Notes under the pieces: model-generated | The model's input: only the letters and a program-made list of their open reading frames with translations | Told to the model about the DNA's origin: nothing | Database searches by the model: none | Part shown: in pieces, positions 1-64,000 of the stretch | Position numbering within the stretch: position 1 is the stretch's first letter | Layout: each line of letters opens with the position of its first letter | Source: Gluconacetobacter aggeris | GTDB lineage: Bacteria; Pseudomonadota; Alphaproteobacteria; Acetobacterales; Acetobacteraceae | Length of the DNA: 64,000 bases | Reading direction: 5' to 3' | NCBI RefSeq assembly: GCF_014174395.1 | Contig: NZ_JABEQD010000003.1 | Span: forward strand, 434,001 to 498,000 | Position numbers and translations under genes: made by a program

Positions 1-1
1 C

Positions 2-1240
2 GCGCCCGGCAGGATCGATGCCAACGGGACCGTACGCACGCGCTCCGTCGTCGTCATGCTCGCGACCGGGACCGTCGCCGCGATGGAGAGCATGATCCTG
101 TCCGGCCTGCTGACGCCGATAAAGGCGGACCTTCACCTGTCCGACACGGCTTTCGGCAGCGTCATGGCGGTCTCGACCCTGGCCGGCGTGATCGGCGCGC
201 CGCTCTTCGCCCTGCTCACGGGGCGCTTCGGGCGCAAGGCCGTGCTGGTCGGCACCGTCATCCTGTGGAGCCTCGCCTCCGCCGGCAGCGCGCTGGCAGG
301 AGGCCTGCCGACGCTCATCCTATGGCGGGCGCTGACCAGTTTCGGCATCGCCGCCTATCTGGGGATCGCGCCCGGCTGGCTTGCCGACCTCTATGACCGC
401 AAGGCCCGAAATCTCGTGTTCGCGCTGTTCATGGTGCGCAACAAGCTGGGTTCGGCCCTGGCCTTCGGCCTGGCAGGATGGATCGCCGCACGGTACGGAT
501 GGCATCAGGCGTTTCTGCTGACCGGCCTGCCCGGATTGGTTCTGGCGCTGTTTCTGCTCTTCCTGCCGGAACCGCGTCCGGGTCATGCGGACGGGCTGGC
601 GGTGGATGCGCCGCGCGGCGCATCGTGGAAGCAGCAGCTTGCGGTGCTGCGCATCGGGCCTTACGTCACGCATCTTCTGGCGTTCAGCCTGTTTCTGTCC
701 GGCATGATGACGGCGCAGATGTGGCTGCCGCCTTTCCTGCACCGGGTGCATGGGGTGGATAACCTGCATGCGACCGGTTTCCTGTCCACCGTCCTGCTGC
801 TGACCCTGCCGGTGGGGCCGCTCGGCGGGTGGCTGACGGGGCGGTATCTGGCGCATCGGGCCTGGGGCCTGCCAGCCAGCCTGGCCGCGACGACACTGAT
901 GGCGGCGGTGCTGTTCACCGTCTCGTTCTGCACCGGCAGTCTGCGCGTCAGTGAAATCACGGCCCTGGGCGGCATCATCGCCTTCGGTTCGACGGCCGGC
1001 AGCCTGACCACGCTGCTGATCGAGACGGTGCCCGCGACGCTGCGGACGATTTCGGGCTCGTTCGGCGCCATGGCTTCCACCGCCGTTTCGGGCTTTTTCG
1101 CGCCCTGGCTGCTGGGGGCCCTGTCGGACCATTACGGCCTCGCCCATGCCATTCTGATCGGACCGCTGTTCTACGCCTGCGCCGGGCTGCTCTGGACCGG
1201 GCTCGCTCTCCATTCGCTCGTTCGCAAGACCGCTGCCTAA
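2..1240 (+). CDS. MFS transporter (5' end outside window)
   Basis: A polytopic major facilitator superfamily permease that would move a small solute across the inner membrane; the substrate cannot be read from sequence. Repeated hydrophobic helices and the MFS loop motif GRFGRKA after the second helix are visible. The frame is open to the left edge of the window, and residues before the first in-window ATG (position 56) read like a normal MFS N-terminus, so the start is probably upstream. It ends 27 bases before the flavoprotein gene on the same strand, so the two may be co-transcribed and the substrate may be that enzyme's substrate (inference). Confidence 0.85.
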   Translation, partial: APGRIDANGTVRTRSVVVMLATGTVAAMESMILSGLLTPIKADLHLSDTAFGSVMAVSTLAGVIGAPLFALLTGRFGRKAVLVGTVILWSLASAGSALAGGLPTLILWRALTSFGIAAYLGIAPGWLADLYDRKARNLVFALFMVRNKLGSALAFGLAGWIAARYGWHQAFLLTGLPGLVLALFLLFLPEPRPGHADGLAVDAPRGASWKQQLAVLRIGPYVTHLLAFSLFLSGMMTAQMWLPPFLHRVHGVDNLHATGFLSTVLLLTLPVGPLGGWLTGRYLAHRAWGLPASLAATTLMAAVLFTVSFCTGSLRVSEITALGGIIAFGSTAGSLTTLLIETVPATLRTISGSFGAMASTAVSGFFAPWLLGALSDHYGLAHAILIGPLFYACAGLLWTGLALHSLVRKTAA

Positions 1241-1267
1241 CGGCTCTTTCTACAGGATATCCCGACC

Positions 1268-2521
1268 ATGAATCAGGTTTCTTCCGCTCACCCGTCCGCG
1301 CCCCATGCCCTGTGGGAGCAGACGCGCCCGCGCGAGCATGCCTCCTACCCTGCCGACTGGATCGGCAAAGCCCGCGAACTGGCGGGCATTTTCTCCGAAG
1401 GGACAGTCGATCGCGACCATGACGGCACGCGGCCTCTAGAACAGATCCGGCTGCTGAGGGAAAGCGGGCTGGTCAATCTGCTTTATCCCGCGCCGCTAGG
1501 CGGCGGGGGTGGCACGCTGCATGACGCAGCGCATGCAGTGCTGGAAATCGCGAAGACCGATGGCTCCACGGCGGCTCTACTGGGCTTTCATTTTTATAAT
1601 TCCCTTGTGCCGCTACTGACGGATTACGAAGACCGCAATGCGGAGATCGTGCGGCGTGCGACCGGGGCACGGTGGCTGTGGGGCAATGTGACCCAGTATG
1701 TGAACCGCGCGTTCGTGGCGCAGCATCATCCGGATGGCGGTTTCGTGCTCAGCGGCACCAAGCGCTGGAATACCGGGGCGCCGCTGGCTGAGATCACGAC
1801 CGTTCTGGCCATTCATCCGGACCAGGACCGCTATCTCTACGCCACCATTCCGACGAGCCGTGAGGGGCTGCATTTCCACGACGACTGGGCGCCGATCGGC
1901 CTGCGGGGCACGGATTCGAGCACGATCACCTTCGAGAATGTCAGGATCTTTCCCGACGAGGTGCTGTACTGGTCGCACGGACCGGCACAGACGGGGCCGT
2001 TGCCGCTATGGGCCAGTTTCGGTGCGATCTTCTATTCCGCCGTCTATGTCGGGCGCACGCTGGGGGCGCTGGATCTGGCCCGGAACTGGACCTTGCAGGG
2101 CAAGCGCCAGGGGACGTTTCCCGGTTCCGACCTGTCGGCGGATGATCCGTTCATCCAGGCGGAGTTCGCCGAATACTGGATCGAGGCCCAGGCCGCGCTT
2201 GCCTATCTGGACAGCACCATTACCCGGGTTCAGCAGGCATGGGATGCCCGCGCCAGCCTGACCGAGGAGGATCGGGGGCGCATCGCGCTGGATACGCTGG
2301 CGTTGCGCACGTTCACCTCGCGCACCGCCCTGCATGTCACACCCCGGATCTTTGAATTCGCCGGAGGCCGAGGCACCGGCTTCGCGGCCGATTTCGACCG
2401 GTTCTGGCGCGATGTGCGCACCCTGTCGTCACATGACCCGGAGGTGCTGGCACGGCGCACGATCGGGCGACATGTGCTGCATGATATCCCGCTTGTCTTT
2501 CCGCCGCATTTCAAGCGGTGA
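1268..2521 (+). CDS. acyl-CoA dehydrogenase family flavoprotein
   Basis: A 417-residue protein of the acyl-CoA dehydrogenase fold. It resembles the SfnC/DszC-like branch, in which many members are FMN-dependent monooxygenases rather than true dehydrogenases. Visible are an N-terminal helical part, a central beta part with GTKRWNTGAP and GLRGTDSS, and a C-terminal helical bundle ending near FAGGRGTGFAADFDRFWRD, typical of this branch. It follows the MFS gene closely. The substrate is unknown; a role in sulfur-compound or xenobiotic use is only a family-level guess. An IS begins 16 bases after its stop without touching the coding sequence. Confidence 0.8.
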   Translation: MNQVSSAHPSAPHALWEQTRPREHASYPADWIGKARELAGIFSEGTVDRDHDGTRPLEQIRLLRESGLVNLLYPAPLGGGGGTLHDAAHAVLEIAKTDGSTAALLGFHFYNSLVPLLTDYEDRNAEIVRRATGARWLWGNVTQYVNRAFVAQHHPDGGFVLSGTKRWNTGAPLAEITTVLAIHPDQDRYLYATIPTSREGLHFHDDWAPIGLRGTDSSTITFENVRIFPDEVLYWSHGPAQTGPLPLWASFGAIFYSAVYVGRTLGALDLARNWTLQGKRQGTFPGSDLSADDPFIQAEFAEYWIEAQAALAYLDSTITRVQQAWDARASLTEEDRGRIALDTLALRTFTSRTALHVTPRIFEFAGGRGTGFAADFDRFWRDVRTLSSHDPEVLARRTIGRHVLHDIPLVFPPHFKR

Positions 2522-2649
2522 CCTTGCCCCCTGAAATGCCCACGATTTGAAGTAAGGTCTGTCCACTGGTGACGTGCTCCCCGAAAACACGGCCATTTTG
2601 AGTTGGAATTTTCCCCGTAAGATCCCGTAAGCGGGACGAGGAGAGTTTC

Positions 2650-2882
2650 ATGAAGGCATCGAAGTTCACCGAGGCGCAGATCGCGTTTGTATTGAAGCAG
2701 GCGGAAGGGGGAACACCTGTCGCCGAGGTCTGTCGGAAGGCCGGCATTTCGGATGCGACGTTCTACAACTGGCGGAAGAAATATGCGGGCCTGATGCCGT
2801 CCGAGATGAAGCGGCTGCGGCAACTTGAAGACGAGAACGCGAAGCTGAAACGGATCGTGACGTGCTGTCAAAAAAGCTCTGA
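2650..2882 (+). pseudogene. IS3 transposase OrfA, internal deletion
   Basis: The N-terminal half is a normal IS3 OrfA helix-turn-helix protein (KASKFTEAQIAFVLKQAEGG, then the leucine-zipper-like RLRQLEDENAKLKRIV). Family members continue with about 11 residues ending in DVLSKKL. Here the DNA jumps from ...CGGATCGT to GACGTGCTGTC at 2858/2859, consistent with a deletion of about 34 bases that also shifts frame. The A6G slippery heptamer used for OrfAB frameshifting is still present at 2870-2876. The deletion size is inferred from family knowledge. Confidence 0.7.
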
Positions 2883-2905
2883 GGCCTGCGCGCAAGCGCG
2901 AACTC

Positions 2906-3633
2906 GTGGACAAGCTTCAGGGGGAGTGGAAGATCTCGACACGGCGTGCCTGTGCGGTGCTGCAGATCGATCGTTCCCTCTATGTCTACAAGTCGAAGCG
3001 CGGCACGCAGGCCGAACTGGCACAGCGGATCCGGGAGATCTGCGCAACCCGTGTGCGCTATGGCTATCGCCGTGTTCATATCCTGCTGCAGCGGGATGGC
3101 TGGGTGGTGAACCCGAAGCGGATCTATCGTCTTTACAAGGAGTTGGGCATGCAACTGCGCAACAAGGTGCCCAGGCGCCGGGTCAAGGCGAAAGTGCGCG
3201 AGGACCGTCGTCCTGCGGCGCACACCAATGATAGCTGGGCAATGGATTTTGTTCGCGACCAGCTTGCGACGGGCCGCAAGATCAGGATCCTGACCGTGAT
3301 CGACACCTTCTCCCGTTTCTCGCCGGCCACGGATCCCCGGTTCAGTTATCGCGGCGAGGATGTCGTCCAGACCCTGGAGCGGATCTGCGGGCAGATGGGT
3401 TATCCCAGGAGCATCCGGGTCGACCAGGACTCGGAGTTTGTCAGCCGGGATCTTGATCTATGGGCGTATCAGAAGGGGGGCGTGCTCGACTTTTCCCGCC
3501 CGGGCAAGCCGACCGACAATAGCTTCATCGAGTCCTTCAACGGCAAATTCCGGGTCGAGTGTCTGAACACGCACTGGTTCATGAGCCTTGACGACGCCCG
3601 GGCAAAAATGGAGGCTTGGCGTCAGGACTACAA
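2906..3633 (+). pseudogene. IS3 transposase OrfB, 5' part
   Basis: An IS3 OrfB (DDE integrase fold). HTH_21-like sequence precedes the rve domain with catalytic residues in AMDFVRDQ (first D), IRVDQDSEF (second D) and NSFIESFNGK (E). The reading is normal up to the residues RQDYN at about 3632. There it runs into foreign sequence and stops at 3712. The missing C-terminus (EVRPHSAIGNKPP...) is found intact at 6281-6373, on the far side of the recombinase element. The protein is therefore inactive unless the insert excises. Confidence 0.85.
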
Positions 3634-3657
3634 TCCTGCTTCACAACACCCATCTGT

Positions 3658-4263
3658 CTATATGACTGTTTCGAATAAGTTTTCTTGTGCATGTGTTTGT
3701 CCTGCAATCTGACTACGCCGTGTTTTTGCCTGGCGGGCGATAAGCTTCGCTTTGTCGCTATCGAGGATATGTCGGTCGAATATCCAGGGACCGTCAGGCA
3801 ATGGGTGCGTTGCGGCGATCTTTCCGGCCTCGGCAGCAAGCCGTAGCGTTTTGGGGGCGATGCCGAGTAGCTTCGCAGCTTCACCCAGATTGAGGCACGG
3901 CTTTTCTTCATCAGGCATGACCCGACAGACCGGGATCCGATGATGCGAGCGCATGGAAGTCACCCGTTCGCGCGTCCAGCGGTTTCCATTCCCGGTCCGT
4001 AGCCCGTTACGGTTCAGAAGGCTGGCTATCACATCGTCATTGGCGATACGGACGAGATCGCGCACGGCCGCGATGATGTCGGCGCCGGTGCTGTTACGCT
4101 GGCCGCGCCGGCGGCGAGGCAGGCGCAGTTCGGTGTGGATGCCCCCTGCCCAATGGATGGCAAGCACGATCTCCGCCGTTTCGGTATCGAGATCGGCAAC
4201 AACCTCTTGCACCAATGTCCGGACGATCCGTTTTTTAAGACGGACGTCCGTTGCTGGCGCCTG
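3658..4263 (-). pseudogene. C-terminal part of the serine recombinase, cut off by TGA
   Basis: Same reading frame as the recombinase upstream; only the TGA at 4264-4266 separates them. After the stop the translation continues QAPATDVRLKKRIVRTLVQ and then EIVLAIHWAGGIHTELRLPR, the usual C-terminal region of this recombinase family, ending in an HTH-like segment (LNLGEAAKLLGIAPKTLRL). A TGG-to-TGA change is the simplest explanation. A separate start at 4215 is available but unlikely to be physiological. Confidence 0.75.
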
Positions 4264-5751
4264 TCAAACGGATTTGAGATCGTTCGCCAGTTCCAGCAAC
4301 GAGAGCGGTTCGCATGCGGGTTCGTGCCCTCGTGCCGCGTCGTGGTCGACAATCCTCTGCTCGATCGTGGACGCAGCAGTCAGCGTAGCATTCCATCGCC
4401 GTTCCAGTTCTCCGGTCACGAGCCTGTTTTCCGGATCGGCTGCATTGTATTGGCGGAATGCCCGTTCAGCCTCGTAGCGGGCCGCCTGAAGATCGCGTGC
4501 CAGAGCTTCGCGTATCTGGTCGCGCTGCTCATTGATGGTCGCCTGAGCGGTGACGGCGGCCTCGATAGCACCGGGTCCTACGACCTCGAGCAGGGCCGTC
4601 TCGATCGCGTCATCGACCCGCAATCCACCAAAGGCGATACAGCGCGGTTCCCCACTATCGAGCCAGCCGCGCACACAGCTGTAGCGCGGGATATTATGTT
4701 TGGCTCCCGTGTAGCATACCGTCAGCTTGCGTCCACACCGGTGACATCGCAACAGACCGGCCAGCAGCGCGTTCCCGTGTTTGGGCGCGCCATGATGACG
4801 TCCGGTCGGCACGTTCTCGCTCACCATGCGGCGGATCGCCTCTGCCCTGTCCCAGCTCACATAACCATCATGCGTGCCAGGAATCAGGGCAAGCCAATTT
4901 TCGCGAGGTTTACGCTGGCGCTGGGCATTGAACGCACTGCCGTCATATGACGCGGCCACGCCGGTTTTGCCATAGGCATAGGTGCCGCTATAGATCGGAT
5001 TGGCGATCATGCGATGGATTGTGGCATAGTCCGGCCGTCGCCAGACAACATCGCCGTTCCGACGTCGTGCCGGCAGATCCAGGTCATGCGTATGAAACCA
5101 CAGGAGTGCCTGCCGTGCGCTGCCGAGTTCGGCGACCTTGTCAAAAACGAGGCTGATGGCTTCCTGAACCCGCATGTCAGGGTCTTTCTCATAACGGTCG
5201 CCAGTTTTGATAAACCCCACAGGCGCACCGACCACGAGTTCGCCGCGCCGTGCTTTCTCATAACGTGCCGTCAGGGACCGCTGACGCAGAAGGTCCAGCT
5301 CATATTCGTTCAGGCTGCCCTTCAGACCGAGCAGGAGCCGGTCATTCCCGACACGTGGTGCGTAAATGGCCTCCTGATCGATCAGAAGTGTGTCGACGAC
5401 ACGGCACATTTCGATGAGTTTCTGCCAATCGCGGCTGTTCCGGGAGAAACGGGAGACCTCCAGGGCCGCGACCGCACCGACACGCCCCAAACAGACCTCG
5501 GCGACCATGCGGTCGAAACCTGCGCGCGTTACGCCGCCCGCTGCCGAGCAGCCCAGATCGTCGTCGATCACGTCAATCGTCTGCCAGCCCAGCTGGGCGA
5601 GCCGTTCGCGCATGGCATATTGCAAGCCGCGGCTTTCCCGGTTGTGCTGCACCTGGTGCGCGGATGATTGCCGCACATACAGAATTGCCCTGCGCTCCAG
5701 ATGACGCGGGCTGATCTTGTCACGGCTCATCGCAGGCCTCCTGCACGACAC
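4264..5751 (-). CDS. large serine recombinase, N-terminal part (ends at premature TGA)
   Basis: Resolvase-type catalytic domain (about residues 20-165) with the nucleophile region YVRQSS, then [11 protein letters not shown] and [12 protein letters not shown]. It is followed by a recombinase domain (about 185-300) and a zinc ribbon with LRCHRCGRK and a second Cys pair further on, then a coiled-coil-rich stretch. Homologues run on for about 200 more residues. Here the frame meets TGA at 4264-4266 where the family has coding sequence, and the downstream ORF (to 3658) is in the same frame. The catalytic and DNA-binding parts remain, so partial activity cannot be excluded. Confidence 0.85.
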
Positions 5752-5941
5752 CGGGTCCGCGACTGCGTACGTGATCGAGGATCAGGCGAGCCATCATCGA
5801 CTGTAGATCGTTCCGCGCCTGCTGGGGGAGGTCCCTCCAGATCAGGTTCGGACTGGGCCGATCGGCTTTCTTGTCGTCGAACAGATCCGGCTGCGCCGAT
5901 ATGGTCCCCACACGGGAGCGCTGTCGTCCGTCGTGTCGCAT
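5720..5941 (-). CDS. small recombinase-associated protein
   Basis: A 73-residue protein whose 3' end overlaps the recombinase start by 32 bases, suggesting translational coupling. It contains the pattern [15 protein letters not shown] and a C-terminal helical part, a signature I recognise from small proteins next to this recombinase family in rhizobia and relatives. Its function is unknown; a recombination accessory factor is a reasonable guess from position alone. Confidence 0.55.
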
Positions 5942-6279
5942 GGTCCTCTCTCCGATTCCGGTCAGGAGAGAAGCCTGCGACGGTTTCAGATGGGTCCGAC
6001 GACAAAAAGCCCGTCAGCAACGATTGCAGATCGTAAAGCGCTCCCAGGGACACGGTCGGATCCGGGGCCAGCCGCATCCCGGCGCAAGCCGCGCGATCAA
6101 GCATCCACGCCGGCAATTCAAGGAGCCTGACCCCTCCCGTGTCAGACAGGCGACAGCGGGAAAGGACTTGGCCGCCCCGCTCAATCATGTCCTCGACGCA
6201 CACCCGACGCCCAAACCAAGGGTGCCAGGGGTAGAGAACCTCCCGCTCGTCGGTATTATGGGTCTTGCAGAGTCGCGTT
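5727..6279 (-). pseudogene. recombinase-element upstream protein, damaged ends
   Basis: The translation contains REVLYPWHPWFGRRVCVED and LELPAWMLDRAAC, a conserved small protein found upstream of this recombinase family. The frame enters from the IS sequence on the right, so the native start is lost or lies very close to the insertion end. On the left it runs through the whole of the 73-residue gene in another frame, so its native stop is probably lost or frameshifted near 5945. No function is known. Confidence 0.45.
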
Positions 6280-6280
6280 C

Positions 6281-6373
6281 TACAACGAGGTCCGGCCACA
6301 CAGCGCCATCGGTAACAAACCCCCGATATCGCTGCTGAACGGCTCTCCGGCGGATCTGCCGGTTGAGCCTTGA
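6281..6373 (+). pseudogene. IS3 transposase OrfB, 3' fragment
   Basis: Translates as YNEVRPHSAIGNKPPISLLN and ends ADLPVEP-stop, the standard C-terminal tail of IS3 OrfB. It joins in frame with the residues DYN at 3633 once the recombinase element is removed, which proves the insertion order: IS first, recombinase element second. Confidence 0.85.
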
Positions 6374-6575
6374 CCCCGGAAGGTTCCAGTTCACGCTGGC
6401 CCAAAGTCGGGGAGCACTTCAATACCCCACAGACCCTAACTCAAAACTGAGGGCACGTTCGGATGCAGGGTCAGGCAAGGTCACAGCCATCACACAGATG
6501 CGAGAACCGACAATTTTACGCCCCGGTACCTTTCCAGGTGTTTCCTATGTGTTTCCTGCGCGGTGTTCCGGGCAC

Positions 6576-6604
6576 AAAAAAAGCCACCCTTTCGGGTGGC
6601 TTTT
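6576..6604. terminator. bidirectional Rho-independent terminator
   Basis: A-tract, perfect 7-bp stem GCCACCC/GGGTGGC with a TTTC loop, then a T-tract, so it can work on both strands. On the minus strand it lies 27 bases downstream of the initiator-tRNA-like end at 6631, the place a tRNA gene terminator would occupy. Confidence 0.8.
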
Positions 6605-6630
6605 CCTTAGTCTTATCAGACATATATTCA

Positions 6631-6649
6631 TGGTTGCGGGGGCAGGATT
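6631..6649 (-). repeat. attachment-site-like repeat 1 (initiator tRNA 3' end)
   Basis: Read on the minus strand this is AATCCTGCCCCCGCAACCA, the last 19 bases of an alphaproteobacterial initiator tRNA-Met including CCA. No complete tRNA is present. The core recurs in the same orientation at 14986 and 22740, so it looks like a scar of tRNA-targeted integration. Confidence 0.65.
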
Positions 6650-7137
6650 GCTTCTCAGCTTGCAAAAATCGCAAGTTGAGAGAAAATCGGGATTAAAAGA
6701 CTGTTTTAATGAACTTTTTTCTGCCCACGCATGAAATCTTACTGAAATAAATCGCCCCTGCCCTCATAAAACGTAGAATTTATGCATCCAAAGCCACGTC
6801 AGCTTCCGCCTCTTCGCAGACATACAGTTCCTGAATCTACCTTTCCGTATAACGGACACGGTTTGGCCGTCTGCTCCCTACAAATAAAATACACAAAGAG
6901 CTTTATTGGGACTTTCCCTATGTATAAAAATGTCGATGGTTAGAACCATCATATACCCCTGCAGGGTGGGCTAACTTGCCATCTTGTCCACTCCCGCTAG
7001 CTCACGCCGGGCTGCCAACCCCACACGAAAAGCAGCAGCTTGACGTTGAAAACTTCTTCTTAACGTTCCGGAGCGGGTATGTAAAAAACCGACATTTGCC
7101 AACTCAGAATGGCGGGTATATTTAAAAAAAAATTGGT
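6650..7137. other. AT-rich intergenic stretch, no gene seen
   Basis: No plausible coding frame. Base composition is clearly more AT-rich than the flanks. One short hairpin (GATGGTT-AG-AACCATC, around 6933-6948) lies about 190 bases beyond the 3' end of the ApeA-like gene and could help stop its transcription. Confidence 0.5.
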
Positions 7138-8808
7138 CTACTTGATGATCCACATACAATGTACTCGGAAATTATCTTCTTCGCATTCAAAATATCCTTG
7201 ATTAACGAACCTAGCCCGGTTCTTAGAAACACCAAAAATTCTTTCAGGATCATGTATATTCGATGTCTTGGTTGGATCATGTATCCAATCTTTATACATC
7301 TTGGTATATTCTTCGGAAAACGTAATATTTCCAAGATCATCTTCGATGCAACAACCATGAACTCGTAGTCCCTTGGCTCCTTTAAGCAACTGAAGCTCTT
7401 CTATCGTGACTGAAAAAAAATCGGCACTCCCGGTAACGCGGTCCATATGAACTTTATCGATCATGGCAGCGAGTTTGAGCTTGCTATGCGTCTTTTCTAA
7501 GCACGTGATAAATTCTTGTGTCGTGAGGCCGAAATCCAAAAATGCCCAGTAGGTCAGAAGCAACGCGATCTTTGACTCAGCACGGATCACGACAGGAAAC
7601 TGTTCCTGCTTTAAGCCATGATCATCTCCATGCGCGACGCGATTGCGAACTTTCTTAATCAGAGAGAACTCCTCCTCTGATAGATTGATAATTTTCGTAA
7701 TATCAGCATCCGTCTCTTTAAGCGCCAGTTTATATTTATCTTCTAAATTGAATTTGTTTGAGGAAAATGACTTATTGGCGAGTTCGACGATCTTATCTCT
7801 CTCATTAGAGAGTATGGTTGGAAGTTCTTTTGCAAGATCCTGACGGAATTTTCGTAATTTCCTCGAGGAAGGTGGTAGAGATTCAGAGAAGGAGACTTTA
7901 TCAAATCTAATGTTCAGATAGCTCTCTAAGAGACTGACATAACCAAGTGCTTTGTATTCCCAAAATCCTTCATATCGCTGCATGCCTGACAGACGTACCC
8001 AACAAACCTTTCTGTACTTAGATTGGTAATAGTGGTCGAAAATCGACTGCCACCGTCCGTCTAGCGCAGGCTGTTGGATAAAGCACCGAACCCAAAAGCT
8101 ACTATCATCTTTGGTCCGTTGGGGTCGTTCAAATGTGGGAAAATAGATCCGATAGGAGCGACCAGGTCCCTGTGAAACAATAATGCTTATGATAGTGGCT
8201 GGGTAGGCTAGCAAAATAGAAAGTAAGCATGAGAGTTCATGGGTCTTTGCCTTCACATCTGCAAGGCTGAACTTGCTCGCCCTCGCCGAAAAAATGAACT
8301 CCACATGCTCATGTAGTACGAGATCCTCCCCCAATTGGCTATGAGAACTACAATACGCGCTTCGTAGATCGAAGTGCTCATTATCTGTTTCGACGCTGAC
8401 ATTGATATCCTTCGGGATTCGTGTCCAGCTGAGCGTTTTACCAACTGAACCGTCAACCGTTCGCCAGTGGAGAAACCATTCTGATACGTCACTGTAACGC
8501 ACTGAAATTGAGTCAACCGCCGCTTCTTTTAAATCGCCGTCGATCACATAGTCTGCGTAAAGAGCAATACCGTTAACCTTGCAATCACAGAGACAAAATG
8601 TGCTTCCTTCGTTCGTTACCGCCTTAACGAGATCAAATTTCGCGTCGTCCGCGCGCAACTCTAGGGCATTGTCTGAGATTAAGAGATTGACGCAAGCCCA
8701 TTGATTGCCTCCGAAAGATAAAACGCCAGATCCTAGTCGTCCGAGTTGATCGTGATATAATTCGACGTCAAAATTCTTTGGCTCTGGATTATGGTTATTT
8801 TTACGCAC
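7138..8808 (-). CDS. ApeA-like HEPN anti-phage protein
   Basis: A 556-residue protein resembling the ApeA family: a beta-rich N-terminal domain (about 1-250, with the SEWFLHWRT and GRSYRIYFPTFE regions) and a helical C-terminal half. The latter contains a HEPN ribonuclease motif, RNRVAH (R-x4-H), around residue 390. ApeA proteins act as abortive-infection RNases against phage. The gene stands alone on AT-rich DNA that differs from its neighbours, pointing to recent transfer. It lies between two tRNA-end-like repeats with other defence genes. Family placement is from motif and layout; a generic HEPN protein is the alternative. Confidence 0.65.
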   Translation of the reverse strand: MRKNNHNPEPKNFDVELYHDQLGRLGSGVLSFGGNQWACVNLLISDNALELRADDAKFDLVKAVTNEGSTFCLCDCKVNGIALYADYVIDGDLKEAAVDSISVRYSDVSEWFLHWRTVDGSVGKTLSWTRIPKDINVSVETDNEHFDLRSAYCSSHSQLGEDLVLHEHVEFIFSARASKFSLADVKAKTHELSCLLSILLAYPATIISIIVSQGPGRSYRIYFPTFERPQRTKDDSSFWVRCFIQQPALDGRWQSIFDHYYQSKYRKVCWVRLSGMQRYEGFWEYKALGYVSLLESYLNIRFDKVSFSESLPPSSRKLRKFRQDLAKELPTILSNERDKIVELANKSFSSNKFNLEDKYKLALKETDADITKIINLSEEEFSLIKKVRNRVAHGDDHGLKQEQFPVVIRAESKIALLLTYWAFLDFGLTTQEFITCLEKTHSKLKLAAMIDKVHMDRVTGSADFFSVTIEELQLLKGAKGLRVHGCCIEDDLGNITFSEEYTKMYKDWIHDPTKTSNIHDPERIFGVSKNRARFVNQGYFECEEDNFRVHCMWIIK

Positions 8809-9313
8809 GTCGCATCCTCATCGAGAATTGGGTAGATTTATTTTCCATTTCGGAGATAAAGTTGATCCATTCATTTGTTAGTATTGTCATTATACGTTCG
8901 GGCGGTAGCGTGCGGTGGTGAGATTGTCGCCTCGGAGCAAAAGCAAGATGCGCTTAAAACACCAGATATCCGACAGCATGTCCATTGACACCATCCCGGA
9001 AAAACCTGGCTCCGAGTTGCGTCACTCGATCCAGTATATGTGCCAGGATCCTAAGCATAGTGGTCCCTAACAGCCATAAACGCGCCTGAAATATTCTCCG
9101 ACGTATGCCATCCATCTATCACTTGGATGGCAGCGTGTCTCTTCACCCCGCTTAGGAGCAGACATTCCGCTTCCCCCCTAATCTGCCTGTCCGCTTAGTG
9201 ATGCAGAAGCAGACAGGCAGCAGTCGCCCTTTCTCGGACAGCAGGGAGTCAATCCGCGCCTTCTCGAAGCGGACGTGAAACAAGGGTTGTGGACTTTTTG
9301 GTCACCGCCAGTC
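8809..9313. other. intergenic remnant region
   Basis: No convincing gene. It includes the promoter region of the ApeA-like gene on the right of 8808 and, at 9183-9220, a strong hairpin (14-bp arms CTGCCTGTC-GCTT with one mismatch and a 10-base loop). The last part borders a clipped racemase gene, so this looks like a recombination scar. Confidence 0.4.
9183..9220. repeat. inverted repeat with GTCYGCTT arms
   Basis: 14-bp arms CTGCCTGTCCGCTT and AAGCAGACAGGCAG, one mismatch, 10-base loop. The inner GTC-GCTT part recurs in hairpins at 10201 and 14646, all in intergenic DNA of the same module. There is no T-tract, so it is not a classical terminator. Confidence 0.55.
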
Positions 9314-9370
9314 TCAGCGCTGTTCACTGCACTCCCAACTCATGCCACCGATCAGGCCGATCATTTTCAT
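9314..9370 (-). pseudogene. aspartate/glutamate racemase family, N-terminal fragment
   Basis: Starts MKMIGLIGGMSWE, the typical N-terminus of the amino-acid (Asp/Glu) racemase family, then leaves the family sequence and stops after 18 residues. The start overlaps the stop of the LysE gene (TGATG), so an exporter-racemase operon was cut here. The rest of the racemase is not in the window. Confidence 0.65.
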
Positions 9371-9987
9371 CACGTCGTGGCCTCCTGCATGAGGGGATAG
9401 AGCGAGGCCAGCAGCAGGAGCGCCATGCCGATATTGAACCCGCGCAAAATCGTCGGGCGTGTTAGCCATCGCCGCATTGACGCACCGAATCCGGCCCAGA
9501 GGCTGACAGTCAGCAAGCTGACTATCCCGCACATCAGGCAGGCAACGGGTAGATTGAACAGGAAATCATGGCGGGGTGTGTAGGCTGAGACAATACTGAC
9601 GGCCATGACCCACGCTTTCGGATTTATCCACTGAAATCCGGCCGCCTGCAAAAAACTCAACGGCTTGGTGCTGCCAGTAGTTGATCCGCTCGCATCGGAA
9701 GTGGCGATCTTCCAGGCGAGCCATATCAGATAGAGTGCGCTGATGTATTTCAGGGCGACGTAGAGAAAGGGCAGCCTATCAAAAATGCTGCCCAGTCCAA
9801 TCCCAACCAGAGCAACCATGACGACAATGCCTATACTGATGCCTAACATTTGCGGAATCGTGCGCCTGAAGCCGTGATTGAGGCCTGATGCCGCCAGCAT
9901 CGTATTGTTCGGGCCAGGCGTGATCGAGGTGACGAGAACAAATACGGCCAGAGGTCCGAAACTGTCCCAAAGAGAGGGCATCGGCAT
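9370..9987 (-). CDS. LysE/RhtB family amino-acid exporter
   Basis: A 205-residue inner-membrane protein with about six hydrophobic helices and the LysE signature TPGPNNTMLAASGLNHGFRR near residue 25, full family length. It exports an amino acid or derivative; the substrate is not readable. It was translationally coupled to a racemase gene, now only a fragment, which would fit export or turnover of a D-amino acid (inference). It is the only metabolic gene among defence genes in this module. Confidence 0.85.
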   Translation of the reverse strand: MPMPSLWDSFGPLAVFVLVTSITPGPNNTMLAASGLNHGFRRTIPQMLGISIGIVVMVALVGIGLGSIFDRLPFLYVALKYISALYLIWLAWKIATSDASGSTTGSTKPLSFLQAAGFQWINPKAWVMAVSIVSAYTPRHDFLFNLPVACLMCGIVSLLTVSLWAGFGASMRRWLTRPTILRGFNIGMALLLLASLYPLMQEATT

Positions 9988-10448
9988 ACTTCCATTGGTG
10001 CAAAAATTATATTCAGGAATATTATGTATCGAGTTTGATCAGAATTGATGCAGTCATGCAGAATACTTTTATACAGTTTCTGTGATGCCGATATGACAGT
10101 CAATCCTGTTCACGACGTCATGTTGTTGGTCCGTTCGTAGCCGATCCACGGCGGAAACCGAATGCTAGTCGCTCTGGACCGCTCCGGTATTGGCGGAGAC
10201 GTCCGCTTTCATGCATCCGTTCTGCGAAGCGGACTGTCCGTTCCCCCCGCAATCAAGAAATCTGGCTTCTTGGGGGAGTGGAATATACTGCTTTCGCCAG
10301 TAGGATGCCGCCGGACGCATTCCCTGATAGCGTTGTCTTCTCGCAGGGCTAGACGTTTTAACCCCGCTTCTCTTCCGGCCTGGTGCCGGCCTCGCCCTCA
10401 ATGATTGATGCCCGCCGGCCGGAGCACGAGGGGTGCGGCGGTCCCCGG
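9988..10448. other. intergenic stretch with hairpin repeat
   Basis: No supported gene. It holds the upstream region of the LysE gene, the hairpin repeat at 10201-10234, and the 3' flank of the large helicase gene. Confidence 0.4.
10201..10234. repeat. inverted repeat GTCCGCTT ... AAGCGGAC
   Basis: Perfect 8-bp arms around an 18-base loop that contains TGCAT. The same arms and a similar loop occur at 14646-14681, so these are copies of one dispersed palindromic unit flanking the helicase gene on both sides. Confidence 0.6.
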
Positions 10449-13400
10449 CTAGACGGCGGGCGGAACCATCTGAACCACTGCGGTCCTCAAGAGGGTGTCT
10501 CGGGGCTCCTCAGCGTTGCCCGTGTCTGGCGCATTATCCAGGGCGGGGCGCGCCTCACCGGTAATCACGACGTTCACTGCGGCGCCGCGGGCTCTGAGCT
10601 CTTTGATGGCCTCAGCCGCAGCCGTGCGCGCAGGCAGGCCCGTCAGGCGCCAGGACGTGTCGAGATTGGCCCCCTCGGGATTGGCGCGCTTGACGCTCAG
10701 CCAGTTGAACGAGCCTTCGATGAGCACCGTGGGCGTAATGAGCGACTTGGAGTGCAGTAGCGCAATGTGATGGAGGGTCGCGCCCATCTCGCGCAATAGC
10801 ACCTGCAGGCGGGCATCGACAGGTCTGGTCGCCGGTCGCGTGACGATGTGCACGGAGCAGCGCCGTGCGATAGCGCCGCTGACGACGTCCTGGAGGGCCT
10901 CGGTCTCCACGGGGTCCGCGCCCAGGAAAGGCGAGACGACCACTGCGTTGCATCCTGACGCCAATTCGTTCAGAGCAGCGTTGAAGGCGTTGACATGAGC
11001 GGCGTGGGTCGACAGGCGCTCACCGCGCAGGACAATGTCGTCGGGGGCCGCATAGTTGCCGGTGACCTCGCGCAGCTCTGAACCGCGCGTAAACATTGAT
11101 CGACCCACGATACCCAAGGTGGAGGATGGAATACCTTCGAAATGCTCCATTGCACCGATGATGACGAAGCTGTCCTTTGCTCGCGAGATGGCGACGTTCA
11201 GGAGGCTGCGGCTGCCTTCGATGAAGGAGGGGGGCGTGTCGCGGTCGTAGGTCGGCGAAAAGATGACGATAGGCCGTTCCGCGCCCTGCAGTGCGTGGAC
11301 GGTGCCCACGGTGATGTTCGAGAAATCCAGTTTCCCATTGTCGCGCATATGGCCAATGGTCGCGTGGAGCACGCGCTTCTGCGCCGAGAACGGAGTCACG
11401 ACAGCCACGATCTTCGATAGCTCGCAGCCGTAATGGTTAACCCACTCCTGCGCATGCGCACCGATCCAGCGCGCGATAGCGGCGGCTTCTTTTTTGTTGG
11501 TCCCGCTGCCGCCGACGCGCTCGTATCGCCCGGAGACGTTCGCCCATGCCAGAGCGGGCACCGGAGGCGGCGCCTTGGGCTGCGCCGTCATAGGCTCGAG
11601 CCGACCGCCATAGACCAACTCGTTGCAGATTTGAATGATGTCGCGGTGACACCGGCGATGCTCGGAGAGAAACATGCCTGGTAAAGGGGCCTCGGGCGAG
11701 GAATACCGTGTTGAGGACTGGACAACACGCATCACGGACCCCGGCAGCTCGTTGCGCGCGCTGGCCGTCACGACCCGGCCGTCGGTCACGGCATGGTCCT
11801 CGTTCCACCAGCTCTGGTAGACACCCGCGGCCTGGGCGTTGCCGCAATCGGTGGAGTGCGGCATCGTTACGACCGGCGCGATCTGGAAGATATCGCCTAC
11901 GACGACCGCACGCTTGGCCAGCGCCATCGCGGGTGCTGCCTGGAAGGGCGGTATCTGCCCCGCCTCGTCGATGATGAGCGTGTCGATGAACCCCGTCATG
12001 TAGAGGCTTTGCCATTTCTGGTCGACGCGAGCGGTCCTAATGAAATGCCTGGGCAGCGTCGCTGTCGTCGAGACGAAGCACGGCGTCAGCATCGCCCAGC
12101 GGCGATACATGGCGACTAGCGCCTTCTCGCCCGCCCCCTTGAAAGGGTAAGCGCGTGTATCGCCGCCGGAGAGTGCCGCCTGGAATCTCTGCGTCTCAAG
12201 GATCCAGCGCCCTTCCCAGTAGCGTAGGGCCAGGTGAAAAAGCTTGAAGCGCACTGTGCGGTCAAGCAGTGCATCGAGTGCGCGGTGATCGGATGTCTCC
12301 CGGAGCCAGGGCAGCTCGCCTTCGGAGACCTCAAAGTTCTGGCGCCACCAATCCGGTTCGCCCACGGCGTGGCCGGCTTCTGCCAGCATCCGAGGCAGAG
12401 CGGCGAGTTCCGCGCGCTTGCTGGCGAGTTCGCGCATGGGAGCATCGCAGCTGCGCGCCTTCATCTCGTTGAGCTGGCGCAGCTCACTTTCGGATACGAC
12501 CTTTTTGTTGGCGCATTCCTCGGCCTGCGCCCCGATCTGGGCAAGTCGCGCTTTTCGGGTTCTCTCCACGGCTGCCAGCTCCGCCTCCGCGTCCCCGAGG
12601 GCTTTGCGGGCCGTTTCCTGCAGGCCCGCGATCACGCCAAGATAAGCCGCGCGTGTGCGGGCCTGCATGGCGGACACAAACGCCGCAGCGTGAGGCGATT
12701 GAGCGACCATGACTTCGGCCGCCTCCCATTTGCGCGTCGAGAAGAGGCCACCGAAAATCCCGCCTTCGCTGGGAAGGGACGCGATGACGCGGGCGGCGAA
12801 CGCGTCGGTGTCTTCGACCTGTCGCCGTTGCTTTTCGACGGTGTCCTGGGCTCGGGCCAGCAGGCGGGCCTCGTTCTGACTTTCAGCGCTGTAACGCCTG
12901 CGCGCAGCGTCAAGGGCGCCGGTTTCTTCTTCAAGGCGCGCACCGACGTTTCCGGCCTTTTCATCAAACTGTCCTTTCAATCGGACGAGTTCAGCCTCCT
13001 GTTCGTCGAGGGCGGCGGCGTCGGGGCCTTCGCCCGTAAGCTGGTCATAACGCTGATAGGCGGCGATGAGGGGGCGCACGCGATTATGAAGATGCGCCAT
13101 CTCCTTACGCAGGATTTCGACCGCTTCGTGAACGTCCTCCACATCTTGCAGGTCCAGCCGATAATCATGAAAGCGCGCCATCCACGTCACCATGGCTTGG
13201 TCGAGAATGGCGCAGTCGCGCTCCAGGGCTGGGAATCCAGACCAGTCCTCCGGGGCCGGCCTGCGCCCAGGGACCGCGACTAGGAATCCCTCCTTCTCTG
13301 CCCTGGGAGCGCGCTCCTTTGAGATGAGAAGCAGCCCCAGGCTGTCTGCACCATCCACCCAGCGCCGCGCCCAATTGCGGTCGGAGGGGTCAATCAGCGC

Positions 13401-14402
13401 GGAGCCCATCGCGACAATGATGTTTTGTACGGCCTGATTGTTGGTCGAGGTGCAGACAAAGACGACGGGCTCCTCGTTACGCAGGGCGCGGTAGACGAGC
13501 TCGGTCGCGATGATGCCTTGCAAGAGAGTCGTCTTGCCCGTGCCCGGCGGCCCATTCACAGCCAACATCTCACCCTCTTCGAGGGCTAGGTATGCGCCGA
13601 CCGTATCGGACTGGTTGGGTGACAGACCATATTTGCCGTTCATCGACCCGCGGGGCGCCTTCGACATTTCATCGCGGAACGCCCCATCTACCAATTCTGC
13701 GTCATTGAGCGGGGTGATGTAGCGCGCAAGCAAAGGCGACATGATGCTGGTTGGCTCAGCGCAGGCTGCATCGTAAAATTTCTTGAGGTTGCGGATCATC
13801 GCCATGTTGGCGGAAGACGCGACCGGCAGCGCGGGCACGGTCTCGGTCAGCACCCATCCCTGGGGCACCACCCCATCGGTCACCGCGTCCCAGCAGCCGT
13901 CTGCCCAATCGAGCCAGCGCGACCACTCGGTGCAATCCGGCGGGTTCGCCTGCAACCAAGCGTCCATCCGTTCCACGTGGCCGATGGTTACGATGCTGTC
14001 AGTTGGCTCCAGATAGTGCCGGTTTATCCAGGGCGGCAGGTCCTCATGAACCGATAGCTGGCCCGTCGCGCTGACAGCCACGACGACGCCCTGGACATAG
14101 GCACGGGCGTGCCGAAGGTCTCCGGCACCGTGGGTGACTGTCAGGTTGAGCGCGCGCAGCGCTATGCTAGCTATGACGACGTCGCTGTCCTTGTCCTCTG
14201 CGGCATCCTTTTGCTTTAAGCGGAGGGCGTGCAGAGCCTCGACGTCGCGCGGCGGTAGAACGCCACGGCGCAAATCCTCGACCCGAAGTGTCACGACCTC
14301 CTTACCTTCGAAGGACAGTGTCGCCTGAGCTTCGTCGACGAGGGATCGGCGCCAGTATTCGAGCACATCCAATGGGCGTGGCGACTTCTGATTGACCGGC
14401 AT
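10449..14402 (-). CDS. SF1 helicase fused to PLD nuclease (Mokosh type II-like)
   Basis: A 1317-residue protein. A DNA2/UPF1-type superfamily 1 helicase core has Walker A GPPGTGKTTLLQGI near residue 285, a long coiled-coil insert (about 430-640), Walker B TLIIDEAGQIPP near 830, and late motifs including TVHALQGAERPIVIFSPTYD. The C-terminal domain carries the phospholipase-D signature HSKSLITP followed by EGSFNW near residue 1240. A single polypeptide joining these two activities is the reported architecture of type II Mokosh anti-phage systems (MkoC). It sits alone between defence genes. Which helicase-PLD subfamily it belongs to needs a profile search. Confidence 0.7.
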   Translation of the reverse strand: MPVNQKSPRPLDVLEYWRRSLVDEAQATLSFEGKEVVTLRVEDLRRGVLPPRDVEALHALRLKQKDAAEDKDSDVVIASIALRALNLTVTHGAGDLRHARAYVQGVVVAVSATGQLSVHEDLPPWINRHYLEPTDSIVTIGHVERMDAWLQANPPDCTEWSRWLDWADGCWDAVTDGVVPQGWVLTETVPALPVASSANMAMIRNLKKFYDAACAEPTSIMSPLLARYITPLNDAELVDGAFRDEMSKAPRGSMNGKYGLSPNQSDTVGAYLALEEGEMLAVNGPPGTGKTTLLQGIIATELVYRALRNEEPVVFVCTSTNNQAVQNIIVAMGSALIDPSDRNWARRWVDGADSLGLLLISKERAPRAEKEGFLVAVPGRRPAPEDWSGFPALERDCAILDQAMVTWMARFHDYRLDLQDVEDVHEAVEILRKEMAHLHNRVRPLIAAYQRYDQLTGEGPDAAALDEQEAELVRLKGQFDEKAGNVGARLEEETGALDAARRRYSAESQNEARLLARAQDTVEKQRRQVEDTDAFAARVIASLPSEGGIFGGLFSTRKWEAAEVMVAQSPHAAAFVSAMQARTRAAYLGVIAGLQETARKALGDAEAELAAVERTRKARLAQIGAQAEECANKKVVSESELRQLNEMKARSCDAPMRELASKRAELAALPRMLAEAGHAVGEPDWWRQNFEVSEGELPWLRETSDHRALDALLDRTVRFKLFHLALRYWEGRWILETQRFQAALSGGDTRAYPFKGAGEKALVAMYRRWAMLTPCFVSTTATLPRHFIRTARVDQKWQSLYMTGFIDTLIIDEAGQIPPFQAAPAMALAKRAVVVGDIFQIAPVVTMPHSTDCGNAQAAGVYQSWWNEDHAVTDGRVVTASARNELPGSVMRVVQSSTRYSSPEAPLPGMFLSEHRRCHRDIIQICNELVYGGRLEPMTAQPKAPPPVPALAWANVSGRYERVGGSGTNKKEAAAIARWIGAHAQEWVNHYGCELSKIVAVVTPFSAQKRVLHATIGHMRDNGKLDFSNITVGTVHALQGAERPIVIFSPTYDRDTPPSFIEGSRSLLNVAISRAKDSFVIIGAMEHFEGIPSSTLGIVGRSMFTRGSELREVTGNYAAPDDIVLRGERLSTHAAHVNAFNAALNELASGCNAVVVSPFLGADPVETEALQDVVSGAIARRCSVHIVTRPATRPVDARLQVLLREMGATLHHIALLHSKSLITPTVLIEGSFNWLSVKRANPEGANLDTSWRLTGLPARTAAAEAIKELRARGAAVNVVITGEARPALDNAPDTGNAEEPRDTLLRTAVVQMVPPAV

Positions 14403-14645
14403 ACATGCTCCTCCGTCTCAATAGGAAGCTATGCCAAGCTATTCCGCAGTTCAATGCAGCCGGAAAATGCTCGCACAGGCCAAGGGCGGGAGCGGATCAC
14501 CACCGGATTAGATCTATCATTTGCTTTGAAGGCTTGGCGGCGACCTGAGGAAATACATTGCTCATAGGGGGTATAGGCACTACAGATGCATGTGTTTAGC
14601 AGGCATCCTTTGCGTTACTTTAATCTGTGCTGAAAATGGAGGAAA

Positions 14646-14681
14646 TGTCCGCTTCTGCATGTCTGAGCCGGAAAGCGGACA
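14646..14681. repeat. inverted repeat TGTCCGCTT ... AAGCGGACA
   Basis: Perfect 9-bp arms around an 18-base loop containing CTGCATGTC. Third copy of the dispersed hairpin unit, upstream of the helicase gene. Confidence 0.6.
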
Positions 14682-14843
14682 ACCCGCAATCCCCCAAATT
14701 GCCGTCATCCCGACGTAGCCCTCGTCGAGGGAGTTCTCGCGTTCCCCTCGGCTGCCTCCTGTCCCCTCCCCCGTTCTTTCTCCTCCGGCCGAGTTACGCC
14801 CCGGCACCCCAGATCCCGCTCGTACGCCCATGTACGAAGCAGT

Positions 14844-14877
14844 TGGTTGCGGGTTCATTTGACCTCGATTTGAACCT
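14844..14877 (-). repeat. diverged tRNA 3'-end-like site
   Basis: TGGTTGCGGG, then 13 bases, then GATTTGAACCT. On the minus strand this reads AGGTTCAAATC...CCCGCAACCA, a T-arm and acceptor end without the rest of a tRNA. The same two blocks with the same spacing style occur at 22601, in each case about 140 bases before an initiator-type site. Confidence 0.5.
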
Positions 14878-14937
14878 ACCTGTGCCAAGGCATTGAAATG
14901 ATGGGGAATTTGGTAGGCGTGTGGTGTGTGGAGCAAC

Positions 14938-14975
14938 AAAAAACCCCGCCAAGTCAGGGACTTAGCGGGGTTTTT
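14938..14975. terminator. bidirectional terminator at module boundary
   Basis: A-tract, CCCCGC and AAGTC pairing with GACTT and GCGGGG (11 pairs in all), then T5. It lies 11 bases downstream, on the minus strand, of the attachment-like repeat at 14986, repeating the arrangement seen at 6576/6631. Confidence 0.85.
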
Positions 14976-14985
14976 GGGATGTTTC

Positions 14986-15000
14986 TGGTTGCGGGGGCAC
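14986..15000 (-). repeat. attachment-site-like repeat 2 (initiator tRNA 3' end)
   Basis: TGGTTGCGGGGGCAC; minus strand GCCCCCGCAACCA, identical over 13 bases to the site at 6631 and in the same orientation. It separates the helicase module from the ParDE/QueC module. Confidence 0.6.
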
Positions 15001-15122
15001 GCAAGCACCGATGCCCACACTCACTTCAGGCGGTAATATAATTACGCGATATCAGAAGTTTAACACCTTAAATCAATACAGATGCTCGGTTTACCTCCGC
15101 CGAAGCGTTACCGCTCACAGGA

Positions 15123-15458
15123 CTAAACATCTTCTGCATTTGGACCGCTCATCCAGAGCGGAATATCGTTGCGCGCATGCAGCACGCGCCAGACATCAAT
15201 ACGATCCTCACGCTCAAGATAAAATACGAGGTAAGGATAACCTTTCACGCGATGGGCACGCAGTCCCGGCAGGTCCAGCTCATAGGCATAACGGAGCGAT
15301 CCCGCACCCGGATAGTCTCCGATGAACATGAAAGCGCTCTGTAATGCCGCGATGAAGCCCATTGCAATGGCCTCACCCGCCTCGGCAGCATAGTAATCAA
15401 CCGCCAGCTCGACATCCCGCTCAGCCTGTCCGCGCGGAACGACCAGTCGGCCTGTCAT
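15123..15458 (-). CDS. parE: ParE/RelE-superfamily toxin
   Basis: A 111-residue toxin of the RelE/ParE fold (LRAHRVKGYPYLVFYLERED and the ending WRVLHARNDIP are typical of the ParE branch). ParE toxins poison gyrase; RelE relatives cut mRNA. Its start overlaps the antitoxin stop by 4 bases, the usual coupling. It is the first gene past a module boundary and would act as an addiction module for the island. Confidence 0.85.
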   Translation of the reverse strand: MTGRLVVPRGQAERDVELAVDYYAAEAGEAIAMGFIAALQSAFMFIGDYPGAGSLRYAYELDLPGLRAHRVKGYPYLVFYLEREDRIDVWRVLHARNDIPLWMSGPNAEDV

Positions 15459-15697
15459 TCCTTGCCAGCAGTGCGGCGCGCACGCTCGCGCAGCCGGTCG
15501 AAATAACCGGTATCCGCCGGCACTGTGGCAGGAGACGAAGCGCCTTCGATCAACAGCGCACGCAAGTGCTGCCGGTCCTGATCCCGACGGATCAGTTCGC
15601 GCACATATTCGCTACTGGTCCCGAAGCCGCGTCCGACGACCTGCTCGTCGACGAAGCTTTTCATGGTCTCCGGGAGCGAGATGTTCATCGTACTCAT
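15455..15697 (-). CDS. parD: ParD-like ribbon-helix-helix antitoxin
   Basis: An 80-residue CopG/ParD antitoxin. The N-terminal ribbon-helix-helix (MNISLPETMKSFVDEQV, GTSSEYVRELIRRDQ) should bind the operon's operator, and the C-terminal tail wraps the toxin. It lies directly upstream of parE with a 4-base overlap. It is normally autoregulatory; no clear operator palindrome was identified upstream of 15697. Confidence 0.85.
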   Translation of the reverse strand: MSTMNISLPETMKSFVDEQVVGRGFGTSSEYVRELIRRDQDRQHLRALLIEGASSPATVPADTGYFDRLRERARRTAGKE

Positions 15698-15926
15698 ACC
15701 GACACCTTATTCGTTATGGCAAAAATTGGCAAGAAAATTACAGCCTCAATTGCATCTTCGTTGCCCTTGCCTAAACGTAGCCCTGCACTTGCCGAGAAGC
15801 ACTTGCGACCGGTGACGCCCAGAATTAGGTGCGTGCCGTACGAGCGCCTTCCAACTGCTAAAGCTGAACCGGCCGACTTCTTCGGCCAAGAGATTACGAA
15901 GCGAGACTTGGTCGCTACTGTGCGTC

Positions 15927-16607
15927 CTAGATTCGTGAACCGACATGCACAGCGCCGAGCCCGATGAACGGCTCCCAGAGACCAGCTCTTCGGCAGATCT
16001 CCGTGCCGGTTCGACCCATGGCACACGAAGTTAAGCCAAGCGCCGTAGCCACGAGACAGATCGTCGCGCTTAAGGCACCGGCATCACGGACAAGCAACGA
16101 TTCCGAGTTTTCGTAGCCAGCGCCCGTCCTTGTCGGATCCGCTACAATCTGAACAGTCGTCCCAGCCTTGGCGCCGGTCAACTCCGAGACACTGGCCTCG
16201 TTCGCGCGCCGCACCGTCCTTTCATCAGCCGAGCAAAGAAGGATGGCGTGTCGCTCGGGTTCATAGACGCCAATTGGATCGCCATTGCCAATCGGGATGA
16301 TCAGGAGACGCAGCGGATGCAGACCACCGGCCGAAGGCGTATTGCGACTTTCCCACCCGATACCGAAGCGCCCCGCCGAGCGCCTCTCTCGCAGGAGCAT
16401 CGAATGCCAGAGCACCGAGGCTAATTCCACCTCGGCGACGGGACCACCGATCGTCGAAACCCTGTCTCGTAGAACATCAAGGAAAGGAATCGAGGGCGTC
16501 AGGATGTCCCGTGGCAGAGCGTATGCGCCAGTATGGGGCACCGCTGTCGGGCGCCACTCGAGCGGTAGGTCACGCGGACAAGGTTCATCGTCAATAGGCA
16601 TCGCCAT
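15927..16607 (-). CDS. SagB-type nitroreductase family protein
   Basis: An FMN nitroreductase-fold protein of about 226 residues. RRSAGRFG gives the N-terminal flavin-phosphate Arg/Ser motif, SAGGLHPL matches the SagB-type loop, and the C-terminal half has the RDAGALSATICLVATALGL helix. SagB-type enzymes oxidise azolines in peptide modification; others reduce nitro or quinone compounds. The start at 16607 overlaps the QueC-like stop by 17 bases (16601 is also possible), making it the last gene of a tightly coupled five-gene operon. Its place beside base-modifying enzymes suggests a redox step on a nucleobase or conjugate (inference). Confidence 0.7.
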   Translation of the reverse strand: MAMPIDDEPCPRDLPLEWRPTAVPHTGAYALPRDILTPSIPFLDVLRDRVSTIGGPVAEVELASVLWHSMLLRERRSAGRFGIGWESRNTPSAGGLHPLRLLIIPIGNGDPIGVYEPERHAILLCSADERTVRRANEASVSELTGAKAGTTVQIVADPTRTGAGYENSESLLVRDAGALSATICLVATALGLTSCAMGRTGTEICRRAGLWEPFIGLGAVHVGSRI

Positions 16608-17184
16608 AAATCTCGTGGGCAACTTGATAATGCTTCACGCACCCCCGACACGCACCACAGGCAAGATTGCCGAAGTGACAGGAATGGGCCCACGACAGGA
16701 GTGAGCGTGGTACCCCGGAGGCGCGAACGAGTTCCGCAGTCGTCATGCCGATCGCAGGCGCAACGACACGCATGCCTCCCTCCTGCCCAACCAAGATCTT
16801 GTCCATCATTGCATAGAACTCGGGCCTTCCGTCGGCGTGCGAGGCGTCAGATGCAACGGATCCGAGCATCAGTTCGTTGACGCCTATTGCAATGCCACGC
16901 ATTGCCGCGAAAGTGATCAGCATCTGATTCCGATAGGGCCACCATTCAGGAACCGGTGCCGCATCGAGCGCCGGAACGCCGGCCATGTCGCCGGATCCCA
17001 GTGCCGAGCAATCAATGCGGACCAACTCGTGACGTATGCCGAGCTCATCGCTCACCCTTGCAGCGGCCCTCATCTCGGCTTCAGCGGCCCGCTGCCCGTA
17101 ATCTACGGTAATCGCCACCTCTGGACGCTTCCAATAACCGAGAGCAATCGAATCCATGCCGCCGGAGAGCAGGATCGCCCTCAT
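16591..17184 (-). CDS. QueC-like 7-deazaguanine synthase homologue
   Basis: About 197 residues. PP-loop SGGMDS at the N-terminus, VDYGQRAAE, a PYRNQ motif in place of the QueC GRN segment, and a C-terminal zinc site formed by CHFGNLACGACRGC. All core QueC elements are present, but it is shorter than housekeeping QueC. QueC turns carboxydeazaguanine into preQ0 using ATP and ammonia. QueC homologues in type IV CBASS (Cap9) instead attach a deazaguanine to a protein N-terminus. The ATGA overlap with the upstream gene fixes the start at 17184. No other queuosine genes are nearby, so a defence or conjugation role is more likely than tRNA modification (inference). Confidence 0.8.
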   Translation of the reverse strand: MRAILLSGGMDSIALGYWKRPEVAITVDYGQRAAEAEMRAAARVSDELGIRHELVRIDCSALGSGDMAGVPALDAAPVPEWWPYRNQMLITFAAMRGIAIGVNELMLGSVASDASHADGRPEFYAMMDKILVGQEGGMRVVAPAIGMTTAELVRASGVPRSLLSWAHSCHFGNLACGACRGCVKHYQVAHEIYGDAY

Positions 17185-18371
17185 GGCAGTGCCCAGACGG
17201 CATGATAGACTGCAGACACCAGGTCGCCGACGACCTGGCATCTGGAACCGACAACCATTTTAAGATCCTCAGGACGCATGTTCTGAGCCAACGCAACGAC
17301 GGGGATGCCCTTCGCCCGTGCCCAGCCGACCTCGAACACTGTGCCCGGATCTGTGCCATTCAGAATCGCGATCATAGCTTGGCATCTGTCGACACCAGCA
17401 AGATCGAGCGGCGCTACGACCTCTCCCGGCCCCGGCCCTACATCGTGGAGCGGCGAGAACACCTCGACGCCCATATGCCCGAGCTGGGTACGGATCTCCT
17501 CGACCATCCACCGCTCAGCTAGATTGAAAAACGGTGCCGCGATGTAAATACGACCGTGGCCCGGCACCACCGGGTCAAGCTCCAGAGATGCTAGCTCGTC
17601 CGCGGTTGAGATCGGCAGAACCCGCGTCGCGCAATATCTGCTTGTCGCACGAGACGCGAGATCGGCCGCTTCGACCGGATCGCGTCCCTCAACCGCCCAA
17701 AACTGCGTAAACGCGGCGGAATAGACGTCGCCTGATCCAATCTTCCAAACTGTGGGACTGCGGTAGGCTGGAACGCGGGCGCACCCCGACGCAGTCCCGA
17801 CGAGAGCACCGTAGCCGCCCATCTTGAGCACCACTACCTCCGCCCCCTGCGTCTCGATCAGATCCTGGACAATCTCGTCGGGGTCCGTGCGGTTGGTCAG
17901 ACATCCCGCCTCGAGGCGATTCAGGATGAGTGCGAGCCGTTTCGCGGTCGATCCATTCTCGCCGAAGGGCCTCGGATCAAATGCCGATTGCGGATCGTAT
18001 ACGGCAATCTTCGCCGTGACCCTCGCGGTGCCCTCCAGCATGCCGAAGCGGAGGACAACATCATCTTCGACGATGAGCGGATCATGCTTTTGAATCGCGT
18101 CAGGGCGGGGCGAAATCCTTGGCGTCGCCAGCGAGTGAAAATAGTCGAACGCGATACCGATGGGAACTTCTGGTCCCCGCGCCTCGAAGCCATACACACC
18201 CTCGAGATTGGCGACGCCGTCTAGGAGCGGCACCGCCCTATAGGTCATTAACCCGACATCAGGAACAGACGCGCTGATCGCGGCTGCGGCTCTGCCGCCC
18301 GACCCATAGACGTCGTCCCAGAAGGGCTCGATGCACCTCTCCAAATAGACACCGCCGACGACCGTGGTCAT
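17181..18371 (-). CDS. PfkB-family kinase fused to nucleoside deoxyribosyltransferase
   Basis: A 396-residue fusion. Residues 1 to about 265 are PfkB/ribokinase-like, with the catalytic motif KIGSGDVYSAAF near 215 supplying the base Asp. Residues from about 272 form a nucleoside 2-deoxyribosyltransferase domain: RIYIAAPFFNLAERWMVEE, a DRCQAMIAIL strand, and PGTVFEVGWARAKGIPVV with the nucleophile Glu. Such enzymes phosphorylate a sugar or nucleoside and cleave or exchange an N-glycosidic base. It starts by ATGA overlap with the Gly-rich gene and ends by ATGA overlap with the QueC-like gene, so the products are made together. Confidence 0.75.
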   Translation of the reverse strand: MTTVVGGVYLERCIEPFWDDVYGSGGRAAAAISASVPDVGLMTYRAVPLLDGVANLEGVYGFEARGPEVPIGIAFDYFHSLATPRISPRPDAIQKHDPLIVEDDVVLRFGMLEGTARVTAKIAVYDPQSAFDPRPFGENGSTAKRLALILNRLEAGCLTNRTDPDEIVQDLIETQGAEVVVLKMGGYGALVGTASGCARVPAYRSPTVWKIGSGDVYSAAFTQFWAVEGRDPVEAADLASRATSRYCATRVLPISTADELASLELDPVVPGHGRIYIAAPFFNLAERWMVEEIRTQLGHMGVEVFSPLHDVGPGPGEVVAPLDLAGVDRCQAMIAILNGTDPGTVFEVGWARAKGIPVVALAQNMRPEDLKMVVGSRCQVVGDLVSAVYHAVWALP

Positions 18372-18748
18372 GCGGGCTGGATCCGAAGCTCGACTAGCCC
18401 GCTGGAGATGCTTGTGACGATCGCCTTATAGGTCCATCCGTCCCCAATGCAGCGGATAAGCGTGAGATGACCACGGTGGGTCAGTGCTCCAGCTACTGAG
18501 CCGCCTTTCCTGACCTCGAGAATAGGTCGACCGCTTGATGTCGCCAGCACAATGTCCAGCTCCTCGCCGACTCTGAGCGTGGCTACCACAGCGGGCACCG
18601 GGCTGTTCAGAGGAGCGCGCTGCGCAATCGCGCACTGGTCAGGATCACCGCCTCCGCTGCCACCACCGCCTGGCGGACCACCGCCGTTGCTTGCAGGACG
18701 AATACTTCCAACGTAACCGTCATCGCGGCCGCCACCACCACCAGACAT
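18368..18748 (-). CDS. small protein with poly-glycine N-terminus
   Basis: A 126-residue protein. Residues 1-35 are low complexity, beginning MSGGGGGRDDGY with further GGG runs. The rest (about 37-126) looks like a small compact beta-rich domain (VGEELDIVL, HRGHLTLIRCI, LVELRIQPA). I do not recognise a named family. Its stop overlaps the kinase-deoxyribosyltransferase start (ATGA), and it sits 49 bases after the glycosylase gene. After Met removal the exposed N-terminus would be Ser-Gly-Gly, which could serve as the acceptor for a QueC-like conjugating enzyme. That role is inferred from operon context only. Confidence 0.6.
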   Translation of the reverse strand: MSGGGGGRDDGYVGSIRPASNGGGPPGGGGSGGGDPDQCAIAQRAPLNSPVPAVVATLRVGEELDIVLATSSGRPILEVRKGGSVAGALTHRGHLTLIRCIGDGWTYKAIVTSISSGLVELRIQPA

Positions 18749-18797
18749 AGAATTGTCCCTTAAGAACTTTCCTCTGGATTCATAATAGATCGTGTAA

Positions 18798-19622
18798 TCA
18801 GATAAGGGTCAACTGGGTCGTCACATCCAATTTGGAGGAATTTCCTCGCCGCGTCTTCGCACTATCAGCCTTCTCTAGCATGGACTTCAGGAGGGCAGCG
18901 GGTATCTCACGCATCGACGCCCACATCACGGAGTCAAGGATCGATGCCCGGATGCCGATGCTTCGAGCGAATTCTAGATAAGCGCTCTCCAGTAAGAGGT
19001 AATGCCGTTCGACGCGCCAATCCTCGCGGAAGATGCCGAGAATAGCGCCAGCGCGGAGAATGTGGATGTCGAGGATCGATACCTCGTCGCTGCCGCGCCA
19101 GTTCCGCACGATCCAGGAGGCGGTCTTCGGCCCGATGCCAGGAATGCTGACGAGCGCATTCCGAAGGGCACAGTCGCCGATACGGTCATCAATATCCTCG
19201 AGCGCGACCATCGCAGTAGAAACGTAACGCGCTTTCTGCGCCGCGAAACGATACCGCACCGGCCGGCCATTCACGACGAGTGGATCGCGCAACAGCCGTT
19301 CCACAACGAACTGATTCTTCAACGCTTCTGCATCCGCCCGCATCACGTCGCGGAGGCGGCGATACGCGGCGAGGCCGACTTCAGCCGGGATACCATAGCC
19401 TCCGAGCAGGCAGGCCAGCGTCTCCTCCGCCAGCGTCTCGCCGAGCCTGTAGTGTTCGGGCTCCTCCATCTCGAGCATCCAACCTTGGGAGGCCCAATAT
19501 GCGGGGGTGCATATTTCTTCGTGCCGTCCCCATCTGATGAGCCCCATGCCAATGGGCTGCTCCGGCGCGGGTATCCTACGCGTCGCGAGACCCGAAGGGG
19601 TGAGCATGCTGACCTGCTGCAT
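18798..19622 (-). CDS. OGG-like HhH-GPD DNA glycosylase homologue
   Basis: About 274 residues. The helix-hairpin-helix SIPGIGPKTASWIVRN is followed by SILDIHILRA, where the Asp matches the GPD catalytic Asp of OGG1/AlkA-type glycosylases; the usual Lys nucleophile may be the K in GPKTA. Such enzymes remove modified purines. OGG homologues also occur in type IV CBASS operons. The ATG at 19622 is preferred because AAGGAAGG lies just upstream. A longer frame starts at 19664 but would overlap the operator region. First gene of the operon, divergent from the HTH gene. Confidence 0.75.
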   Translation of the reverse strand: MQQVSMLTPSGLATRRIPAPEQPIGMGLIRWGRHEEICTPAYWASQGWMLEMEEPEHYRLGETLAEETLACLLGGYGIPAEVGLAAYRRLRDVMRADAEALKNQFVVERLLRDPLVVNGRPVRYRFAAQKARYVSTAMVALEDIDDRIGDCALRNALVSIPGIGPKTASWIVRNWRGSDEVSILDIHILRAGAILGIFREDWRVERHYLLLESAYLEFARSIGIRASILDSVMWASMREIPAALLKSMLEKADSAKTRRGNSSKLDVTTQLTLI

Positions 19623-19629
19623 TGCCGCC

Positions 19630-19678
19630 TTCCTTATAAATGCATATATACATTTATTATGCATGAATCAGCAATGCA
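19630..19678. promoter_or_regulatory. divergent operator/promoter region
   Basis: The 56-base gap between the glycosylase start (19622) and the HTH start (19679) is AT-rich and holds an 18-bp near-perfect palindrome at 19638-19655 (AAATGCATATATACATTT) plus a further ATGCAT. The HTH protein encoded next door is the obvious candidate to bind here and control both directions. Confidence 0.5.
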
Positions 19679-20059
19679 ATGTCCGACCTGATCGAGCGTG
19701 CCGAGATGGTGCGGCGGAGACTTCGCCTACGCCAAGCCGTCGTAGCGGCCGCCCTTAACATATCTCAGGGCCACTACAGTAAGGTCGTGGCCAGACGGAC
19801 ACCTCTTGCCCGTAATCTGGCTGAGCGCTTGGCAGCATGGGTGGACGTCAACAGCACGGGCGAGCACGCTGACGGCGACCTCGTGACGCACCGGATGGCG
19901 ATGCTCGCGGAATCTATTCAACGCCAGTGCGTAGAGCTTCTTCAGTTAACAACGCGCGGAATACATGCTTCCGCTTCTCCAGCGGATGGTGAACCTTTCC
20001 AGCCAAAAACTGCTTCAAATTTAGAAACAACCCGGAAAGCGGCCGACAGTGAAAGATGA
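19679..20059 (+). CDS. HTH DNA-binding regulator
   Basis: A 126-residue protein with an XRE-like helix-turn-helix near the N-terminus (RRRLRLRQAVVAAALNISQG followed by HYSKVVARRTPLA) and a polar C-terminal tail of unknown role. It probably represses itself and the divergent enzyme operon through the 19638 palindrome. Its stop overlaps an ATG (20056) that opens the next, broken, gene, so the two were a coupled pair. Confidence 0.6.
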   Translation: MSDLIERAEMVRRRLRLRQAVVAAALNISQGHYSKVVARRTPLARNLAERLAAWVDVNSTGEHADGDLVTHRMAMLAESIQRQCVELLQLTTRGIHASASPADGEPFQPKTASNLETTRKAADSER

Positions 20060-21243
20060 GTGCTCCGCAACTTTTTGATCACAAATCTTGACGGCGAAGG
20101 TTGGTCGCACGCCTGCTTCTGTCGCGTCTAGCGAGCGATCTTGATATCAAGCCGTCTTTAATCGTTCTCGGCAGCTCCTGACCGGGAATTACGGGGAGAA
20201 TTGGAATTTTTTCGAACGCTGCAGAGTTATACGACCTACTCGAAGCTGCCATTATCGACGGTGGGCTGGCTGCCCGTGGCCGTGTCGAGGCCGTAGCGCG
20301 CGATGCCGACGACCTCTCCGTCACGTTCCCGGCATACGCCGCGCTGATGGCTTGGGGTGCCGAGGGTATGGGTCTAATCGTCGGGATCGCGCTGACGCAC
20401 CACACCGTAAAGAGTAAATCCGCGGCACTCACGCTCTTCAGTATCGCTGCGCTAGACGGCAGGATCTCGCCGCCTCCTTTGATAACCATGGTCCCCCTGT
20501 CGATCCAGAAGGCCGCGAACGCAAAGGTGGATTCGAGGGTCCTGCGATCAGATGCAAGCCACGCCCTGCGTACACTAATCCTGTCGTTACCGACGGACGA
20601 TCTCATGATCCCGCTCAGCCAGAGCGTAATGCATCTCATGAGCCGGCAGGACGTGGTGGAAACGCTGATAGCCGCCCTCGGGGTGAAATGGCTTCGCTTC
20701 GGCCCGCCCGTGCTCGACCAGTATCGCCGGCTGATTGCCGAACGCCCGGACGACGAACCGGCCTGTCAGGCCTTCTTCTGCCGCTACCCGCAGCTACTCG
20801 ATCCGATGGCCGTTCAGGTCTGGAGCCAGCCTGACTTCCATGGCGCCCTCGAACCAGACTTCGTGGTCCGCAGAGCTGATGACAGCTATCTCGTGGTCGA
20901 GATCGAATGTCCGGGTAAGCGGCTCATGACCAAGGGAGCTCAGTTGAGTGGCGAGGCAACCCATGCCGAGAAGCAGGCCGTTGAATACGAGAGCTTTCTG
21001 TCGGAGAGAGTCCAGGAGGCGCGCACGCACTTTCCGAAATACCGCAGGGCTGATTGCCTCGTGATCATCGGCACTGAGGCCAGTCTCGATCAGGCGCAGT
21101 CCGAAGCTCTTGAGCGGGCGAATCAGCGCCGTCAGAATGTGCGGATCGCCGGGTTCGACTGGCTCGAGGCACGGGCGCGGAAGCTGATCGAAAACGTGAG
21201 CCACGGCTCCATCGACGTCATAACCCGGCACCGTGTGATCTGA
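20056..21243 (+). pseudogene. Shedu-like (DUF4263) nuclease gene with two in-frame TGA codons
   Basis: Reading from the ATG that overlaps the HTH stop gives a single frame of about 395 codons, interrupted only by TGA at 20089-20091 and 20179-20181. The remaining ORF starts at ATG 20347 and covers about 298 residues. Its C-terminal half has a PD-(D/E)xK nuclease core, LEPDFVVRRADDSYLVVEIE, and then HAEKQAVEYESFLSERV, as in DUF4263/Shedu anti-phage nucleases. Residues between the stops (RLVARLLLSRLASDLDIKPS, AELYDLLEAAIIDGGLAARG) look genuinely coding. Either it is a decaying gene or a shortened protein is made from 20347. Family assignment is moderate. Confidence 0.6.
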
Positions 21244-21387
21244 GACGGGCGGGTAGCGCTGCTTACCCGTCGCCCTCTCCGCTTCCTGCGCCCATTCTTA
21301 ATAAGCGGCTGGCTTTGGGATCGCGAAGATTGAACGGTAGCGGCGCACTGGGGGGCCCCTGCTCCCGCTCATTTCAAGGAAGCGGGA

Positions 21388-22191
21388 ATGGCCGGTTTCG
21401 GCAAAGGCAGCCGTTCTGGCGCAGGTCGGGGATTGGTCGAAAGCCGCCGTAAACCCGCTTCAGCCTCTGTCAAATCGGGCTATACGGGCTCTATGAATAA
21501 TCATGATGCACTTCCCATCGACCTGATGGTCGCTCCGATCTGGCCGCAGTGGCAGCGGCTAAGCCGTCTGCTCTTTAGTGGTCAGATTGCATTTAACAGC
21601 GAACTGGCACGCTGGGAGACCACCGAGTTCGATACCGAGCACGGTGTCCGCTTGCGCGATCGGACAATGCAGTCAAAATATCGCGTCACCCTCGACGAGC
21701 ATCTTACGACGCTTCGCGATCGCAGTCAGTTTTTTGAAGTTATCCTGATCAAAGCCTATTCTCTAATGGACGCCCACGGTCGGTACGTCCGATATATTCT
21801 CGACAGCAAAAAATTCGAATTGTTGTACAGAGTTCCGACCGAGAGCGAGCTTCAGATCATCTTTGATATCCATCTCACCGGTGGCGTCGAGGCATGGGGC
21901 GGCAAGCTTCTGACGGAGCTTGGGCGCGACTGGCGCATCATCGACGGCAAGGCGGGACTGATTCAGACTTCGATCCTGCGCAATGCCTTCGCGCATGGTT
22001 ATGTTAGCGCGACACAAGGAATGCTGGATGCCGCGGTGGAGCGCGGCGCGAGCCTTCCGTTGGCGGCCGGCGACCCTATTGCACTAACGTTCGAGCAATG
22101 CAGACTTCATCTCTCGCGTATCAAATCGTTCTGCAGGCGACTGGACGGCGGGCTGATCAATCTCGCTAAGGTAAATTCCCAAGGGCAATGA
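21388..22191 (+). CDS. HEPN-like protein, putative RNase
   Basis: A 267-residue protein; a start at ATG 21493 (about 232 residues) is equally good and avoids a low-complexity Gly/Arg/Ser leader. The mostly helical protein carries LRNAFAHGYV near residue 200, a HEPN-type R-x4-H motif found in toxin and defence RNases. It lies after the Shedu-like gene and before the next attachment-like cluster. No partner nucleotidyltransferase is adjacent. It could be an effector, or a HEPN protein that has lost activity. Confidence 0.5.
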   Translation: MAGFGKGSRSGAGRGLVESRRKPASASVKSGYTGSMNNHDALPIDLMVAPIWPQWQRLSRLLFSGQIAFNSELARWETTEFDTEHGVRLRDRTMQSKYRVTLDEHLTTLRDRSQFFEVILIKAYSLMDAHGRYVRYILDSKKFELLYRVPTESELQIIFDIHLTGGVEAWGGKLLTELGRDWRIIDGKAGLIQTSILRNAFAHGYVSATQGMLDAAVERGASLPLAAGDPIALTFEQCRLHLSRIKSFCRRLDGGLINLAKVNSQGQ

Positions 22192-22600
22192 CGCAGTTCA
22201 AATCCACCCATTTCCGGGCCTATCGATCAGCAAACCCATGACAGTTTTCAGGATCGCCAGTCGTCCAACAGTGTGACCGTTGTGGGCGAAAAGCCCCACG
22301 AACGCTCAATGGAATGAGGATGGCGGGTTCTGGTAGGAGCGGCTATTCACGGGAAATCTGTGGAACGACGAGAATTGGTCGAAAGCTGCCGCACTGCCGG
22401 CCTGGGCACTCAGGTATCGGGCAATAGCGTGGAAACGGCGCCTTGTATACCGCACGATGGTATGCGGTGATCGGCGGCAATATCGGGCTATGGAGGGCAA
22501 TCGGCGGATCGGGAGGGATTCGAACTTTTACATTGAGACCGCTTCGCTGCCGTAGCGCTCAGCGTGCTGACAGCCGCTGATTCCTTGATCTCAACGTATC

Positions 22601-22633
22601 TGGTTGCGGGTATCGGGCCCCGATTTGAACCTG
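22601..22633 (-). repeat. diverged tRNA 3'-end-like site
   Basis: TGGTTGCGGG, 11 bases, GATTTGAACCTG; minus strand CAGGTTCAAATC...CCCGCAACCA. Same architecture as 14844-14877 and again about 140 bases ahead of an initiator-type site. Confidence 0.5.
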
Positions 22634-22739
22634 TTTATGTCAACCTGTTGAAATCAGGTGATTTTTTAATGGTTCTGGGATATGTTCTTGGGAGGGCATC
22701 AACAAACTATTGATTTAATTGATTATTTTTTATCTGATA

Positions 22740-22753
22740 TGGTTGCGGGGGGC
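22740..22753 (-). repeat. attachment-site-like repeat 3 (initiator tRNA 3' end)
   Basis: TGGTTGCGGGGGGC, one extra G relative to the copies at 6631 and 14986, same orientation. It separates the HEPN/QueC module from the CBASS module. I found no further copy to the right that would close a CBASS module. Confidence 0.55.
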
Positions 22754-22934
22754 ACGCCGCCCCCGATACCGACAATCGCTGATGTTTTCTGTCTAGACGA
22801 ACAGGCAATTCACAAGGCGCCAAGGAACAATTAGCCATTTTAACATGGCTGGTTCGGCGGGCGTCCAAACTGTCCGGTTTGGCGCAGCGGAACTAAGAAA
22901 AGCGGCATTTTAAAATCTTCTAACGAATAGGAAT

Positions 22935-23843
22935 TTACCCGTTCCGCATAAAATGGTCGAAGACATCACTCGCCTTTTCTTCCTCTTGGAAGCACGGACC
23001 ATCTGACTCAAACTGTAGCACCGTGATTTCCAGATCATACCGCTCTGAACGAATACACATCTCGTGTACTGGCTCGGCAAACCAAACGCCAGCTTGGTGC
23101 ATAACTCCTGTCAGCGCCGCGTCAGAAAAATCTCGTCTTACTGCAAATGCCTGAGGGGGGAGCTCAAACACAGTGTCCCTCGTACGAATATAGCGCCCCG
23201 ATTTGAGCGCCGCGTCGCTTGTCTTCGCCCAATGAGCAAAGCCCTCATTCGAAACCACCATGATTGCTCGCGTCTCAGTATATTCAAGCCACCGCAGGAT
23301 CGCCGCTGTCAACGAAACGCCGTAGCGCTTTGCCAGTCGACCGAGCGCTTCAAAATCGGCGCGAACCTTGGCGGGCAACTGGCGGCGAAAATCATGTAAC
23401 GGCATCAGTAACGCAGCGGCAAAACGGTCGGCTTCAAGCTCAATGCCAGATCCATCGCGACGAACTATCGCATTTTCGTCGCAATATGCACCACCATCGA
23501 AGCGATTATCTTCCTCTATCAGCTGACGATGCAATAAATAATGAGCGAACTCATGCGCGACAGTAAACGAGCGGCGCCCGACAGACTGGTCGGCATGGTA
23601 CATGATTGCCCATTGGCGCGGCCGGGCCTCACTATAAACCAAGGCACCCACGCAACCTGGGATATTGCGCTCAACAACTTCATGGACTGGATTCTCGGGC
23701 GCTACATGCCGAGAATACTCCAAGGCTAGGTCAATTACATTCACTGGAACGTGATCAAACCGATCCGCTCCAAGGACCAGATCGAGCATCTGCGTGATAC
23801 GGGCTGCTTCTTTTAGCGGCCGAGGACGGCTGCCCTCGCTCAC
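22935..23843 (-). CDS. ImmA/IrrE-family Zn peptidase (CapP-like)
   Basis: A 302-residue metallopeptidase. HEFAH in TVAHEFAHYLLHR supplies the zinc His pair and catalytic Glu, and ELEADRFAAALLMP supplies the downstream acidic ligand. The C-terminal third resembles the sensor part of ImmA/IrrE proteins. Its start overlaps the HTH gene stop by 4 bases. A COG2856-type peptidase paired with an HTH repressor and divergent from CBASS is the CapH-CapP arrangement, where the peptidase cleaves the repressor to switch on the immune operon. Here this is inferred from order and family. Confidence 0.8.
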   Translation of the reverse strand: MSEGSRPRPLKEAARITQMLDLVLGADRFDHVPVNVIDLALEYSRHVAPENPVHEVVERNIPGCVGALVYSEARPRQWAIMYHADQSVGRRSFTVAHEFAHYLLHRQLIEEDNRFDGGAYCDENAIVRRDGSGIELEADRFAAALLMPLHDFRRQLPAKVRADFEALGRLAKRYGVSLTAAILRWLEYTETRAIMVVSNEGFAHWAKTSDAALKSGRYIRTRDTVFELPPQAFAVRRDFSDAALTGVMHQAGVWFAEPVHEMCIRSERYDLEITVLQFESDGPCFQEEEKASDVFDHFMRNG

Positions 23844-24166
23844 TTGCGGACCTTTGTATCAAGAATTCGGGCCATTTCGCGGAGCTGCCTGCGCGTGTCC
23901 TCGGGCAGGCCGCTGTACTGCCGGAAGAATGCAGTATCTTCGGCTTCGCTGAGCGTCTGCGCGTCGGCCCCAAACAGATAATCGACAGTCACCCCTAGCG
24001 CACCGGCAATCGCGGACAATTTCTCGGCCGACGGCCTCGGCGGATTCTTATTTTCCAACTCCCATATATAGCTCTTTGATGAGCCAGTCTCTTGAGCGAG
24101 CTGATCAAGAGTCAGGCCTTTCTTTGTTCGTAAGTCCTTGATCCTGTGGCCAAATTTCATAGCCAA
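23840..24166 (-). CDS. XRE-family repressor (CapH-like)
   Basis: 108 residues. Standard XRE helix-turn-helix (IKDLRTKKGLTLDQLAQETG, then SKSYIWELENKNPPRPS and GVTVDYLFG) and a short C-terminal tail that could carry the cleavage site for the coupled peptidase. It is divergent from the CD-NTase, with a promoter and inverted repeats between them, so it most likely represses the CBASS operon and itself. Confidence 0.8.
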   Translation of the reverse strand: MAMKFGHRIKDLRTKKGLTLDQLAQETGSSKSYIWELENKNPPRPSAEKLSAIAGALGVTVDYLFGADAQTLSEAEDTAFFRQYSGLPEDTRRQLREMARILDTKVRK

Positions 24167-24221
24167 CTCTCCAACTCAATCTATCCAGATTCTTGTTCGT
24201 AATAGCTATATTGTATGTTCC

Positions 24222-24290
24222 TTGACAGACGTATTCAAGCTACCTATTTTGTTCGGAGTAGGCATACTATATTTTTTATCACCCCGAACA
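24222..24290 (+). promoter_or_regulatory. CBASS promoter with flanking inverted repeat
   Basis: TTGACA at 24222-24227 and TATTTT at 24245-24250 with 17-base spacing form a good sigma-70-type promoter. TGTTCGG (24250-24256) and CCGAACA (24284-24290) are a perfect 7-bp inverted repeat over the transcript start, a plausible site for the neighbouring XRE protein. A start expected near 24257 argues against translation from the ATG at 24215. Confidence 0.6.
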
Positions 24291-24346
24291 TCTCTTGGGC
24301 GGTAGCGAGATGCCCAGATGCGACTCAACCCTCTGTGGAGGTCAAT

Positions 24347-25594
24347 TTGAACGTCCAGCTTGCGCCGACAGGCCTCAATCCCTTCGAAGACCCTCTCAAC
24401 CGCATCCTTGCAGAGATCGCGCTCAGCGTTCAGCTTCCGCCTTCGCTGCATGACAAAGCGAAATCGCGCTACGATGCGGTGCGGCGCCATCTCGAGGGCA
24501 CCACCGCCTTCTTCGACCAGATCGAACACTTCTACCCCCAGGGCTCCATGGCGATTGATGCCACGATTTCGACGCGCGGCACCGACGACGAGTACGATCT
24601 CGACATCGTCTCGCAACTCGGGGGCCGCTTTCGCGGTATGGCACCACTTGAAATCCTAACCGAACTCGAAACCGCCCTCGCCAACTACCCGGTCCAGCGG
24701 GTCTTGCGGCAGACACGTTGCGTCACTCTGTTTTACGCCGACAAGATGCATCTCGACATCACGCCGTCGCTGCGCGTCTATGCTACGCTCGATCGCGAAA
24801 GCCTGATCACCCACGCCAAGGGTCCGCGGCGTTCGGACGACGACCGCCTCGTCGACATGAACGCCTATGGCTTTGCGCAGTGGTATGCGAACAGGACGCC
24901 GATCGAACTGCGCATGGCAAAGGAGTTCCACCGGCGGTGGCTTGTCCATGCCGGCCTTGCCGTTCGCGCCGACGCCGATATGGACGATGTTCCGGATCAG
25001 TGCGACTTCATCGTCAAGAACACGGCAACGCTTGCCCTCCAGCTCCTCAAGCGCTTCCGGAATATCCGCTACACCAACTATGCTGGGCGCGTTCCGCCAT
25101 CGGTGATGCTCTCTTACTACGCCGGGCTCGCCGCGCAGCCGAACATGTCACTCAGCGCAATGCTCGTTCGCCTCGCGAGCTGGATCATGCGCGACATCGA
25201 GCAGGCCTCGCTCTACGGGCGGCTCCTGCATGTCGCCAATCCGGCCTGCGCGACCGATGTCTTCACCGACCGCTGGCCGGAATCCATCGCTCAGCAGAAT
25301 GAGTTCGCCGAACACCTGCACGAGTTCATCCGTTCGCTCGAGGCTATGCGCAAGGGCGAGTTGTTCCCAAACGCGATGATGGACACGTTGCGCGACGACT
25401 TCGGCGACCGCGTCGTGACCCGCGCCGCAGATCAGATCGCCACCGAGGTTGGTGGCGGGATACAGCAGTCGCGTCAGCTCTACACGCGGCGCGGCGGCGT
25501 GCTCTTGCCTACCGCCGCTGCGGTCGCAGCGTCTACCGTCAACCCGGCGGTCTCGGCGGCGCGGCCTCACACTTTCTTCGGGCGCAAGATCTGA
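24347..25594 (+). CDS. CBASS CD-NTase (cyclic oligonucleotide synthase)
   Basis: A nucleotidyltransferase of the cGAS/DncV-like class. FYPQGSMAIDATIS gives the GS motif, DEYDLDIV the two metal-binding Asp, and LDITPSLR the third; an OAS1_C-like helical domain follows. On infection it would make a cyclic nucleotide that activates the patatin effector. The frame opens at ATG 24215, upstream of the likely promoter. I chose TTG 24347 because GGAGG ends 5 bases before it and LNVQLAPTGLNPF looks like a natural N-terminus (GTG 24335 is possible). Stop and next start overlap by one base. The nucleotide product is not predictable here. Confidence 0.85.
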   Translation: MNVQLAPTGLNPFEDPLNRILAEIALSVQLPPSLHDKAKSRYDAVRRHLEGTTAFFDQIEHFYPQGSMAIDATISTRGTDDEYDLDIVSQLGGRFRGMAPLEILTELETALANYPVQRVLRQTRCVTLFYADKMHLDITPSLRVYATLDRESLITHAKGPRRSDDDRLVDMNAYGFAQWYANRTPIELRMAKEFHRRWLVHAGLAVRADADMDDVPDQCDFIVKNTATLALQLLKRFRNIRYTNYAGRVPPSVMLSYYAGLAAQPNMSLSAMLVRLASWIMRDIEQASLYGRLLHVANPACATDVFTDRWPESIAQQNEFAEHLHEFIRSLEAMRKGELFPNAMMDTLRDDFGDRVVTRAADQIATEVGGGIQQSRQLYTRRGGVLLPTAAAVAASTVNPAVSAARPHTFFGRKI

Positions 25595-26046
25595 TGCAGG
25601 CGGCGTCCCTCTCCATCGACCAGCAAATCGCCGCGATGAAGGCGACTTGGCCGCAGTTCGCTGCCCGCCGCGTTGACCGCCGCGCTCAGTCCGCTCGGTG
25701 GGTGGGAAGCGTGAGGCCGCAATATTCAAACTACGCACTGGAAATCCGTTATGGGCTCGGGTCGTTCCCCGAGGTGCGGGTGCTCTCACCCGAGCTGGTT
25801 CGGTTGTCCGGCAATTCCGAGGGGCAGCTGCCCCATGTCTATCCGCCGGCCGAGGATCCGACTCTTTGCCTGTTTGATCCTCGCGAGAGGGAATGGTCAT
25901 CGGCGATGACCATCGCCAGCACGACCGTCCCTTGGGCGCTCGACTGGCTCGCCTGCTACGAACTTTGGTTGATGACCGGACGCTGGACCGGCGGCGGACG
26001 GCACGCCGGATCAGAATTCGCCGAGGTAACGGAGACCACCCCATGA
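25594..26046 (+). CDS. CBASS E2-like protein (type II-short)
   Basis: 150 residues with the E2-only CBASS signature: PHVYPPAEDPTLCLFDP containing the active-site Cys, then the PWALDWLACYELW region and TGRWTGGGRH. In full type II systems a fused E1-E2 (Cap2) and a JAB protease (Cap3) act on the CD-NTase C-terminus. Here only the E2-like part exists, the type II-short layout. The CD-NTase ends in a flexible Gly/Ala/Ser-rich tail, suitable as a conjugation partner. It starts in TGATG with the CD-NTase stop and ends in ATGA with the effector start. Confidence 0.8.
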   Translation: MQAASLSIDQQIAAMKATWPQFAARRVDRRAQSARWVGSVRPQYSNYALEIRYGLGSFPEVRVLSPELVRLSGNSEGQLPHVYPPAEDPTLCLFDPREREWSSAMTIASTTVPWALDWLACYELWLMTGRWTGGGRHAGSEFAEVTETTP

Positions 26047-27077
26047 ATTATGTTCCACCGCGCCGGTCAGACGGCACGATCCAACATGCTCGCCTAAAGC
26101 AATCATGGCCACAGGGTCGCCCGTTCCGCATCCTGTCAATCGACGGAGGCGGAATTCGCGGCGTGTTTCCTGCGGCCGTCCTGGCCGAACTCGAAAGCCG
26201 CTTCCTAGGCGGCGCCTCTATCACCAATCACTTCGATATGATCGCGGGCACCTCAACGGGCGGCATTATCGCGCTCGCCCTTGCCCACGGGATGACGGCC
26301 CGACAAGCCTTGAACATCTATCTCGAACGCGGTGAGCACATCTTCCCGCCGGTAGCTGGGCTCGGCAAGGTATCGAGGGCGCTGCGCTGGGTATTCAAAC
26401 CGAAGCACGACCAGGCGGCGCTCAAAGAGGAGCTGCTACGGATCTTTGGCGACAAGGTGCTAGACGATGCCGTCACCCGCTTGGTCGTCCCGAGCTTCGA
26501 AGGGCGCCACGGCGAGCCATTCCTCTACAAGACGCCGCACCACCCGGACTACCAGAAGGACCGCCACAAGAAATTCGCCCATGTAGCGCTCCACACGACA
26601 GCAGCCCCATCCTACTACCCCGGTGTCGAGGACGACGGTTACGTCATGATCGATGGCGGTATCTGGGCCAATAATCCGGTCATGAACGCCCTGGTCGACG
26701 CCCTGGCCTGCTTCGACATTGCACGCGAGGACGTGCGTATCCTAAGCTTGGGAACGGGTGAGTCCACTTTCGCGGTCGATGAGCGGGCTCGCAACGGAGG
26801 CATCAAGGATTGGGCGTTCATGCGCTCATTCAACGCGGCTGCCCGAGCACAGTCCCGCAATGCCCTCGGCCAAGCCTATCTGCTGGTCGGCAAGAACAAC
26901 GTTACACGGATCGATGTGCCGGAAAGCGACACACCGATCGCGATGGATGATGTGCAGCGCTCGGTCCGGGAGTTGCCACTGGTCGCACGTAGTCTCGTTG
27001 AAGGCGCCGGGCATCATATCGAACGGGTATTCCTCGACGGTGCAGTCGAGCGCTTCATCCGTTGTCCGGTGATGTAG
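26043..27077 (+). CDS. capV: CapV-like patatin phospholipase, CBASS effector
   Basis: 344 residues. Patatin catalytic elements are complete: oxyanion loop DGGGIRGVFP, nucleophile GTSTGG, and the Asp in MIDGGIWANNP. CapV is activated by the cyclic nucleotide and degrades inner-membrane phospholipids, killing the infected cell. The start is set by the ATGA overlap with the E2-like gene; the same frame is open 50 codons further upstream, inside the E2 gene. Last gene of the operon. Confidence 0.85.
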   Translation: MNYVPPRRSDGTIQHARLKQSWPQGRPFRILSIDGGGIRGVFPAAVLAELESRFLGGASITNHFDMIAGTSTGGIIALALAHGMTARQALNIYLERGEHIFPPVAGLGKVSRALRWVFKPKHDQAALKEELLRIFGDKVLDDAVTRLVVPSFEGRHGEPFLYKTPHHPDYQKDRHKKFAHVALHTTAAPSYYPGVEDDGYVMIDGGIWANNPVMNALVDALACFDIAREDVRILSLGTGESTFAVDERARNGGIKDWAFMRSFNAAARAQSRNALGQAYLLVGKNNVTRIDVPESDTPIAMDDVQRSVRELPLVARSLVEGAGHHIERVFLDGAVERFIRCPVM

Positions 27078-27359
27078 CTGAATGGTGGATCAGAGGTATC
27101 CCGACCCAGCTCACACTATGCCAGCGCAACGGGTCTGGATTCGCGCGATATAAGGACTACCTCGATTGCGACCGGATGCCGGTAGGTCGCCGATTAAGGT
27201 ATCGGATCCGATGCCATCGGCCGACACGAAGTCGGATGAGGCGACACATGTTTAGGTCAAGTCATAAGAATATTGATGGCTCATGTCCTGAGGAATTATT
27301 TCTTCCACATTCTCGTTCGCACCATACTTGCATCGATATCAGCTGATGGAGAAGCGAAT

Positions 27360-28415
27360 ATGACCCAACCTGTTGCTCTTGTGGCCGGAGCTAACGGCAT
27401 TATTGGTAATGCCGTTGCCCACGAACTCCGTTCGCATGGGTGGAAAGTACGCGCATTAGGTCGCAAACCTGTCAATGGGTTTGAAACCCTTACAGTCGAT
27501 TTAACTGTTCCCGTAGCAACAGCGGCAGCCCTAGAAGCGGCTGGTGATACGACTCATCTGTTCTATGCATCGCTTTCCCCGGACTCAAACCTGGCAATCG
27601 AAGCGACACGTAACGCTGGGATGCTATCCAATCTGCTAGACGGACTCGAAGCCGCACGAGCACCGCTCCAACGCGTCGTAATCTATCAGGGTTACAAGAT
27701 CTACGGCGTTCATCTCGGAGCGCAGGCTCCAATCCCAGCCCGGGAGAGTGATCCGCCTCATATGCCTCCGAACCTCTATATGGCACAGGAAGCAACATTA
27801 CGGGAACGAGCCAAACGGAGCGCGTGGAATTATGTTGCGTTAAGGCCAGACGTCGTCGTTGGAGATGTGACTGGCAACCCCATGAATATCGCGCTGGTTG
27901 TCGGTGTTTTCGCCACAATCTCCCAAAAACTTGGGATTCCGCTTCGCTTTCCGGGAACCGAAAAAGCCTACCGGCAACTCGTTCAATTCACGGATAGCGC
28001 CCTGCTGGCTCGGGCGAGCTACTGGGCTGCAACGTCTAATCATGCTGTCGGCGAAGCCTTCAATGTAACGAATGGAGATGTCTTTCGTTGGGAACGGATG
28101 TGGGAAGACGTTGCTATGTTCCTCGGCATGCCACTTGCGTCTCCGGTCCCACTGGTTCTTGCCCGACATATGGCGGACAAAGGCCCTATCTGGAGGGAGA
28201 TCGCTGAAGAACATGGTCTGGCCATTCACGAGCTAGACCAGCTAGTTAACTGGGAATTTGGTGATTTCGTCTTCCACACCGAGACGGATGTTATCTCTGA
28301 CGTCAATAAGATCTATCGCTTCGGTTTTACCGAGCGTATGGACTCCACTTCTTCGCTCCTTACAGCGCTCGATCGCTTCAGGGGAAAGAATATCTTGCCA
28401 CTCCTGACAAAATAG
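27360..28415 (+). CDS. SDR-family NAD(P)-dependent reductase (PRISE-like)
   Basis: About 351 residues from ATG 27360, which has GGAGAAG upstream; the open frame extends to 27273 without a better start. Rossmann motif GANGIIGNAVAHELRSHGW, then the YQGYKIYGVHLG segment with YxxxK-like residues and PNLYMAQE, as in progesterone-5-beta-reductase/iridoid-synthase-like (PRISE) proteins. It probably reduces an enone; substrate unknown. It stands alone between CBASS and the trb cluster, so it may be cargo or flanking DNA. The 282 bases before it (27078-27359) show no gene. Confidence 0.75.
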   Translation: MTQPVALVAGANGIIGNAVAHELRSHGWKVRALGRKPVNGFETLTVDLTVPVATAAALEAAGDTTHLFYASLSPDSNLAIEATRNAGMLSNLLDGLEAARAPLQRVVIYQGYKIYGVHLGAQAPIPARESDPPHMPPNLYMAQEATLRERAKRSAWNYVALRPDVVVGDVTGNPMNIALVVGVFATISQKLGIPLRFPGTEKAYRQLVQFTDSALLARASYWAATSNHAVGEAFNVTNGDVFRWERMWEDVAMFLGMPLASPVPLVLARHMADKGPIWREIAEEHGLAIHELDQLVNWEFGDFVFHTETDVISDVNKIYRFGFTERMDSTSSLLTALDRFRGKNILPLLTK

Positions 28416-28575
28416 AAATTTGGCCACTCGGTAAGATCATTTTTCGAACCCTCAACACTTTCGCACAAATTGGAAAATCTATTGCCGAGAGCAGCCACCG
28501 CTTTCTATGCGTCTTGAGCGAGGCGCAATGTTATCTGCCGGCTTGCGCCTGTTCCCACCTTTATTACCCTGTAAG

Positions 28576-28800
28576 CTATGTGGGACTCACCCTCCGCGCC
28601 TTCGCGAACCCCCGGTCCGTAGCAATGAATCGCTCCAGCATGGGCGCGATGAGACGCGCGGGATCGGGGGCTACCTGCCCGGCCTCCCGACCGAGGATCT
28701 CGGCATAAGCGACAAGATCACGGTGCAGGGCGGCGGGCAGTTCCAGCGTGACTTTCACAGGTTTGTCATCCTCGATCGGACCAAGCTTCAACTTCATCAT
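28576..28800 (-). CDS. DUF2274 domain protein
   Basis: 74 residues starting KLKLGPIEDDKPVKVTLELP, ribbon-helix-helix-like, the DUF2274 protein that habitually ends alphaproteobacterial trb operons. Start overlaps the TrbI stop (ATGATG). Likely a small DNA-binding or accessory protein; no experimental role known to me. Confidence 0.75.
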   Translation of the reverse strand: MMKLKLGPIEDDKPVKVTLELPAALHRDLVAYAEILGREAGQVAPDPARLIAPMLERFIATDRGFAKARRVSPT

Positions 28801-29999
28801 GGGTGGGTTTCCTTCTCTTTCCATGGCTTGAGGAAAAGATCGCGATTCAAAATAAGCGTGAACGGCAGGCCGGGCCGGTCGGTCAGCGTCGGCTGAATAT
28901 TCAGACTGCGATCAATCAGGCGGTTGCCGACCATCGAGAAACCGTTCGATGCCCCGCTGCGGATCGCCTGCATCAGGTTGTTATCGTTCCATGACGTCCC
29001 GGCTTCGGAGCCCACGCTGAGGAGAGTCGTGACCAGGGCCGCCTTGAAAAGCTGTCCCCAATGGTTGTTCACCTCATCGGACAGGCCGGACTGGCCGATG
29101 GCGTCGCCACCGGGCAACTTTTCCAGGACAAGGCTTTCGCCGTTCGGGTAGATCAGCCGGGTCCAGATAATCTGGGTGCGCTGCTGCCCGAAGGAAATGC
29201 CGCTATTATAGGCCCCGAACAGCGTGCTGCCCTGCGGGATCAGCAAGAACCGTCCGGTCGGACTGTCATAGACGTTCTGGGTCACATGCCCGACGATCTG
29301 GCCGGGCAGGTCGGAACTGATCTTCGTATTGAGTGCGCCGGCAATGACGGTCCCAGCCTGGAGGATATAAGGCGAGGCGGGAGATACGATCCGATCCGGG
29401 CTGACGGTCATGCGGTCCGGCTGACCCGCCAGGAAGGCGCGATTGCCGGTCTGCTGGTCGGGGCCGGTCGGTGATGCCTGTGCTCCGGGAGCGGTGGCCA
29501 TGACCGGAATCGTCTGCGCAGCTTGACCGTCATGCGCCTCGATCTGCGCGAAGAGCCTGCTGGTGCGTGCCGCCTCGATTTCCTGATCGCCACGACGGTC
29601 TCCCATGCCGGAAACCGGTCCCGCGCGACCGCTCCGCTGTGCGTCGAGGATTGGCCTGCCCAGATCACCAGGCAAAGGCGGCCCGAGTTTCGGAGTGGCG
29701 GTATAATCACTGGGGAGTGCGGCCAGCCCGTCAGCCGAAGGACGGGAGTCGGTGTCCTGTGCCCCCTGAACCGAACCCTTCTGCGTACCATTTTGCAGCG
29801 CGTAGCCCAGCGCAAGACCGATCGCGAGCATCCCCGCACCACCCAGCGTCCAGATGACGGGGCGCGAGAGCCGGACCACCGGTGGACGTTGCGCGCGCAG
29901 CCGCAGATCGGGAGAAGGCGGCGGGGACGATGGTCCTGTTCCGCTCCCGCTTGCGGTGGCTCCCGCATTTCCTTCCGGGCGCTCTTCCGCGCCGCTCAT
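28797..29999 (-). CDS. trbI: conjugal transfer protein TrbI (VirB10-like)
   Basis: 400 residues. Short cytoplasmic N-terminus, single membrane helix (about 48-70, VIWTLGGAGMLAIGLALGYA), Pro/Gln-rich periplasmic linker, and the C-terminal VirB10 beta barrel domain (from about 200: ILQAGTVIAGALNTKISSDL, then QGSTLFGAY). It spans both membranes and forms the outer-membrane core of the type IV secretion channel with TrbG. It overlaps its neighbours on both sides by ATGA. Confidence 0.92.
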   Translation of the reverse strand: MSGAEERPEGNAGATASGSGTGPSSPPPSPDLRLRAQRPPVVRLSRPVIWTLGGAGMLAIGLALGYALQNGTQKGSVQGAQDTDSRPSADGLAALPSDYTATPKLGPPLPGDLGRPILDAQRSGRAGPVSGMGDRRGDQEIEAARTSRLFAQIEAHDGQAAQTIPVMATAPGAQASPTGPDQQTGNRAFLAGQPDRMTVSPDRIVSPASPYILQAGTVIAGALNTKISSDLPGQIVGHVTQNVYDSPTGRFLLIPQGSTLFGAYNSGISFGQQRTQIIWTRLIYPNGESLVLEKLPGGDAIGQSGLSDEVNNHWGQLFKAALVTTLLSVGSEAGTSWNDNNLMQAIRSGASNGFSMVGNRLIDRSLNIQPTLTDRPGLPFTLILNRDLFLKPWKEKETHP

Positions 30000-30997
30000 G
30001 ACTTCCTGCCATCCGTGCGCACGATCCGCACGCGCTGCTCGGAATGTTTATCGCCCAGCCGCAATTCGGCGGCAGCAAACAGGCGGTCGACGATCATCCA
30101 GTTCTGTCGGACGCGGTAGTTCACTAGTTCCGGGCCGCCATCGGCCCCCAGCACGAACAGCGGCGGCAGTTCGCCCTGCCCGATACCGGACGGAAACGCG
30201 ATGAACACCTTTCGCCCGTCATCGAACGCCCGCAGCGGCATCCATGGCGGTGTTCCGCCTTTCACACTCTCGATCGCGTAACGGAAATTCAGCGCGGCCA
30301 GATCCAGCCCCGCGTCCACAGGCGTCGCCTCGTCGGCGTCGCTGTCCTGCCGGTGCAGGGCAATCAGATCGTCCTCGGGATAGTCCCAGGACACGGACGC
30401 CATATAGGTCGTGGGTGTCGCCCGCAGCTCGGCAAGGTAGGTCCGCCGGTCGGTATTGACGATCAGATTGGTGGTGAGATCCGGGCACGTCGGCTTGACC
30501 AGAATATGCACCCGTTTGGTCATACCCGCGCCACTGGTGGTATCGCCGACGATCCAGCGCACGGTGTCTCCCACCGCGACCGGGCCTGTACCGACCAGCT
30601 TCTCGCCCTTCTGGAGCATGATGTCGGTGATCTCGCCGGGCGCTGCATAGACCTGATAGAGCGCGCCCGCGCTGTAGGGGTAAACCTGCACCGCGTTCAC
30701 ATAGCCGGCCCGCGTCGGCTGGATGCGAGCGGCAAGATTGGCCTGGGTCACGCGCACGGTAGGATCAGCCGCCTCGGGCACGACATGGGCACGCCGCAAC
30801 GACGGAAGCGGTTTGAGCTGGCCCGGCAGGGGAAGGATTTGCGGAACTTCCACCACCTGAACAGGCTTCGGCGGATCGGGCTGGCGCACGGCCTGAGCCG
30901 CGTCATCATAACGAATAACCGGCGGATGATAATGCTGCGCGCATCCGGCCAGCGGCAGGGTCAGCAACGGCAAGGCGCGCGTGAGGGTGCGGATCAT
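29996..30997 (-). CDS. trbG: conjugal transfer protein TrbG (VirB9-like lipoprotein)
   Basis: 333 residues with a lipoprotein signal peptide (lipobox LAGC at about residue 19). VirB9-type beta domains include YTSPY-like VQVYPYSAGALYQVYAAPG and a late NYRVRQNWMIVDRLF segment. Forms the outer-membrane ring with TrbI. Four-base overlaps with trbF and trbI. Confidence 0.92.
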   Translation of the reverse strand: MIRTLTRALPLLTLPLAGCAQHYHPPVIRYDDAAQAVRQPDPPKPVQVVEVPQILPLPGQLKPLPSLRRAHVVPEAADPTVRVTQANLAARIQPTRAGYVNAVQVYPYSAGALYQVYAAPGEITDIMLQKGEKLVGTGPVAVGDTVRWIVGDTTSGAGMTKRVHILVKPTCPDLTTNLIVNTDRRTYLAELRATPTTYMASVSWDYPEDDLIALHRQDSDADEATPVDAGLDLAALNFRYAIESVKGGTPPWMPLRAFDDGRKVFIAFPSGIGQGELPPLFVLGADGGPELVNYRVRQNWMIVDRLFAAAELRLGDKHSEQRVRIVRTDGRKS

Positions 30998-31677
30998 TGT
31001 CCGAGTTCCTTCGACCAGTTGATGGCGGAGACGTAGATTCCGAGCGGGTTTTTCCGCAGATGATCCGCGTCGCGCGGCGTGCGCAGCACGACCGAGACAA
31101 TGGCGGTCCAGCGCTCGGTGCCGGTGAACGTGCCGTCACGGTAATGGTGCTCGGTCCAGGCGACTCGGAAGCTGCCGGGCGAGGCCCGGATCACCGAAGC
31201 GATGTCCACCTCGACCTGCTCATGCCCGATCCGTGAAAACGGATCATTCAGGCGGGCATAATCATTCAGCGCCACCGCGCCGGAGGTGGTGGTGAAATCA
31301 TAGGCGCGCAGCCAGTTATGCCGGACCACCACCGCGTCCGACGACAGGGAGCGGACGTCGTGAACGAACTGCGCCAGATACCAGGCAATCTGCGGATCGG
31401 CGGGCATGTAGCCGGACGTGGCCGGGGCCACGACCTGCGCCTGCCCCAGCCGGTCCACCTGCACGACCCACGGCGTGATGGTGCCGCGCGCGGACTGCCA
31501 GACCAGGCCAGCCCCGAGACCTGCGGACAGGAACAGGGAACCGAACGCCATCAACCGCCAGTTGCGGGCCTGCACACGGGCGGAGCCGATGCGTTCGTCC
31601 CAGATCTGTGCGGCTTTCTGATAGGGCGTGACGGGCTCGGGCGTGGTCCCGTAGCGTGTTGTGGAGCGACGGAACAT
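30994..31677 (-). CDS. trbF: conjugal transfer protein TrbF (VirB8-like)
   Basis: 227 residues. N-terminal cytoplasmic segment, one membrane helix (about 40-62, LMAFGSLFLSAGLGAGLVW) and a periplasmic VirB8 NTF2-like domain (WTEHHYRDG, TERWTAIVSVVLRTP). Assembly factor bridging the inner-membrane complex to TrbG/TrbI. Confidence 0.92.
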   Translation of the reverse strand: MFRRSTTRYGTTPEPVTPYQKAAQIWDERIGSARVQARNWRLMAFGSLFLSAGLGAGLVWQSARGTITPWVVQVDRLGQAQVVAPATSGYMPADPQIAWYLAQFVHDVRSLSSDAVVVRHNWLRAYDFTTTSGAVALNDYARLNDPFSRIGHEQVEVDIASVIRASPGSFRVAWTEHHYRDGTFTGTERWTAIVSVVLRTPRDADHLRKNPLGIYVSAINWSKELGQ

Positions 31678-33110
31678 TATTCTTTCTCCGAGAGATCGAT
31701 GGAGGCGGACCCGCCGCCGCCATCGGCGGAGCGGATGATATGGGCGGCCTCGGCGGCATGGGTCGCGGCGTTGCGACGCTTCATCTTCTGAGCCCAGCGG
31801 GGCGGCTTGCCGTCGGAGCCGTCGCCACCATTAGGGCCACCTCCCGAGGGGCCGCCGCCGCTATCGGTAGGCCCGGTACCGGGATCATCTCCACCGCCAG
31901 ACGAGCCTGAAGATCCACTGTCACCCGATGGACTGTCGCTTTCTCCGCTACCGCCCATCGCACCGGCGGCCCAGCGTCCGCCGGCAGAGTAGCTTTCCTT
32001 CAACGAGGATCCTGCCGCGCCGACCTTGCTCTTCACGGCGTTCACCGCAGTACCGCCAGCGGCGCGACCGACATTGCCAGCCGCCGACGCCATGCCAGCC
32101 GCGCCGGTCTGTCCGGCTGCTCCCATGGAGTAGGCTGTCGTGGCGGCACCTGCGACGGCAGCCCCGCCGCGCGCTGCTGCTGCCGTCGCACCGAGGGCCG
32201 CCGCACCCCCGGACGCTACGGCAGCGGGTGCGGCAACAGCCGCAGCACCCATCGCACCCACCGCCATCGCGGTTCCGGCCGCTGCCCCGGCACCAAGCTG
32301 CGGGGCACCGGAAATCAGCCCATTGGCGAGAGAGCCGCCGAAAATGGCGAGACCCACGATGCAGAGTGACGCCAGCACGACGGACAGCGCCTGCCCGATG
32401 GTGGGCGCGCTGTCGCCGTAGGACGACGTCGTGAACTGCCTGAACAGCACGGATGCGATGGCGGAGATGACCGCCAGCACCATGATCTTCACGCCGGACG
32501 ACACGACATTGCCCAGTACCTTCTCGGCCAGGAACGCCGTGCGGTTGAACAGGGCAAACGGGATCAGCACGAAGCCTGCGAGTGAGGTCAGCTTGAACTC
32601 GACGATCGCCACGAAGAGCTGCACCGCCAGGATGAAGAAGGCCGCCAGCACGATGAACCAGCACAGGAGCAGGACGAGGATCTGCACGATGCTGGCCAGC
32701 GCACCGAAGGAAAACGCCAGTTTACTCGCCGCATCCAGAAGCGGCTGCGCGGCATCGAGCCCGGTCGCCGCCAGTCGGCCGGGGTGCATGAAATCCCCGA
32801 GGGCCAGCGTGCCGCCCCCGGCCTTGAGCCCGAGGGCCGCGAAACTGTTGAAGACGATCCCCGACAGGCCGCTGAAATGGTCGATGACGAAGGCAAAGAA
32901 GCCGATATACAGCGTCTTTTTCACCAGGCGCTGAACAATGTCCTCGTCGGCGGCCCAGGCCCAGAACAGTCCCGCCAGCACGATGTCCATCACCGAGAGC
33001 GAGCCCGCGAGCGACACCACACTGCCCCGGACCAGACCGAAACCGGAATCGATCGTAGTCTCGAAGGTATTCAGGAAACCGTCGATGATGCCGACATTGT
33101 CGCTCGCCAT
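31677..33110 (-). CDS. trbL: conjugal transfer protein TrbL (VirB6-like)
   Basis: 477 residues: several hydrophobic segments in the first 270 residues (inner-membrane channel component), then a long Ala/Gly-rich stretch and a Ser/Gly/Asp-rich tail (about 385-440) before a short charged C-terminus. The low-complexity tail is typical of TrbL and explains the strongly repetitive DNA at 31830-32290. Confidence 0.9.
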   Translation of the reverse strand: MASDNVGIIDGFLNTFETTIDSGFGLVRGSVVSLAGSLSVMDIVLAGLFWAWAADEDIVQRLVKKTLYIGFFAFVIDHFSGLSGIVFNSFAALGLKAGGGTLALGDFMHPGRLAATGLDAAQPLLDAASKLAFSFGALASIVQILVLLLCWFIVLAAFFILAVQLFVAIVEFKLTSLAGFVLIPFALFNRTAFLAEKVLGNVVSSGVKIMVLAVISAIASVLFRQFTTSSYGDSAPTIGQALSVVLASLCIVGLAIFGGSLANGLISGAPQLGAGAAAGTAMAVGAMGAAAVAAPAAVASGGAAALGATAAAARGGAAVAGAATTAYSMGAAGQTGAAGMASAAGNVGRAAGGTAVNAVKSKVGAAGSSLKESYSAGGRWAAGAMGGSGESDSPSGDSGSSGSSGGGDDPGTGPTDSGGGPSGGGPNGGDGSDGKPPRWAQKMKRRNAATHAAEAAHIIRSADGGGGSASIDLSEKE

Positions 33111-33113
33111 CGC

Positions 33114-33893
33114 TCAATATCCGGAACTGGGGATAGCGACGGCCTGGGGAACATAGGCATTATACTGGGAGAAATGCTGATACTGCGCTTCCGCGCCGGC
33201 CTCGTTCGCCGCCTGTCGCGCGCGTTCGAGGTCCGCAGCACGGCCATTGGCGGCCAGTTCGGCCTGGATGTCGGAAAGCTGGCGGGATTGCAGAGCCATA
33301 AGCTGGTTGCCGGCCTGCGCGGCCTGCAACGCCCCGGTTGACGTCTGGCTGGCCGACACCAGTTGCGTCATGGCCGAACTGTCGCTCGGGATATTTCCTA
33401 CCACCCGCGCCTGAAGCTTCAGGGCATCCTCGAACCCACCCACGGAATTCTGCCACCGCGTCTGCGCCTGACTGAACAGGGCGCTGTCTGACATGCCTGA
33501 CGACAACGATGTGTATGACTGCTGGTACTGCTGCTCAACGGACTGGACGCTGTAGGCGATGTTCTGCGCCTGCGCGAGCAATGCCGTCGTCTGGGAAATC
33601 GTCGATTGTAGCGTCGACAATGTCGATAGCGGCAGGCTCGCCAGATTGCGACCCTGATTGACCAGCATCTGCGCCTGATTGGCGAGAGACGTGATCTGGT
33701 TGTCGATCTGCTGGAGCGTCCGGGCCGCGATCAACACGTTCTCGACATGGTTCGCGCCGTCATAGACCGCCCATTGCGCATGGGCAGGCACAGTCGATGC
33801 CGCCGACACAGCGACGGACAGCCCAACAGTGAAGAATGCAGCGCGCTGCTGGCGGAAATCTTTTACCCGGATACGGAAAAACTTTTCCGTCAT
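33114..33893 (-). CDS. trbJ: conjugal transfer protein TrbJ (VirB5-like)
   Basis: 259 residues with an N-terminal secretion signal (SVAVSAASTVPAHAQ) and a helical, Gln-rich body (QQIDNQITSLANQAQMLVNQ). TrbJ is a periplasmic minor pilus component, linked in RP4 to entry exclusion when paired with TrbK. No trbK-like lipoprotein gene is seen between trbJ and trbL. Confidence 0.9.
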   Translation of the reverse strand: MTEKFFRIRVKDFRQQRAAFFTVGLSVAVSAASTVPAHAQWAVYDGANHVENVLIAARTLQQIDNQITSLANQAQMLVNQGRNLASLPLSTLSTLQSTISQTTALLAQAQNIAYSVQSVEQQYQQSYTSLSSGMSDSALFSQAQTRWQNSVGGFEDALKLQARVVGNIPSDSSAMTQLVSASQTSTGALQAAQAGNQLMALQSRQLSDIQAELAANGRAADLERARQAANEAGAEAQYQHFSQYNAYVPQAVAIPSSGY

Positions 33894-36322
33894 GGCACTG
33901 CCCCTTCCCGCAGAAGGTCAGCCGCCCACATGACGCCACGCGCCTCGAACCAGGCTGGGAGAAAGCCGTCCCGCCCATGTTCCGCCAGCACCGCATCGAT
34001 CAGCCGGTGGTCGTCCTTGCCGGATGCCGCGCACAGGGCGAGTGCAACAGGCCCGAGCCCCAGTTCGAACAGACGGTTTCCCCGCTGCGTCTGGCAGTAA
34101 TATTCCCGCTTCGACGCTGCTCGGGCAATAATCGAAATCTGCCGCTCGTTCAGGCCGAAATCGCGATAAATGGCCGCGATCTGCGGTTCGATCGCCCGCT
34201 CATTGGGCAGGAAGATTCGCGTCAGGCAGCTTTCGACGACGGCCGGCGCAATGGCGCTATTCGCGATGTCGGACAGGGACTGCGTGGCGAAAATCACCGA
34301 CGCATTCTTCTTGCGCAGTGTTTTCAGCCACTCTCGGAGCTGGCCAGCAAAGTCCCCATCATCCAGCACCAGCCAGCCCTCGTCGATGACCAGCAGGGTG
34401 GGACGCCCATCCAGACGGCCTTCGATCCTATGGAACAGGTAGGCGAGAACCGACGACGCCGCGCCTGAGCCGATCAGCCCTTCGGTCTCGAACACCACGA
34501 CATCAGCCTCTCCCAACCGCTCGGCATCGGCGTCAAGCAAGCGACCATACGGACCGCCGAGACAGTAGGGGGCCAGAGCCTGCTTCAGCCCGTTGGACTG
34601 GAGGAGTGCTACCAGACCTGAGATCGTGCGTTCATGGCTGGGCGATGATGCCAAGGAATTCAGGGCCGACCAGAGGTGAGACTTCACCTCTGGGGTAAGC
34701 GTTACCCCTTCGCCGACAAGAATCTGCCCCAGCCACTCTGAGGCCCATTTGCGTTCGTCCGAATCATCGATGCACGCCAGCGGCTGGAGGGCGACGGGCG
34801 CGGTTTCTGTATCCCCGTCCGTCAGGCCTCCGCCAAGATCGTGCCAATCCCCGCCCATCGCCAGCGTCGCCGCGCGCATGGAACCACCAAAATCGAAGGC
34901 GAAAATCTGCGATCCCGCATAGCGGCGGAACTGGAGCGCCATCAGCGCCAGCAGCACCGACTTCCCCGCTCCTGTCGGTCCCGCGATCAGCGTATGACCC
35001 ACATCGCCAATGTGGAGGCTGAACCGGAATGGCGTGGCACCCGCCGTCTTTCCGTAGAACAGCGGTGGAGCACGGAAATGGGTATCGCGGTCCGGCCCCG
35101 CCCACACCGCTGACAGCGGGATCATATGGGCCAGATTGAGGGTCGAGACCGGGGGCTGACGGACATTAGCATAGACATGACCGGGCAGGCTCCCCAACCA
35201 GGCTTCCACCGCATTCAGGCTTTCGGCCATGCAGGTGAAATCACGCCCCTGGATGATCTTCTCAACCAGGCGCAGCTTCTCGACCGCAATGCTGGCGCTG
35301 CCGTCCCAGACCGTGATGGTCGCGGTGATGTACGCCTGCCCGACGTCATCGGCACCGAGGGATTGCAGGGCCAAATCGGCGTCGGCCGCCTTGTTGGCGG
35401 CATCGTTGTCGACCAGAACGGATGCCTCATTGGTCATGACCTCGCGCACGATGGCCGCGATCGACTTCCGTTTGGCGAACCACTGACGCCGGATCTTGGT
35501 CAGCACCTTCGTCGCATCCGTCTTGTCGAGCTGGATGGCGCGCGTCGACCAGCGATACGACATGGCCAGCCGGTTCAGGTCGTCCAGGATTCCGGGAAAG
35601 GTGCGGCTCGGGAAACCCGTGATGGTCAGGGTTTTCAGATACGCATCGCCGAGTTTTGGTTCCAGGCCGCCCGACAGTGGCTGATCGACCAGCAGGGCAT
35701 CAAGATGCATCGGAATTTCCGGCACGCGCACCTGCTGGTTGCGGGTCGAAATGGTGGAATGGAGATAGGTCAGCGTCTCACCGTCATCGAGCCAGGTGGC
35801 CTCGGGCATGAACCCGTCCAGCAATGCCAGCATCCGGTCAGAGCGATCCACGAACGCATGGAGCATACCATGCGGGTCCGGCCCCTCGCGCTCCCGGCCC
35901 TCAAACAGGAACCGGGCCGCACGGTCGGAAGATTCCGCCGGTGGCAACCAGACCAGGGTGAGGAAATACCGGCTTTCGAAATGCGCGCCCTTATCCTCGA
36001 AGGCTTCCCGGCGTTCAAGGTCCACCATTTGGCTGGCGGCATCGGGGAAATCGCTTTCGGGATACAATGTTGCCGGGACGCGCTGCGATTCGACGAACAC
36101 TGCCCAACCTGAACCAAGACGCCGCAGGGCATTATTCAACCGCCCGGTCACGCCGACCAGTTCGGCCGGGGTGGCGCTGTCCAGGTCGGGACCACGGATA
36201 CGAGCCGTGCGCTGGAAGGAACCGTCCTTGTTCAGGACAACGCCTTTCTCCACGAGCGCGGCCCAGGGCAGGAAATCCGACAGGAGGGCGGCACGGTTGC
36301 GATATTCGCCAAGGGACATCAT
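33890..36322 (-). CDS. trbE: conjugal transfer ATPase TrbE (VirB4-like)
   Basis: 810 residues. CagE/TrbE N-terminal domain, Walker A IAGPTGAGKSVLLALMAL near 455, Walker B LLVIDEGWLVLDDG near 635 and the RxQ-like FATQSLSDIA after it. Energises pilus assembly and substrate transfer on the inner membrane. Overlaps trbJ by 4 bases; 12 bases separate it from trbD. Confidence 0.93.
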   Translation of the reverse strand: MMSLGEYRNRAALLSDFLPWAALVEKGVVLNKDGSFQRTARIRGPDLDSATPAELVGVTGRLNNALRRLGSGWAVFVESQRVPATLYPESDFPDAASQMVDLERREAFEDKGAHFESRYFLTLVWLPPAESSDRAARFLFEGREREGPDPHGMLHAFVDRSDRMLALLDGFMPEATWLDDGETLTYLHSTISTRNQQVRVPEIPMHLDALLVDQPLSGGLEPKLGDAYLKTLTITGFPSRTFPGILDDLNRLAMSYRWSTRAIQLDKTDATKVLTKIRRQWFAKRKSIAAIVREVMTNEASVLVDNDAANKAADADLALQSLGADDVGQAYITATITVWDGSASIAVEKLRLVEKIIQGRDFTCMAESLNAVEAWLGSLPGHVYANVRQPPVSTLNLAHMIPLSAVWAGPDRDTHFRAPPLFYGKTAGATPFRFSLHIGDVGHTLIAGPTGAGKSVLLALMALQFRRYAGSQIFAFDFGGSMRAATLAMGGDWHDLGGGLTDGDTETAPVALQPLACIDDSDERKWASEWLGQILVGEGVTLTPEVKSHLWSALNSLASSPSHERTISGLVALLQSNGLKQALAPYCLGGPYGRLLDADAERLGEADVVVFETEGLIGSGAASSVLAYLFHRIEGRLDGRPTLLVIDEGWLVLDDGDFAGQLREWLKTLRKKNASVIFATQSLSDIANSAIAPAVVESCLTRIFLPNERAIEPQIAAIYRDFGLNERQISIIARAASKREYYCQTQRGNRLFELGLGPVALALCAASGKDDHRLIDAVLAEHGRDGFLPAWFEARGVMWAADLLREGAVP

Positions 36323-36334
36323 CGTCCTGCCCTC

Positions 36335-36610
36335 CTACGCCCGGAGCCAGGCGGGGTAACGGAGATGCCGCCGCCCCACCTCGATGAACAGCGGATCGCG
36401 CTTTGCCCCCCAGACCGCGAGCCCATGCCCGACGATCCAGAAGACGGCGCCGACCAGCCACAGCCGCAGGCCCAGCGCGATCGCGGCGGCCAGCGTGCCG
36501 TTGGCGATGGCTACGGCACGGGGTGCGCCACCCAGAAGGATGGGGTCGGTCAGGGAGCGATGCACCGGGACATGGAACCCCGGCACCGCGTCATCGTCGT
36601 ATCCCGCCAT
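36335..36610 (-). CDS. trbD: conjugal transfer protein TrbD (VirB3-like)
   Basis: 91 residues from ATG 36610, which touches the trbC stop; the frame is open further upstream but that part is a shadow of trbC. VPVHRSLTDPILLGGAPR is the VirB3/TrbD signature, followed by two membrane helices. Helps TrbE at the inner membrane. Confidence 0.88.
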   Translation of the reverse strand: MAGYDDDAVPGFHVPVHRSLTDPILLGGAPRAVAIANGTLAAAIALGLRLWLVGAVFWIVGHGLAVWGAKRDPLFIEVGRRHLRYPAWLRA

Positions 36611-36942
36611 CAGATCAGCGCCCCGCCCGAGAAGGAAAAGAACGACAGGAAGAAGCTGGATGCCGCAAAAGCGATGGATAGACCGAAGACGATCTGGATC
36701 AGACGGCGGAAGCCGCCCGAGGTTTCGCCGAACGCCAGGGTCAGACCCGTGACCGTGATGATGATCACCGAGATGATCTTGGCCACCGGCCCCTGCACGG
36801 ATTCCAGAATTTGGTTGAGCGGTTCCTCCCACGGCATGTCGGAGCCCGAGGCCAGGGCCGAGGAGCACCACACCACGGACAGCAGCAGCAGGGTGGAGAT
36901 GGCAGGCGCATACCGACGCACGCGGAACAGCGTGAGGTTCAT
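36610..36942 (-). CDS. trbC: conjugative pilin TrbC (VirB2-like)
   Basis: 110 residues: signal/leader segment (PAISTLLLLSVVWCSSALA) followed by the two-helix prepilin core (IISVIIITVTGLTLAFGE and FGLSIAFAASSFFLSFFSF). In RP4 the pilin is processed and cyclised by TraF; a TraF homologue is encoded at 49494-50099. Confidence 0.88.
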   Translation of the reverse strand: MNLTLFRVRRYAPAISTLLLLSVVWCSSALASGSDMPWEEPLNQILESVQGPVAKIISVIIITVTGLTLAFGETSGGFRRLIQIVFGLSIAFAASSFFLSFFSFSGGALI

Positions 36943-37916
36943 TTTGAATCTCCATTGGTATTTATTGAATAAATTCGATAGGTGCCAGTGTCGGTATCTA
37001 GCCCGTCTACGGTGGCGAGTTCGGACAGCCGGCGGGCCGTCCCGCGTCCGGACAAGACCGCGATCACGTCAATGGTCTCCGCGATCATGGCGCGTGGCAC
37101 CGTGACCACGGCTTCCTGGATCAGCTGTTCCAGACGATACAGGGCAGCCAGCACCGATCCGGCATGCAACGTGCCAATGCCGCCCGGATGCCCGGTGCCC
37201 CACGCCTTGACCAGATCCAGCGCCTCGGCCCCGCGCACCTCGCCGATCGGAATGCGGTCGGGGCGCAGACGCAGGGCCGAGCGCACCAGTTCGGAAAGCG
37301 TGACGATGCCATCACGGGTGCGAAGCGACACGAGATTTGGTGCCGCGCATTGCAACTCCCGCGTGTCCTCGATCAGCACGACCCGGTCGTCGGTTTTCGC
37401 GACCTCGGCCAGCAGCGCATTGACCAGAGTGGTCTTGCCCGTGCTGGTCCCGCCCGCGACGAGGATGTTTTTCCGTTCCGCAACAGCGCGACTGAGATAT
37501 TCCGCCTGCCCCTCTGTCATGATCCCGGCCTCGACATAATCGTCGAGGGTGAACACGGCGACGGCCGGTTTGCGGATCGTGAAACTGGGGGCTGTGACCA
37601 CGGGCGGGAGCAATCCCTCGAACCGTTCGCCGGTTGGCAGTTCTGCCGAAACGCGCGGGGCCGCTTCATGCACCTCCGCTCCGACATGGTGAGCCACCAG
37701 GCGCACGATACGCTCGACATCGGCAGGTGTGATGGTGTCGCCCGTGTCCGCCATACCGTCAGCGAGACGGTCGATCCACAACCGCCCGTCTGGGTTGAGC
37801 ATCACCTCGACCACCGCCGGGTCGGCAAGATGCCCCGCGATCGCCGGTCCCATCGCCGTGCGCAGCATCGAAATGCCACGTGCCTGACTTTCCGAATTTT
37901 GATGCGAAACCGCCAT
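36939..37916 (-). CDS. trbB: conjugal transfer ATPase TrbB (VirB11-like)
   Basis: 325 residues. Secretion ATPase with Walker [18 protein letters not shown] near 160, Asp box [11 protein letters not shown], Walker B/His box [14 protein letters not shown]. Hexameric cytoplasmic motor that starts the trb operon; the start follows a 175-base gap, so the operon promoter probably lies in 37917-38091. Confidence 0.92.
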
Positions 37917-38091
37917 CTGACCCCCGCTCGAACGGGACCGGAACAGACGATCCCCACACGGGGATGATTAAAAGAGGGCCATTTCGGCTCGATTCAACAA
38001 CTATTGCGGACCGTGCGGTCATCGCGTGGAAACGGCGGCGATCGGCGGGATTGACGAATCCTCTTGGCAGTCCCACGCAATCTGACGATTA

Positions 38092-38538
38092 CTAGGGGTC
38101 TTCACCACCATTGCGCCGCGTGTCGATGTCCCGCGACAGTTCCCTGAGAAACCGATCTCCGGTCGCCAGTTTCCGCCCGAGCGATTGCAGGAACCCCTCG
38201 AACCGCTCGACGCCTTTCGCCCTGGCGGATGCCTGGGCACTGTCAGGCAGTGGCGGGGTAACAGTCAGCCAGAAACGGATGAACAGTGCCAGCGTCTCGC
38301 CCATAATGGCGAGGTCTTCGTCCATCCCGGCGATCTGGCGGTCAATCCTGTCCATGCGGCGGGCGAACACCGCTTCCAGCCGCTCCGAGGCGTCGGCCGA
38401 AAGAAAGGACGCGACGGCCGCTTCGATCACCGCCGATTTCGAGACGTTGCGCCGCAACGCCAGCGCTTCGACCTGCTTCAGAAGCTCCGGCTCGAAATAC
38501 ACATTCATGCGGGTCTTGCTCGACATGGGCATCCTCAC
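38092..38538 (-). CDS. ribbon-helix-helix (CopG-like) regulator
   Basis: About 148 residues from GTG 38538, whose GTGA overlaps the coupling-protein stop; ATG 38532 and 38526 are alternatives. N-terminal RHH motif (MNVYFEPELLKQVEALALRR, then SKSAVIEAAVASFL) and a longer helical C-terminus. The gene always sits between traG and trbB in this family of elements. Probably regulates transfer genes or binds near oriT. Confidence 0.8.
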   Translation of the reverse strand: MRMPMSSKTRMNVYFEPELLKQVEALALRRNVSKSAVIEAAVASFLSADASERLEAVFARRMDRIDRQIAGMDEDLAIMGETLALFIRFWLTVTPPLPDSAQASARAKGVERFEGFLQSLGRKLATGDRFLRELSRDIDTRRNGGEDP

Positions 38539-40523
38539 AGATCGAGACCGTCGGCAGGGTCCGTCGTTGCCTGGCGCGCAACGGAACGAGCCTGCTGGCG
38601 TATGGCGCGCGCCCTGGCGGCATCGACATCCGGCTCGTCGTCGAGCACATCGAACTCCTGCACGCCCGGATGCTCGGGCGGCACGACGTCCTCATGCTCC
38701 GGCAATTCCGGTTCGCGGCGGATGCCGGCATTGGCGGGATCACCATCAGCGCCCGTGTTCCCACCCGGTGCTGATCCTCCTGATGGCGCCATTGTCTCCA
38801 GCGCCGACCAATCATCGGACGGAGGCGCGGACGGGCGTTGCGTTCCGGTGGCCGGGGGCGGGAGGACACGCTCCATGAACCGCGCGTCCTCGTAATAGCG
38901 CGCCTTCTTCGCGCGGACGGGGGCGACACCCGCGACCAGCAACAGTTCATCGGTCGGCGGAAGCTGCATCACCTCACCGGGCGTGAGCAGAGGTCGTGCC
39001 GTCTCCTGCCGCGACACCATGAGGTGTCCGAGCCAGGGCGAGAGTCGGTGGCCGGCATAATTGGTGGAATCACGCATCTCGGTCGCGGTGCCGAGCGCGT
39101 CCGACACCCGCCGCGCGGTGCGCTCGTCGTTGGTGGCGAAGGCGACGCGGACATGGCAGTTGTCGAGAATACTGTTATTCGCGCCATAGGCTTTTTCGAT
39201 CTGGTTGAGGCTCTGTGCGATCAGGAAGGATTTGATCCCGTAACCCGCCATGAAAGCCAGCGCACTCTCGAAGAAATCCAACCGACCGAGGGCGGGAAAT
39301 TCATCGAGCATCAGCAGCAACCGGTGCCGATGGACGGAGACATGCAGATCCTCCGTCAACCGCCGGCCGATCTGGTTCAGGATCAGGCGGATCAGCGGCT
39401 TGGTGCGGGCAATGTCGGATGGAGGCACAACGAGATAGAGGCTCGCGGACTGGCGGCCCGACACGAGATCCGCGATGCGCCAGTCGCATCGTGCCGTCAC
39501 CTTCGCCACCACGGGGTCACGATAGAGGCCCAAGAACGACATGGCGGTGGACAATACACCTGACCGTTCGTTGTCACTCTTGTTCAGCAGTTCGCGCGCC
39601 GACGAGGCGATGACCGGATGCACGCCCGCCTTGCCGAGATGCGGCGTGGACATCATCGCACGCAGCGTCGCCTCCACCGGCTGCTTCGGATCGGAGAGGA
39701 AATTGGCGACACCAGCCAGCGTCTTGTCCGGTTCCGCATAGAGGACATGCAGGATTGCGCCGACCAGCAGGGAATGCGAGGTCTTCTCCCAATGGTTGCG
39801 CCGGTCCAAAGCACCTTCGGGGTCGACGAGGATATCGGCGATGTTCTGGACGTCGCGCACCTCCCTGTCGCCACGCCGGACCTCCAGCAGCGGATTGTAG
39901 GGCGAGGATGCCGGATCGGTCGGGTCGAACAGCAGCACGCGCCCATGACGGGCGCGAAATCCGGCGGTCAGCCCCCAGTTCTCGCCCTTGATGTCATGGA
40001 CAATGGCCGAGCCCGGCCAGGTCAGCAGTGTTGGTACGACCAGCCCGACACCTTTGCCCGAGCGGGTCGGCGCAAAGCACAGGACATGCTCGGGGCCGTT
40101 ATGCCGGAGATAGTCCCGATCCAGCCGGCCCAGCACCACGCCGTCGGGGTCGAGCAGTCCTGCCTGCTTCACCTGGGCAGCATCCGCCCAGCGGGCCGAG
40201 CCATACGTGGCGACGTTGCGGGCCTCCCGCGCCCGGAGGATGGACAGGCCGATGGCAACAACGCAGCCGATGAGACCACCGGATGAGGCGATATATCCGC
40301 CCGTCACGAAGATCGACGGCGCATAGGCGTCGTAGAAATACCACCACCAGAATAAGGCCGGCGGATAGTAGAACGGCCAGCCTGCCACCATGAACCAGGG
40401 AGCGCCAAGCTGGGGCTGAAAGCCCAGGCGCCAGGCCGTCCATTCCGTGGCACTCCAGATGGCGACGAAGACGATCAACAGAACGAAGGCGACCTGCCCC
40501 CACAGGACACGGCTTCCGGACAT
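38535..40523 (-). CDS. traG: type IV coupling protein TraG/VirD4
   Basis: 662 residues. N-terminal membrane helices (about 10-30 and 45-95), Walker A FAPTRSGKGVGLVVPTLL near 150, Walker B LLLMLDEFPALGRLD near 405, and an acidic Pro-rich C-terminal tail. Delivers the relaxase-DNA complex to the Trb channel. Overlaps the RHH gene, so the two are translated together. Confidence 0.92.
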   Translation of the reverse strand: MSGSRVLWGQVAFVLLIVFVAIWSATEWTAWRLGFQPQLGAPWFMVAGWPFYYPPALFWWWYFYDAYAPSIFVTGGYIASSGGLIGCVVAIGLSILRAREARNVATYGSARWADAAQVKQAGLLDPDGVVLGRLDRDYLRHNGPEHVLCFAPTRSGKGVGLVVPTLLTWPGSAIVHDIKGENWGLTAGFRARHGRVLLFDPTDPASSPYNPLLEVRRGDREVRDVQNIADILVDPEGALDRRNHWEKTSHSLLVGAILHVLYAEPDKTLAGVANFLSDPKQPVEATLRAMMSTPHLGKAGVHPVIASSARELLNKSDNERSGVLSTAMSFLGLYRDPVVAKVTARCDWRIADLVSGRQSASLYLVVPPSDIARTKPLIRLILNQIGRRLTEDLHVSVHRHRLLLMLDEFPALGRLDFFESALAFMAGYGIKSFLIAQSLNQIEKAYGANNSILDNCHVRVAFATNDERTARRVSDALGTATEMRDSTNYAGHRLSPWLGHLMVSRQETARPLLTPGEVMQLPPTDELLLVAGVAPVRAKKARYYEDARFMERVLPPPATGTQRPSAPPSDDWSALETMAPSGGSAPGGNTGADGDPANAGIRREPELPEHEDVVPPEHPGVQEFDVLDDEPDVDAARARAIRQQARSVARQATTDPADGLDL

Positions 40524-40640
40524 CGGGGCTCCAATCGGCTTGGGGAATGAAACCGATCAGAGAAGGAGCGACCCAGCGGCAGGCAATATATAATGAGTCG
40601 CGATCGTACCGCCGGATACCATGGCGTAGAAAAAGGACGG

Positions 40641-40937
40641 TCAGTGCCGGGTTGCGCGGGCGTCGATCACGGCCTGCTCGAGAATCTTCCGGTAACCGAT
40701 TTTCGTCATCCACTGTGCACGGGCAAGATGGCTTTCCCAACAGATGCGCGTGCGCTCTCCGTCAGCCGGGTCGCGGTGCAGCACGATCCGCGCCACCTCC
40801 GTCCAGTCGGCCCGATCCGCCTCGGCGTCGAGCAGGCGGAGATAGGTAATGAAATGCACTTCGTCATAGCTCGTGATCTCCGGCACGGTCGGCGCCAGGT
40901 CATCGACATCGGGGTCCAGTTCGGGTTTTGCTGTCAT
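40641..40937 (-). CDS. small conserved conjugation-element protein
   Basis: 98 residues from ATG 40937. Central sequence ITSYDEVHFITYLRLLDAEA and WESHLARAQWMTKIGYRKIL recur, to my knowledge, in small proteins at this position in alphaproteobacterial trb elements. Function unknown; acidic N-terminus, helical body. It lies 117 bases before traG and next to two palindromic operators, so it and traG may share control. Confidence 0.65.
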   Translation of the reverse strand: MTAKPELDPDVDDLAPTVPEITSYDEVHFITYLRLLDAEADRADWTEVARIVLHRDPADGERTRICWESHLARAQWMTKIGYRKILEQAVIDARATRH

Positions 40938-40970
40938 CCGACAGCCCTCCAGCAGGATTGTAGTCAACCA

Positions 40971-41005
40971 TATCCTAAAATGGGATAATCCTAAATCAGG
41001 ATTAT
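40971..41005. promoter_or_regulatory. tandem palindromic operators
   Basis: TATCCTAAAATGGGATA (5-bp arms) at 40971-40987 overlaps ATAATCCTAAATCAGGATTAT (perfect 7-bp arms) at 40985-41005. They lie between the divergent 98-residue gene and the first HTH gene and are probable binding sites for one of the two HTH proteins that follow. Confidence 0.6.
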
Positions 41006-41006
41006 C

Positions 41007-41040
41007 GGAACGGCTCCCCTGCCCGTCGGAGAGCCGTTCC
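41007..41040 (+). promoter_or_regulatory. 10-bp hairpin just before an HTH start codon
   Basis: GGAACGGCTC and GAGCCGTTCC form a perfect 10-bp stem with a 14-base loop ending two bases before the ATG at 41043. There is no T-tract and no separate Shine-Dalgarno site, so it may act as a translation-control hairpin or an operator (its GGAAC ends match the palindromes at 41327). Confidence 0.5.
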
Positions 41041-41042
41041 GC

Positions 41043-41327
41043 ATGAAGAAATCCCTGCGCACACCCCGGCAGCTTTTGCTGCAAGCGCTTCTCACAGAAG
41101 CGCGCAAGACCGGGGGTATGACGCAGGCGGAACTGGCGGCCGCCCTCGGCAAGCCACAATCCTTCGTCGCCAAATATGAGAATGGCGAGCGCCGAATCGA
41201 TGTCATCGAGTTCGCTGACATAACGGCCGTCCTTGGCGTTTCCAGCGCGGATCTTCTCGTCCGTCTCGCACACGGCACGGAAAAGTCCCCACCGGACGGG
41301 GAGAATACCACGGGCCAGGACGAATAG
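41043..41327 (+). CDS. XRE-family regulator 1
   Basis: 94 residues with a standard XRE HTH: TQAELAAALGKPQSFVAKYE and NGERRIDVIEF. Probably a repressor of transfer or maintenance genes, acting through the palindromes on either side of its own gene. Ends at the first base of the GGAACGATC palindrome pair. Confidence 0.78.
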   Translation: MKKSLRTPRQLLLQALLTEARKTGGMTQAELAAALGKPQSFVAKYENGERRIDVIEFADITAVLGVSSADLLVRLAHGTEKSPPDGENTTGQDE

Positions 41328-41355
41328 GAACGATCATTCCTGGAACGATCGTTCC
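41327..41355. promoter_or_regulatory. paired 14-bp palindromes
   Basis: GGAACGATCATTCC (41327-41340, one mismatch) and GGAACGATCGTTCC (41342-41355, perfect) separated by one base. This looks like two adjacent dimer sites 22 bases upstream of the second HTH gene. Confidence 0.65.
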
Positions 41356-41376
41356 GACGCAGGTCTCGATGATGGC

Positions 41377-41601
41377 ATGGACCTCAAGGAGGTCATGGCG
41401 GTCAACCTGCGTCGGATGCGTCATGACAGGGACATGACGCAAGAAGAGCTGGCCGATCGCGCCGGCCTGAGCACCCGCTATGTCGGGGCGATCGAACGCG
41501 CGGACGTGTCGGCAAGCGTTACGATCCTGGGAAAGATTGCAGAGGCACTGGACGTGGAACCGGGCGCGTTATTGAAAGCTGTCCCGGCCAGCCCCCGCTG
41601 A
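41377..41601 (+). CDS. XRE-family regulator 2
   Basis: 74 residues from ATG 41377. HTH in AVNLRRMRHDRDMTQEELAD and GLSTRYVGAIERADVSASV, a compact single-domain Cro/CI-like protein. It follows the paired palindromes closely, so it is likely autoregulated, and with regulator 1 may form a two-repressor switch for the transfer region. Confidence 0.78.
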   Translation: MDLKEVMAVNLRRMRHDRDMTQEELADRAGLSTRYVGAIERADVSASVTILGKIAEALDVEPGALLKAVPASPR

Positions 41602-41624
41602 CTGGCTGAGGGAAAAAGACGCCC

Positions 41625-42227
41625 TCACTCCTTCCACGCAGTGCTGTCCTTTACGATGACGGCGAACATATCCGCCAGTTCGGCCAGGGCGACGCGACGC
41701 ACGGTCTCGGCCACGATCGTTCCGCCCAGCGGATCGGCGACATCGCGTGCGGCAATGGCGTCCGCCACGAGGGTCACGCGCAGGCCGTATTCCTCCGCCG
41801 CCGCGCGGGCGGTGGTGGACACGCAGACACCCACCGTATCACCGGCGATGATGACCTCGTTCCGACCCGTTTCCTTGATACACTCCGCGAGCCCGGTGCC
41901 GATAAACGCATTCGCGTAGGTCTTGAACAGAACCGTCTCCCCGTCGCGGGGCGTCACCTGCGGCAGGAAATCACGATACGGACCATCGCTGGCGAAGGCG
42001 GGAGCACCCAGCCCCGCGTCATGGGCAATATGGATGACCGGCACGCCCCTGCGCCGCGCGAGATCAAGCAGCCGCCCGGCTTCAAACGCCGCCGCATCGA
42101 CATTGGCAAGCGGCACCCGTCCGTCGCGATATTCGCGCTGGATGTCAATCAACACTAGCACGGACCGGTCGAGCGGCGACGGACTGTCGTCGAGACCGTA
42201 GATCTCGCGGAAGGTTTCGAGGGTCAT
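41625..42227 (-). CDS. isochorismatase-family cysteine hydrolase
   Basis: 200 residues. Catalytic triad of the family: Asp in VLVLIDIQREYRDG, Lys in VLFKTYANAF, Cys in AGDTVGVCVSTTARAA. Family members hydrolyse amides or isochorismate; substrate unknown. First gene of a cargo block inside the conjugation backbone. Confidence 0.82.
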   Translation of the reverse strand: MTLETFREIYGLDDSPSPLDRSVLVLIDIQREYRDGRVPLANVDAAAFEAGRLLDLARRRGVPVIHIAHDAGLGAPAFASDGPYRDFLPQVTPRDGETVLFKTYANAFIGTGLAECIKETGRNEVIIAGDTVGVCVSTTARAAAEEYGLRVTLVADAIAARDVADPLGGTIVAETVRRVALAELADMFAVIVKDSTAWKE

Positions 42228-42280
42228 GGGGATTTTCCTCCTGATAACAGGCTATTTTTACAGACCGGCGCTTCATAACT

Positions 42281-43303
42281 TCATAAACGCGCACCGCCTG
42301 TTTCCTGACGTCCTGGTGCTTTGGCTGAAAACGATGATGGCACGGTTTGAGCCTGCATGGTCAAACCATCCAGGCGACTCATATGCGTGGCGAGATCCAG
42401 AAGATTCCGCAGTGCAGGGCTGCGGTTCTGAGGCGACCAGACCGCGCTGAACCGGGCATGTTCCTTCTCGTCGTCGATCGGGCGGAAGACGATGCCGGGG
42501 AATGGCACATGGCTCCCTGCCTCATGGGTCAGCGTGATCCCCTCTCCTGCCGCGACCATATGCATCAGAGTGTCCCGCCCGACATCGCGCCGCTGGAGGT
42601 AGGGCGATCGTCCATGTTCGGCCACGCGCCGGACGATATGTTCGAAAACCTGCGGCCCGGCGCCACTCGACCGGACAAGGAAGTTTTCCATGAGGAGGTC
42701 TGCCCAGGCGAGGGATTCCAGAGATGCGAGCGGATGCGCGGCAGGAAGAGCAATCACCAGGGCCTCGCTCCAGAGGTGCTGGCTATGGCAGTCAGGCACA
42801 TTGGAGACATTGATGATAAAGGCCACATCGAGCTTGCCGTCGCGTATCATGGCGAGAGTATGTGACGACGGTCCTTCGATGATGCTCTGCTCGATTGCCG
42901 GGTGGGCTGCGCGATAGCGCCGACGCAGATCGGCGAGAAATCCCGTCGCGATCGAACCGTGCAGCCCAATCGCGAGGCGCCCGACCGTGCCGTCGGCAAT
43001 CGCGCCTGCCGTCCTGACAGCATGGTCGATCTGCTCGATACCGGCCGAAACCTCCGCAACGAAGCGGCGCCCGGCCTCGGTCAGCCGGACGCCACGATGA
43101 CGCCGCTCAAATAGGGCAATACCCAACGTCTCTTCCAGAGCCTTGATCCGGGCACTGACGCTCGATTGGGTGACACCAAGCACGTTTGCCGCGTGCCGGA
43201 AGTTCAGATGCTCGGCGACCGAGAGAAGCTGAACGAGCGTCACGAGCGGTATTTTACCGCTTGCAATGCCCGTTACCTCGGTGACATACCGCGCACGCCG
43301 CAT
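42281..43303 (-). CDS. LysR-family transcriptional regulator
   Basis: 340 residues with an N-terminal winged HTH (LLSVAEHLNFRHAANVLGVT, QSSVSARIKALEETLG) and a periplasmic-binding-like effector domain. The N-terminal 20 residues before the HTH are unusual and the true start may be internal. It directly follows the MFS gene with no gap and may be co-transcribed with it. Confidence 0.85.
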   Translation of the reverse strand: MRRARYVTEVTGIASGKIPLVTLVQLLSVAEHLNFRHAANVLGVTQSSVSARIKALEETLGIALFERRHRGVRLTEAGRRFVAEVSAGIEQIDHAVRTAGAIADGTVGRLAIGLHGSIATGFLADLRRRYRAAHPAIEQSIIEGPSSHTLAMIRDGKLDVAFIINVSNVPDCHSQHLWSEALVIALPAAHPLASLESLAWADLLMENFLVRSSGAGPQVFEHIVRRVAEHGRSPYLQRRDVGRDTLMHMVAAGEGITLTHEAGSHVPFPGIVFRPIDDEKEHARFSAVWSPQNRSPALRNLLDLATHMSRLDGLTMQAQTVPSSFSAKAPGRQETGGARL

Positions 43304-44494
43304 CTAACTGGCCTGGAATTTCCTATTACTATCTTGGATTATCAGGACGCCGATACCGATAGCCGCCGCGCCCGCCCCAACGATTGCGACAGCAGTCAGT
43401 CCGAATGCACCGATCACCCCTCCGCCAATGAGTGACCCGAGAGCAATACCGGAGTTGAAGCCAGCGATGTTGAGACCGGCAGCAGCCGCAAGCGCCTTCG
43501 GCGCGTGGTGCTCGGCGATGCCGATGACACGAGCCTGCATGGCTGGCACGGCAGCATAGGTGAGTGCGCCGAGCGCTGCGATCAGCACAATCATGGCCGG
43601 AACGGAATGCACGGCAGGCCAGATCGCCGTGAGTACAATGGCGAGGCCGACGAGAACGATCATCACCGCCTTGTCGGAACCGAGACGATCCGTCATGCGC
43701 CCGCCGACAATGTTGCCGATTGCTGCTGCAACACCATATGCCAGCATTATCGTGCTGACCCATGTAGCACTCATGCCCGTTACCTTAATCAGCAAGGGCG
43801 AAATATAGGAAAATAAGCAGAATGACCCAGTATAGGCCAACACGGTGATGAGTGTTGCGCCGAGGAGCCGTCGGTCGGTGAGAGCTGCCAGATTGTGGAA
43901 AGCGTCCTTTGCCTCACCGCCATCGCGACCGTTGGGCATCAGGAAAGCCAAGCCAAGCACACCGATGGCGCCACAACCAGCGACGCTCATAAAGATCGTC
44001 TGCCAACTCCAGATACTGCCGAGGAAAGTCCCGATCGGTACGCCGAAGGCGAGCGCGAGGGTCAGCCCACCGAAGACGACGGCGACCGCGCTGCCCGCTC
44101 GCTCTGGGGCTACCAGTCGCGTGGCAGCGCTGGATGCGACCGCAAGAAAAACGCCGTGTCCCAGACCCGATCCAAAACGAGCGACCAGCAACGAGGGCAG
44201 ATCACCGGATAGCCCGACGAGGAAGTTACCGATTGTGAACACGATCATGGCCGCCAGCAGCAGATACTTGCGGCTCCAGCTCGCCGCCAATGCTGTGAGG
44301 ATCGGTGCGCCGATCGTGGCCCCGATCGCATAGGCAGCGACAGCGGCTCCAATATGATCGACACCGACTTTTAAGTCAGCGGCAATGTCCGAAACCAGGC
44401 CGATGGTGACAAATTCGGTAAAGCCCAAGGCAAAGGCCGAGAGCGCGAAAACATAGATGACGAGCGGAATGCTCCGCGCTTGCGGCGTGGTCAT
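43304..44494 (-). CDS. MFS efflux transporter (DHA1-like)
   Basis: 396 residues, about 12 membrane helices, starting FALSAFALGFTEFVTIGLVS and TALAASWSRKYLLL, as in AraJ/NepI-type sugar or drug exporters. It lies between the DJ-1/PfpI gene (38 bases upstream) and the LysR gene, forming one minus-strand unit with them. Confidence 0.85.
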   Translation of the reverse strand: MTTPQARSIPLVIYVFALSAFALGFTEFVTIGLVSDIAADLKVGVDHIGAAVAAYAIGATIGAPILTALAASWSRKYLLLAAMIVFTIGNFLVGLSGDLPSLLVARFGSGLGHGVFLAVASSAATRLVAPERAGSAVAVVFGGLTLALAFGVPIGTFLGSIWSWQTIFMSVAGCGAIGVLGLAFLMPNGRDGGEAKDAFHNLAALTDRRLLGATLITVLAYTGSFCLFSYISPLLIKVTGMSATWVSTIMLAYGVAAAIGNIVGGRMTDRLGSDKAVMIVLVGLAIVLTAIWPAVHSVPAMIVLIAALGALTYAAVPAMQARVIGIAEHHAPKALAAAAGLNIAGFNSGIALGSLIGGGVIGAFGLTAVAIVGAGAAAIGIGVLIIQDSNRKFQAS

Positions 44495-44531
44495 GGGAAG
44501 CGTCTTTCCTTGTATATTGTATTCGTGACGT

Positions 44532-45236
44532 TCAGCGCACCGACGCTGCCAGCGCCCCCAGCGTGTGCTTCGCGGTCAGCGCCGACGATGCCGGGTTCTG
44601 TCCGGTTACGAGGCGACCATCGGTGACAGCGAAGGGCTGGAAGTCCGCAACGCTCTCATACCGACCGCCCAGCTCACGCAAGCGGGTTTCCAGCAGAAAC
44701 GGAACGGCTGCGTCGAGACCAACGGCGCATTCCTCGCTATCGGTGAAGCAGGTGATGCGCCGGTCCTTGACCAGCAGCGCACCCGTTTCGTCTTGCACGT
44801 TCACCAACCCGGCAGGACCATGACAGACAGCGGCGACTACCTTCCCATGCGCCCACGCTTTGTCGAGCAGCCCAGCTAGTTCAGTGCTGTTCGGCAAATC
44901 CCACATGGTTCCGTGCCCGCCAGGAAGGAATATCGCGTCATAACTTGCAGCGTCGATACCCTCGATACGGAGCGTTACATTGAGGGCTGCGGAAGCCACC
45001 GCGTCACCGAGGAAGCGATCCACACTGGCTTCATTCTCGCCCTTGGCCTTGACGGAACGCGGGTCGATCGGAGCTGGGCCACCCTGTATGGAAGCAAGCG
45101 TCACCAACGCACCGGCATCGACGAAGGCATAATAAGGTGTCGCCAGTTCCTCGAACCATAGACCGGTCGGTTCGCCAACATCGCCCATCTCGGCGCTGGA
45201 AGTCAGGATCATCAGAATTTTGAGTTTGGCAGGCAT
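44532..45236 (-). CDS. DJ-1/PfpI class I glutamine amidotransferase-like protein
   Basis: About 234 residues from ATG 45236 (frame open to 45287). LPGGHGTMWDLP and the nucleophile-elbow VVAAVCHGPAGLVN are typical of the Hsp31/DJ-1 group, which includes chaperone/glyoxalase-like stress proteins. It is divergent from a LysR gene across a 101-base AT-rich gap, so it and the MFS gene are probably that regulator's targets. Confidence 0.83.
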   Translation of the reverse strand: MPAKLKILMILTSSAEMGDVGEPTGLWFEELATPYYAFVDAGALVTLASIQGGPAPIDPRSVKAKGENEASVDRFLGDAVASAALNVTLRIEGIDAASYDAIFLPGGHGTMWDLPNSTELAGLLDKAWAHGKVVAAVCHGPAGLVNVQDETGALLVKDRRITCFTDSEECAVGLDAAVPFLLETRLRELGGRYESVADFQPFAVTDGRLVTGQNPASSALTAKHTLGALAASVR

Positions 45237-45337
45237 TAGGGGCACTCCGGCTATTGGCCAGAGATGCCTCATGCAAGCACACGACAAAAATAATTCCTTT
45301 TGCTATTAACCATAGGAATATTTATGGGTTGGTGATC

Positions 45338-46225
45338 ATGAACTACCTCATCTACCTGCGCACCTTCCTTGATACCTACCGTGCCGGCTCGTTGACCCGC
45401 GCGGCGCAGCGGCTCAGCATCACCCAGCCGGCGGCCTCGGCGCATATCGCGGCATTGGAAGAGATGCTTGGCAAGCCACTGTTCATCCGACAAGCGCGCG
45501 GCGTCGCACCGACGCCAGCAGCCGATGATCTTGCCCGTTCGGTTGCTGCCCATCTCGACGGGATCGAGGCGACCATGGGCGCGGCGCAAGCGCGCTCAAG
45601 TCATTTGAGCGGCACGGTGCATCTGGTCGGCCCGGCCGAATATCTTTCGGCTCGTATCGCACCGATGCTTGCCCCGTTGGTCCACGAAGGTTTGCGGCTG
45701 CGTATCCAGACCGGCAACCGCGAGCGCATCTATGCCGCACTCGACGAGAGCCATGCTGATCTGGCCATCACGGCTTCGCCACCAGACGGCAACGTACATG
45801 GGTTCGCGGAATTGGGCCGAGAACGATTATTGCTGGTCGCGGCACGGGAGATAGCTGAACGCATGAAGGCACGCGCCGTCACTGCCGACTTCCTCTGCGG
45901 CCTGCCATGCATCGCCTATGACGAAACGTTACCGCTGCTGCGCCCCTTCTTCGAACAGGCCTTCGGCAAAACGCCCGACATGCAGGCCGTTGCTACCGCA
46001 CCAGACCTACGCATTCTGATCGGAATGACCCAAGCTGGAACAGGATGGACGGTGCTGCCGGACTATCTATGCGCGGAAGCTCTGGCAGCCGGTCAGTTGG
46101 TAGAGTTGCCGACGACGAGGCCAGGGCCCGACAACACACTTTATCTCGCTTGGAACAAGACGGCGCTCCGCCATCCGCGTGTAGTGCATGTACGGGATTT
46201 CCTGCTGCGTGCAGCTTCGGGATAG
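45338..46225 (+). CDS. LysR-family transcriptional regulator
   Basis: About 295 residues from ATG 45338 (frame open to 45254, inside the divergent promoter). HTH in FLDTYRAGSLTRAAQRLSIT and QPAASAHIAALEEMLGKPL. Classical divergent arrangement with the DJ-1/PfpI and MFS genes. Its stop lies 1 base from the relaxase stop (convergent). Confidence 0.87.
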   Translation: MNYLIYLRTFLDTYRAGSLTRAAQRLSITQPAASAHIAALEEMLGKPLFIRQARGVAPTPAADDLARSVAAHLDGIEATMGAAQARSSHLSGTVHLVGPAEYLSARIAPMLAPLVHEGLRLRIQTGNRERIYAALDESHADLAITASPPDGNVHGFAELGRERLLLVAAREIAERMKARAVTADFLCGLPCIAYDETLPLLRPFFEQAFGKTPDMQAVATAPDLRILIGMTQAGTGWTVLPDYLCAEALAAGQLVELPTTRPGPDNTLYLAWNKTALRHPRVVHVRDFLLRAASG

Positions 46226-46226
46226 C

Positions 46227-48278
46227 TCACAACCCCAATCCTCGCGATCTTCCTATTTGCCACGACACCGATCTGCCCTGCACGGTTCCGGCGACATCTC
46301 GTCCGATCTGGCGCTCGATCACAGGCCGCCACGGGACCAGCGTGAATTCATGAGACTTCTCGACGATGGCAAACTTCCCGCTGGATAGCTGTGTGGTGCC
46401 GGTGAACGTGCCACTGACCGTCTCGCCGTCAGCAACTGCCCGGAACGGCACGGATTTCGTTGCCGCCAGTTTCACACCAGCGCGGGCAACCTCCCGCTCC
46501 TGAAGCACGGCAATCAGGTTGCGCCGATAGCTGACACGCCCATCCGGTCGGCGGACAGCATCACCCTGCTCAATCAACCTCTCCCGCCGCTGCTCCATCG
46601 CCTCGCGCACCTGTTCCCCGAAGCCAGCAGGCACCAGATCAGACACCACACCTCCCACCAGCCGCCGGTCGAGCCAGGTCGCGCCATCCGCGCCGACTTG
46701 GCTGCCCAGATCGAAGGTCGAAAGGACACGTATATTTGCCCGTCCGCCCCTTCCCGCATCGTGGGCCGCAGCACGGGTGGTGAAATCCTCGGGAATACGC
46801 CACTGGTCGGTGTCGATCCGTTCGACGATACCGGCACGGCGCAGGGCCTCCAGCCGTCGGACATGCGACGCGACGAAACCGTCATAGTCGCCGCCCGGCA
46901 CCCGCCCCTCGAACCGGGCCTGTTCCAGATGACGGCTCGGCCGATAAATACCTCCTTCGGCCATTCCGGCAATCGCGCGATCGGAGGGGCTCCCGGCGCT
47001 ATCAGGCGGGCCTATCTCGACGATGCTGCCGATCCGTGCCTCCGCGACACGGGCCGGGTCGATACCGGAAACATGGTGCGCGCGGCCATCGATCCCATCG
47101 ACCACCAGCGTCAGTTCCTCGCCCAGCTCGTCCGACAGATGCTTGTCGATGACGCGACCGACGATCGGCGTCGCAGGTGCCGCATCATGGATCGTAAAGC
47201 TCATCGGGTCGCGCTCGGTGCCGTCTACCCGGAGTGCCTTCTGCATCGTGCGGATGATGTCGCCGCGCTCACCCATCTCGCGCAGCGTCGGCTCCAGTTG
47301 CTCGCTCAGTTCCCACACGCCCGGCGCATGCTCCGTGGCGAGGCCCATATCGCTCAGCTTGCCAAGACGACGCAGGCGGAGCGCCCGGTCCGCCTGGCAG
47401 CGCGGATCGTCAGGCTCATGACGCAAATCGAGAAACCGGTCCTCGGCCTCCGCGAGCATCGCCCGGTCGATGCGGGTAAGACGATCTTGGTCGATCTCGG
47501 CGACCAGCTTGAGGCGCTGCTCGATCTCGGTGACAGGCCCGAGTTCCAGCGTGACCAGTTCGCTCGCCCGTTCGCGGATGCCGTTGGCAAGATAGTCGCC
47601 ATTGATGACCAGATCCTCGCCCAATTCGTCACGGCCGTTGACGACGACATGCACATGCGGATGGCCGGTATTGTGGTGGTTGACCGCAACCCAATCGAGT
47701 TTCGTGCCCAGATCGGCTTCGACCTGCGCCATCAGATCTCGGGTGTAGCCCGTCAGGTCGGCGAGATCACCGGCATCCTCCGGTGAGACGATGAAGCGGA
47801 ACTGATGGCGGTCATCGCGCCCACGATCGAGAAACGCATCACCATCGGCGCGGTCTTCGTTCCCCGAATAGAGCCGGCCACGCTCGCCGTCACGGGCGGT
47901 GCCGTCGCGCTGGATGTAGCGGAGATGGGCAGCGGCCTTGCCGTTTCGGCCTGCTCCACGGACGGAACGGGATTTGACGATGACACGACGGCTCCCCGGC
48001 CGACGATGGCTCCAGCCATTCGAGAGGTTCCGGGCGCGCACGAACGTCGCCCCCCTTCCACGCCGCACGCCACGCCCGGACGCGATGCTTCCCTCCCCTT
48101 TCGGTGCATGTCCGGGACCACCGCGTCGGGGACGTCCGCTCCCACCGCTCGCCGCCTGCTGCTGGCGCGTAACCGTCCGCACCTTGGTCAGGAAACTCCT
48201 GGCACGACCGATCTTCGGCGTGTCAGCGCGGATACGGCCCGGCCTCAGGCGAAAGCGGTTGTCGTCGCCCGCACTCAT
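46227..48278 (-). CDS. relaxase (VirD2-like, DUF3363)
   Basis: About 683 residues from ATG 48278; the frame is open to 48437 but the first 53 codons cover the oriT-like region. The Arg-rich N-terminus leads to SRRVIVKSRSVRG, then the three-His metal motif in NHHNTGHPHVHVVVNGRDEL near residue 200, followed by a long DUF3363 C-terminal region. It nicks oriT and stays on the 5' end for transfer. The gene is at the end of the minus-strand processing operon. Confidence 0.88.
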   Translation of the reverse strand: MSAGDDNRFRLRPGRIRADTPKIGRARSFLTKVRTVTRQQQAASGGSGRPRRGGPGHAPKGEGSIASGRGVRRGRGATFVRARNLSNGWSHRRPGSRRVIVKSRSVRGAGRNGKAAAHLRYIQRDGTARDGERGRLYSGNEDRADGDAFLDRGRDDRHQFRFIVSPEDAGDLADLTGYTRDLMAQVEADLGTKLDWVAVNHHNTGHPHVHVVVNGRDELGEDLVINGDYLANGIRERASELVTLELGPVTEIEQRLKLVAEIDQDRLTRIDRAMLAEAEDRFLDLRHEPDDPRCQADRALRLRRLGKLSDMGLATEHAPGVWELSEQLEPTLREMGERGDIIRTMQKALRVDGTERDPMSFTIHDAAPATPIVGRVIDKHLSDELGEELTLVVDGIDGRAHHVSGIDPARVAEARIGSIVEIGPPDSAGSPSDRAIAGMAEGGIYRPSRHLEQARFEGRVPGGDYDGFVASHVRRLEALRRAGIVERIDTDQWRIPEDFTTRAAAHDAGRGGRANIRVLSTFDLGSQVGADGATWLDRRLVGGVVSDLVPAGFGEQVREAMEQRRERLIEQGDAVRRPDGRVSYRRNLIAVLQEREVARAGVKLAATKSVPFRAVADGETVSGTFTGTTQLSSGKFAIVEKSHEFTLVPWRPVIERQIGRDVAGTVQGRSVSWQIGRSRGLGL

Positions 48279-48361
48279 GGCCGCCGATCCGCCCGAAACT
48301 GCCACAAACAGACAGGAGTGCCGCGAAAAACGGGGCGGAAACTGACTTCGCCGCCTGTCGC

Positions 48362-48389
48362 GGCACCATACCCCCTCAAAGGGGGTGCC
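48362..48389. other. candidate oriT inverted repeat
   Basis: ACCCCCT-CAA-AGGGGGT (perfect 7-bp arms, 48370-48386) nested in GGCA...TGCC, 84 bases upstream of the relaxase start and in the only sizeable gap of the processing operon. Position and symmetry suit an origin of transfer; the nick site cannot be identified by eye. Confidence 0.45.
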
Positions 48390-48516
48390 ACCCAAAACAA
48401 TGTGCAGACAAGAGCTTGCCCTGCGGATCGGACCCATGGGGTGCCGTCCGCTTTAATCTTGCGCTCCCTCTTCTGCCCCCTTTCCGCCTCTCCACCCCCT
48501 GCCCTACACATTGTCA

Positions 48517-49170
48517 TCATGGCCGCGATCCCATGCCGCCTGAAGCCACGAACAGGCCATCCGATCGCGGCATGATCCCCGACATATCGCGCACAGACGC
48601 GACCGTCGTGCTGCGATCCGGCTGCACGATGAAGAGCGGCGCACGGGTCCAGGCAAACCGATCCGCCGCCGCGATCATGACGGGAGCATCGCCGCCACCT
48701 CCGATGATCGGCGCAACGGCAGCGACATAAGCGCGCGTTTCCGATGGGAGCGGACGCCCTGCCAGAGACGCCTCGTAGCGATCGGGACCGGCATTATAGG
48801 CAGCGAGAAAACCCGGCGAACCGTAGCGGTCATGCAGCTCACGGAGATAGGCCGCGCCCGCCAGAATGTTGTCGCGCGGATCGTAGGGATCACGGCCGAG
48901 ATGATGCCGGACGCGCAGATCGGCCCATGTGCCGGGCATGATCTGCATCAGCCCCATCGCCCCCGCTGATGAAACGATACCCGGATCGCCAGCACTCTCG
49001 GTGCCCATGACAGCCCTGATCCAGATCGCCGGAATGTCGAAACGCCGTGCAGCCGCAGCGATCTCGGCGGCATACGGAACGTCGAGTGTCTGCGCCGATA
49101 CAACAACCGGCGCCATCGAAACGAGACATCCCGCTGCTAACAAACACACGATCAGGGTCTGACTGCGCAT
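48517..49170 (-). CDS. lytic transglycosylase (VirB1-like)
   Basis: About 217 residues from ATG 49170. Signal peptide (TLIVCLLAAGCLVSMAPVVV), SLT domain with catalytic Glu in RAVMGTESAGDPG, then GAMGLMQIMPGTWADL and AAYLRELHDRYG. Opens peptidoglycan for the transfer channel. Just downstream of DUF736 with a 4-base gap. Confidence 0.87.
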   Translation of the reverse strand: MRSQTLIVCLLAAGCLVSMAPVVVSAQTLDVPYAAEIAAAARRFDIPAIWIRAVMGTESAGDPGIVSSAGAMGLMQIMPGTWADLRVRHHLGRDPYDPRDNILAGAAYLRELHDRYGSPGFLAAYNAGPDRYEASLAGRPLPSETRAYVAAVAPIIGGGGDAPVMIAAADRFAWTRAPLFIVQPDRSTTVASVRDMSGIMPRSDGLFVASGGMGSRP

Positions 49171-49174
49171 GACG

Positions 49175-49510
49175 TCAGTCCCGCCCGTCGCGCCTCTGGG
49201 GGCGGCTCCAGTGCAACGACCAGAGACCGCCATTACTGCCGTCACGGAACAGATTGGCGCGCAACGGCTGCGGCAGAAGCGGATCATCGATCAGCAGGGC
49301 AACGTAATCGCCGGCCCGCTCGCCCGTGCGTTTCCAGCCGGCACCAATCTCGGGGCCGTCCTCGTCATCGCGATAGATACGATAATCCGGGGCGTTGTCG
49401 GATTCCGATTTCTCAGTCTGCACGATAACGATCTCATGGAAACCAAGGAAGGTCTGGATGCGTCCGGCAAAGCCGGTCTTGTCGCGCGTGAAGCTACCGA
49501 TCTGCGGCAT
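49175..49510 (-). CDS. DUF736 family protein
   Basis: 111 residues: IGSFTRDKTGFAGRIQTF and DYRIYRDDEDGPEIGAGWKR are the DUF736 pattern, with KRTGERAGDYVALLIDDP after it. Conserved in alphaproteobacterial conjugative elements; role unknown. Overlaps traF by 17 bases. Confidence 0.85.
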   Translation of the reverse strand: MPQIGSFTRDKTGFAGRIQTFLGFHEIVIVQTEKSESDNAPDYRIYRDDEDGPEIGAGWKRTGERAGDYVALLIDDPLLPQPLRANLFRDGSNGGLWSLHWSRPQRRDGRD

Positions 49511-50099
49511 GGGAAGTCTCCGTAGCGATGTTGGGAAGGCGCGGCATCGGCCTCTCAGCGAAAAGGCCGTGCCAGACGAAATGACCGTCGCCGTGCGCGT
49601 CGGTGTAGAGCGGCGTCGCCCGGCCGATGACGGTGGCGCGCGGAAGCGGGCCGAAATAGCGCCCGTCCAGACTGTCGCGAACGGACGGGTTCATGAGGAA
49701 AATCTGATCCGATGCGATGCGGCGGCAGCCCTGCCAGAGCGGCAACATACGCCTGCGCCGGTCACGCTCCTGCGCCTCGCCGAGCTTTACGCCATCAACC
49801 GTGACGGTGCGCCCGACGCGGCAAACCTGTTGCCCCGGCCGCGCTGCCACGGGCTTCAGCAGCGGTACACCGCGCCCGATATAGCCGCGCCGAACCATGA
49901 AATCGGCCAGCGGCTTCGGTGGCCTGACGGCAACCAGATCGCCGACCTTCAGCCCGTTGGGCGCTGCAAGGTCGTAGAGGCCGAGCGGCGTACTGGCGGA
50001 GGCGTTCCAGAGCAGCTTCACCGGCACGGGGACGATGGCGGCGATGACGACACCCATCACCGCAAAATACGTCGCCATGACATAACCGAAGCGGGTCAT
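49494..50099 (-). CDS. traF: TraF-type S26 signal peptidase
   Basis: 201 residues. One N-terminal membrane helix, nucleophile Ser in NASASTPLGLYDL, general-base Lys in GVPLLKPVAARPG, and a late YFGPLPRATVIGRATPL segment. In RP4, TraF matures and cyclises the TrbC pilin. ATGA overlap with DUF2840. Confidence 0.88.
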   Translation of the reverse strand: MTRFGYVMATYFAVMGVVIAAIVPVPVKLLWNASASTPLGLYDLAAPNGLKVGDLVAVRPPKPLADFMVRRGYIGRGVPLLKPVAARPGQQVCRVGRTVTVDGVKLGEAQERDRRRRMLPLWQGCRRIASDQIFLMNPSVRDSLDGRYFGPLPRATVIGRATPLYTDAHGDGHFVWHGLFAERPMPRLPNIATETSHAADR

Positions 50100-50611
50100 G
50101 GCCTGATCTCCCGCCGCCTGAGCCAGGCCCGATGACGTGCCATGGTGTAGGGGCGCGGTTGCTCACCCGCGTTCAGCCGGTTGCCGACATGCCGCCAGTA
50201 ATCGGGCGAAACCGTGCAGGCGTCGATGCCGGCTTCTTCCACCGCATCGATATGGCGGAGCACCTGTTCGACCTTCGGCCAACCCGCGACCCGCAGCAGG
50301 ATTTCACCGCCGGGCCGGATAAAGGGCACGGTCTGGCAAGGTTCTCCCGGTGCCACGGCGCGCAGGATGTCGATACGCGATGCGATCGTGCCGAAATCGT
50401 TGGCCGCCCAGCGGACAAAGGCGAAAACGCTGCCAGGCCGGAAGGAGAAGATACGACGGCGTCGGTCGAGGATCTGTTCCTGAGCCTCATGACCGAACCT
50501 GATCCAGTTCTCGACACGCGTTTCGATGTGGGTCAGTTCAACATGGGTCAGTGGGTCGCGTGCGAACGGCAGGGCGTGGCCCCGCGCACGGGACGTTGTG
50601 GCGCTGGTCAT
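50096..50611 (-). CDS. DUF2840 family protein
   Basis: About 171 residues from ATG 50611. THVELTHIETRVENWIRFG and FVRWAANDFGTIASRIDILR are the DUF2840 signature. Always found between the replication/partition genes and traF in this element family; function unknown. It is coupled directly to the replication initiator by ATGA, whereas related elements usually have a parA gene in between. Confidence 0.83.
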   Translation of the reverse strand: MTSATTSRARGHALPFARDPLTHVELTHIETRVENWIRFGHEAQEQILDRRRRIFSFRPGSVFAFVRWAANDFGTIASRIDILRAVAPGEPCQTVPFIRPGGEILLRVAGWPKVEQVLRHIDAVEEAGIDACTVSPDYWRHVGNRLNAGEQPRPYTMARHRAWLRRREIRP

Positions 50612-51726
50612 GGCCCGTCTCCCGGCATGGGAGAAAGACCACACGCGTGCGGATCGCCCGGCCTGTCGGCGGCACCGGCACCACGGTCGGTATCCGGTCG
50701 CCCCAACATCAAAAAGTTAGACTCTAAGTTAGATTCTAAGTTAGCAGCGCGATTCCGCGTTTCAGGCCAAAGGCTTAACTGGGGTTCGTGCGCCTGAAAT
50801 CCCGATAGTGATGCGCCCGAAGTCCCGATAGTCCCTGCGCCCGAAATCCCGTGTCCGTCCACACCGTCATCCACAGGCACTGTGGATAAGTTAACTGAAC
50901 GAATATGCAGCAGTTTCCGCCGCCCTTCACGCCGGATCGCGAGGCGATAGCCGGGGAGCGACTGTCGGGCGGCGATGCGCCCCAGGTCGAGCGCGAAATC
51001 GGAGACACGCGCCAGGCTGCCGGATTTTTCATGGAGATGCGCCATCTCGAACAGCCAGCCCTGCGGCTGATGCCCGGCATGTTTGCGGGCGACACGGTAG
51101 AGCCAGCGCTCGATACCGCCTGTCAGGCGGAAATAGGCCGGGTCGATCGCCAGGACCAGCGAACGGTCGATGACGCCGCGATAGAACCAGTCGGGCAGAA
51201 CGCACTCCATGCCCTCGACACGGCCATCACGGGTGGTCCTCTCCTCCCATTCATTGATCCAGGAGAACTGGTGTCGGCGCCAGTGCTCGCCATTCCGGAT
51301 GGTCGTACGAACCACGGTCGATTGCAGGCGGGCAAACGCTGCCTTGAGCAGCCGGTAGTCCCGTGCGCCCGTGGCGCGGCCCACGGCCGTCAGAAGCTGG
51401 TACGGAGTGAAACGCAGGAAGCGTGATGTCCGGAGGCCGCTATTCTCCGCTTCGACAATCTGCGAGGCGGCCCAGATCAGCACGTCGGCATCCCAGATCG
51501 TCGCCATACCATGCTCAGCCAGGCCGTGAATCTCGACCCGCTGACCGCCGGCCTCATAGAGGATCGGCGCGACCCGCTTCGCCTTGGAAAGCGAGAAGAA
51601 CGGCCGCTCCATCAGGTCGCGCTGATCACGGGGGCTGGCATCACCACCCGCGATCACGAAGGGATCGAGGCGCAGCCGCTCGCTCTCTCGCCCCTGCTGG
51701 CCGCGCTGCGGCATGACGCCGGCCAT
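50608..51726 (-). CDS. replication initiator protein A
   Basis: 372 residues of the RPA/RepA family: MERPFFSLSKAKRVAPILYE, MATIWDADVLIWAASQI, SWINEWEERTTRDGRVEGME and GWLFEMAHLHEKSGS are the conserved blocks. Presumed to open or bind the element's replication origin. The C-terminal third is low complexity and encoded by short DNA repeats (50716-50745 and 50789-50859), so the origin iterons may lie inside the gene. Confidence 0.85.
   Translation of the reverse strand: MAGVMPQRGQQGRESERLRLDPFVIAGGDASPRDQRDLMERPFFSLSKAKRVAPILYEAGGQRVEIHGLAEHGMATIWDADVLIWAASQIVEAENSGLRTSRFLRFTPYQLLTAVGRATGARDYRLLKAAFARLQSTVVRTTIRNGEHWRRHQFSWINEWEERTTRDGRVEGMECVLPDWFYRGVIDRSLVLAIDPAYFRLTGGIERWLYRVARKHAGHQPQGWLFEMAHLHEKSGSLARVSDFALDLGRIAARQSLPGYRLAIRREGRRKLLHIRSVNLSTVPVDDGVDGHGISGAGTIGTSGASLSGFQAHEPQLSLWPETRNRAANLESNLESNFLMLGRPDTDRGAGAADRPGDPHACGLSPMPGDGP
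50716..50745. repeat. 12-bp tandem repeats in the replication gene
   Basis: GTTAGACTCTAA, GTTAGATTCTAA, GTTAGC: two and a half copies of a 12-bp unit (50716-50745), AT-rich within GC-rich DNA, coding for NLES repeats. They resemble iterons or a melting region. Confidence 0.65.
50789..50859. repeat. 24-bp direct repeats in the replication gene
   Basis: Three copies of TGCGCCYGAARTCCCG followed by ATAGT in the first two, starting at 50789, 50812 and 50836 (period 23-24). Translated on the minus strand they give loose 8-residue repeats. Spacing near two helical turns is what initiator-binding iterons show. Confidence 0.65.
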
Positions 51727-51996
51727 TCAAAGGGTCGCCTTTTCGGCCGGGGTCAGCGGGCGGGCTGGAAAGACACGGCAGGGTGTCTCGTCGGTGGTGG
51801 AGCGACGGACACCATTCTCGACCCAGCCCTGAAGATCTGGGAGGGCGTAGACGATCCGGCCACCAATCTTCCGATAGGTCGGGCCGGTGCCATAGGTGCG
51901 ATGTTTTTCCAGCGTACGGATGGAAATGCCAAGGAAGCGCGCCGCATCGGGCGTGCGCAGGAAACGGGGCGGTAACCCCGTCTTGGGATCGAGCAT
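51727..51996 (-). CDS. AlpA-like helix-turn-helix protein
   Basis: 89 residues from ATG 51996. RFLRTPDAARFLGISIRTLEK and HRTYGTGPTYRKIGGRIVYA form a MerR/AlpA-type winged HTH. Stop is immediately followed by the initiator ATG. Probably the regulator or excisionase-type factor that heads the replication/transfer operon. Confidence 0.82.
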   Translation of the reverse strand: MLDPKTGLPPRFLRTPDAARFLGISIRTLEKHRTYGTGPTYRKIGGRIVYALPDLQGWVENGVRRSTTDETPCRVFPARPLTPAEKATL

Positions 51997-52241
51997 GATC
52001 GGGCCTCCGGTTGGGTTCGGCGGCTGTCGGTCACGACAGCGGGCCATGGCGAACCGTGGAGGAGGATCGGCAGTCTGGAGAGTGCCGGAATCAGGGGGGT
52101 TGATTCTAGCACCCCGATAAGAGGCTCATATGTGGGGAAGTAGAAAGTTCGCTTTTGGGTTTCAGAGGATAAAACCAGACTTGTGTTTGCCTCACTTCAC
52201 GCACAGATAATCTGCAATTTTCTGAGGCACTACTAAGAAGC

Positions 52242-52367
52242 TCAGTAGTGGGATTTCCCTTTGAATTTTGCCAGCTTGATCTGGGATGTGTTGATCTCAC
52301 CGGCCACACGGGAGCTCCAGTAATCGGAAAATGTCGTGAAGGCCTGAGCCAGGTTTATTTTTTCCAT
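52242..52367 (-). pseudogene. cupin-family protein, N-terminal fragment
   Basis: 41 residues starting MEKINLAQAFTTFSDYW and SRVAGEINTSQIKLAKFKG, the N-terminus of a small cupin family. Normal members then continue into the metal-binding His region. Here the frame stops at KSHY. A perfect GGAGG lies 8 bases before the ATG, and the gene follows the TIM-barrel gene by 12 bases. The operon was therefore cut at about 52250, marking a boundary of cargo against backbone. Confidence 0.6.
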
Positions 52368-52379
52368 TGGTTTCCTCCG

Positions 52380-53060
52380 TCAGAGTTGTCGAATGATAGT
52401 CTGGACGTAGCCGAGCTGTTGCGTCAGATCGGGTGATGCGGGAAAAACGCCGTCGAGCAGTGCTGTTCCGACCGTAAAACCCGAAGCACCCGCAGAGGCG
52501 GTAGCGCGAATACGCTCCGCCCGATCGAGCGAACCCGCGACGATGACAGGTTTATTCGGCACAGCGGCGCATACTCGCCGGATCAAATCCGGCACGTTTC
52601 CCACAAACCGATAAGCAAGCAAATCCAGTCCATGAACACCGGGCCTGGAGGCAAGATCGACCGCACTGCGTACGATTTCCGTTTCAGTTCCTTCGAGCAT
52701 ACTCGGATGCCCACTGATCCGGCCGGGAAAGGGATAATAGCGGATTTTTGTGCCTCCCAGCAGCTTCAGCGCATCATCGACATGTGTACCACCCAGCAGA
52801 TAATCGACACCAAGAGCGATCCCGGCCTGTATTGAGCGAAGTTCGCTGTCGCGATCGAGAGAGACAACTTCCAGATAGGTTTTTGCTCCGGCCTCACGGA
52901 TAGTGCTGGCCAGCGTCTGGAGCACCGTAAAAGGCAGACCAATATCCTTGAACCCGATATGCCGGACACCTACCGCACGGGCAGTTTCGACCAGATCGAC
53001 TGCGTTCTCCACCGTCCGGTCATGACGGGTCAGCATGAAGATGAACTCGGGTCGGGTCAT
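52380..53060 (-). CDS. TIM-barrel protein of unknown function
   Basis: 226 residues with alternating beta/alpha pattern and phosphate-site-like ends (KDIGLPFTVLQ, PVIVAGSLDRAERI, GASGFTVGTALLDG). I do not recognise a precise family; a sugar-phosphate aldolase, epimerase or phosphoribosyl-isomerase-like fold is plausible. Start overlaps the PdxA-like stop (ATGA), so it works with that dehydrogenase, presumably in catabolism of a four-carbon sugar acid (inference). Confidence 0.55.
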   Translation of the reverse strand: MTRPEFIFMLTRHDRTVENAVDLVETARAVGVRHIGFKDIGLPFTVLQTLASTIREAGAKTYLEVVSLDRDSELRSIQAGIALGVDYLLGGTHVDDALKLLGGTKIRYYPFPGRISGHPSMLEGTETEIVRSAVDLASRPGVHGLDLLAYRFVGNVPDLIRRVCAAVPNKPVIVAGSLDRAERIRATASAGASGFTVGTALLDGVFPASPDLTQQLGYVQTIIRQL

Positions 53061-54061
53061 ACTGAGGCTCCATTAGTGAGGCGAAGAGCATAATCGAATG
53101 CCGTTTCCAGGCTGGATGGATCGGCGACGCCCCGTCCTGCAATATCGAAGGCTGTGCCGTGGTCGGGGCTTGTCCGCGTGAAGGGCAAACCGAGGGTGAT
53201 ATTCACACCCTGCGCCAGACCCATGTATTTGATGGGAATCAGTCCCTGGTCATGATACTGTGCGACGACGACATCGAACCGTCTCTCGCGCGCTTGCATG
53301 AACACCGTGTCACCGGGCCAGGGGCCTGATGCGTCAATGCCTTCACGACGTGCCTGGGCGACGGCGGGACCGATGATATGGGTCTCTTCGTCACCAAACA
53401 GGCCACCCTCTCCGGCATGGGGGTTAAGGCCCGCTACGGCGACACGTGGGCGTCCGATACCCAGTGCGCGTGCTCCCGTGTGAGCCAGCCGGATTGCTGC
53501 CGTCTGGGCGGGGAAATCAGCGCGCTGGATCGCGTCCCTGAGAGAACAGTGGATCGTCACCAGCACGACGCGGATGTCCTCGTTCGCCAACATCATGGCG
53601 ACATCCACGCCACCAGCCTGCTCGGCGAGAATTTCTGTATGACCGGGATAGTGCAGTCCGGCAGCGGCGAGTGCTTCCTTGTGAATCGGCGCAGTAACGA
53701 CACCCCGGATTGTTCCCGCCTTCGCCAAACGAATTGCGGTCATGATTGCTGTGTAGGCGGCGCGGCCACTCTCGGCGCTGACCTGACCCACAGGCGGTGG
53801 TTCTGCGCATTCCGACGAGACCAGCACATTCAGCACTCCGTCCTCGAACCGGGCTTCGGCTGGTGTCGCGATCTGGCGCACCGACGCCGATGAGTTGAGT
53901 GCTGTCAACGCTTGGTGCATCACCAGCGGATCGCCCACGACGATCCAGCACCGTTGCTGCGGTCGTCGCAGGAACATTCGCACTATGATCTCAGGGCCGA
54001 TTCCGGCGGGATCTCCCATCGTGACAGCCAACGGCAAGGCGGGGCAAAAGATTTTTTCCAT
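53057..54061 (-). CDS. PdxA-family dehydrogenase
   Basis: About 334 residues from ATG 54061 (frame open to 54091). AVTMGDPAGIGPEIIVRMF, metal His in HYPGHTEILAE, NPHAGEGGLFGDEE and YHDQGLIPIKYMG are the full PdxA set. PdxA oxidises 4-phosphohydroxy-threonine in pyridoxal synthesis; PdxA2 paralogues act on 4-phospho-D-erythronate or threonate. The LysR control and operon partners point to the catabolic paralogue. Confidence 0.82.
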   Translation of the reverse strand: MEKIFCPALPLAVTMGDPAGIGPEIIVRMFLRRPQQRCWIVVGDPLVMHQALTALNSSASVRQIATPAEARFEDGVLNVLVSSECAEPPPVGQVSAESGRAAYTAIMTAIRLAKAGTIRGVVTAPIHKEALAAAGLHYPGHTEILAEQAGGVDVAMMLANEDIRVVLVTIHCSLRDAIQRADFPAQTAAIRLAHTGARALGIGRPRVAVAGLNPHAGEGGLFGDEETHIIGPAVAQARREGIDASGPWPGDTVFMQARERRFDVVVAQYHDQGLIPIKYMGLAQGVNITLGLPFTRTSPDHGTAFDIAGRGVADPSSLETAFDYALRLTNGASV

Positions 54062-54139
54062 CATTCCAGTGAGAATAACGAAACGGTTCATGAGGAAAAT
54101 CGATATGAACTGACCTGTTCCGGTGATAAAAACTGACCA

Positions 54140-55003
54140 ATGAAGCGTTCTGACATTCCCTCTCTGGACGATCTGCGTGCTTTCGCAGCGGTTGTGCGCC
54201 TTGGCTCAGTGCGGGCGGCGGCCACGGAACTGGCTCTGACTCACGGGGCCGTCAGCCGTCGGGTATCCAAGCTGGCTGACGATCTGAAACTCCAGCTTCT
54301 GGAGCCGGACGGGCGAGGTGTGCGGCCGACCCGGGACGGCGTACGTCTGGCTGAAGCGGCAACCGATGCACTCAAGGGGATCGCGGCAACGCTGGCCGAT
54401 ATCCGGTCTTCATCCGGTACGCAGCCGATCGTGCTCTCGTGCGAGAGGTCGCTTGCGATGCGCTGGCTGATCCCGCGCCTGTCCGACTTCCAGGACCGCC
54501 ATCCGGGGATTGATGTGCATCTTTCGACCGGCGGCGGTGCACTGGATTTCGCACGTGATCGCGTCACGCTGGCAATCCGGCGCCTTGATTTCCCACTTGG
54601 TCCTGACTGGACCGTTACCACGCTCACGCAGGAGGCGGTCGGGCCGGTCATGCGTCCTGACATGGCGCAGCGGTTTGCCGACGGGGGCTATCTGGCACTC
54701 GGGTCGCGCACCCGGCCGGAGGCCTGGAAGAACTGGCTGATGTCCCGGCCTGAGATTCCCACCCCGCGTGATGTCAGGCTGTACGACCATCATTTCATGA
54801 TGCTGGAAGCCGCCGCCAATGGTCTGGGTGTTGCTCTGTCGCCCCGTATCATCGCCATGGACGATATCGCAACCGGTCGGCTTGTGGCACCGGCTGGGTT
54901 CGACGCGGATGGAACATCTTACGGGCTGATCCGACCAAACGGCATGGAAATAACGGACAGCGTCAGCATCCTGGAAAAATGGATCATCAAACAGGTTCCA
55001 TAA
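54140..55003 (+). CDS. LysR-family regulator (GcvA-like)
   Basis: 287 residues; HTH in FAAVVRLGSVRAAATELALT and HGAVSRRVSKLADDLK, then a GcvA-type effector domain (ALGSRTRPEAWKNWL). Divergent from the PdxA operon with a 78-base gap, so it most likely regulates that operon. Confidence 0.85.
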   Translation: MKRSDIPSLDDLRAFAAVVRLGSVRAAATELALTHGAVSRRVSKLADDLKLQLLEPDGRGVRPTRDGVRLAEAATDALKGIAATLADIRSSSGTQPIVLSCERSLAMRWLIPRLSDFQDRHPGIDVHLSTGGGALDFARDRVTLAIRRLDFPLGPDWTVTTLTQEAVGPVMRPDMAQRFADGGYLALGSRTRPEAWKNWLMSRPEIPTPRDVRLYDHHFMMLEAAANGLGVALSPRIIAMDDIATGRLVAPAGFDADGTSYGLIRPNGMEITDSVSILEKWIIKQVP

Positions 55004-55170
55004 CCCCTGATGGATATGGCTTTGCGGTGCGACGTCGTAGTTATGAGTAGCGGTTTGATGGGGGGGGGAAGGAGATTGTCCGCAATCTGGCGCAAACGCC
55101 CAGAAACGAACAAGATGTGAAGGCCTCCTTACTGTTGGGCAGCAATCAAAACAACTGATATGAGATCGCA

Positions 55171-56070
55171 ATGAATCTTCCTCCAATACCCAAGTTTGAA
55201 AAAAAACATCACCACATCGTGCCAGTACTTTGGCAGAAGCGCTTCAAGGCGCCTAGTGATCCTGGCCCTTATTATCTGAACGTGGGAACTGGGCAGAAAC
55301 TCCCCCCTCAGGGACCCGGCGATAAGATGTCTGAGGAGTACGCCAACATAGTGTTTGACGAGTTTTTCAGGCCAAGCGATGCTCTCGAGGACCATCTTGG
55401 GACATTGGAAACTAAGATGGTCACTGGGTTGGATCGCTGCATTCAGAAGGGCGAACTGGATAGTGTCGCCCGTGTTGACGTTGCGATGCTAATGGCAGTT
55501 CAGGTATGCCGATATCCCGAGAATTTTGGGACTCTCCTCGACCTCGGTAAGTATTTAGCGATTGCGCTAACTGATTATAAAAACTGTCCAGACGCAGTCA
55601 CGCTCAACCGCGCCCTACAGGCGAAAGGGCTCCTGTCCGGCGCCAGAATTACCCAGCAAGAATTTGTCCGTTTGCAGCAGGCACAGGGAAGTGAACTGCT
55701 GGCTTCTGAACTGGAATTTATTCTCGCAGCGCATGGATACGAATTTTATTTCAATCCTAAACTCGTAATTGCTGCCGCTACGCAGGTTGCCAATCATCTA
55801 TTGGGTCTGGAGTGGACCTTACTGCATTCGTCGACCCCTAGTTTTATTTTATCCGATCGCCCCGTCCCCTCGACAATCGGATACGGTTTTTCGATTGGGC
55901 TCAGTGCGTCTTACGCCCTAAAACTTGACAAACCTACAACCTCTGTGACGAACGACACGATCCACTCACAAAATGCAACCCCACAGGAGATCAGTCAGAT
56001 CAACTTAGAGGTAAAATCAAGGGCTAAGGAACTTATATGCGGTCCTGGAGCTTGGGTTCATCGGCTATAG
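55171..56070 (+). CDS. DUF4238 family protein
   Basis: 299 residues. The N-terminal KKHHHIVPVLWQKRF matches the DUF4238 start (His-rich, HxVP). A later segment SSTPSFILSDRPVP is also typical. Function unknown. The gene is less GC-rich than its surroundings and stands alone, so it looks horizontally acquired; related proteins often occur in mobile or defence-rich DNA. Confidence 0.75.
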   Translation: MNLPPIPKFEKKHHHIVPVLWQKRFKAPSDPGPYYLNVGTGQKLPPQGPGDKMSEEYANIVFDEFFRPSDALEDHLGTLETKMVTGLDRCIQKGELDSVARVDVAMLMAVQVCRYPENFGTLLDLGKYLAIALTDYKNCPDAVTLNRALQAKGLLSGARITQQEFVRLQQAQGSELLASELEFILAAHGYEFYFNPKLVIAAATQVANHLLGLEWTLLHSSTPSFILSDRPVPSTIGYGFSIGLSASYALKLDKPTTSVTNDTIHSQNATPQEISQINLEVKSRAKELICGPGAWVHRL

Positions 56071-56161
56071 GTCTAACGTCCGCTTTCAGGACCAACCCGA
56101 CCCTGCGCCTAATGTCCGCAAAGTAGGTGATTTCTGCCTGTCTGTTTTACAGAAACCCCCA

Positions 56162-57130
56162 TCAAACAGAAGATAGTTGCCCCAATGGGGCCTCTGCAAA
56201 CCAGATTTTTCCATAACCATCACGAAACGGCATGAACGCTTCGGGCATTGCGGCAAAGCGTTCAAGAATAAAATCCGCAAAAGCGCGGACCTTGGGAGAG
56301 AGTGTACGAACGGCAGGCCAGATGATCCAGAGCGATCCAATAGCCATGCAATATTTCTCAAACAGAGGAATCAGTTGCCCGGAAGCAATCGCATCCCGCG
56401 CCACATAAACCGGCAGATGAACCAGCCCCAGACCGTCAGCGGCAGCTCGAAGTGCCGCATCGCTGTTGTTGAAAATCATGGTTTCGGGAAGCCGGACCTG
56501 ATCATGTGGTGGCCTGTAGACCCACGGAGCAAACAAGCCGGTATTGGGATAGCGATAACGCAGACAGCGATGGTTCTGAATTTCAGACGGCAGTAGCGGA
56601 TGGCCATTCGATTCCAGATAGGAGACGCTGGCACAGGTAATGAAATGCTGATCGCCCAGACGTCGGGCGATCAGGCGCGAGTCCGGGAGGTTGCCGCTGC
56701 GGATGACAACATCAATATCTTCCTCGATCAGATCGACAATCCTGTCTTCCAGGGCGATGTCGAGTTCGATCTCCGGATAGCGGCTCACAAAATCCGCAAT
56801 GAGTGGCATAAGCAGGTGCCGTCCCACGATATGAGGTACATTGACGCGCAGGCGTCCTGACGGCGCGCCTTTTGCATGATGCAGTGTCGCCTCGGCATCC
56901 CGTATATCCTCCAGAGCCTGCCGGCAGCGTTCATAAAATACCGCTCCGGCTTCCGTCAGTCCGATGCTGCGGGTGGTCCGGTTCAGCAACTGAACTCCCA
57001 GCCGGGCTTCAAGTCTTGAAACACTTTTCGCGACAGCCGAGGAAGAAATCCCAAGATGTCGGCCAGCTTTGACATAACTCCGAAATCGGGCTGCAAAAAC
57101 GAATGGTTCCAAACCTGACAGAGCATCCAT
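56162..57130 (-). CDS. LysR-family transcriptional regulator
   Basis: About 322 residues from ATG 57130 (GTG 57136 is also open). HTH in FAARFRSYVKAGRHLGISSS and AVAKSVSRLEARLGVQLLNR, then a CrgA-type effector domain. Divergent from an MFS gene with a strong inverted repeat between them. Confidence 0.87.
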   Translation of the reverse strand: MDALSGLEPFVFAARFRSYVKAGRHLGISSSAVAKSVSRLEARLGVQLLNRTTRSIGLTEAGAVFYERCRQALEDIRDAEATLHHAKGAPSGRLRVNVPHIVGRHLLMPLIADFVSRYPEIELDIALEDRIVDLIEEDIDVVIRSGNLPDSRLIARRLGDQHFITCASVSYLESNGHPLLPSEIQNHRCLRYRYPNTGLFAPWVYRPPHDQVRLPETMIFNNSDAALRAAADGLGLVHLPVYVARDAIASGQLIPLFEKYCMAIGSLWIIWPAVRTLSPKVRAFADFILERFAAMPEAFMPFRDGYGKIWFAEAPLGQLSSV

Positions 57131-57155
57131 GACCACGCTCGCCTTTCAATACAGG

Positions 57156-57188
57156 ACATAATATCCGTTTAATGCGGACATGATGTCG
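57156..57188. promoter_or_regulatory. operator between LysR and MFS genes
   Basis: GACATAATATCCG (57156-57168) and CGGACATGATGTC (57176-57188) pair at 11 of 13 positions across a 7-base spacer. A third similar half-site GATATTATATCCG lies at 57207-57219, just before the MFS start. This fits a LysR recognition site plus activation site. Confidence 0.6.
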
Positions 57189-57224
57189 TTTCTCTAAAAA
57201 TTAGAGATATTATATCCGTAATGA

Positions 57225-58430
57225 ATGCCTGATACACGCTCTCTTCCCATAGCGACCGACTTCAATCTGAGGACCGCAATCTTTCGACCCGTTCTGGCCA
57301 TTGGGACAGGAACCGGTGCCATGGGCCTGGCCCTCTCTGCACTGCCTCCCGTCCTTCAGGCACGATTGTCCCTGTCCGTCGCAACAATCGGCTGGATCAT
57401 GGGAACACAGTCCGTGGCGACACTCCTGTCCCGGCTGCATGCCGGGCGATTGAGCGACAGACTGGGAGGCGCCCGGGCACTTACGCTTGGTCTGTCTGCG
57501 GCCGTGTTGTCCGGACTTTGCTACGTTGCGGCACTTCTCCCCATCTGGTCGCGACCAATCGCTCTTGCGCTGGTGTTTCTGGGCCGTCTTTTCATGGGGT
57601 TAAGCGAAGGGCTGATGGTGACAGGCGGGGCTGTCCGGATCATCGGGGCCGTCCCTCCTGACAGGGTGGGGGCTGGCATGTCATGGCTGGGTCTGGCCAT
57701 GTTCGCTGGCCTCGCGGCGGGAACGGCAGCAGGCACGGCCATTGAGCAGAATGCCGGGTTCGGCACGGTTGCCATCCTGGCCTCGATCCTGCCTGTCGCA
57801 GGTATGCTTCTATCGGGCTGGTCATCACGCGCGGTTTCCCATTCCTCCGCTCATGGTGTCGTCCCATGGAAACAGCTTTTCCGGATGGTTCTGCCGATGG
57901 GATTGCTGCTCGCCCTGTCGTCGGTGGGGTTTGCCACGATCTCATCGTTCCTCGTCCTCGCCTTTGCACAGGAACATTGGGCATATGGTGGATATGCACT
58001 CGCTGCATTCTGCGTTGGCCATGTGGCAGCGCGGTTTGCTGGCAGCCACAAGATCGACCATTATCCAGTGGCCATCTCCGGTTCGGTCATGTTGCTGGTG
58101 GAAACCCTTGGCTTTGTCATGGTGTGGCTGGCGCCTGATCCGGGTGTCGCAATCGCTGGCGCCTTCATCGGCGGAGCCGGATTTTCCCTGACCTATCCTG
58201 TGTTTGCCATTCCGCTTGCCCGCTCTGTGCCTTCCGCTTTTACCGGTGCAGCCATAGGCCTTTATGACATGTTTTTTGATGTCGCCTTGGGAGTAGGATC
58301 AGTCACGGGTGGCCTGCTGGCGCAGACCTTTCCGTTCCGTACTATATTTCTGATGGCCGCACTTTCCTCTGGAGCGGGCCTGATCCTGCTCGTTTCCACT
58401 CGTCACTGCCCTCGAATAAAAACGAAGTAA
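57225..58430 (+). CDS. MFS transporter
   Basis: 401 residues, about 12 membrane helices, with the loop motif AGRLSDRLGGARAL after helix 2 and a second-half GLYDMFFDVALGVG region. Probably a drug or small-molecule exporter controlled by the divergent LysR protein. Substrate unknown. Confidence 0.85.
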   Translation: MPDTRSLPIATDFNLRTAIFRPVLAIGTGTGAMGLALSALPPVLQARLSLSVATIGWIMGTQSVATLLSRLHAGRLSDRLGGARALTLGLSAAVLSGLCYVAALLPIWSRPIALALVFLGRLFMGLSEGLMVTGGAVRIIGAVPPDRVGAGMSWLGLAMFAGLAAGTAAGTAIEQNAGFGTVAILASILPVAGMLLSGWSSRAVSHSSAHGVVPWKQLFRMVLPMGLLLALSSVGFATISSFLVLAFAQEHWAYGGYALAAFCVGHVAARFAGSHKIDHYPVAISGSVMLLVETLGFVMVWLAPDPGVAIAGAFIGGAGFSLTYPVFAIPLARSVPSAFTGAAIGLYDMFFDVALGVGSVTGGLLAQTFPFRTIFLMAALSSGAGLILLVSTRHCPRIKTK

Positions 58431-58677
58431 AGAGACGTATTTGCCGCCTGTTTTGCCACATCTTGTTTTTCTGATCGGATGACCGAATTGAGGTGTCTCC
58501 CGCCGACCTGCCACCGCTCATGGTAGACCGGCGGCTTTGGCCGGGGAAACCTTGCCAGAAGTAAAGGGCGGAAGCTGCCAACGTGGTCAGTTCTCCAACG
58601 AACGGAACGAAGATTTGCAGCTTGCGTGCGCGCGCTGGATTATTCGAGATCGGCGGATCATTGAAACGATGCGCCAG

Positions 58678-59571
58678 TTAGCTACTGTTTCGCAAAAGAA
58701 AAGGCACGGCAAGTTCCGTCACCAGGGCTACATTCTGGCGCTGCGGGAAATGCCCGGTTCCGGCAAGAATGTGCCGCTCATAATAGTCTGCAAACAGATG
58801 ATCTTTCCCCGCTGACGTTTCGGGATCATTGCAGGGATCGTTGCCTCCATGGATCACGAGCGTGGGCACATGGATTACCGGATCAGCAGCAACACGTTTC
58901 TCAAGTTCCTCGAAAGCCGGCGAACGCGTCGCCAACCCCCAGCGAACACGATAGGAATGCAGCGTGATGTCTGCCCAATCAGGGTTTTCGAACGATTGGG
59001 CCGTCACAGCGAATTCCTCTTCGGGGATTTCCCACTCCGGATTCCAGATCGACCAGATATACCGCATGAAACGCTGGCGGTCGTTCCGGATGAGTTCGGC
59101 GCCACGATCAAGTCCCATCAGCCAGTGGTACCAGTAATTCTGCATCTGCCGGTACGACATTGTCTGGTCGGGATCGTTGGTTCCCCACCCCACGGACAGC
59201 GCCACACTTCCGGCTATTCGGCCAGGAGTCAGAACAGAGGCGATGTAGGCGGCCCGTGCGCCCCAGTCATGGCCGATCAGGCTGAAGCGAGAAAGCCCCA
59301 GGCAGTCAGCCATCTCCAACACATCCCTCGCCAGTGCTACGAGTTGTCCGTTTCGTGGAATATCCTGCTCCCGGAAGCGCGTACGGCCACAGCCTCGCAG
59401 CCAGGGTACATAGGTCCGAAAGCCAGCATCATGTAGAGCCGGCAGCGTTCGGTTCCATGTCAGCGCGTCGTCCGGCCAGCCGTGAAGCAAGATGACGGGA
59501 AATCCGTTCTGAGGGCCTGATATCCGGCATGCGATGTCGAGCTGGGACGTTGTAATTGTTGTTTCCTGCAT
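58678..59571 (-). CDS. alpha/beta hydrolase (epoxide/haloalkane hydrolase-like)
   Basis: About 297 residues from ATG 59571. Oxyanion HGWPDDALTW, nucleophile Asp in SLIGHDWGARAAY, and catalytic His in GTGHFPQRQNV. The Asp nucleophile indicates epoxide hydrolase or dehalogenase-like chemistry rather than a Ser esterase. Divergent from the LysR gene at 59665. Confidence 0.83.
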   Translation of the reverse strand: MQETTITTSQLDIACRISGPQNGFPVILLHGWPDDALTWNRTLPALHDAGFRTYVPWLRGCGRTRFREQDIPRNGQLVALARDVLEMADCLGLSRFSLIGHDWGARAAYIASVLTPGRIAGSVALSVGWGTNDPDQTMSYRQMQNYWYHWLMGLDRGAELIRNDRQRFMRYIWSIWNPEWEIPEEEFAVTAQSFENPDWADITLHSYRVRWGLATRSPAFEELEKRVAADPVIHVPTLVIHGGNDPCNDPETSAGKDHLFADYYERHILAGTGHFPQRQNVALVTELAVPFLLRNSS

Positions 59572-59638
59572 GAGAGCACCTCCATCCCTGCTATGCATGC
59601 TTTCATCTTAATTCAAAAATGGATATATATTTTTATCA

Positions 59639-59655
59639 TATCGCAATATACGATA
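59639..59655. promoter_or_regulatory. LysR-type operator
   Basis: TATCGCAATATACGATA: perfect 5-bp arms TATCG/CGATA around CAATATA, ending 9 bases before the LysR ATG in an AT-rich divergent region; matches the T-N11-A rule of LysR boxes. Confidence 0.6.
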
Positions 59656-59664
59656 AGACGTATC

Positions 59665-60534
59665 ATGCTCTCTCCGATATGCCTGCGCAGTTTTCTGACC
59701 GTCATCGACATGGGGGGCTTCACGGAAGCTGCTCGACACCTCAACGCAACCCAGTCCACGATCAGCGGCCATATAAAGCGCCTGGAAGAACAGGCCGGTC
59801 ACCGGCTTCTCGACCGTGATCGTGGAGGGTCTGTCGCCCTGACGGCACAGGGGCGTGACCTCATCGGGTACGCCCGCGAGATTCTGCGGCTTGAGCAGGC
59901 TGCCCGATCACGACTGGCCGGCACATCCCTGACCGGGGCTGTGCGCATCGGGCTTCCTGATGATTTCGCCAGCGGTCGCGGATTCACGCGGCTTCTCGCA
60001 CATTTCGCCGGACAGCATCCTGACGCACGTCTGGAAGTGGAAGTAGGCAATAGCAATTACCTTATGGCTGCCCTGGACGCTCAGCGTCTCGACCATGTTC
60101 TCACCAAACAGATCCGCTCAGAAGGTGGTGAAATTCTTGCCCGGAGAGACGTAGTATGGGTCGGACGGATATCTGCAACCGGACCTGTCCCACTCATATT
60201 ATTTCCGGAGCCGTGCATATATCGTCAACGCGCAATCATGGAGCTCGAACGGGAAGGATTTTCCTGGAACGTAACGTACGTAAGTCCCTCGCTCACGGGT
60301 ATTCAAGCCGCCGTCAATGCCGGATTGGGAGTATCACCCCTTGCCGAAGACCTGACGGATCAACTTCTTCCGAGTATTGCCGGACGGCTATTGCCCTCTC
60401 TCGGCTCGATTGATCTGGTCTTTTACTCACGGCGGGGGGAGTTCAGCCGCGCGGCTACAGGACTTGGCAATCTAATCAGGAAACTTTACGGGGTCGCGGA
60501 CATCGAGGAGATGCATAGCAGCAGGCATGCGTGA
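59665..60534 (+). CDS. LysR-family transcriptional regulator
   Basis: About 289 residues from ATG 59665 (frame open to 59593, inside the operator). HTH in FLTVIDMGGFTEAARHLNAT and QSTISGHIKRLEEQAGHRLL. It should control the divergent hydrolase gene. Last gene of the cargo block before backbone-type genes resume. Confidence 0.87.
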   Translation: MLSPICLRSFLTVIDMGGFTEAARHLNATQSTISGHIKRLEEQAGHRLLDRDRGGSVALTAQGRDLIGYAREILRLEQAARSRLAGTSLTGAVRIGLPDDFASGRGFTRLLAHFAGQHPDARLEVEVGNSNYLMAALDAQRLDHVLTKQIRSEGGEILARRDVVWVGRISATGPVPLILFPEPCIYRQRAIMELEREGFSWNVTYVSPSLTGIQAAVNAGLGVSPLAEDLTDQLLPSIAGRLLPSLGSIDLVFYSRRGEFSRAATGLGNLIRKLYGVADIEEMHSSRHA

Positions 60535-60630
60535 AACTTGTTTTCTATTCAAAGTCCGTTTTGAGAACATTGTTCTTCGCAAACCGACAGCCAATGTGAG
60601 GCGAAAATCGTCCTCATCCGCAGCCCAATC

Positions 60631-61218
60631 TTAATGATCAGATAGCCGGATCGGATAGCACAATAGGTCACGATAGCCACCCCGAACATAATACCGCCCA
60701 TCAGCAACAAGACGACGGACCTGGTTCTTGCGAGGGTCATTTTCCCAGTCGGCCTTTCTGCCGCGAAACCCGAGCAGGACTTCGGCGAGCTTGCGATAAC
60801 TCGCGCCAGCAGCCCGACCATCAAGTGCGCGCAATATCAGGATATGCCGGTCCCGTGTCTGCTGCGGAAAATCATGAGCCCACCTACCCTCAGACCGGCC
60901 GACCAGCGCACGCCATAAACGCAGTACGGCTTCCGCGCGAAGTTCCAATAGTTTATCGAGCGGCAGGATCACGACATAGGTGGCGCGTCCATCCGCCGGA
61001 TGTGTCGGGAGCCAGACCTGATGTGACGACGCGCCGGACTGCCAGAAACCATGCCACGCGTCACCGTCATCCAGCCGCACGACGAGGTCCGGTAATTCCG
61101 CGAGATTGATCAGCATGACGGCCGGATTATCCGCATCCGCAAGAGTCGCGCGGAGTTCGATCACATCAGGCGAGAGTTCCGGTATCCAGAAAACAGGAGT
61201 GCGCCCGGCAGGCTGCAA
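60631..61218 (-). CDS. DUF2285 protein (3' part of a frameshifted gene)
   Basis: 195 residues with the DUF2285 region RHILILRALDGRAAGASYRK and VRRLVADGRYYVRGGYRDLL. In related elements DUF6499 and DUF2285 form one protein reading RWGLRF-PVDPLQPAGRTP. Here the two halves lie in different frames, and the join lies at the AAA run 61232-61234 (TTT on the coding strand). One extra base there explains it. Probably a DNA-binding element regulator, now split. Confidence 0.75.
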   Translation of the reverse strand: MQPAGRTPVFWIPELSPDVIELRATLADADNPAVMLINLAELPDLVVRLDDGDAWHGFWQSGASSHQVWLPTHPADGRATYVVILPLDKLLELRAEAVLRLWRALVGRSEGRWAHDFPQQTRDRHILILRALDGRAAGASYRKLAEVLLGFRGRKADWENDPRKNQVRRLVADGRYYVRGGYRDLLCYPIRLSDH

Positions 61219-61420
61219 CGGATCGACAGGGAAATCGCAAACCCCATCGTTCGGAAAAGGCTTTTCTGCCCCCTGATTTCGGAGCCGGAAGCATTTTCAT
61301 TCGCTGAAACACGCGACGGTAATCGTCGTCACGTCGAAGATATTCCCAGGCCATGCCGGCAGCAGCAATGTCTTGTGCGTGTTCGTAAGCGGCCGGCGAC
61401 TGCCAATCTGACATCGGCAT
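61166..61420 (-). CDS. DUF6499-like N-terminal domain (5' part of a frameshifted gene)
   Basis: 84 residues, start at 61420 or 61414 (MSDWQSPAAYEHAQDIAAAG, then MAWEYLRRDDDYRRVFQRM). The real homology ends at about FSERWGLRF; the remaining tail is an out-of-frame reading of the DUF2285 part. See the DUF2285 entry for the frameshift position. Confidence 0.7.
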   Translation of the reverse strand: MPMSDWQSPAAYEHAQDIAAAGMAWEYLRRDDDYRRVFQRMKMLPAPKSGGRKAFSERWGLRFPCRSVAACRAHSCFLDTGTLA

Positions 61421-61723
61421 CGCGTTACCCTTCCTCTTGCGCCTGCTTCAGGCAGCAGGAACATCAGGATGCGCAATGGGAAGATTTTGTGCAGACTGTG
61501 TTTGGAGATATGTCGATCTCGTAACGTGATCGCACGACGTTATGGCATTCGTCCGCCCTGCCAGAATATTCCGCGAGCCGGGCACTCGCCCGGCGAGCGG
61601 CGTTTATTGTCCATCTTCCCGCCATCGATCCGCGAAGTCGGATCGACGCAAATTTGCGCGGACAGACAGGACCAGGAAAGGGGCACCGCAGAGTCGGATT
61701 GTCGGCCCTGCGGCGTTCACTCC
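61421..61723. other. intergenic stretch, no gene seen
   Basis: About 300 bases between the DUF6499 start and the methyltransferase stop. No plausible coding frame and no clear terminator or operator. Confidence 0.4.
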
Positions 61724-62404
61724 CTATGCCGCTATTTTCTTCGCTGCGTGCCAGGCCAGGCGCCGGGTCGCCGTTGCCGCGTGCTCGGGGTCCAGTTCCA
61801 TCCCCAGCCAGTCACGCCCGAGATGCTGCGCCGCCACCAGCGATGAACCCGAACCGGCGAACGGGTCCAGAACCAGCCCACCCACCGGGCAGAAGGTTTC
61901 CACCAGGGGAAGGAGTGAAGCCACCGGCTTTTGCGTCGGATGCAGCTTGTTGCCGCTATAGGGCATGTCGATTACGTCCGGGATGGGCTTTGCAGGCGGT
62001 GTGACGTTGCCCTTGGCCAGCAGATAGGCGCTTTCGTGTTCATACCGGAGAAACCGGGAAGATGACGAATAAGACTTGCGAAAGACAATATGCCCGACCA
62101 TGCGGAACCCGGCTGCTTTCCAGGCATCGGCGAAGAGGTCGATACGGTTCCAGCCATAGAACGAAACGGCAAAGCCGCCCCATTTCAGGACACGATGCAT
62201 CTGGTTGAAGGCCGGCCGAAGCCAGCGCACATTGTCGTCGTTGCGCACTTTCCGCCCGTCCCTGCCCTGATAGTTCACCAGGTAAGGCGGATCGGTCAGG
62301 ATGAAATCCACCGCATTGCGGGATAGTGCGCGCATGAGCTGCACGCTGTCGCCATTGAGGATGGTGTTGCGGAAATCGGTCGCCGTGGTGGTGTTGCCGG
62401 TCAT
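61724..62404 (-). CDS. DNA methyltransferase (N4/N6, DPPY type)
   Basis: 226 residues. Catalytic DPPYLVNYQG near 38 and the SAM-binding FAGSGSSLVAAQHLGRDWLG near 190 give the order DPPY then FxGxG, the beta-class (CcrM/HinfI-like) arrangement. No restriction gene is adjacent, so it is an orphan methyltransferase, common on conjugative elements for protection from host restriction. Confidence 0.88.
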   Translation of the reverse strand: MTGNTTTATDFRNTILNGDSVQLMRALSRNAVDFILTDPPYLVNYQGRDGRKVRNDDNVRWLRPAFNQMHRVLKWGGFAVSFYGWNRIDLFADAWKAAGFRMVGHIVFRKSYSSSSRFLRYEHESAYLLAKGNVTPPAKPIPDVIDMPYSGNKLHPTQKPVASLLPLVETFCPVGGLVLDPFAGSGSSLVAAQHLGRDWLGMELDPEHAATATRRLAWHAAKKIAA

Positions 62405-62421
62405 GGTCTTTGCCCTTTGTT

Positions 62422-62458
62422 CCGCGAGGAACAGCCCCCGCTGTTCCTCTGCCTCGCG
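62422..62458. repeat. imperfect long inverted repeat
   Basis: CCGCGAGG...CCTCGCGG enclosing GGAACAG-CCCCCG-CTGTTCC. The outer and inner arms overlap by two bases. It lies just upstream of the methyltransferase start and may be an operator or mRNA hairpin. Confidence 0.5.
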
Positions 62459-62560
62459 GCGAGCAGCGGGGTAGCAACGGCAAGGGCGACCGATAGGGAG
62501 GGGTATCGCCCGGTCTGCACGGAGCGCAGCGCAGGAAGATCGGGGACACCCAATCGGACG

Positions 62561-62578
62561 GCGTCAGCGCGCTGACGC
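62561..62578. repeat. perfect 18-bp palindrome
   Basis: GCGTCAGCGCGCTGACGC, fully symmetric with no spacer, 29 bases beyond the stop of the DUF2726 gene and upstream of the methyltransferase. A likely protein-binding site. Confidence 0.6.
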
Positions 62579-62607
62579 GAACCCTTGCCGGCGCGAGGGC
62601 GGAGCCA

Positions 62608-63333
62608 TTAGCCTGTTTTTACCTTGAGAGCCGCCCCGGCGGCCTCGGAAATGGCAGCCATGATTTGCGCCCTGGCCATCTTTTCGGGGATTTCGAGCAG
62701 CGGAATACCGGCCTTCTGCAAGGCCAGACGCTTCACCGCCATGCGGTCATCCGCATCGCCGGACAGATCATGGCCTGTGCCATGATATTCGATCACCAGA
62801 ACTGGCAGTCCATAGCGATCAATCAGCAGGAAATCGACACGCTTGCCGCTATAGGAGCTGAAAGCCTGCTTCTGGCGCGGATCTTCCGGGTCGTAAGTCG
62901 TTCTGATGAACCCACCCATCGAAACCTCGAAGGCGAAACGCCAGTCGGGCTGATACGTCCCGATCCACTCGTCGAGCGCGTAGAGCACCTGCACAGCCTC
63001 CTTATTGACGGGACGGACGGCCCGCAGAGTGCACTGACTGATGAAGTGTAACTGGTTTTTCGTGTTGGACAGGTCGTTGTCCTGAAAATATTGCCGCCGA
63101 CGCTCTGCATCCTTCTTCTGGTCAGCGGCCTGTGTTTCCAATGTGGAAATCCGGCGGCGTAACGACGAAAGTTCTGTATCGCGCCCAGCGATCTGACGAT
63201 CCAGACTTTGAAGTCGGGCATTCCTCTCGGCAATCTGCTGCCCTGCCTGCGCCAGATCGGCTGTCGCACGACGCCCCCGGATATAGAATCCAATGGCATA
63301 TCCAATCGCCAGAAGAATGATCACCTTTTCCAC
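62608..63333 (-). CDS. DUF2726 domain protein
   Basis: 241 residues: N-terminal membrane helix (VIILLAIGYAIGFYI), a coiled coil (about 25-80), then a DUF2726-type nuclease-like fold with GKRVDFLLIDRYGLPVLVIE and YHGTGH, where D...E residues resemble a PD-(D/E)xK site. Membrane-anchored; role unknown, possibly DNA processing or defence on the element. Confidence 0.75.
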   Translation of the reverse strand: MEKVIILLAIGYAIGFYIRGRRATADLAQAGQQIAERNARLQSLDRQIAGRDTELSSLRRRISTLETQAADQKKDAERRRQYFQDNDLSNTKNQLHFISQCTLRAVRPVNKEAVQVLYALDEWIGTYQPDWRFAFEVSMGGFIRTTYDPEDPRQKQAFSSYSGKRVDFLLIDRYGLPVLVIEYHGTGHDLSGDADDRMAVKRLALQKAGIPLLEIPEKMARAQIMAAISEAAGAALKVKTG

Positions 63334-63461
63334 GACCGATAAACCTCCCTTTTCTGCGCGATTACCGCCGATTACCGCATGGACCGGCCCATGGTCTTCT
63401 CAAATCCCCTTGTCCTGTCCTTCATCGGTCCTGTCGCCCCATAACCCGGGAGGTGGACAGG

Positions 63462-63671
63462 ATGGCACGCAGACCCGACAGGATCAGGATCGAGGTGTTC
63501 GGCCCCGCCAGTGAGGCGGAAACGGCCGAACATGCGGTTAGCCCCTCCAATGAGGCCATCCTTTCCCTCGCCCGCCTGATCGGCCGTCAAATGGCCCGCG
63601 AGCAGTTCGAGCGTGCCCGCGCGCTGGAGCGGAAACAGGCTCGACAGAACCGATCCGGTCCTATGCGGTAG
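63462..63671 (+). CDS. small hypothetical protein
   Basis: 69 residues from ATG 63462, preceded by a good ribosome site (GGGAGGTGGACAGG). Arg/Glu-rich with SNEAILSLARLIGRQMAREQ and a basic tail. Small proteins like this accompany backbone genes of such elements. No function recognised. Confidence 0.6.
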   Translation: MARRPDRIRIEVFGPASEAETAEHAVSPSNEAILSLARLIGRQMAREQFERARALERKQARQNRSGPMR

Positions 63672-63738
63672 CCTCCCCTTCCCGGCTGTATTCCCCCGGC
63701 GAAAGACCACTCGCTGGGCAGTCGTGTATTTTTCTTGT

Positions 63739-63751
63739 GACCATTATGGTC
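63739..63751. promoter_or_regulatory. toxin-antitoxin operator
   Basis: GACCATTATGGTC, perfect 6-bp arms around one base, 20 bases before the higB ATG, followed by ATATAAGG. Typical position for HigA autorepression. Confidence 0.6.
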
Positions 63752-63771
63752 CCGTGATATAAGGTCAGTCA

Positions 63772-64000
63772 ATGAGGATCATCGCCCGTCGCACGCTGAG
63801 AGAGTTCGTCGACAGTCTGACGGGCCAGAAGGACCAGCCGGCCGTCAAGGCGGCGCTGGACGCCTGGTTCGCCGAAGTCGGCAGGGCGGAGTGGACGAGC
63901 ACTGCCGATGTGAAGCGGCTCTACGCCACGGCCAGCATCGTCAGCGCCGAGCGGATCGTCTTCAACATCAAGGGCAACGCCTATCGCCTGGTCGTGGCGG
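63772..64000 (+). CDS. higB: HigB-family mRNA interferase toxin (partial, runs off the window)
   Basis: At least 76 residues from ATG 63772: MRIIARRTLREFVDSLTGQ, then ADVKRLYATASIVSAERIVF and NIKGNAYRLVV, the HigB pattern. HigB cuts ribosome-bound mRNA; a higA antitoxin gene should follow just past the right edge. The palindromic site upstream is consistent with autoregulation. Confidence 0.82.
   Translation, partial: MRIIARRTLREFVDSLTGQKDQPAVKAALDAWFAEVGRAEWTSTADVKRLYATASIVSAERIVFNIKGNAYRLVVA

Follow-up and report, generated by a model that had tools for sequence, protein, structure and literature searches.

The window, that is, the whole stretch of 64,000 nucleotides of Gluconacetobacter aggeris DNA that was analysed, carries a cassette of five open reading frames on the minus strand (15927-19664), listed here from its OGG-like end and followed by three neighbouring features.

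18798..19664, minus strand: OGG/HhH-GPD glycosylase-like protein, 288 aa (PF22175, Ogg-HhH, 2e-11); the second Met, at 19622, is also a possible start
18368..18748, minus strand: tailed small Gly-rich protein, 126 aa, no family assigned
17181..18371, minus strand: PfkB-type kinase fused to a nucleoside 2-deoxyribosyltransferase-like domain (PfkB-NDT), 396 aa (PF05014, 3e-16; PF00294, 6.6e-9)
16591..17241, minus strand: QueC-like PP-loop/zinc protein, 216 aa (PF06508, 1.2e-23)
15927..16622, minus strand: SagB-type FMN nitroreductase/dehydrogenase, 231 aa, TTG start (PF00881, 2.4e-5)
19679..20059, plus strand: divergent HTH gene, probable regulator (HTH_31, 1.6e-4, below the cut-off)
20347..21243, plus strand: Shedu-like nuclease, a neighbour outside the cassette (PF14082, 2e-10; SduA, 1.8e-15)
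24215..27077, plus strand: separate CBASS of CD-NTase, E2 and CapV-type phospholipase (PADLOC, 8e-177, 2.5e-59 and 9e-118)

The five reading frames, their families and their spacing are as claimed by a first-pass annotation of this DNA, with a 49-base gap after the OGG-like gene and then overlaps of 4, 61 and 32 bases. The 61-base overlap of PfkB-NDT with the QueC-like gene shrinks to 4 when the latter starts at its second ATG (17184), which is probably the true start. The PADLOC QueC model matches the QueC-like protein at 1.2e-14, and the nitroreductase matches the SagB model TIGR03605 at 1.2e-14, under the NCBI curated cut-off.

The neighbourhood recurs across genomes, and the counter-hypothesis of that annotation, that the homologues never occur together elsewhere, is disproved: all five genes are present in 57 of 77 loci, several of them closely related to each other, that have 2.6 kb on both sides of the QueC-like gene (87 loci minus ten without this length on one side). 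The small protein and PfkB-NDT accompany QueC in 77/77, counts to be read with the facts that QueC similarity brought in most of the loci and PfkB-NDT a few, that the QueC and PfkB-NDT counts are not independent, and that some of the counted loci served to train the small-protein profile. The OGG gene is found in 69 and missing from 8, which still keep this core trio; the nitroreductase gene is found in 58 and missing from 19. Left out of the counts were L003 (the window's species, 98.6% identity), L055 (interrupted by IS elements), L165 (TIR sister), the window-genome loci L001, L002 and L059, and two series of short duplicates (L060-L065, L154-L159). So were 73 loci on viral contigs (L081-L153), which have 24-38% identity in the best segment and were regarded as other QueC; L178 (CBASS IV), fetched later, is also outside the counts. 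Further genes recur around the cassette, namely a Dam-like gene (35/77 loci), a dGTPase at most 6 kb from QueC (18/77) and Mrr-type nuclease genes, which cluster in four loci (PF04471 matched in L069). The first-pass annotation did not include these Dam-like, dGTPase and Mrr genes, nor the HIRAN-like fold, the N-terminal motif and the TIR sister set described below.

The small protein of the window begins MSGGGGGRDD, a flexible Gly-rich N-terminus, behind which structure prediction places a HIRAN-like beta domain (residues about 40-126). This fold is common to DNA-end binders, and the predicted structure bears a weaker likeness to HamB of Hachiman. The protein resembles the HIRAN domains of HLTF and Rad5 in predicted fold but not in sequence, with no match to PF08797 in any of 47 family members (E up to 1). 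A PDB profile search with the small protein gave nothing meaningful, and Pfam and NCBIfam scans of its family found no convincing assignment (best PUA_4, 2.2e-4, in 4/47). Across relatives the tail follows the motif M-[S/G/T/C]-[G/S]. Of the 86 loci that have the small protein, 85 offer an in-frame start with this motif, starts having been called from in-frame ATG, GTG or TTG codons by choosing the motif. The exception is L047; L174 has none in the copy at the cassette position, a distant copy being counted instead. In the deposited annotation of 14 intact copies, 13 start exactly at the motif and the 14th one codon upstream. As a control, MSG opens 1 of 90 Met-initial reading frames; the motif played no part in picking these starts, which makes the two procedures different. 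Residue 2 is usually Ser, versus Gly in CBASS and Qat. Among 43 dereplicated loci it is Ser in all 26 with the SagB-like gene, and Ser in 12, Gly in 4 and Cys in 1 of those without (Fisher test, p = 0.016, Cys locus left out). Counting all loci with a called start, among them 60 of the 61 nitroreductase loci, the figures are Ser 59 and Thr 1 with the gene, and Ser 19, Gly 5 and Cys 1 without.

The HhH Lys and Asp of the OGG-like protein, which we take to be its catalytic residues, are kept in 41/41 aligned proteins, and PfkB-NDT keeps GSGD in 48/48 and the NDT residue Glu347 in 46/48. The nitroreductase family profile is closest to azoline oxidases (CyaGox, 1.8e-18; BmdC, 4.9e-10). A Lys-Tyr pair is catalytic in McbC-type enzymes; a KY pattern occurs in 42 of 61 loci, and the window protein has GY, without the Lys.

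The QueC-like proteins carry the motifs SGGxDS, HxDG and CH(x)5CxxCxGC and form a clade of their own (20/20 tips, support 1.0) in a tree whose 43 "canonical" QueCs are mostly viral-contig sequences labelled by exclusion. Their grouping with Cap9 has weak support (0.43) in this tree, which has one Cap9 sequence; a tblastn search for further Cap9 in plasmids gave one record only. The base-recognising Asp, equivalent to D117 of Cap9, is invariant. The Tyr that follows a zinc Cys is kept in the 43 other QueCs aligned, and is replaced by His in the cassette proteins (Leu in one of 20), by His in the TIR set and by Glu in the sole Cap9 aligned; in another alignment this stacking-Tyr position is His in 46 of 47 cassette proteins. 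Since the stacking Tyr is replaced, the base may not be 7-carboxy-7-deazaguanine (CDG). In E. coli QueC, the Y189A mutant is inactive (PMC13329287). A match to PF01242 (QueD family) is absent in 5 of 50 host genomes. The window's genome holds a second, higher-scoring QueC (228.7 versus 83.8 bits), so the host probably needs no cassette QueC for queuosine, for which the latter is probably dispensable. We rejected a canonical queuosine gene on this ground and on its HxDG, not YPDC, and His189, not Tyr; a phage-carried queC was rejected as well, the 18 INPHARED matches being only 27-31% identical.

The setting is that of a defence island, as the first-pass annotation had stated, with both the Shedu-like gene and ParDE (Pfam) confirmed next to the cassette. 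It had also reported no adjacent CD-NTase or TGT; this holds for TGT, of which none was found among the window proteins scanned, whereas a CD-NTase (24215-25594) sits 4.55 kb from the cassette on the opposite strand. Its possible starts (MFLDRR, VEVNLN, LNVQLA) all lack a Gly tail, and its gene set seems to form a type II-like CBASS of its own. A gene similar to the divergent HTH gene is present in 14 loci of the clustering, the window and L003 counted in. In the same 20 genomes, 94 PADLOC families match in the cassette flanks (120 of 134 genes sampled; 25 of the 94 listed) versus 4 in the queD flanks (120 of 177 genes, 193 before the centre genes were removed), figures that count families, not genes with a match, and that compare the cassette with housekeeping regions (queD), not with randomly chosen loci. 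Its distribution is patchy, with 18 carriers among 5426 E. coli genomes; it lies at integrase and tRNA sites, and occurs on 24 plasmid records, haloarchaea among them; seven IMG/VR contigs match at 46-60% identity. Over the five genes plus the Dam-like gene, pN/pS between two E. coli alleles is 0.14-0.32. In many bacteria, and in some archaea, this mobile gene set has anti-phage systems as neighbours.

A sister set, for which 3 of 15 plasmid matches were fetched, combines an MGGG-tailed ThsB-type TIR protein with QueC, OGG and a TIR-TGT protein, and in 7/7 of its loci read the tailed TIR protein is encoded directly after QueC. In the sister-set locus L183 the PADLOC QueC (1.1e-28) and TGT (9e-21) models match; that of L165 has a PfkB protein without an NDT match.

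We consider it reasonably probable that the cassette is an anti-phage defence acting by protein-nucleobase conjugation with the HIRAN-like protein as substrate, which would make it a third QueC-type system of this kind. The chemical steps and the immune outcome, which we infer from the genes, their conservation, the tail motif, the predicted fold, the neighbourhood and the sister set, would run as follows. Methionine aminopeptidase would expose residue 2 of the tail (Ser, which some relatives replace by Gly, Thr or Cys), and the QueC-like enzyme would use ATP to activate a guanine-like base at its carboxylate, the base most likely being CDG from the host queuosine pathway, and join the activated base to the N-terminal amine. 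In handling the base, the OGG-like protein could release it from DNA, and the kinase-glycosidase pair of PfkB-NDT could phosphorylate a nucleoside and split the base from it. The SagB-like flavoenzyme would oxidise the conjugation product, and the predicted HIRAN-like domain of the tagged protein would engage DNA ends and recognise or mark phage DNA, with exchangeable partners (Mrr nuclease, dGTPase, Dam-like methylase) acting downstream or alongside. Several observations weigh against this reading: Ser in place of Gly at residue 2, the replaced stacking Tyr, the host genomes that gave no QueD-family match, the weak grouping with Cap9, the missing PF08797 match, the loci that lack the nitroreductase or OGG, the missing Lys of the window's nitroreductase and the PfkB protein of L165 with no NDT match. 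The first-pass annotation had proposed that a modified base could be made, activated and attached to a protein or to DNA; comparative evidence favours the tailed small protein as the likely substrate. One might speculate further, and tentatively, that QueC-type enzymes, often with an OGG, are a tail-tagging toolkit for cyclases, QatB, TIR and HIRAN-like proteins, with an oxazole cap at Ser2 in the present case. The second ATP step of QueC in tRNA-base synthesis turns an amide into a nitrile; here the step might serve instead to close a ring with the Ser2 side chain. Oxidation of that ring to an oxazole by the SagB-like enzyme would then leave the DNA-sensing protein with a stable nucleobase-oxazole cap.

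It seems unlikely that the cassette is instead a purine or deazapurine salvage island, in which the QueC-like enzyme and PfkB-NDT recycle purine bases. The PfkB-NDT neighbour of a published QueC clade has been called likely to be involved in purine salvage (PMC13329287), a VUT-family protein tagged "queuosine salvage" adjoins the cassette on one plasmid, and the nearby dGTPase genes would also fit; however, patchiness, mobility and flanks rich in defence families argue against it, as do the constant company of the tailed, predicted HIRAN-like protein, the TIR sister set and the second QueC of the window's genome, which scores higher. We likewise regard as improbable a DNA modification or restriction system, in which OGG, often with the Dam-like methylase, would recognise or excise a modified phage base, the other enzymes would process it and the tail would be a linker. 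The fully kept OGG Lys and Asp, the frequent Dam-like gene, the Mrr-type clusters and the likeness of the predicted fold to DNA-end binders and, less marked, to HamB are consistent with such a system; yet the core trio persists in loci without OGG, and a linker would leave unexplained both the conservation at residues 1-3 and the similar tail of the TIR protein. Least probable is a small protein that is a peptide-type precursor, its QueC/SagB product being a modified peptide with no nucleobase, a reading that would suit the likeness to azoline oxidases and the Ser or Thr at residue 2 in 60 of 61 nitroreductase loci, but which is opposed by the loci without the SagB-like gene, by the first 25 of 60 Pfam families from 120 flank genes, which include neither YcaO nor an exporter, and by the predicted HIRAN-like fold, which suggests a retained protein.

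If the conjugation reading is true, the cassette and its TIR sister would make protein-nucleobase conjugation a recurring immune strategy of bacteria and archaea and link it to DNA-end sensing, and would give access, through native E. coli alleles, to a small system of simple genetics in which to study the tag and the enzymes that make and oxidise it.

Libby et al. described the QueC clade in 2026 as PF06508 "Cluster 4" (PMC13329287), to which we assign the cassette by motif and neighbour: both have CH(x)5CxxCxGCxK, a YGQ motif (spaced YGQ(x)5E in the cassette, one residue off the printed YGQ(x)6E) and a PfkB-NDT neighbour. For this cluster, the parts of that account consulted suggest purine salvage and are silent on defence islands, on OGG and the SagB-like enzyme, and on the tailed protein (PMC13329287). 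Our literature searches found no other description of the gene set and, in agreement with the first-pass annotation, no name for it, although a preprint or subscription-journal account could exist. With Thoeris and other TIR systems, the sister set shares a ThsB-type TIR; the five cassette genes in the window include no TIR gene. Protein-nucleobase conjugation was reported in 2025 in one immune system (PMC11996544) and proposed for a second (PMC13279940); QueC-family enzymes modify a tail like that of the small protein in type IV CBASS and need one in Qat (PMC13279940; PMC11996544). The qatABCD system resembles the cassette in pairing such an enzyme with a tailed partner, the tail of QatB (MGTS) being disordered and essential. 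QatB is helical, and QatC has about 400 aa with extensions and a base pocket in which Tyr and Asp are replaced (PMC13279940; PMC13329287), unlike the 216-aa cassette enzyme, which has HxDG with an invariant Asp, not a Thr/Thr pocket. With neither the QatA ATPase nor the QatD TatD nuclease among the five genes, and with this different QueC architecture, qatABCD was rejected. Type IV CBASS comes closer, with a QueC-family ligase and a flexible tail of a small residue 2 followed by Gly; its cyclase tails start MGGS (the type IV-like cyclase examined begins MGGSGGG), similar to the small-protein tail, and the QueC hallmarks (PP-loop, zinc Cys, base-recognising Asp) are present in the cassette. Type IV CBASS also has an OGG companion. 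Membership, which the first-pass annotation had raised against its own reading, was rejected, as the window has no Gly-tailed CD-NTase, the nearby one being that of the other CBASS, and no TGT-like Cap10 among ten window proteins scanned with Pfam and ten with PADLOC. The cassette adds PfkB-NDT and a SagB-like oxidase in turn, and its proposed substrate would be the HIRAN-like protein, where type IV CBASS has a deazaguanylated CD-NTase.

The first-pass annotation had claimed a five-gene cassette in the window, and all five genes are present where it placed them (listed with their neighbours; L numbers below denote loci from other genomes, plasmids and viral contigs fetched for comparison).

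10449-14402: MkoC-like (Mokosh) large protein (PADLOC, 6.5e-252), same side as ParDE
15123-15697: ParDE, on one side of the cassette
16622-15927, minus: SagB-type nitroreductase
17241 or 17184 to 16591, minus: QueC-like protein
18371-17181, minus: PfkB-NDT fusion
18748-18368, minus: Gly-rich protein, 126 aa
19664-18798, minus: OGG-like glycosylase
From 19679: HTH gene, divergent from the cassette
24215-27077: type II-like CBASS (CD-NTase, E2, CapV-type phospholipase)

The cassette has a single gap, of 49 bases, and overlaps of 4, 61 (or 4) and 32 bases. On its other side lie a Shedu-like gene and the CBASS, separated by an HTH-like and ImmA/IrrE-like pair (22935-24166), within which 22935-23843 matches an spr1629-type antitoxin model at 3e-11, below the cut-off. 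The CBASS cyclase, 4.55 kb from the cassette and on the opposite strand, has no Gly tail at any of its possible starts, and is thus not the missing partner of the cassette. A second QueC in this genome scores far higher in the family match than the cassette QueC (228.7 versus 83.8 bits).

The cassette is real, conserved, mobile and located in defence islands. A scan with the window's QueC yielded 50 loci, and more came from plasmids, E. coli and other genomes, and viral contigs; 87 were kept, of which the 77 with at least 2.6 kb on either side of QueC form the base for gene counts. The proposed search for the five-gene neighbourhood in other genomes found all five genes together in 57 of these 77. 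All 77 have the small protein and PfkB-NDT, 69 have OGG and 58 the nitroreductase; 35 carry a Dam-like methylase and 18 a dGTPase. Because loci were recruited mostly through QueC and in a few cases through PfkB-NDT, the counts of these two are uninformative, those of the other genes informative. OGG occurs in one of two arrangements: upstream and codirectional, as in the window, or convergently downstream. Genes for an Mrr-type nuclease (PF04471 in the L069 copy) cluster in four loci. The dGTPase is of the anti-phage type (L018, L053, L054, L056, L070, L073, L177 and others); in L056 it directly overlaps QueC, the position held elsewhere by the nitroreductase. Directly downstream of it, two distant loci (L054, 25934-26764; L018, 8814-9599) encode a protein some 270 aa long that has relatives in L042, L044 and L166; the L054 copy has no Pfam match. 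On haloarchaeal plasmids (L058, L071, L072) the core trio comes with a tandem pair of HIRAN-like repeats, and the tails begin with MGG or MCG; Methylobacteria (L040, L042-L044, L048) have a second tailed small protein shortly after QueC.

Gene flow of the cassette is recent: an E. coli copy, at least 80% of which is found in 18 of 5426 E. coli genomes, is 99.8% identical to that of Yersinia vastinensis across 3.6 kb. Both E. coli copies inspected have integrase genes nearby, and one of the two is located at a tRNA-Sec gene; L055 is an E. coli remnant beside IS3 elements, close to genes of the NACHT and HEPN types and to an integration site at tRNA-Thr. Matches to the PfkB-NDT protein occur in 7 of 398 Pseudomonadota species genomes (two of the seven being the window's genome and a sister set, described below), and to the QueC profile in 6 of 296 Bacteroidota species genomes, including the centre. 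Between two E. coli alleles, with synonymous sites near saturation, pN/pS is 0.14-0.32 for the Dam-like gene and the five cassette genes. The suggested association with defence islands was borne out when genes flanking the cassette and queD were compared in 20 genomes (120 sampled of 134 and 177, respectively; PADLOC, E 1e-10): cassette flanks match 94 families versus 4 for queD flanks, the latter being QueC itself and three RtcR-type models. Among 25 of the 94 that were listed are BrxL, DRT type 3, ThsB, type I and IV restriction enzymes, PtuA, AriA, NsnB, AbiEi and Tn7-like genes.

Among the enzymes, OGG keeps its two catalytic residues, the HhH Lys and the Asp, in 41/41 proteins; PfkB has GSGD in 48/48 and NDT Glu347 in 46/48. 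The nearest solved relatives of the nitroreductase are CyaGox, a cyanobactin oxidase, and BmdC, both of them enzymes that act on azolines; a Lys-Tyr pair is found in 42 of 61 loci, the window's copy being without it. QueC retains SGGxDS and its full zinc Cys set. Aligned to Cap9, the QueC-family enzyme of type IV CBASS, the base-recognising Asp is invariant (47/47) and the base-stacking Tyr position is His in 46/47 (assignments from excerpts of PMC13279940). The residue after the first zinc Cys is Tyr in 43/43 other QueCs aligned; the cassette family (Leu in 1/20) and the TIR set have His there, and the single Cap9 aligned has Glu. E. coli QueC Y189A is inactive (PMC13329287, excerpt). The cassette QueCs form a separate clade in the tree (20/20, support 1.0), which groups with Cap9 (one sequence) and the TIR set at a support of only 0.43.

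This TIR, or sister, set was reached through PfkB-NDT in one genome, L165, which encodes PfkB, a TIR protein whose C-terminal part is TGT-like (PF01702, 6.8e-9), OGG (PF22175, 2.5e-25), QueC (6.2e-39), a ThsB-type TIR protein (PF08937, 2.8e-22; N-terminus MMGGGGGGNW) whose gene overlaps QueC by four bases and, after it, a SLATT membrane protein. Six more loci, three of 15 plasmid matches and three further genomes, share the QueC-TIR pair, with the TIR protein MGGG-tailed in 7/7; the deposited starts fall exactly there in three annotated plasmids and were picked by motif in the three further genomes. PADLOC type IV CBASS models match the TIR-TGT protein (9e-21) and QueC (1.1e-28) of L183. In L184 and L185 OGG carries a glycosylase or lyase annotation, and in L186-L188 proteins fit OGG and TGT by size and position. 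A PfkB or carbohydrate-kinase gene adjoins four of the seven loci; a SLATT or DUF4231 protein is close by in L165 and L183-L185. The set, of which we found no description in the literature searched, resembles a TIR version of type IV CBASS.

QueC-family enzymes thus accompany three kinds of tailed partner, a cyclase (MGGSGGG in L178), a TIR protein and a HIRAN-like protein, which is the strongest reason to regard the tail as the substrate. In type IV CBASS, Cap9 couples the cyclase, at its N-terminal Gly, to 7-carboxy-7-deazaguanine (CDG; PMC13279940, excerpt); by analogy, the small protein would be joined at Ser2. The second ATP-dependent step of QueC is on the amide (PMC13329287, excerpt). 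Ring closure with a Ser at this position is chemically feasible, and a SagB-like oxidase would be suited to aromatising such a ring. With residue 2 called from motif-picked starts, Ser2 occurs in 26/26 oxidase-carrying loci of 43 dereplicated ones, and Gly2 (4) and Cys2 (1) only among the 17 without oxidase (p = 0.016, Cys locus excluded); among all loci, one oxidase-carrying locus, L161, has Thr2. These patterns fit but do not prove the ring-oxidation idea, and as Ser2 is also found in most oxidase-less loci, it is not kept solely for the oxidase. A QueD-family gene (PF01242) is present in 45 of 50 host genomes, so most of these hosts probably have the CDG route at their disposal. Guanine-type bases could be supplied or recycled by the dGTPase, through deoxyguanosine, and by PfkB-NDT, which would phosphorylate a nucleoside and split off its base. 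A VUT-family protein tagged "queuosine salvage" (L066, 11323-11898), encoded downstream of the cassette on one plasmid, hints at a 7-deazaguanine link.

A paper of July 2026 defined the clade of the cassette QueC as Cluster 4 and tied its PfkB-NDT neighbour to purine salvage (PMC13329287, excerpt); in the literature searched, part of it as excerpts, we found no link of Cluster 4 to OGG, the tailed protein, the SagB-like enzyme or defence. Tagging of the QueC type has precedent in the QatC and Cap9 papers (PMC13279940; PMC11996544; excerpts). The cassette most probably represents a new form of immunity by QueC-based protein tagging, in which the kind of substrate and the additional oxidation enzyme would be what is new.
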